Source: Pseudomonadota bacterium (GTDB lineage: Bacteria; Pseudomonadota; Gammaproteobacteria; Burkholderiales; Burkholderiaceae). From it: 21,475 bases of DNA. Below the pieces are notes generated by a model, which made no database searches, had not been told where the DNA came from, and saw only the letters and a list, made by a program, of their open reading frames with translations. Within the stretch, counting starts at the first letter, position 1; the number at the start of each line of letters is the position of its first letter. The stretch covers positions 1 to 21,475 of the forward strand of contig JAJXUC010000055.1 of assembly GCA_021783435.1 (NCBI GenBank), written 5' to 3'. Shown piece after piece: positions 1 to 21,475 of this stretch. The translations under genes and the position numbers were made by a program.

Positions 1-1270
1 TGCTGCCGGCGATCGTGCCGGCGCTTGCCGCCGCCGGGCACGTCGAGCCTGCGCTCGCGGTGCAGGACCAGGTCACATTGGTCAGGGCACTGGGCAGGAC
101 GTTCGTGAGCGTGGCGTTGTTCGCCGGGGTGGAACCGATGTTGGCGGCGGTGACGACATAGGTGACCGTGCTGCCTGCGGCAATCGTGCCGGGGCCGGTT
201 TGGGTCACGCTCAAATCCGGTAGGCCCTCGGTGAAATACACGTCCCGGACTTCGTGGTAATTCGTCGCTCCGCCCGTGGAGCCGGCGAAGCCGAACTTCA
301 CAGTGGGTGGCAATGGGGTCCAGGTCGATGGGATGGTGAAGTTCGGCGCCTTGTTGCCTGCGGTGGGGGGCGTATTGCCCGCTGGGTAAGGCGCACTCAT
401 CATCTGTGTGAAAGCACCATTCGGCGTGGTCGCCCAATAGAGCGTGACGGTGTAGCCGTTTTGCGGATTGGCTGGATCGGTGGGCGAAATATTGAGGCGC
501 ACACGGCGGTAGAACTGCGTATCCGTCGGGCGTGTGGAAATGGACGGCGTGTAAAAGGTCGAGAACGCTCCGATTGAACTCGGCACATTCTTCTGGTTGA
601 CGTCAGCCAGCCATTTGTAGCCATTGCTGCCATTGCCCGGGCCACGGATACCCAGCGCGGTGTAATAGCCTGAGCTGTGACCCTGGGGTTCCCCACCATT
701 CTGGCAACGGTCATAGCCATTCTCGAAATTGCCATAGTCGTCGATGCCAACGCCGATCACGGCGTTGCTCAGTCCTCCAGGCGAGTTGCCGTACCCGGCG
801 CAATAGCCGAGCGCACCGCCAAAGTCACCCTGCACGAATGTCGTGGTCGCGCCATCGAACAAATACATGCTGATGCCGTCGGCGCCGGTACCACCCCAGG
901 CGCTGTAGGTGAATTCCACCTGAATGCCCAGATTGCTGACGTTGATGGGCAGGTTGTAATAGGCCGAACCCTTCTGGTTGTTGGTGTTGTCGGTCAGACG
1001 CAGCCAACCCTGGCCTGCCGCGTCGATGCCTGTTGCCGCCGTCAGGGAGGAGTTCTTCCCGGTATAGGCCACCCCAGGGCTTGCGGCACCGGCATAGGTC
1101 CAGCCGCTGGCGCCGGCATCGCGAAAACATTGCGAGACGGGCTGGAAGCTGACCGACGCGGTGGATGTGCCGCTGTCGGCCCGGGCCGCGCCGACGAGCG
1201 CGAACATGCCCGCCGCCACGATTGCCCGAACCGCGTGGCTGCAGCTGGGAATTGCCTGGAATAGCACCAT
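1..1270 (-). CDS. Secreted L-type lectin / DUF11-repeat protein (C-terminus beyond window)
   Basis: The reading frame is open for 423 codons from ATG at 1270 to the window edge, so only the N-terminal part is visible. Residues 1-31 form a Sec signal peptide (hydrophobic core about 15-28, likely cleavage after ARA31). Residues about 35-348 look like an L-type (legume-type) lectin sandwich. They carry GADGISMYLFDG (129-140), a metal-site-like segment GIDDYGNFENGYD (175-187), and a closing strand KFGFAGSTGG...NYHEVRDVYF (325-346) that matches the family's C-terminal pattern. From residue 351 a DUF11/conserved-repeat domain begins (PDLSVTQTGPGTIAAGSTVT). An AAGGG-like ribosome site lies about 8 nt before the start. 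The gene follows pilX by 53 nt with no visible terminator, so it is probably in the minor-pilin operon, in the place where pilY1 is usually found. A glycan-binding surface or pilus-associated adhesin is inferred. The lectin fold is well supported; the ligand and location are not known. Confidence 0.85.
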   Translation of the reverse strand, partial: MVLFQAIPSCSHAVRAIVAAGMFALVGAARADSGTSTASVSFQPVSQCFRDAGASGWTYAGAASPGVAYTGKNSSLTAATGIDAAGQGWLRLTDNTNNQKGSAYYNLPINVSNLGIQVEFTYSAWGGTGADGISMYLFDGATTTFVQGDFGGALGYCAGYGNSPGGLSNAVIGVGIDDYGNFENGYDRCQNGGEPQGHSSGYYTALGIRGPGNGSNGYKWLADVNQKNVPSSIGAFSTFYTPSISTRPTDTQFYRRVRLNISPTDPANPQNGYTVTLYWATTPNGAFTQMMSAPYPAGNTPPTAGNKAPNFTIPSTWTPLPPTVKFGFAGSTGGATNYHEVRDVYFTEGLPDLSVTQTGPGTIAAGSTVTYVVTAANIGSTPANNATLTNVLPSALTNVTWSCTASAGSTCPAAASAGTIAGS

Positions 1271-1323
1271 GGTGCGTGCCCTTGGATAGGTTGTTGAATG
1301 AACAGACCGGTCCGCAATCAGCA

Positions 1324-1902
1324 TCATGGCCCGGTCAGATCCTTGATAGAGGTGAAGGCGTAGGTGCTCTGCACCACGGCCACGGAACTGGCGTTGCCGC
1401 CATAGCCCAGCGCTGTGATGAGATAGACGGTGGCATTCTTGGTGGCGTCCGGCCCGAGATACTGAATGTGGAACTTGGGGCTGGCGTAGTAGGTGCCGGC
1501 GCCTCCCGAGGCGGCAACAGTGGCCGATGGCAAAGCGTAGGTCGTGGCCACCGTCCAGTTGGACAAGTTGGCCGGGCTGCTGATCTGGTTGGTGCAGACG
1601 CGCGCCGTGTCGACAGGCGAAGGCGCGCCGCTGCATGCGACCCCGGAGCTGGCGTTGTTTTGGTTCAGCCACCATTCGGCGTAGCTGAGAGCACTATTGG
1701 CCGCCTCCAGTGCGCGGGTCTTCTCGCGCAGATTGCCGGCCATGCGTTCTTGCATGCCAAAGCTGCGGAACATGGCGACGGCGATGATGGTGAGCACCAC
1801 CAGAATGAGCAGGCTGGCGATCAAGGCGAAGCCTGAACCTGCCATCTGACTGCGTCCCGCCTGTACGGGTCTGGAGTGTGACGGCGTTCGTGACCCGTTC
1901 AT
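1324..1902 (-). CDS. pilX: Type IV pilus minor pilin PilX
   Basis: This 192-aa prepilin belongs to the PilX family, a minor pilin of the inner-membrane initiation complex that primes type IV pilus assembly. The leader ends at G24, followed by FALIASLLILVVLTIIAVAM, the N-terminal transmembrane helix. Next comes the PilX hallmark MQERMAGNLREKTRALEAA (50-68). Position 5 of the mature protein is Ala, not the usual Glu, which is normal for PilX/GspK-like pilins thought to cap the complex. The frame continues open upstream, but the ATG at 1902 is preferred: it overlaps the pilW stop in an ATGA, has a GGGA-type site just before it, and gives a normal leader. A Cys pair at 90 and 103 could form a disulfide. 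Confidence 0.88.
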   Translation of the reverse strand: MNGSRTPSHSRPVQAGRSQMAGSGFALIASLLILVVLTIIAVAMFRSFGMQERMAGNLREKTRALEAANSALSYAEWWLNQNNASSGVACSGAPSPVDTARVCTNQISSPANLSNWTVATTYALPSATVAASGGAGTYYASPKFHIQYLGPDATKNATVYLITALGYGGNASSVAVVQSTYAFTSIKDLTGP

Positions 1903-2711
1903 AGCTGTCCCAGGATGTCGATGACGCGGGTGAAGTTCACGGTTGCCGGCTGTCCGGGTTGTCCTGCAAGCGGGTTGTTGAAGGTCAGACTGACCTTGAC
2001 AGTTTTGACACGGGACCAATTGGTCACACTGGCTGCCGCGAGATACTGGTTGGCCGAACCGCCGCCGTTGGCGTCGACGCCGTAGCGCAGGGTCATGGCG
2101 GTGAGCCCGTCCGACTGCGTGGTTCCAGCCAGATTGCTGCCAACGAGCGGCTGGGTCGAACCCCCGCTGCCACTGCTCGCCGTGCTGACGCTGCATTGCA
2201 AATTGCCGCCGTTGAAGACATAGGTGTTGAGATAGGTGACATTCGCCGTGGCGGTTGCCGGATTGGTGTCACCCAGGCAACTCATGGTGCTGCTGCCAGG
2301 TGCGGCCACCACGCGGACGACGATGGCATCCTGTCCGTTGATCGTGCCGCCGAAAACCGACTGGCCGGCTGCAAATGTTGCCGGCAATGGGGCAGAAACC
2401 GCGTTCTGCACCGGCAGCGCCGTCCCAGTGTTGGGAATCGGCGTTGGCGGCTGGGGGGTGGGGTAATAACCCGCGCCGTGGATGACGTCGCTCATCAGGG
2501 TCATTGCCAGGCGCTCGTTGTCCTGCAAGCCGGCAAGACCTTGCTGCGCGGAGAAAGTTTGCCGGGTGGTGTAGAAAATCGTGAACAGACCAGCGAGCAA
2601 AAACAGGGCAATCGCCATGGCCACGAGAATCTCGACCAGCCCAAGGCCGCGCTGCCTGAAGTGTCCCGCTCGGCTGAATGTGCGCTGAGGAAGGCAACGG
2701 GGTGACGTCAT
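1899..2711 (-). CDS. pilW: Type IV pilus minor pilin PilW
   Basis: This 270-aa prepilin is a PilW-family minor pilin, acting with PilV, PilX and FimT/FimU in pilus initiation. Cleavage is predicted after G22 (RQRG), giving LGLVEILVAMAIALFLLAGL with Glu at mature position 5 and a hydrophobic helix to about residue 46. The rest is a Ser/Gly/Ala-rich globular domain with Cys residues near the middle, as in other PilW proteins. The start at 2711 overlaps the pilV stop as ATGA and lacks a clear Shine-Dalgarno sequence, so translational coupling to pilV is likely. An open extension upstream in this frame is a shadow over pilV and is not used. Confidence in the family is high. Confidence 0.88.
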   Translation of the reverse strand: MTSPRCLPQRTFSRAGHFRQRGLGLVEILVAMAIALFLLAGLFTIFYTTRQTFSAQQGLAGLQDNERLAMTLMSDVIHGAGYYPTPQPPTPIPNTGTALPVQNAVSAPLPATFAAGQSVFGGTINGQDAIVVRVVAAPGSSTMSCLGDTNPATATANVTYLNTYVFNGGNLQCSVSTASSGSGGSTQPLVGSNLAGTTQSDGLTAMTLRYGVDANGGGSANQYLAAASVTNWSRVKTVKVSLTFNNPLAGQPGQPATVNFTRVIDILGQL

Positions 2712-3241
2712 GGCTGCACCAGCAGGGTGTAAGTTTGTGTCGCCGAGGAGCCCGGCGCCCCGTTCAGCGTCACCGATTTTTCGGCCCAGGACACACTGAC
2801 TCGGCAGCTCACCGGATTGCCAGCCGCGCATTGCACCCGTCCGGTGCCCTTGGGCAGTTGCTGCACGATGAACAGGCCCCAGTTCTGCAAGTCGTAGGCG
2901 GCCATTTGCAACGGGGTCGAGCATGTACTCGCCGCGCAATCGACGCCCTGGCTGCTCACGGAACCGCTCAGGGTGGTTGACGACCACGAGGTTCCGGACG
3001 GAGAGCCCGTGGCCGTTACATCCACCGAGGTCGCCGACTCCCAATAGCCCCGGTTGGCGCGCATCATCGAGCCCATGCTGGCGGCCTGGATGGCGGCCAG
3101 GCTGCGCTGGCGCGCCACACTTGTGTTGCTCAGGGCAAGCGCCTGCATGCCGGCGATGCCGAGCAATCCGATGGCAATGACGACCAGCGCGATCAGCACC
3201 TCGATCAGGCTGAACCCTGTCTGCGGCAGCCGAGGTTTCAT
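2708..3241 (-). CDS. pilV: Type IV pilus minor pilin PilV
   Basis: This 177-aa prepilin matches the PilV family. A short leader MKPRLPQTG is followed by FSLIEVLIALVVIAIGLLGIAG, with Glu14 at mature position 5 and the typical PilV helix ending in GMQALAL. The C-terminal domain contains four Cys (102, 107, 138, 146) that could pair. The closing pattern SCRVSVSWAEKS, followed by a strand, is also PilV-like. The start at 3241 overlaps the fimT stop in ATGA and gives the canonical 9-residue leader. The longer open frame upstream overlaps fimT and is rejected. The protein should be processed by the prepilin peptidase PilD and inserted in the inner membrane. Confidence 0.9.
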   Translation of the reverse strand: MKPRLPQTGFSLIEVLIALVVIAIGLLGIAGMQALALSNTSVARQRSLAAIQAASMGSMMRANRGYWESATSVDVTATGSPSGTSWSSTTLSGSVSSQGVDCAASTCSTPLQMAAYDLQNWGLFIVQQLPKGTGRVQCAAGNPVSCRVSVSWAEKSVTLNGAPGSSATQTYTLLVQP

Positions 3242-3750
3242 GGGCAGTTCGTCCCGGAAAGAAGTTGCGCATAGCCCACCACCGAAAGCTTGACACACTG
3301 GATACGATCGGACGAGCCTGCCGCATCGCCGAGTTTGATACTGCCGGCATTGCTGCTGAACCCGTTGCGATTGAACATCACGGCCTGCAAGCTCGAAGAG
3401 GTCAGGGTGTCGGTGGACCCCAAGGCGGACTGAATCCGCAAAACCGCCTCGCCTGTGTTGACGCTGCGATTGCCGTTGGCATCCGAAAAAATCAACCACC
3501 CATTCGCCCAGTTCGTGGAGTTGCTGCATGCCGTGCCGTTGCTCGAAGCACAAATCGTGACCGGCTGTCCTTGTTTTACTGCTTCACCACGGGCGTACTG
3601 CAGATCGCTGACGAGGGCGTTCATCTCCGCCGCCATGCGGTTGGTGGTGGTGATGCTCTGGTACGACGGCAGGCCGACGACCAGCAGGATGGCCACCAGG
3701 GTCACTGTCACCAGAAGCTCGACAAGGGTCATGCCGGATTCCGTTTTCAT
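3238..3750 (-). CDS. fimT: GspH/FimT-family pseudopilin (FimT/FimU)
   Basis: This 170-aa protein is the first gene of the minor-pilin operon. A 6-residue leader MKTESG precedes MTLVELLVTVTLVAILLVVG, with Glu11 at mature position 5. It is followed by LPSYQSITTTNRMAAEMN and LQYARGEAVKQGQPVTIC, the GspH/FimT signature. FimT/FimU acts in the pilus-priming complex; some FimT proteins also bind DNA during natural transformation through a C-terminal GRxR motif. Here the equivalent site reads GYAQ (159-162), so that role is doubtful. A final Cys pair (152, 169) is present. The gene is divergent from nrdR. No good ribosome site is seen before the ATG. Whether it is FimT or FimU cannot be settled from sequence alone. 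Confidence 0.88.
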   Translation of the reverse strand: MKTESGMTLVELLVTVTLVAILLVVGLPSYQSITTTNRMAAEMNALVSDLQYARGEAVKQGQPVTICASSNGTACSNSTNWANGWLIFSDANGNRSVNTGEAVLRIQSALGSTDTLTSSSLQAVMFNRNGFSSNAGSIKLGDAAGSSDRIQCVKLSVVGYAQLLSGTNCP

Positions 3751-3780
3751 GGAGGCAAGCCTAGCCCGCGTTTGTTTCGT

Positions 3781-3810
3781 TTAGTAACTTTTCAAGACTA
3801 ACGGTATCAA
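3781..3810 (-). promoter_or_regulatory. Candidate sigma-70 promoter for the minor-pilin operon
   Basis: Reading on the minus strand, TTGATA (3810-3805) and TACTAA (3786-3781) are separated by 18 nt and lie about 30 nt before the fimT start. The -35 matches the consensus well; the -10 is poor. It is the only AT-rich stretch upstream of fimT, which is why it is listed. No transcript data support it. Confidence 0.3.
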
Positions 3811-3811
3811 T

Positions 3812-3828
3812 CGACCGACGAACGGTCG
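3812..3828. repeat. Inverted repeat CGACCG-ACGAA-CGGTCG between fimT and nrdR
   Basis: A perfect 6-bp inverted repeat with a 5-nt spacer sits in the divergent intergenic region, immediately upstream of the candidate fimT -35. Its position suits an operator or a short hairpin. No known binding-site consensus is matched; in particular it is not an NrdR box. Confidence 0.4.
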
Positions 3829-3956
3829 GCTTCGTGATGGTTCCGCGACACTGCACACCGGGTGCGGCGCCCGCGTCTGCCTGCGGTTCACCGCTGGATC
3901 TGGCGCCGGGGAATAATGCCGTCTGCACCTGCGCCACGCACTTTTGCGAACCCGCC

Positions 3957-4445
3957 ATGAAATGCCCTTTCTGTCAGCATCCCGACACCCAGGTGGTGGA
4001 GACCCGTGAGGTGGAAGACGGCACGGCCCTGCGGCGCCGGCGGCGTTGCGCCGGCTGCGACAAGCGCTTCACCACCTATGAACGTGCCGAGGTGAGTTTT
4101 CCCGCGGTGGTGAAAAAAGACGGCCGGCGGGTGGACTACTCGCGCGACAAGCTTCTCGCCTCGCTGACCCTGGCACTGCGCAAACGCCCAGTGGGGGCGG
4201 ACGCGGTGGATGCCGCCATCGGCCGCATCGAGGAAAGCCTGCTGCAGACCGGTGCGCGCGAGCTGGATTCAGCCCAGATCGGCGAATGGGTGATGGACGA
4301 GCTCAAGCGCCTGGACGACGTCGCCTATGTGCGCTTCGCTTCGGTCTACCGCAGCTTCAAAGACCCGGCGCAGTTCGTGCAAATCCTGGAAGAAATGACC
4401 CTGGCGCGCAGCAGCCGCGCCCCCAAGCGCCGGGGCAAGACCTGA
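3957..4445 (+). CDS. nrdR: Transcriptional repressor NrdR
   Basis: This 162-aa protein is NrdR, the nucleotide-sensing repressor of ribonucleotide reductase genes. The N-terminal zinc ribbon uses C3/C6 (CPFC) and C31/C34 (CAGC), with the typical [13 protein letters not shown] and RRRRRC...RFTTYER segments. An ATP-cone domain follows from about residue 47 to 137 ([16 protein letters not shown]). The length is close to the usual 150-160 aa, with a short basic tail PKRRGKT. The frame is open upstream to 3834, but MKCPFC is the universal start of the family, so 3957 is chosen. The next gene is ribD, 96 nt downstream on the same strand. Confidence 0.97.
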
Positions 4446-4541
4446 GGCGGCCGCACCTCACGAAGCCGTCCGCCTGTCCTTGCGGTCACGCCCTTTGCAA
4501 GTCACCCGGCTCGCCATCCCGCACGACAACACCCACCCGTC

Positions 4542-5687
4542 ATGACTGCCGCATCGTCCTGCCCCCATCCCGCCTTCAGTGCCGACGATCTCGGCTGCAT
4601 GCACCATGCCCTGCGCCTGGCCGAAGGCGCGCTGTATCGCACCAGTCCGAATCCGCGCGTCGGCTGCGTCATCGTCAACCATGGCCATGTGCTGGGCGAA
4701 GGCGCCACCGAGGCTGCGGGTTTGCGCCACGCTGAAATCGTCGCGCTGGACGATGCCCGCGACCGTGGGCACGCAGTGCGTGGTGCCACGGTTTACGTCA
4801 CGCTCGAGCCTTGCGCCCACTTCGGCCGCACCCCGCCCTGCGCCGATGCACTGGTGGCCGCCGGCGTGGCGCGGGTGGTGGCCGCGGTGCGCGACCCCAA
4901 CCCGAAGGTGGACGGCGGCGGGTTGGCGCGTCTGGCTGCGGCCGGCATTCGCACCGAGTGCGGCCTGCTGGAGAACGCGGCGCGTGAACTCAACCTCGGT
5001 TTTTTCTCACGCTTCGAGCGCGGCCGGCCCTGGGTGCGGTTGAAGGCGGCGGCTTCGCTCGATGGCATCACCGCCCTGCCCAACGGCCAGAGCCAGTGGA
5101 TCACCGGACCCGCGGCGCGTGCCGATGGCCACCACTGGCGCGCACGCGCATGCGCCGTGCTCACCGGCATCGGCACCGTGCGCGACGACGACCCGCAGCT
5201 CACGGTGCGCCATGTCGCCACCCCGCGCCAGCCGGTGCGTGTGGTGGTGGACAGCCGCCTGGAATTGCCACCCACCGCCCGCCTGCTGCAAGTCGAGCCG
5301 CACAAGGTGTGGGTCGCTCATGCGCTACCGCCGGAGCAGGCCGAGCCGCGCGCCCGGGTGCTGCGCGAACTGGGCGCCCAAATCATCGCCATGCCGGTGG
5401 ACGCGGCCAAGCCGGGCAAGACCGACCTGCATGCGCTGCTGCGCGAGCTGGCGGCGCGCGACATTGGCGAACTGCATGTCGAAGCCGGCGCGCGGCTCAA
5501 CGCCTCGTTGCTCAACGCCGGGTTGGTGGACGAGTTGCTGCTCTACCTCGCACCCAGGCTGCTGGGCCAGGGCACAGGCATTGCGCCCTTCGGGCCGCTG
5601 CAGGCGGTGGCCGATGGCCTGCGGTTGCACGGCCTGCACATCGAGCCGCTTGGCGAAGACTGGCGGGTGCGCGCGCGCCTGGGTTGA
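4542..5687 (+). CDS. ribD: Bifunctional pyrimidine deaminase/reductase RibD
   Basis: RibD (381 aa) deaminates the pyrimidine intermediate of riboflavin synthesis and then reduces its ribosyl side chain with NADPH, in the cytosol. The N-terminal deaminase shows the zinc site H63-A-E65 and PCAHFGRTPPC (90-100), with SPNPRVGCVIV before it. The C-terminal reductase begins about residue 150, with WVRLKAAASLDG and a TGIGTVRDDDPQLTVR segment, and ends in LHVEAGARLNASLL...LYLAPRLLG. Both halves look intact and length is normal. No clear Shine-Dalgarno sequence is seen before the ATG. The gene ends 11 nt from the convergent aminotransferase, so any terminators must lie inside coding sequence. Confidence 0.96.
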   Translation: MTAASSCPHPAFSADDLGCMHHALRLAEGALYRTSPNPRVGCVIVNHGHVLGEGATEAAGLRHAEIVALDDARDRGHAVRGATVYVTLEPCAHFGRTPPCADALVAAGVARVVAAVRDPNPKVDGGGLARLAAAGIRTECGLLENAARELNLGFFSRFERGRPWVRLKAAASLDGITALPNGQSQWITGPAARADGHHWRARACAVLTGIGTVRDDDPQLTVRHVATPRQPVRVVVDSRLELPPTARLLQVEPHKVWVAHALPPEQAEPRARVLRELGAQIIAMPVDAAKPGKTDLHALLRELAARDIGELHVEAGARLNASLLNAGLVDELLLYLAPRLLGQGTGIAPFGPLQAVADGLRLHGLHIEPLGEDWRVRARLG

Positions 5688-5698
5688 ACGTGACCGGC

Positions 5699-6901
5699 TC
5701 AGGCGCTGGCACTGCGCCGGCTGCCACGGGCCAGATGGGCACCCAGGCGGGCGGCAGCTTCGCGCAAATTCTCCACGCTGTTGGCGTAGCTCAGGCGGAA
5801 CCAGCGTTCCGGTCGCATGGTGGCGGTGGCAAAGTCCTTGCCGGGCACCAGCACCACGCCGGTTTCGCGCATCACGTCGAAGCAGAAGTTCCAGCTGTCT
5901 GCGGCGTGGCGTGAGCAATCGGCCCACACATAGAAAGCGCCGTCGGGCAGGACCGGCACGTCCAGGCCGATGGCCTGCAGCGCGGGCACGATGACGTCGC
6001 GCCGGCGCTGGAATTCGGCGCGCCGGCGCTCAGCCTCGGCCAGGGTGGCGGGCGTGAAGCAGGCCAATGCGGCATGTTGTGCCGGCGTGCTGGGGCAGAT
6101 GTACAGATTGCCGGCCAGGCGGGTCAGCGGTTCCACGAGTTCCTGCGGCACCACCATCCAGCCGAGGCGCCAGCCGGTCATCTGGAAATATTTCGAGAAG
6201 CTGTTGATGCTGATGATCGCTGCGTCCAGCGCCAGCGCGGTGCGGCCGTAGGCCGGATCGAAACCGAGTTCGAGGTAGATCTCGTCCACCAACAAAAAAC
6301 CGCCATGCCTGCGCACCACGGCGGCGATGCGTGCCAGTTCGTCCGGGGCAATCGACGTGCCGGTGGGATTGGACGGCGAGGCCAGCAGCACGCCGCGCGT
6401 GGCCGGGCCCCAGGCGGCGTCGATCTGCACGGCAGTGGGTTGAAAGCGTGTGGCCGCGCTGGTGGGCAGCAGGCGCGCGCTGCCGCCGGCCGCCGCCACG
6501 AAATTCTTGTTGCAGGGGTAGGTGGGGTCGGGCATCAGCACTTCGCTGCCCGGCTCGACCAGCAGCAGGCAGGCCAGGGTGAGCGCGCCGGAGGCACCGG
6601 CGGTGATGAAGATGCGCTCGGGCGACACCGCCACGCCATGCTTGTCGGCGTAATGCCGGGCGATGGCTTCGCGCAGTGCCGGCAGCCCCGGGGCCAGGGT
6701 GTAGCCGCTGCGGCCCTCGCGCAACGCGGCGATGCCGGCGTCCACCACCGGTTGCGGCGCGGTGAAATCGGGCTCGCCGACGCTGAGGTGAATCATGCTG
6801 CGGCCCTGTGCGGTCCATTGCGCCTGCTGCTCCCAGGCTGCGCGCACCACATCCATCACATAAAACGGCTCGACCTGTTGCAGACGGCTGGCGAGTTGCA
6901 T
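5699..6901 (-). CDS. PLP-dependent class I/II aminotransferase
   Basis: This 400-aa protein is a fold-type I aminotransferase of the aspartate-aminotransferase superfamily. Visible landmarks are SVGEPDF (40-46), the phosphate-binding AGASGAL (101-107), SPSNPTG with N178, VDEIYLELGF with D206, the PLP lysine K237 in SFSKYFQMTGWRLGW, and R369 in WFRLSYANS for the substrate carboxylate. All key residues are present, so it should be active. The amino-acid substrate cannot be read from sequence. It is the last gene of the ribBX-ribH-nusB run: its ATG lies 5 nt after the nusB stop, and a GAGGAG ribosome site (6918-6913) sits within the final nusB codons. From memory, the same aminotransferase follows nusB in other Burkholderiales, but it has no assigned role in flavin synthesis. 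Confidence 0.92.
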   Translation of the reverse strand: MQLASRLQQVEPFYVMDVVRAAWEQQAQWTAQGRSMIHLSVGEPDFTAPQPVVDAGIAALREGRSGYTLAPGLPALREAIARHYADKHGVAVSPERIFITAGASGALTLACLLLVEPGSEVLMPDPTYPCNKNFVAAAGGSARLLPTSAATRFQPTAVQIDAAWGPATRGVLLASPSNPTGTSIAPDELARIAAVVRRHGGFLLVDEIYLELGFDPAYGRTALALDAAIISINSFSKYFQMTGWRLGWMVVPQELVEPLTRLAGNLYICPSTPAQHAALACFTPATLAEAERRRAEFQRRRDVIVPALQAIGLDVPVLPDGAFYVWADCSRHAADSWNFCFDVMRETGVVLVPGKDFATATMRPERWFRLSYANSVENLREAAARLGAHLARGSRRSASA

Positions 6902-6906
6902 GGGCT

Positions 6907-7593
6907 TCAGGACTCCTCGGGTTTGCGCCTCGCGGCCGGTTTGCGCCCTGCCCAGACGTCGTCGGCTTCGGGAGCGTGCCGGCTTGCGGTCGGGGCATCC
7001 TGTTCGGCGACCGCGCGGCGCGAAACCGCAGGGCGACGCGGCGCACGCTCCGGCTCGCGCCGAGCGGACTCCCGGGGCTTGAAGCTCACCGGAATCTTGG
7101 CCGTGGGGTTGGCCGGCATGCCGCCTTTGTGTTCCTGGTAAGGCTGCGGCATCAGCCGATCGCCGGTTTCATCCGGACGCAGAATGATGGCCAGATGGTC
7201 GAGCACGCCATTGACGTACTTGAAGCCGTCGGTGCCGCCATAGATCTTGGCCAGATCCACCGCCTCGTTGATGATGACCTTGTAGGGCACGTCCAGCAGG
7301 AAGCGCAGTTCGTACGTGCCCAGCAGCAGCAGCGCATGCTCCACCGGCGACAGCTCGAGCGAAGGGCGGTCGAGATACGGCTGGATGATGGCGTCGAGGC
7401 TGCCGGCCTCGCGCATGCAGCCATGCAGCACGGCCTGGAAATGCTCGCTGTCGAGCTTGATGGTGGGATAGCGCTCGCGCAGAAACGCCTCGATGGCACC
7501 AGCCTCGCTGCCCGACACCAGCCACTCGAACACGCCTTGCAAGGCCAGCTCGCGCGACTTGCGCCGCGCACTCTTGGGATTGGCTGAATTCAT
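6907..7593 (-). CDS. nusB: Transcription antitermination factor NusB with long basic tail
   Basis: NusB binds boxA RNA with NusE (S10) and promotes antitermination on rRNA operons. The all-helical core fills residues about 8-138, with [46 protein letters not shown] and [12 protein letters not shown], all standard. After residue 140 there is a roughly 90-residue tail rich in Arg, Pro and Ala (for example [17 protein letters not shown]) that looks disordered and positively charged. Common NusB proteins are 140-170 aa; this one is 228. The start at 7593 overlaps the ribH stop as ATGA and is followed directly by the conserved core, so the longer upstream frame is rejected. Confidence 0.93.
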
Positions 7594-8075
7594 GGTCTGG
7601 CTGAGTCTCCGGCGCCGACCTGCGCCAGCAGATTGGCCATTTCCACCGCCACCCGAGCGCATTCGCCGCCCTTGTCGATGCGCGCGAGGGCCTGCGCCTC
7701 GGTGTCCACCGTGACGATGCCGTTGGCCACCGGCAGGCTGAAGTCCAGCGCCACCTGCTGCACACCCAGGGAACTGGTGTTGCACACCAGCTCGAAGTGG
7801 TAGGTGTCGCCGCGGATGACGCAGCCCAGGGCGATGAGGGCGTCGAAATTCCCGCCATCGGCCATGGCGGCCAGCGCCTGTGGCACCTCCAGCGCGCCGG
7901 GAACGGTGATGTGGCGAACGGCATCGGGCCTGACGCCGAGTTGATGCAATTCAGCCAGGCAGGCCTCGACCATGCGGTCGGTGAGTTGGACGTTGAAGCG
8001 CGCCTGGACGATGCCGATCCGCAGATCGGCACCGTCGAGCAGGGCGGGGTTGTCGCGGTATTGGGCGTGTTGCAT
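7590..8075 (-). CDS. ribH: 6,7-dimethyl-8-ribityllumazine synthase RibH
   Basis: Lumazine synthase (161 aa) condenses the RibD pathway product with 3,4-dihydroxy-2-butanone 4-phosphate. Signatures are [11 protein letters not shown] (18-28), [13 protein letters not shown] (56-68) and [16 protein letters not shown] (82-97), with catalytic His93. An in-frame ATG exists at 8114, but it would overlap ribBX by 29 nt and add a 13-residue extension untypical of the family. The ATG at 8075, 10 nt after the ribBX stop, gives the usual length and is preferred. The stop overlaps the nusB start, so RibH and NusB are probably translationally coupled. Confidence 0.96.
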
Positions 8076-8085
8076 GGCTGGAGGC

Positions 8086-9273
8086 TCAGAAATGCGACGG
8101 GTGTGCCGCCGCAACGTCGGGCGCTGCAGGCGCTGCGGCGGCCGCAGACGGCGTGGAGGCGGCGTGGGCGGGAGCGGGAGGAGGCTCGAAGCCTTCCACC
8201 TCCAGGCCGTATCCGGTCATGCTGGGCATCTTGCGCGGCGCGGCCAGCAGGCGCATGCGGCGCACGCCGAGGTCGCGCAGGATTTGCGCGCCAATGCCAT
8301 AGGTGCGCAAGGCGGCGGCCGCGCCGCGCGGCGGCACCGGCTGGTGCAAGGCGGCGAAATGCTGCAGCAGCCCGGCGGCGCTCTCGCCGGCGTTGAGCAG
8401 CACGGCCACGCCGGCCTCGGCCTGGCTGATGCGCGCCAGCGCCTGAGGCAAATTCCACGAATGGGTGGTGGCCTGGGCGTCGAGCAGGTCGAGCGCCGAC
8501 AGCGGCTCGTGCACCCGCACCAGCACCGCTTCGCGCGCCACGGCGGGCTTGCCATGCACCAGCGCGAGGTGCACACCGCTGCCGGCGCGGTCGCGGTAAA
8601 GCAGGGCTTGAAAGGTGCCAAACGGGGTTTGCATCGGGCGCTCATCCATGCGCTCGATCAGGCTCTCGGTGCGGCTGCGGTATTCGATCAGGTCGGCAAT
8701 GGCGCCAATCTTCAGGCCGTGCTGCGTGGCGAAACGTTCCAGATCGGGCAGGCGGGCCATGGTGCCGTCGTCGTTCATGATCTCGCAGATCACGGCCGCC
8801 GGCTCCAGGCCCGCGAGGGCGGCGAGGTCGCAACCGGCTTCGGTATGGCCGGCGCGCATCAACACGCCACCGTCTTGCGCCATCAGCGGAAACACATGGC
8901 CGGGCTGGACGATGTCGGCGGGTTTGGCGTGCGGCGCCACCGCGACACGCGTGGTGAGGGCGCGGTCGGCGGCGGAAATGCCGGTGCTCACGCCCTCCGC
9001 AGCTTCGATCGACACGGTGAACGCGGTGCCGTGCGAGGAACCGTTGTGCTGCACCATGGGCTTGAGGCCGATCTGCTCGCAGCGCGCGCGGGTGAGGGTG
9101 AGGCAGATGAGCCCGCGGGCGTGCATCGCCATGAAATTGATGGCCTCGGGCGAGACATGCTGGGCGGCGAGCACCAGATCGCCTTCGTTCTCGCGGTCTT
9201 CTTCGTCGACGAGGACAACCATGCGGCCAGCCTGCATCTCGGCGACGATTTCGGGGATGGGGGATAAAGGCAT
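8086..9273 (-). CDS. ribBA: DHBP synthase fused to a degenerate GTP cyclohydrolase II-like domain (RibBX type)
   Basis: The N-terminal half (about 1-205) is 3,4-dihydroxy-2-butanone-4-phosphate synthase. It carries the catalytic acidic loop [11 protein letters not shown] (23-33), [11 protein letters not shown], and [15 protein letters not shown] (142-156), and looks fully active on ribulose 5-phosphate. The C-terminal half (about 213-362) aligns with GTP cyclohydrolase II, but the zinc cysteines expected after VLVRVH are absent (it reads [18 protein letters not shown]). The arginine motif HRQEGRG is replaced by LNAGESAAG. The ending [19 protein letters not shown] is retained. It therefore resembles the RibBX hybrids rather than true RibBA and should not make the pyrimidine precursor itself. 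An Ala/Pro-rich tail follows residue 363. It is the first gene of its operon. Confidence 0.9.
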
Positions 9274-9313
9274 GGAAGGCGGCGCCGGGGAGGCGCGCTG
9301 AACTCAAAACGGC

Positions 9314-9319
9314 ATTGTA
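9314..9319 (-). promoter_or_regulatory. Candidate -10 element for ribBX-ribH-nusB
   Basis: TACAAT on the minus strand (9319-9314) is a close -10 match, about 40 nt before the ribBX ATG. The nearest -35-like hexamer, GTGACA, is 21 nt upstream, which is too far, so the promoter is only tentative. The leader between it and the ATG (9274-9313) is too short for an FMN riboswitch, and none of that element's conserved blocks were seen. Confidence 0.3.
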
Positions 9320-9360
9320 GGAGGCCGGTTACGGCGATGTTGTCACGACGACGCACGCGA

Positions 9361-9429
9361 AGCCGGCAGCCGGCCGGCATGGCAACGAACCCCCGCCGGG
9401 GCGCATGCCATGCCGGCCGGCTGCCGGCT
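9361..9429. repeat. Perfect 24-bp inverted repeat (large hairpin) at the tamB 3' end
   Basis: The arms at 9361-9384 and 9406-9429 are exact reverse complements over 24 bp, separated by 21 nt. The spacer contains a smaller hairpin CCCC-GCC-GGGG (9391-9401). On the tamB strand the structure begins with the A of the TGA stop codon. It could end tamAB transcription or protect its 3' end, but no run of U follows, so it is not a standard intrinsic terminator. The arms are built from repeated GCCGGC/CCGGC units. It separates tamAB from the ribBX operon. Confidence 0.85.
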
Positions 9430-12400
9430 CAATCGAAACGGAAGGTGTAGAACAGATCCAGCGCACTGTCGGCGCCGGACTGCAGACGCAGGTAGAAGCG
9501 GCGTGTGAAGTCGTAGCGGATGTTGAACAGGCTGCCGGTCGTGCCCAGGCCGCGCTCGACACTGACGGAGAGCTTGGAGGTGATGCGTTTGCCCAGCGTG
9601 ACGATGCTGTTTTGCAGCCCGCCCTGGCCGCTGAGCGAAAGCTGGTCCAGCCCGAGCGCGCTGGCGACGCGGCTGGTGACCGGGGCGCCCTGCCCCGAGG
9701 CCAGCAAGGCGCCGGCAGCGGTTTGCAACAAGGCCAGATTGTTGGGACTGGCACTGGTGAGATCCTGCCCCAGCACCAGCCAGGACAGGATTTCGCTGTC
9801 GGGCATGACTGGCGTGGAGGTCAGCGTGACGATGGGCGCGCGCAGGGTGCCCGTCACCTGCACCCCCACCTGCACCGGCAGACCGTCGCGCTGGGCACTG
9901 AAATTCAGCCCGGGGCTGTCGATCGGGCCGGAGAAATTCACCGCTCCGCCCCTCACCAGGGTGAGGGTCTGGCCGTAGGCGCTGTAAGTGCCTTTGCGCA
10001 CTTCAATGCTGCCGAATGCGGCCAGCGGCCTGCCGGGAGCGGCCCGCAAGGTGAGCTGGCCGCCGAGCTTGGCGTCCAGGCCGTAGCCGGTGACATGCAC
10101 GTCGCGCCCGAGATCGACCTCGACCACGGCCGCGATGCCGTAGCCGGCCGTGGGCGACGACGCGGGCGCCAGCACCGGCCGGCCCTCGACCACCACGTCG
10201 CCGGCCAGCTTGGGCGCACTGCCGCGGGGCAACTCGAAGTCGGCGCTGTCCACGCTCAGTTTGCTGTTCAGCTCCACGCTGTGGCCTTGCAGCGTGAGCG
10301 TGCCGCTGCCGCTGACCACCGCCTGGCGGTCGGGCCGGTTGAGCACCTGCAGTTGCTGCGCGCTGAACTGAAGGCTGGCCTGCGGCTTGGCATTGGCGAA
10401 GCTGGCACTGCCGCTGGCCGTGAGCTTGCCCTGCCCGCCCTGCATGCTGAAGCGGGTGAGCTCAAGCGTGTCGCCGCTGAAGCCGGCGTCGAGCACACCG
10501 CCTTGCAGGTTCAGCCCTTCGGCGGGGAGGGTCACGGCCAGGGCGCGGCCGGTGAGCGCACCACGCAGTTCGGGTTTGGCCACGCTGCCGGCGGCCTTCA
10601 TGTCCAGCAGCAGCTTGCCGCCGAGCTTGGCGGTGGGGCCGAGCAAGGGCGCGGCCCAGGCGATGCTCGGCAGGTCGGCGTGCAGACTGCCGGCCAGCGG
10701 CGCTGCCGCGTCAACGCCCCAGGCCCGGCCATGCTTGCTCACCTGGGTCTGCACCTCGGCATGCACGCTGCCGAACAGGCCGCCGGTGGCGTCGAACCGG
10801 GCGGACAGGGCATCGTCTTTCGCTTGCAGTTGCAGCCGCAGTTGCGACAGGCCCAGGCTCAAGCGCGGGTTGGTGGGCAGGTTCACATCGCCCGCGCTGC
10901 GTGCCACGACGACGTGACCCGACAGGGTGTTGGCCGCATGCAGCGACCAATCGGCGTCGAACCGCAGGGTGGACTGCACGCCATGCAGGTCGGCGCCGAA
11001 CAGAGCGAGCCAGTAGGTCGGGTCCACGCCCTGCGCGCTGCCCGTGGTGTCGAGTTGACCGGCGTTCCACGCGGCGCTGGCGAGGTCGAGCGAGCCGCCG
11101 GCGCTGCGCAACCTGGCGTGCTGCAATTCCAGGTGATTTTTCGCCAGAAGCAATGGCGCCGGGGCCAGCAAGTCCACGGCGTAGCGCCCGCGGTTGCTGA
11201 ACTGCTCGATGCTCCCCTGCCAGCCCTGCGCGGCGGTGTAGCCGCCGGCCAACGCGGCGCTCAAGTCGAGGTCGGCATTGCGCAGGCGCAGCGCGATGCG
11301 CTGCGCGTCCAGCCGGCCCGCCGCATCCACCTCGGCCCGCTGCAGCGTGAACGTGCCGGCAGTGATGCCGCTGCCCTTGAGGTGCAGCTTGAGCTGGCCT
11401 TGCGCTCCGGCTTGCAATTGGCCGCTGGCGTCCAACGACTGCACCTGAATCTTGCCCGGGGCGGTCAGTTGGCTGACACGCAAATTGAACTGGCCCGACG
11501 GGGCGGCGGGCGTGCCGGCGAGCGTGCCGCTGGCCTGCGCCAGGCCGGCGAAAGCCGGGTCGATCTGGGCCAGCGCAGGCGCGTCCAGCGTCCAGTGCAG
11601 CAGGTCGCCGGCGCGGCCGAAATCACCACGCGCCTTGAGGCTGTTGCTGCCGAGCTTGAGGTCGGCCTGGAGGCCGCGCACCCCCGTCGGTGACACCTGG
11701 CCACGCGCCGACCCGTCGAACACATGGCCGCGCCAGCGGCTGGGTTGCACCTGCAAATCCACCTGCGCGCTGCGTGTGGCGGCGTCGCCCCGGGCTTGCA
11801 GTTTGAGGTTGAGGTCGGCAGCGGGGTAGGAAGCGGATGCGGCACCGGCTGCGGCGCGGAAGCGGCTGGGATCGAAATGCTCGAGCACCACATGCATGGC
11901 GAAGCGTTGCGGCGCGCGCAAGTCCAGCGAACCGCTGGCGTTCAGCCGCCCGCCCTGGGCTTGCAGAACGGCGTGGGCGATGTCGATGTGCTCGCCACGC
12001 CGGCTCGCACGCAGCTCGGCCAACCAGCCGGGCTGGGTCAACCACGCCTGCAAGGTCTGCTGCTGCAGATTGCCGTGCAAGTGCAGCGGGCCGCTCAGGC
12101 GCGTGGCGAGCAAGGCAGAGTCGAGGGCATGCATGTCGATCTGGCCGGCTTGCAGGTCGAGGCGGAAATGGCCTGGGGCGGCGGCATCGGTGGCGTGACC
12201 ATCCACCCGAGCAGCGGCGGTCGCGGCCATGGGCTGCGTGTCTGGCCGACTTGCGGGCAGGAGGGCAGGCGCAGCGGCAACCTGGCCGGGCGCTGACGCC
12301 CGCTTGGCCGTGGTGTAGCTGGCGCTGCCGGACAGGGTTCCGCCACCCGGCAGGCGGGCCAAGATCTGCTGGACCTGCACCCGCCCTGGCTGCACGTCCA

Positions 12401-13427
12401 GGACCGCCTGCAAGCCCAGCAGGGGTAGGCGCTTGGTGTTGATCGCGCCAGGGCGTGCGTTGCTCAACGTCAGGCTGCCGCGCAAGTGCTGCGCGCTGGA
12501 AGGCTGCAGGTCGAGTTGCAGGTCGAGCAGGGCCATGGGCAGTTTCAGATCGATGCGCGCCGGGTCCATGTTTTGGGCGTCGATCGTCGCGCTGCGCAGC
12601 GGCAGCGCGGCAAACGGCGCCAGCGCGGCGTCGAAACGGGCGTGGGTCTGCAAGGCGTTGACCATGCCCTGCAGGCGCAAGGCTTGCAGGCTGCCGGAGG
12701 GTCGCACGTCAAGCTGCACCGACGATGGAGCCCGCGCGCCCCGCAGGTGCAGCGTGGCCTGCAATCTGCCCTGCACGGCAAACGGTCGCGCCACGCCCAG
12801 CGTCAACCGCGCCCGGCCCTGGCCCCAGGGCGTGCTGGCTTCGGCATGAAGCTGCACCTGCCCCGCCCCGGTCCGCAGGCTGGCGTCGAATCGGCCCAGG
12901 GGCTTGCGCGCGCCGGGCGGTCCCAGGCGCAGGGCTCCGATATGCAGCCGCGCCACGCGCAACTCCAGTGGCAGTGCCAGGCTTTGCGGCAGCTTGGGCG
13001 GGCCGCTGCGTGGGCCGGGAGGAAGGTTCAAGTCGAGCGTGCTGACCGACAAGAGCCGCACATCCACCAACCTGGGCTGGTGCAACAGGGCGCGAGGGTT
13101 CCAGCGCAGGTGCAGGTCGCGCGCATGCACGTCCACCCGAGGGCTTTGCAGTTGCAGCCGCTCGATGCGCAAATCGCCCCAGACGTCGCCGCGTATGCCT
13201 TGCAGTTCCAGATGGACGGCGCCGAACTGCAAGGGCTGGCTGCTGAGCCAGCGCAGGCCCGAGCCGGTGCCCAGCCAGGCGAGCGCCGCCAACAGCAGCA
13301 CGATGAGCAGCAGCACCACCACCAGGCTGCGCCAAGTCCAGGTCCACAGCCTGCGCCAGACGCTGCGCCGGCGTGACGCAGGAGCCTCGGGCGCGGCGGC
13401 TGGGTTTGGATCCGGCGTCAGAGCCAT
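9429..13427 (-). CDS. tamB: Translocation and assembly module inner-membrane protein TamB
   Basis: This 1332-aa protein is TamB (DUF490/AsmA-like superfamily). It spans the periplasm and works with TamA in outer-membrane protein insertion and, in current models, lipid transport to the outer membrane. Residues 1-33 are a basic cytoplasmic head and residues about 34-53 form a single transmembrane anchor (SLVVVLLLIVLLLAALAWLG). The long middle part is a monotonous beta-rich repeat of L-x-L/G-x-L segments, as expected for the hydrophobic-groove taco fold. The C-terminal DUF490 region has PVQVGVQVTGTLRAPIVTL, SWLVLGQDL and the closing NIRYDFTRRFYLRLQSG...YTFRFD. Its ATG is 1 nt after the tamA stop, so the two are co-translated. 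Length is in the family range. Confidence 0.95.
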   Translation of the reverse strand: MALTPDPNPAAAPEAPASRRRSVWRRLWTWTWRSLVVVLLLIVLLLAALAWLGTGSGLRWLSSQPLQFGAVHLELQGIRGDVWGDLRIERLQLQSPRVDVHARDLHLRWNPRALLHQPRLVDVRLLSVSTLDLNLPPGPRSGPPKLPQSLALPLELRVARLHIGALRLGPPGARKPLGRFDASLRTGAGQVQLHAEASTPWGQGRARLTLGVARPFAVQGRLQATLHLRGARAPSSVQLDVRPSGSLQALRLQGMVNALQTHARFDAALAPFAALPLRSATIDAQNMDPARIDLKLPMALLDLQLDLQPSSAQHLRGSLTLSNARPGAINTKRLPLLGLQAVLDVQPGRVQVQQILARLPGGGTLSGSASYTTAKRASAPGQVAAAPALLPASRPDTQPMAATAAARVDGHATDAAAPGHFRLDLQAGQIDMHALDSALLATRLSGPLHLHGNLQQQTLQAWLTQPGWLAELRASRRGEHIDIAHAVLQAQGGRLNASGSLDLRAPQRFAMHVVLEHFDPSRFRAAAGAASASYPAADLNLKLQARGDAATRSAQVDLQVQPSRWRGHVFDGSARGQVSPTGVRGLQADLKLGSNSLKARGDFGRAGDLLHWTLDAPALAQIDPAFAGLAQASGTLAGTPAAPSGQFNLRVSQLTAPGKIQVQSLDASGQLQAGAQGQLKLHLKGSGITAGTFTLQRAEVDAAGRLDAQRIALRLRNADLDLSAALAGGYTAAQGWQGSIEQFSNRGRYAVDLLAPAPLLLAKNHLELQHARLRSAGGSLDLASAAWNAGQLDTTGSAQGVDPTYWLALFGADLHGVQSTLRFDADWSLHAANTLSGHVVVARSAGDVNLPTNPRLSLGLSQLRLQLQAKDDALSARFDATGGLFGSVHAEVQTQVSKHGRAWGVDAAAPLAGSLHADLPSIAWAAPLLGPTAKLGGKLLLDMKAAGSVAKPELRGALTGRALAVTLPAEGLNLQGGVLDAGFSGDTLELTRFSMQGGQGKLTASGSASFANAKPQASLQFSAQQLQVLNRPDRQAVVSGSGTLTLQGHSVELNSKLSVDSADFELPRGSAPKLAGDVVVEGRPVLAPASSPTAGYGIAAVVEVDLGRDVHVTGYGLDAKLGGQLTLRAAPGRPLAAFGSIEVRKGTYSAYGQTLTLVRGGAVNFSGPIDSPGLNFSAQRDGLPVQVGVQVTGTLRAPIVTLTSTPVMPDSEILSWLVLGQDLTSASPNNLALLQTAAGALLASGQGAPVTSRVASALGLDQLSLSGQGGLQNSIVTLGKRITSKLSVSVERGLGTTGSLFNIRYDFTRRFYLRLQSGADSALDLFYTFRFD

Positions 13428-13428
13428 C

Positions 13429-15273
13429 TCAGAAACTCACCCCGGCGTTGAACTGCAGGCGGTAGGACTGGATGGCCTGACCATAGGCCAGGTCGATGCT
13501 GATGATGCCGGCCGGGCTGCGCCAGCGCGCGCCGATGCCGTAGCCGGCCACGGTCTTCAAGGCGCCGAAGCTGTTGGCCGCGTCGCCCCGGTCGTAGAAC
13601 ACCGAGGCACCCCATTGCGGCGTGAGCCAGTGCACCGCCTCGGCACTGGCGGTGAGCAGGGCGCGGCCGCCGACGATGGCTCCGCCCTCGGTCACACCCA
13701 GGCTCTGGTAGGCATAGCCGCGCACCGAGCCGATGCCGCCGGCGCGAAACAATTCCTGCTGCGGAATCCCGTTGGCCGACGGGCTGAACACGCTGCCCAC
13801 CTCGCCCCGCAGGATGAGCTGGTTGCGGCTACCCAGCGGGATGTACTGCACCCCGCGAAGCACCAGGCGAATGAAGTTCTGATCCGACAGGAGGGCCTTG
13901 CTGCCGGCGCCGATCTGGGCGTTGACCAGGCTGCCGCTGCTGGGGTCGATCGGATTGTCCAGGCGACGCCGCGTCCAGGAATAGTTGGGCATGAGCGCCT
14001 GGGCGGTGGTGCTGCCGTAGCCGAGCACGTCCTGCCGCTCGGTGATGTACTGCAGCGACAGCACCGTCTCGATCGGCCCGTCCAGGCGCTGGCGCTGGCC
14101 GCCGAGAATCAGGCTGCGGGTGGTCAGGCCCTGGATGTTGGCATGCTGCACATCGGCGCTCAGGCTGTAGCGCGAACCGTTTGCCGCCCGCGGAAAAGCC
14201 AGGCCCGCGCCCAAGGACTGCAGCAGGGTTTCCAGCTTCAGTGCGCTGGTGAAACGCCAGGCACGACCGAGGATGTTGAGGTTCTCGTAGTCCACCTGGG
14301 TGCGCGCCCCGGTGTTGCTGCTGTAACCCACCCCCAGTCCCAGTTTTTGCGGTTTGTATTCGACCACCCGCACCTGCACGGGCAGCATGGTGCCTTGCGC
14401 CTCGGTCAGCGGCGCCGCCACCGTGGCCGTGCGGAAATAGCGGCTGCCCTGCAGCAGTTGCTGGTACTCCAGCAGCTTGGCCTGCGTATAAGGCTGGCCC
14501 GGCTGGAAAGGAGCCAGGCGCTGCACGATGCTTGCGGGGTAGAGCTTCAGGCCTTCGACCTGCACCGGGCCGAAGCTGTAGCCGGGTCCGGTGTCGAGCA
14601 CGAGACGCAGCGCCGCGCTGTGCCGCTTCGGGTCCACCCGCGCCTGGCTTTGCGCGATGTGCGCCGCCGGGTAGCGCCGTGTCAGCAGGCCGAGCAAGGC
14701 ATTGCTCTTGGCGGTTTCCCAGGCAGCGCTGCGAAACACCTGTCCGTCGGCCAGCGACCAGTCGTGGCGCAGTCTGGCGGCCAGCGACGCATCGGGCTGG
14801 CCGTCGGGGCCGTTCACCTGCAAGTCCAGCCCGGTTACGCGTGTGGCCTCGCCGGGCTGAACCTGAATCGTCACCACGACCGGTTTGGCCACGGTCTCCA
14901 GGCCAACTTGGACTCGCGGTGAGAAATAGCCCTCGGCGGCGAGCAGATCGGCCACCTGCTTCGGCACTTGATCGATCAAGGCGTGCAGTTGCTCCGGCGT
15001 GATGTCTTCAAACACGCGCCAACGCTCGATGTCGAGATCCTGCTTCAGCAAAGCTTGCCATGCGTGCGGAGCATCGATGCGAACGTCGTACCGTGCGGCT
15101 GTGGCCGGCGCAGATGCGGATGCTGCTGGCTGGGCTGAACCTGCCGCGATCGCCAGATGCGGCTGCAGCCCGCCCGCCAGCGCCAGCGCCAGCAGCAGGG
15201 TCAACCGGTAAAGCGGCCACACCCGTGCGGGTGGACTGACAGGCAGAGTTGGCGCGGCGTGCTCGCAGGGCAT
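13429..15273 (-). CDS. tamA: Outer-membrane Omp85-family protein TamA
   Basis: TamA (614 aa) is the outer-membrane partner of TamB. A signal peptide lies in residues about 20-44 (LTLLLALALAGG, then AIAA). POTRA domains occupy about 60-305 (for example ITPEQLHALIDQVPKQVADLLAAEGYF across 91-117, and GPVQVEGLKLYPASIV). The beta-barrel follows from about 310 (KLGLGVGYSSNTG), with the conserved lid-loop motif VRGY (517-520) in GGIGSVRGYAYQSLG, then YGIGARWRSPAGIISIDLAYG and a C-terminal Phe. All features of an Omp85 member are present. The N-terminus has an unusual 20-residue polar stretch before the hydrophobic core; a later start is possible (no Met is available between 2 and 60 in frame), so 15273 is kept. 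Confidence 0.94.
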   Translation of the reverse strand: MPCEHAAPTLPVSPPARVWPLYRLTLLLALALAGGLQPHLAIAAGSAQPAASASAPATAARYDVRIDAPHAWQALLKQDLDIERWRVFEDITPEQLHALIDQVPKQVADLLAAEGYFSPRVQVGLETVAKPVVVTIQVQPGEATRVTGLDLQVNGPDGQPDASLAARLRHDWSLADGQVFRSAAWETAKSNALLGLLTRRYPAAHIAQSQARVDPKRHSAALRLVLDTGPGYSFGPVQVEGLKLYPASIVQRLAPFQPGQPYTQAKLLEYQQLLQGSRYFRTATVAAPLTEAQGTMLPVQVRVVEYKPQKLGLGVGYSSNTGARTQVDYENLNILGRAWRFTSALKLETLLQSLGAGLAFPRAANGSRYSLSADVQHANIQGLTTRSLILGGQRQRLDGPIETVLSLQYITERQDVLGYGSTTAQALMPNYSWTRRRLDNPIDPSSGSLVNAQIGAGSKALLSDQNFIRLVLRGVQYIPLGSRNQLILRGEVGSVFSPSANGIPQQELFRAGGIGSVRGYAYQSLGVTEGGAIVGGRALLTASAEAVHWLTPQWGASVFYDRGDAANSFGALKTVAGYGIGARWRSPAGIISIDLAYGQAIQSYRLQFNAGVSF

Positions 15274-15396
15274 GGGTGAGTTGGTGCTGCGCGCGCACGC
15301 AGCAAAGGCAATTCCGGTGTCAAAAGCATCGGGGTGATCGTCGAATCGATCCCGACAAATTCGCGATTATGGCCGCAGCGTCAATTCGGCGGGTCA

Positions 15397-15421
15397 CACG
15401 GGTCACCCCCCGGCGCCCGTG
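15397..15421. terminator. GC-rich hairpin downstream of the JmjC-like gene
   Basis: CACGGG (15397-15402) and CCCGTG (15416-15421) form a 6-bp stem with a 13-nt loop, about 20 nt after the stop of the upstream minus-strand gene. No U-run follows on the minus strand, so termination is only a possibility. The same stretch holds a direct repeat of CGGGTCAC (15390-15397 and 15399-15406). The rest of the gap to tamA shows nothing else I can name. Confidence 0.25.
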
Positions 15422-15440
15422 AGCAAGCGTGACGCAGATC

Positions 15441-16400
15441 TCAGTTCGGCCGGGGAACGCTAGAGTCGATGCCGCGCAGGCGACGCACTCTCGCGTGTGA
15501 CCGCCGCGCAAGGTCCATGACCCCCGCCTTGGCTGCGTCCACCAAGGGATGCTGACCCACATCGCCAGGCCGCAAACCCAATTGCCGCAGCTTGTGGTTG
15601 AGCTGGTGGGCGAGAGTCTGCTGGTCGGACCAGCGGGTGCGGAAGGTCAAGGCCAGGGAAATCGAAAGTTCAGGCCCGGTATGCACCCTGTGTGGCGCGA
15701 TGAACGGGTGATGGATGCCCATGGCGGGGGTGAGCTCGAAACGCATGGCCTTGGGCTCGAGCTCGGGCAACCACTGCGGCCTGCGCCCGGCGTAGGCCAG
15801 GATCTGATCCTTCTGCGCCGCGCTCATGACGCTGGGGTCGGCCTGATTCCACAGATACGCTGTTTTGCTGCCGCGCACCTGCATCAGGAAGTTCATCTCG
15901 CGGTCCATGTGGTAGGGCGTGATGGAGCCCTGGGCCGAAATGAACACATAGGTGGAGAACCAGGTGATACCGGGATCCAAGTGCCGCGTGGCAACGGCAA
16001 ACTCGGTCAGGAGTTGTTCCAAGAAGGGACGGTAGGCTGGGTCTCGTTCGGGGTTGTAGATGCAGACGTAGGCGCGCCGGGCTTCGAGATTGTCGAGCGC
16101 GTCGTCCAGCGTCAAGCCTTCTCGGTAGCGCTGACTGTAGGACATGTCGAAGTCGGCATCGGGCGCAATCTCGCCGAAGCGGAACCGCACCTCGCGAGGT
16201 GGCATGCGTCGGCACAAAGCCTTGAGTTCTGGCCATTGCATCAGCGGGTGTTCGGTCAACCGATGTTGCATGGCAAATGGCAAGCGGTTGTAGAACTGGC
16301 GCATCGCCTCCGGCTCAAGCTGCAGCCAGCGCTCGGCCGATGCTCGGCCGCGCGCCAGCAAATCCATGTACTCGTCACTGGTGATGTTTCGTCCCAGCAT
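15441..16400 (-). CDS. Cupin-like / JmjC-type Fe(II) oxygenase family protein
   Basis: This 319-aa protein fits the cupin-like (JmjC-related) family of probable Fe(II)/2-oxoglutarate-dependent oxygenases. The metal triad can be read as H164 and D166 in TPYHMDREMNFL, plus H237 in PHRVHTG (H240 is an alternative). K179 in GSKTAYLW is placed to bind the 2-oxoglutarate carboxylate. The strand after it, ELSISLALTFRT, is typical of the fold. The N-terminal 140 residues are helical and probably give substrate specificity. A strong ribosome site (GAGGCGAGGA) precedes the ATG at 16400. It has no signal peptide and should be cytosolic. The substrate is unknown. It sits between ribE and tamA on the same strand, and the gaps (133 and 167 nt) do not prove an operon. 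Confidence 0.78.
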   Translation of the reverse strand: MLGRNITSDEYMDLLARGRASAERWLQLEPEAMRQFYNRLPFAMQHRLTEHPLMQWPELKALCRRMPPREVRFRFGEIAPDADFDMSYSQRYREGLTLDDALDNLEARRAYVCIYNPERDPAYRPFLEQLLTEFAVATRHLDPGITWFSTYVFISAQGSITPYHMDREMNFLMQVRGSKTAYLWNQADPSVMSAAQKDQILAYAGRRPQWLPELEPKAMRFELTPAMGIHHPFIAPHRVHTGPELSISLALTFRTRWSDQQTLAHQLNHKLRQLGLRPGDVGQHPLVDAAKAGVMDLARRSHARVRRLRGIDSSVPRPN

Positions 16401-16413
16401 TCCTCGCCTCAGC

Positions 16414-16431
16414 CTGAAGTTGGCGCTTCAG
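16414..16431. repeat. Inverted repeat CTGAAG-N6-CTTCAG before the JmjC-like gene
   Basis: A perfect 6-bp inverted repeat with a 6-nt spacer lies 14-31 nt upstream of the ATG at 16400, just ahead of the ribosome site. It could be a repressor operator or a leader-RNA hairpin affecting translation. No matching regulator is recognised. Confidence 0.4.
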
Positions 16432-16497
16432 AACCCGCTGTCTGTGTCGGGCTTTGACGGATCTTGCAACTCTAGGACGCTGTGCAACGCATCGCGC

Positions 16498-16512
16498 CCC
16501 CGGGATTCGGGG
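16498..16512 (-). terminator. Weak hairpin downstream of ribE
   Basis: CCCCG and CGGGG form a 5-bp stem with a 5-nt loop, about 22 nt after the ribE stop. It is GC-rich but lacks a following U-run, so it is at best a weak or Rho-assisted stop. The remainder of the 133-nt gap between ribE and the next gene shows no clear promoter. Confidence 0.2.
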
Positions 16513-16533
16513 ATCGGAAAAGTGACATCTGTA

Positions 16534-17175
16534 TCAGGACATGTCGATCGCATGGGCCTGAGGCCCGATCAGCATGCGTTCCACATAACGCGCGATCAGG
16601 TCCACCTCCAGGTTCACAGTGCCGCCAGGTTTGAGACTGCGCAGATTGGTGTGTTGCAGGGTGTGGGGGATGAGGTTGATGTGCACACTGGCCGAACCAC
16701 CCGCGGCGTCGACCACGCGATTCACCGTCAGGCTCACGCCGTTGACGGTGATCGAGCCCTTGTAGGCAAAAAAACGGGCGAGCTCACTGGGTACCCGCAG
16801 CGCCAGATGCCAGGATTCACCCGCCGGCTCGAAGCGCTCGACCTGCCCGATACCATCCACATGGCCGGTGACCAGGTGCCCGCCGAGCTTGGTGGCCAGC
16901 GTCAGCGATTGCTCCAGGTTCACCTCGGCCCCCACAGCGTCGAGCCCGGTGGTGCGCGCCAGGCTCTCGGCCGAGATGTCGAAGGCAAACTGCGCCGTGC
17001 CCAGTTCCACCGCGGTCATGCAGGCGCCGCTCACGCAGATGCTGTCGCCCCGGCCCACGCCCTGGAGCCAAGCTGCCGGCACCTGTACCGTGACGCGTAA
17101 ACCGCTGCCCTCGCCGGCTTGCAGCGGTACCACTTCGGAAAGACGGCCAAGAGCCGTGACGAGACCTGTGAACAT
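16534..17175 (-). CDS. ribE: Riboflavin synthase alpha chain RibE
   Basis: Riboflavin synthase (213 aa) converts two molecules of ribityllumazine to riboflavin. The protein starts with the family-defining MFTGLV. It shows the duplicated barrel: repeat one includes ICVSGACMTAVEL and FDISAESLARTTG, repeat two includes FFAYKGSITVNGVSLTV, HTLQHTNLRSLKPG and VNLEVDLIARYVERM. The linker LGGHLVTGHVDGIG (97-110) is conserved. Length is normal. A longer open frame upstream (to 17901) overlaps the opposite-strand ybgC and is rejected; the MFTG start at 17175 is certain. Unlike ribH and ribBX, it lies more than 7 kb from the rest of the rib genes on its strand. Confidence 0.97.
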   Translation of the reverse strand: MFTGLVTALGRLSEVVPLQAGEGSGLRVTVQVPAAWLQGVGRGDSICVSGACMTAVELGTAQFAFDISAESLARTTGLDAVGAEVNLEQSLTLATKLGGHLVTGHVDGIGQVERFEPAGESWHLALRVPSELARFFAYKGSITVNGVSLTVNRVVDAAGGSASVHINLIPHTLQHTNLRSLKPGGTVNLEVDLIARYVERMLIGPQAHAIDMS

Positions 17176-17370
17176 GGTGAATGAGCGCAATGAGCGAGTT
17201 GAAAGAATGGGTATGGGTTGTTGGCGCCGCCGGCACGACTGGGCTGCGGCCCTGGCGAGCATAGCCGGCATCGGCTGTGCCGGGGCAAAGCCGCCCACAT
17301 GTGGCGCGGGCCAGATGGCGCTGGCCAACCAGGATGCGGTCGGAGCCTGAAAAATCAATAGACTCCCCGC
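17176..17370. other. Divergent intergenic region between ribE and ybgC
   Basis: These 195 nt should hold promoters for both directions. I see an AT-rich patch near 17351-17363 but no convincing -35/-10 pair. The ribE leader was read for the conserved blocks of an FMN riboswitch, and none were found. No clear ribosome site precedes either gene. Confidence 0.4.
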
Positions 17371-17835
17371 ATGAGCACAGCGCCAACCACCGCCCCTGCC
17401 ACCACCCCTGCCTTCACCTGGCCGGTGCGGATCTATTGGGAAGACACCGATGCCGGCGGCGTGGTGTATTACGCCAACTACCTCAAGTTCTGCGAGCGCG
17501 CGCGCACCGAATGGCTGCGCTCCCTGGGCCTCGATCAGCAACGCCTGGTCGAGCGCGACGCACTGCTGTTCGTCGTCAGCAGTGCGCAGGTGCGCTACCT
17601 CGCGCCGGCGCGGCTGGACGATCAACTCGGCGTCAGCGTGACCGTGGTCGAGGTGGGCGGCGCCAGTTTGGAGTTGTTGCAGGAGGTGCGCCGCTGCGCG
17701 CCGGCGTCCGATGCGTCGAGCACCGCCGCGGCTGTCCTGCTGGCCAGCGTGCAAGTGCGCGTGGCCTGTGTTCAGGCCGGCAGCTTCAAGCCGAGACGTC
17801 TGCCAGCCGTGGTGCTGCAAGCCATCGCAGGGTAG
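17371..17835 (+). CDS. ybgC: Tol-Pal-associated acyl-CoA thioesterase YbgC
   Basis: YbgC (154 aa) is a hot-dog-fold thioesterase acting on acyl-CoA or acyl-ACP, and its gene usually heads the tol-pal cluster. The active-site segment [20 protein letters not shown] (21-40) contains the catalytic Asp27. It is followed by [13 protein letters not shown], also conserved. The usual YHAS of the E. coli protein is YYAN here. The first 16 residues (Thr/Ala/Pro-rich) are an extra tail before [12 protein letters not shown]-rich hairpin follows the stop, and tolQ begins 172 nt on. Confidence 0.94.
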
Positions 17836-17859
17836 CCCGCGGAGCGCCTTCAGCGCGGG
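17836..17859. terminator. Hairpin directly after ybgC
   Basis: CCCGCG and CGCGGG close a stem right after the ybgC stop, with a second short GCGC pairing inside the loop. There is no U-run, so partial termination or RNA 3'-end protection is more likely than full stopping. The rest of the 172-nt gap before tolQ contains a -10-like TGCAAAAT (17897-17904) without a good -35; a separate tolQRA promoter is possible. Confidence 0.3.
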
Positions 17860-18007
17860 GCAACACAAAACGTCACGCGGGTATGGCGCACAGCGGTGCA
17901 AAATAGTGGCCTTCAGGTGTCTGTCCGCACTCCGGGGAACCCGGCGCCGTCTGCGGGCTTTGCATCCCTAGCGCCGCTCTTCCCGCCACTTTCAGCCTGG
18001 ACTTTGC

Positions 18008-18751
18008 ATGGACCAAAACTTTTCCATCATCTCGCTCGTACTGGGCGCCAGTACCGTCGTCCAGTTCGTCCTGGCGCTGCTCATGGCGGTGTCGCTGGCG
18101 AGCTGGACCGTGATCTTCCGCAAATACTTCGCCATCAAGGGCGCCCGCCTCAAGACCGACGATTTCGAGCAGGAGTTCTGGTCCGGCACCAGCTTGAACG
18201 ACCTGTACCAGGCGGCCATCAACAGCGCCCGTCAGGGCAGCCCGCTACAGCGCATCTTCGCCTCCGGGATGCGCGAGTTCCTCAAGCTGCGCGAGCGCCG
18301 GCTGGATTCCACCACTCTGGTGGACGGCTCGCGCCGCGCCATGCGCGCCGCCTTTCAGCGCGAGATGGACGTGATCGAGTCCAACCTCTCCTTCCTCGCC
18401 TCGGTGGCTTCGGTCTCGCCCTATGTGGGTTTGTTCGGCACGGTCTGGGGCATCATGCACGCCTTCGTCGGCCTGTCCAACCTGCAGCAGGTGACGCTGG
18501 CCACGGTGGCACCTGGCATCGCCGAGGCCCTGGTGGCCACGGCCATCGGCCTGTTCGCCGCCATTCCGGCCGTCATCGCCTACAACTTCTTCGCCCGCGA
18601 CATCGACCGCCTGGCCATTCGCTTCGAGTCCTTCACCGAAGAGTTCTCCAACATCCTGCAGCGTCAGGTGGCACCGCACCCGCAAGGCGCGTCGGCGCAA
18701 GACGCCGGGCCCATGACCCGGCCCATGTCGGCTGCAACGGGAGCGCATTGA
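18008..18751 (+). CDS. tolQ: Tol-Pal inner-membrane proton-channel subunit TolQ
   Basis: TolQ (247 aa) forms the pentameric stator around TolR and converts proton-motive force into movement of TolA for outer-membrane constriction at division. Three membrane segments are visible: about 14-36, about 133-155 and about 167-192. The signature SPYVGLFGTVWGIMHAF lies in the second and PGIAEALVATAIGLFAAIPA in the third, both well conserved with ExbB/MotA. The cytoplasmic loop and a polar C-terminal tail (from about 222) are as usual. Only a weak GGA ribosome site is present. The tolR ATG follows the TGA with no gap. Confidence 0.96.
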   Translation: MDQNFSIISLVLGASTVVQFVLALLMAVSLASWTVIFRKYFAIKGARLKTDDFEQEFWSGTSLNDLYQAAINSARQGSPLQRIFASGMREFLKLRERRLDSTTLVDGSRRAMRAAFQREMDVIESNLSFLASVASVSPYVGLFGTVWGIMHAFVGLSNLQQVTLATVAPGIAEALVATAIGLFAAIPAVIAYNFFARDIDRLAIRFESFTEEFSNILQRQVAPHPQGASAQDAGPMTRPMSAATGAH

Positions 18752-19234
18752 ATGGCCACCGTACAGCGCAGCAGCGGGCACCGGCGGCGCGCGCTGGCGG
18801 AGATCAACGTCGTGCCGTACATCGACGTGATGCTCGTGCTGTTGATCATTTTCATGGTCACCGCGCCGCTCATCACCCCAAGCGCCGTGAAACTGCCCAG
18901 CGTGGGCCAGGCCACGCGCGCACCTGACACCGTGGTGGAAGTGGACATCAAGGCCGACAAGCTTTTGAGCGTGCGCCTGCGCGACCCCAAGGCCAAGGCT
19001 GGAGCCACGGGTCTGAACCCGCAACCCACCAGCATGGCCGATTTGCAGAAAACCGTGGCCCAGCTTGCCCAGCAAAGCGGCTCGACCCTGGCCGAGATGC
19101 CGGTGCTGATCGCCGCCGACAAGGACGTGAAGTACGACGACGTCATCAAGGTACTCAACCGCCTGAAGGAAAGCGGCGTGCAGCGCGTCGGCCTGGCGGT
19201 GCAGGCAACCGGGCGAAGCGCGCGTCAACCGTGA
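18752..19234 (+). CDS. tolR: Tol-Pal inner-membrane protein TolR
   Basis: TolR (160 aa) is the TolQ partner, with one transmembrane helix and a periplasmic domain. The helix PYIDVMLVLLIIFMVTAPL (22-40) carries the essential proton-path Asp25. The preceding RRALAEINVVPYID is typical. The periplasmic part includes an Ala/Gly/Pro-rich insertion around residues 80-100, making it about 18 aa longer than the E. coli protein. It ends with the standard DVKYDDVIKVLNRLKESGV...VGLAVQ. A GGGAG ribosome site lies 8 nt before the ATG inside the end of tolQ. Confidence 0.96.
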   Translation: MATVQRSSGHRRRALAEINVVPYIDVMLVLLIIFMVTAPLITPSAVKLPSVGQATRAPDTVVEVDIKADKLLSVRLRDPKAKAGATGLNPQPTSMADLQKTVAQLAQQSGSTLAEMPVLIAADKDVKYDDVIKVLNRLKESGVQRVGLAVQATGRSARQP

Positions 19235-19322
19235 AGCCGACCACACCGTTTGTCCTGCATGCCGCAATCTCTGAGCCTCCGTGCCGGCGCATGGGCCTGA
19301 ACGGGCCTTGCCACCTTCCGAC

Positions 19323-20321
19323 ATGAACACCTACAACCCCCCGGCCGACAAGCTGCGCCCACCGCCCGAAAAGGGCATGGGCCGCGCGCTGTTGTTCGCC
19401 GCCCTCATCCACCTGCTGCTCATCATCGTCATTGCACTGGGCGTGCACTGGAAAAGCCACACTCCCGAAGCCGTCGAGGCCGAGTTGTGGGCGCCCACGG
19501 CGCATCTGGCCGCGCCGCGGCCGCCTCAAGTCGAACCCCAGCAGGCGCAGCCCACACCCAAACCGCAGCCGCAGGCCCAACCGCAGCCCGCACCACCATT
19601 GACCAAGGTGCAACCCACGCCGGACAACGCCGAGATCGCGCTGGACAAGGCGCGCAAGCGCAAGCTGGAAGACGAGAAGCGCCAGGCCGCCCTGTTCGCC
19701 CAGCAGCAAGCGCAGCAACGCCAGGCTGAAAAGCTGGCGGCCGAGAAATTGGCGTTGCAGCAGCAGCGTCTGGCCCAGGAAAACGCCGCGGAACAGCGCA
19801 AGCTCGCGGAGCAGAAAAAACAGCAGGAACTCAAGGCGCAACAACTAGCGCAGCAACAGGCCGAAAAACTGCAGGCCGAGAAAAAGGCGGAGCAACTGCG
19901 CAAGGCCGAGCAACAGCGCGAGCAGCAACTCGCCAAGTTGCAGCAGCAGGCGCGCTCCGATTACATGAAAAACCTCATGTCCCAGGCCGGCACCGGTCCC
20001 GCAACCAGCACGGGCACGGCCGCCGTGAGTTCGGGCCCCTCCGGCGCCTACGCGGCGCGCCTGGCGACGCTGGTGCGGCAGAACGTGATTTATCCGCAGA
20101 TCGACCAGATCCAGGGCGATCCGAAGGTGGTCATCACCGTCACGCTCGACCCGAACTCGGGCGAAGTTCTGGGCACGAAAATCGAACGCTCCAGCGGTGT
20201 GCCGAGCTGGGATCAGGCCGTGCTGCGCGCCGTCCAGCGCGTCGGCCGCTTCCCGGCAGACGGCAGCGGCCGGTGGTACACGCCGATGGAGATCAAGGCC
20301 GGCCCGCGCGACGCGGGTTGA
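19323..20321 (+). CDS. tolA: Tol-Pal envelope-spanning protein TolA
   Basis: TolA (332 aa from this start) is anchored in the inner membrane and reaches Pal/TolB at the outer membrane. Residues about 21-43 are the membrane anchor, with His30 at the position expected to sense TolQR. A Pro/Gln-rich stretch (66-100) leads into a long Gln/Lys/Ala/Glu coiled coil (about 102-212). The C-terminal TolA domain (about 238-325) contains YAARLATLVRQNVIYPQ, VVITVTLDPNSGEVL and SGVPSWDQAVLRAV, as in the TonB-like fold. An in-frame GTG at 19281 could add 14 residues, but neither start has a good ribosome site; the ATG before the short basic head is the more usual form. No tolB follows. Confidence 0.94.
   Translation: MNTYNPPADKLRPPPEKGMGRALLFAALIHLLLIIVIALGVHWKSHTPEAVEAELWAPTAHLAAPRPPQVEPQQAQPTPKPQPQAQPQPAPPLTKVQPTPDNAEIALDKARKRKLEDEKRQAALFAQQQAQQRQAEKLAAEKLALQQQRLAQENAAEQRKLAEQKKQQELKAQQLAQQQAEKLQAEKKAEQLRKAEQQREQQLAKLQQQARSDYMKNLMSQAGTGPATSTGTAAVSSGPSGAYAARLATLVRQNVIYPQIDQIQGDPKVVITVTLDPNSGEVLGTKIERSSGVPSWDQAVLRAVQRVGRFPADGSGRWYTPMEIKAGPRDAG
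20303..20317. terminator. Hairpin at the tolA stop codon
   Basis: CCCGCG-CGA-CGCGGG is a perfect 6-bp stem with a 3-nt loop, ending just before the tolA TGA and followed by only TT. With the 45-nt gap between convergent tolA and dnaE it may contribute to termination, but there is no U-run. A second small stem, ATGCC-GCAG-GGCAT, lies near 20353-20366. Confidence 0.3.
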
Positions 20322-20366
20322 ACGCCATCCCGCCCCGCGTTCGCGCCCGGCCCATGCCGCAGGGCA

Positions 20367-21475
20367 TCAATGCTGCATGCGCTGGGCAGCGGCGGAGTCG
20401 CCGCTGTCATACACCACCTGCACCCGTCCATCCAGCGCCAGTGCGGCCAGCTCCGCGAGCACGTCGTCGCCGGGGCGCAGACGCACACGGTCGAGGCGCA
20501 GCAGGGCGGCGGCACCGCTGCGTTCGACTTCAATGTCCAGCGGCAGGCCGTCGTCCTTCCCGGCAGACTGGGTGCGAGCCAACTCGATGAGCGGAGCGGC
20601 GTCGGCCAGGCCGTTGACGCGCAGCCGAATACGCCGACCCAGGCGCACGCGGGTCTGCTCCAGGGTCCAGACGGCGTCGACGTTGAAGCGCAGGCCGCCG
20701 CTGAAGCGGTCGTTCTGGGCGCGGCCTTGCAGCACCAGCAGTTCGTCGTCGCGCAGCAAAGCGCGCACGGTGTCGAGCAGACGCTCATTGACCACGGTTT
20801 CCAGCATGCCGGAGCGGTCTTCCAGCGTGACGATGGCCACCCGCCCGCGCTGACCTTGCACCACGCGCACGGCAGCGACGATGCCGGCAACGATCTGCGG
20901 CTCGCGCGCCTCGGCCAACTCCGCCAGCGGGCGCGGGGCGAAGCGGCGCACCTCGTCGGCGTGGGCGTCGAACAGATGGCCGCTGAGGACGAAGCCAATG
21001 GCCAACTTTTCCTCGGACAGGCGTTTGCGCAAATCCCACGGTGGCTGCGGCTCCGGCGCAGGGGCGCCGGCCGTGGCGGCGCTGGCGTCGTCGAACAGAC
21101 TGTCGAACAGCCCACCCTGAGTGGCGTGTTCGGCGCATTGGGCGGCATGTTCCAGCGCCATGCCCACGGCGGCCATGAGGGTGGCGCGATTGGGGTCGAT
21201 GGCGTCGAAGGCACCAGCGCGGATCAGGGCCTCGAGCACGCGGCGGTTGATGCGGGTGCGGTCCACGCGCGCGGCGAAGTCCATCAGCGACGCGAAGGGT
21301 TTGTCACCACGCGCCTCGACAATCCCTTCGATGGCCGCACGCCCGGTCCCCTTGATGGCGCCGAGCGCGTAGCGGATGGTGTGCGCGTCCACCGGATCGA
21401 AGCGCCAGCCGCCGAGATTGATGTCGGGTGGCAAGAGCTTGAGGCCCAGATTGCGGGCGTCGTCCACCAGCACCT
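20367..21475 (-). CDS. dnaE: DNA polymerase III alpha subunit DnaE, C-terminal part (N-terminus beyond window)
   Basis: About 369 C-terminal residues of the replicative polymerase subunit are visible; the catalytic PHP and palm regions lie outside. The fragment opens with VLVDDARNLGLKLLPPDINL and YALGAIKGTGRAAIEGIVEAR. A helix-hairpin-helix-type segment follows (RINRRVLEALIRAGAFDAI), then the linker GLFDSLFDD and LSEEKLAIGFVLSGHLFD. An OB-fold region (VAGIVAAVRVVQGQRGRVAIV, then LEDRSGMLETVV) and the C-terminal tau-binding-like region complete it. The first GTG in the visible frame is an internal Val codon, not a start. The gene converges on tolA with a 45-nt gap. Confidence 0.95.
   Translation of the reverse strand, partial: VLVDDARNLGLKLLPPDINLGGWRFDPVDAHTIRYALGAIKGTGRAAIEGIVEARGDKPFASLMDFAARVDRTRINRRVLEALIRAGAFDAIDPNRATLMAAVGMALEHAAQCAEHATQGGLFDSLFDDASAATAGAPAPEPQPPWDLRKRLSEEKLAIGFVLSGHLFDAHADEVRRFAPRPLAELAEAREPQIVAGIVAAVRVVQGQRGRVAIVTLEDRSGMLETVVNERLLDTVRALLRDDELLVLQGRAQNDRFSGGLRFNVDAVWTLEQTRVRLGRRIRLRVNGLADAAPLIELARTQSAGKDDGLPLDIEVERSGAAALLRLDRVRLRPGDDVLAELAALALDGRVQVVYDSGDSAAAQRMQH

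Follow-up and report, generated by a model that had tools for sequence, protein, structure and literature searches.

Clusters of minor-pilin genes of the T4aP type typically have the order fimT-pilV-pilW-pilX-pilY1-pilE. In the stretch of DNA analysed here (21,475 nucleotides, referred to as the window), such a chain of minor-pilin genes runs toward one edge, and the open reading frame (ORF) that comes after pilX begins with a signal-like segment and a lectin-like domain. The question raised by this locus is what this protein is and what it might do at a pilus. An earlier note had taken it to be a secreted lectin that might replace or complement PilY1 as a pilus-linked, glycan-binding adhesin. 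The analysis below points instead to the ORF being the front of a likely PilY1 tip protein, in which a lectin-like head and a DUF11 domain precede the propeller, and which is predicted to give a retractable type IV pilus, at its tip, a calcium-dependent grip on sugars (rough probability, 0.77).

The minor-pilin operon and the reading frame after pilX

The features that matter for this question are given below, with G numbers denoting other genomes; G001 is the nearest one, and G011 and G014 belong to the same genus, Thiomonas.

3954..4445, plus strand: nrdR, the border of the cassette, which it flanks together with purN in G011 and G014
3238..3750, minus strand: fimT/fimU-like minor pilin (GspH, E 1.6e-23, and N_methyl; ATG to TGA checked)
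2708..3241, minus strand: pilV-like minor pilin, named by position (N_methyl, E 1.1e-7; ATGA overlap with fimT)
1899..2711, minus strand: pilW-like minor pilin (PF16074 PilW, E 3.6e-7; ATGA overlap)
1324..1902, minus strand: pilX-like minor pilin (PilX_N, E 4.8e-11, and PilX, E 1.5e-9; ATGA overlap)
2..1270, minus strand: 5' part (423 codons) of the putative lectin-DUF11-PilY1 gene, running off the window edge (the frame extends into PF05567 in G001)
1178..1270, minus strand: predicted signal peptide (...AARA/DSG), read by eye from the translation
245..1027, minus strand: L-type-lectin-like domain, residues 82-342 (PF18483, E 1.9e-10, under the curated cut-off)
2..217, minus strand: first half of a DUF11 domain, from residue 352 (PF01345, E 5.4e-8)

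When the coordinates were checked on the minus strand, each adjacent pair in the fimT-pilV-pilW-pilX chain was indeed found to overlap by ATGA. The lectin ORF starts at the ATG at 1270, 53 nt past pilX, and leaves the window at base 1. Another possible start in this frame, the ATG at 1327, overlaps the stop codon of pilX; the start at 1270 is the likelier one because no in-frame start is found in G014 above the equivalent site, although G011 has a GTG slightly above it. The N-terminus, read by eye, is hydrophobic and signal-like and is followed by the lectin-like domain and then DUF11, the domain order given in the earlier note. A Pfam search found no match to the N_methyl (prepilin) motif in the lectin protein.

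A scan of positions 1..4100 revealed no terminator-like site in the gap between pilX and the lectin gene; the two sites that were found both lie on the plus strand inside pilV, fewer than the 3.5 expected from the mean of shuffled sequences. The same scan gave no promoter-like site, and thus no separate promoter for the lectin gene is seen within 1..4100, which counts as weak evidence because the shuffles themselves give just 0.9 on average.

The lectin frame as a likely part of PilY1

The PilY1 propeller of the window's own gene falls outside the window and is seen in relatives only. In G001, which has 97% DNA identity to the window region over 3.8 kb, the lectin frame continues via DUF11 and a linker into positions 1-137 of PF05567, where the contig ends; positions 139-386 of PF05567 are found at the end of contig C100 and are followed by a pilE-like pilin. 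G014 and G011 each carry one uninterrupted gene, of 1278 and 1261 aa, respectively, in which PF18483, DUF11, and PF05567 occur in that order (PF05567, E 1.5e-52 in G014 and 6.4e-50 in G011), with a pilE-like pilin after it. We treat G011 as Thiomonas delicata DSM 16361; NZ_LT592170.1 gives the same 1261-codon frame. The contig read from another genome, G024, carries just the portion of the gene from DUF11 to the end. The PilY1 calcium loop, DxDxDxxxD, is kept as DLDGDHVVD in G014 and as DMDGDHIID in G011. Furthermore, DUF11 (PF01345) scores 33.6 bits in the window and 47.6 in G001, both above the cut-off of 24.6.

Because of the continuous frame in G001 and the single genes in G011 and G014, the lectin protein is regarded as part of PilY1 rather than as a substitute for it. 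Judged by these relatives, the ORF likely represents the N-terminal half of PilY1, the whole protein consisting of a lectin-like head, DUF11, and the propeller. The idea that the lectin protein replaces PilY1 is therefore contradicted, since it forms PilY1's own N-terminal half in all three genomes. The placement given in the earlier note agrees with what is found: the gene occupies the pilY1 slot, after pilX and, in relatives, before a pilE-like pilin, and in these relatives no separate full pilY1 lies downstream in the operon. The protein is also likely to be pilus-linked, as had been proposed.

A second PilY1-like protein and the nrdR/purN cassette

In a first check (60 relatives), PF05567 matches were seen in just 8 of 28 Thiomonas genomes. 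These zeros do not mean that PilY1 is missing, because diverged second PilY1-like proteins escape this model: PF05567 gave no match in the four second-type proteins scanned. A diverged PilY1-like core, detected with profile A3, is present in 26 of the 28 Thiomonas genomes and in 21 of the 21 good ones; G006 and G024 lack a match, and thus the core occurs in 3 of the 4 genomes that have the window-type operon. Lectin matches to alignment A1 were obtained in 13 of the 28 genomes. Thirteen second-type genes, from 12 genomes chosen by such a match, each encode a lectin-like head and a diverged core; G014 has the second core and no second lectin match. Pilin-like ORFs adjoin 10 of the 13 genes, and the other three lie near contig ends. 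These loci (L074 4998-7949 and 12 further Thiomonas loci) often have their own pilin cluster, and none of the 13 proteins contains a canonical PilY1 calcium loop by pattern.

Because a second PilY1-like core is so widespread in Thiomonas, the window-type lectin-PilY1 is likely an extra tip protein. The suggestion that it complements PilY1 thus fails for this operon, where it does not stand beside PilY1, and holds in another sense, with a second PilY1-like core elsewhere in the genome.

The window-type operon is rarer: relatives of its pilW with 79-95% identity were found in only 4 of 28 genomes (G001, G011, G014, and G024), ten further matches being weak (31-41% identity). In G011 and G014, nrdR and purN enclose this cassette; in G001, these two genes are split between two contigs, and in G024, one contig spans nrdR to pilX. 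The nrdR/purN site was read in 6 of the 24 other genomes. In four of these (G002, G012, G021, and G027), nrdR and purN are neighbours; in G017, the gap holds other pilV/pilW-like genes (L096 4297-6057), and in G022, it holds 1.8 kb without matches (L097 9137-10949). The site seems, then, to be variable. The G+C content of the cassette is 0.632 in G014 and 0.553 in G011, compared with 0.677 and 0.675 in the flanks; in the window, the cassette part (1-3750) has 0.624 and the remainder 0.680. Gain of the cassette by transfer is considered likelier than loss. The cassette is likely to be an accessory tip complex besides the second PilY1-like protein encoded elsewhere in the genome, and therefore a cell could fit its pili with tips of different kinds.

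The lectin-like head and its predicted binding residues

The match of PF18483 (Lectin_L-type) in the window has a score of 41.4 bits, below the curated cut-off of 78.3, and the scores in G001, G011, and G014 also fall below it; for this reason, the domain is called lectin-like. When profile A2, made from the lectin part only, was compared with solved legume lectins, the matches included 7elv as the best (E 7.2e-8) and peanut lectin (5.1e-5), with ERGIC-53 at 0.057. In the A2 profile alignment, Asp102 and Asn152 (residue numbers are counted from the start of alignment A1) align with Asp83 and Asn127 of peanut lectin. We take Asp, Gly, and Asn to be the sugar-binding residues of loops A, B, and C in L-type lectins; in the present numbering, these are Asp102, Gly123, and Asn152.

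Thirty-seven PilY1 heads were aligned, 16 from Thiomonas (window included) and 21 from other genomes. All 37 have Asp102, Gly122, Gly123, Asp148, Asp158, and His310, and 35 have Asn152, in a set that was collected and aligned with the lectin profile and hence favours heads keeping its residues. As for the calcium ligands, Asp148 and Asp158 are thus invariant, and the aromatic residue at 150 (Tyr, Phe, or Trp) is found in 35 of 37, as is Asn152; the exceptions are the same two Thiomonas heads, G008_C and G012_B, which lack both the aromatic residue and the Asn. In place of the Glu that serves as a manganese ligand in plant legume lectins, all 37 heads have Gly. The ERGIC-53 branch of L-type lectins likewise has no manganese site, and the residues of the head would fit a calcium-only L-type lectin. 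Glycan binding by the protein, as the earlier note envisaged, is likely when judged from the kept sugar and calcium residues.

Could the head instead serve as a spacer stabilised by calcium, or bind proteins, without binding any sugar? The Pfam score below the cut-off, the Gly at the manganese site, and the two Thiomonas heads without Asn would be consistent with such a role, and the AlphaFold models, with inputs of one sequence or of four alike (85-99% identical to the first), have mean pLDDT values too low to show a fold (35.2 and 29.8). However, the heads preserve their residues at the Asp/Gly/Asn and calcium-ligand positions even though, outside the window type, their identity to the head of the window is only 27-35%, and a head that binds no sugar is accordingly viewed as rather unlikely. 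Among 52 lectin proteins, DUF11 was found in those of the window type and otherwise only in a non-PilY1 protein of G605, by a profile built from two window-type proteins that more diverged DUF11 domains could escape.

Relation to known pilus proteins

The PilY1/PilC proteins of Pseudomonas, Legionella, and Myxococcus resemble the window-type protein in the C-terminal PF05567 propeller, the calcium loop, the slot after pilX, and, as read by eye, the signal-like N-terminus. They differ in the N-terminal half, which is L-type-lectin-like with DUF11 in the window type and vWA or DUF4114 in the known proteins; in the accessible part of a survey from 2026 that covers well-studied PilY1 proteins, the only N-terminal domains identified are vWFA and DUF4114 (PMC13190605). 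For PilY1.1 of Myxococcus xanthus, one of several PilY1 proteins in that genome, the variable N-terminal part has also been proposed to bind sugar in a calcium-dependent manner, but through DUF4114, another domain family. The available text describes genetic support for binding of exopolysaccharide (EPS) by this protein and states that no functional protein could be obtained for testing in vitro (PMC9109919). PilC of Streptococcus sanguinis is a type IV pilus subunit that bears a lectin module of the ConA-like kind, and the portion of its description that was available reports glycan binding on arrays (PMC9934059); in that case, however, the module is attached to a pilin, whereas the window-type lectin is joined to PilY1 in a protein that does not match N_methyl. 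The modular nature of PilY1 is an idea already known, because 68 architectures of PilC/PilY1 in InterPro are reported in the accessible text of Raynaud 2021 (PMC8179133). A PilY1 protein with an L-type lectin was not found described in the openly licensed literature, as judged from titles and the openings of abstracts among the matches listed.

A possible mode of action

If the window-type protein is a sugar-binding PilY1, the signal peptide would direct it to the periplasm, where its core, by comparison with studied PilY1 proteins, would dock on the FimT-PilV-PilW-PilX complex and prime pilus assembly. The lectin head would then be located at the outermost tip, as the N-terminal part is in the model for Myxococcus found in the accessible part of PMC13190605. 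There it would bind a glycan with calcium, perhaps the exopolysaccharide of the same cell or of its neighbours in a biofilm; this target is a guess by analogy with what the available text of PMC9109919 proposes for Myxococcus PilY1.1. Retraction of the pilus would pull the cell via the bound glycan. PilT-family ATPases scoring above the curated cut-off are present in 6 of 6 Thiomonas genomes tested, as they are in 5 of 14 controls.

The presence of several PilT-family paralogues per genome would also suit a cassette working for a different type IV filament, for instance a pseudopilus of DNA uptake or of type II secretion, with the head binding a ligand other than a surface glycan. However, the set and order of the genes from fimT through pilY1 to pilE are those of a T4aP minor-pilin cluster, which makes this explanation quite improbable. 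A stand-alone secreted lectin in place of PilY1 in the operon would require a stop past the window edge in the window's strain and was rejected as extremely improbable, given the in-frame continuation in the 97%-identical G001 and the single genes in G011 and G014.

A glycan-binding PilY1 tip, the favoured reading, would be directly testable, and the subfamily in question is spread over 13 families of one order. To our knowledge, the targets that type IV pili grip in environmental bacteria are mostly unknown. Thiomonas inhabits mine and sulfur-oxidising sites, and biofilms at such sites are a possible setting for a sugar-gripping tip.

Distribution in Burkholderiales and the class

Profile A2, whose 11 rows all come from PilY1-type proteins and which therefore favours PilY1 lectins, matched 33 genes in 30 of 399 sampled Burkholderiales genomes. 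PilY1-type proteins account for 22 of these genes, in 20 of the 399 genomes and, with Thiomonas's own counted, in those 13 families; one of the genes is broken by stops. Nine genes lie in pilin clusters read as MSHA-type, seven of them matching the DUF6701/MshQ profile and two (in G525 and G679) being without such a match. The remaining two are in G605 and in G682, the latter giving no match on re-scan. Pilin-like ORFs are found beside 18 of the 19 PilY1 loci of the order sample (L139-L157), G603 being the exception. By this PilY1-derived profile, then, lectin genes do not lie mostly away from pilin genes, since 31 of 33 are PilY1-type or in pilin clusters. The association holds only in part with the independent Pfam lectin model, for which 17 of 31 matches (in 28 of 399 genomes) are in PilY1 genes and 14 elsewhere, the latter consisting of 13 ORFs of 281-662 aa and one of 1893. 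In the 399 genomes, only four matches exceed the Pfam lectin cut-off, all of them short ORFs and none PilY1. PF05567 was found in 257 of these genomes.

In the class sample, searched with a narrower profile, 9 of 369 genomes match. PilY1 fusions occur in G374 and G067, besides G001; MshQ-type proteins in G142, G185, G292, and G402; and G369 and G161 have an outer-membrane-barrel protein and a 4736-aa frame, respectively. A scan of named genomes with the narrow alignment A1, whose rows are 89-99% identical to the first, gave three loci. At L169 (G796:C143), a lectin-PilY1 gene has three stop codons in the lectin part, and an intact copy is present on C21.

Related lectin-like heads are also found on MshQ-type proteins (L158-L162, L165-L168, L085, L086, L088, and L089), MshQ (DUF6701) being a protein of MSHA pili. 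The nine loci from the order sample adjoin pilin genes, two of them being MshQ-type by cluster only. MshQ is a separate tip-protein family, and the second calcium Asp is replaced by Glu in 13 of 13 aligned MshQ-type heads (4 from the class sample). The presence of such heads on MshQ-type proteins too suggests that one glycan-reading part is reused on different filaments.

Evolution of the lectin fusion

Two trees were made from the cores only, with the non-lectin rows (12 and 50) being a chosen sample. The first contains 77 PilY1 cores, 27 with and 50 without lectin, and was obtained by a quick search without bootstrap; its lectin rows represent 27 of the 36 lectin proteins of full length, with nine second-type rows from Thiomonas excluded. 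The second has 50 rows, 38 lectin and 12 non-lectin. In the 77-core tree, 22 lectin proteins, including the window type, form one clade against the 50 non-lectin cores (SH-aLRT 100); another, remote clade is made up of the lectin proteins of the diverged second type. Because the lectin proteins group in two core clades, head and core appear to travel together inside each. Both trees were examined for a single origin of the fusion: the starred branches of the 77-core tree force two changes, and the 50-row tree likewise needs two. These topologies would imply at least two gains of the lectin, or a gain and losses.

With heads found on MshQ as well as on two PilY1 lineages remote from each other, it may be proposed, tentatively and at somewhat less than even odds, that L-type lectin heads are a shared glycan-reading module that can be swapped between the tips of type IV filaments, and that in Thiomonas the nrdR/purN gap has received an entire lectin-tipped minor-pilin cassette, from fimT to pilE, to form a second tip complex. 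If this is true, one cell could carry pili that read different sugars.

Other genes in the window

Farther along the window, at 9429-15273 on the minus strand, a gene for TamB (1332 aa) comes directly after one for an Omp85/POTRA protein (614 aa); this looks like the usual translocation-and-assembly-module pair.
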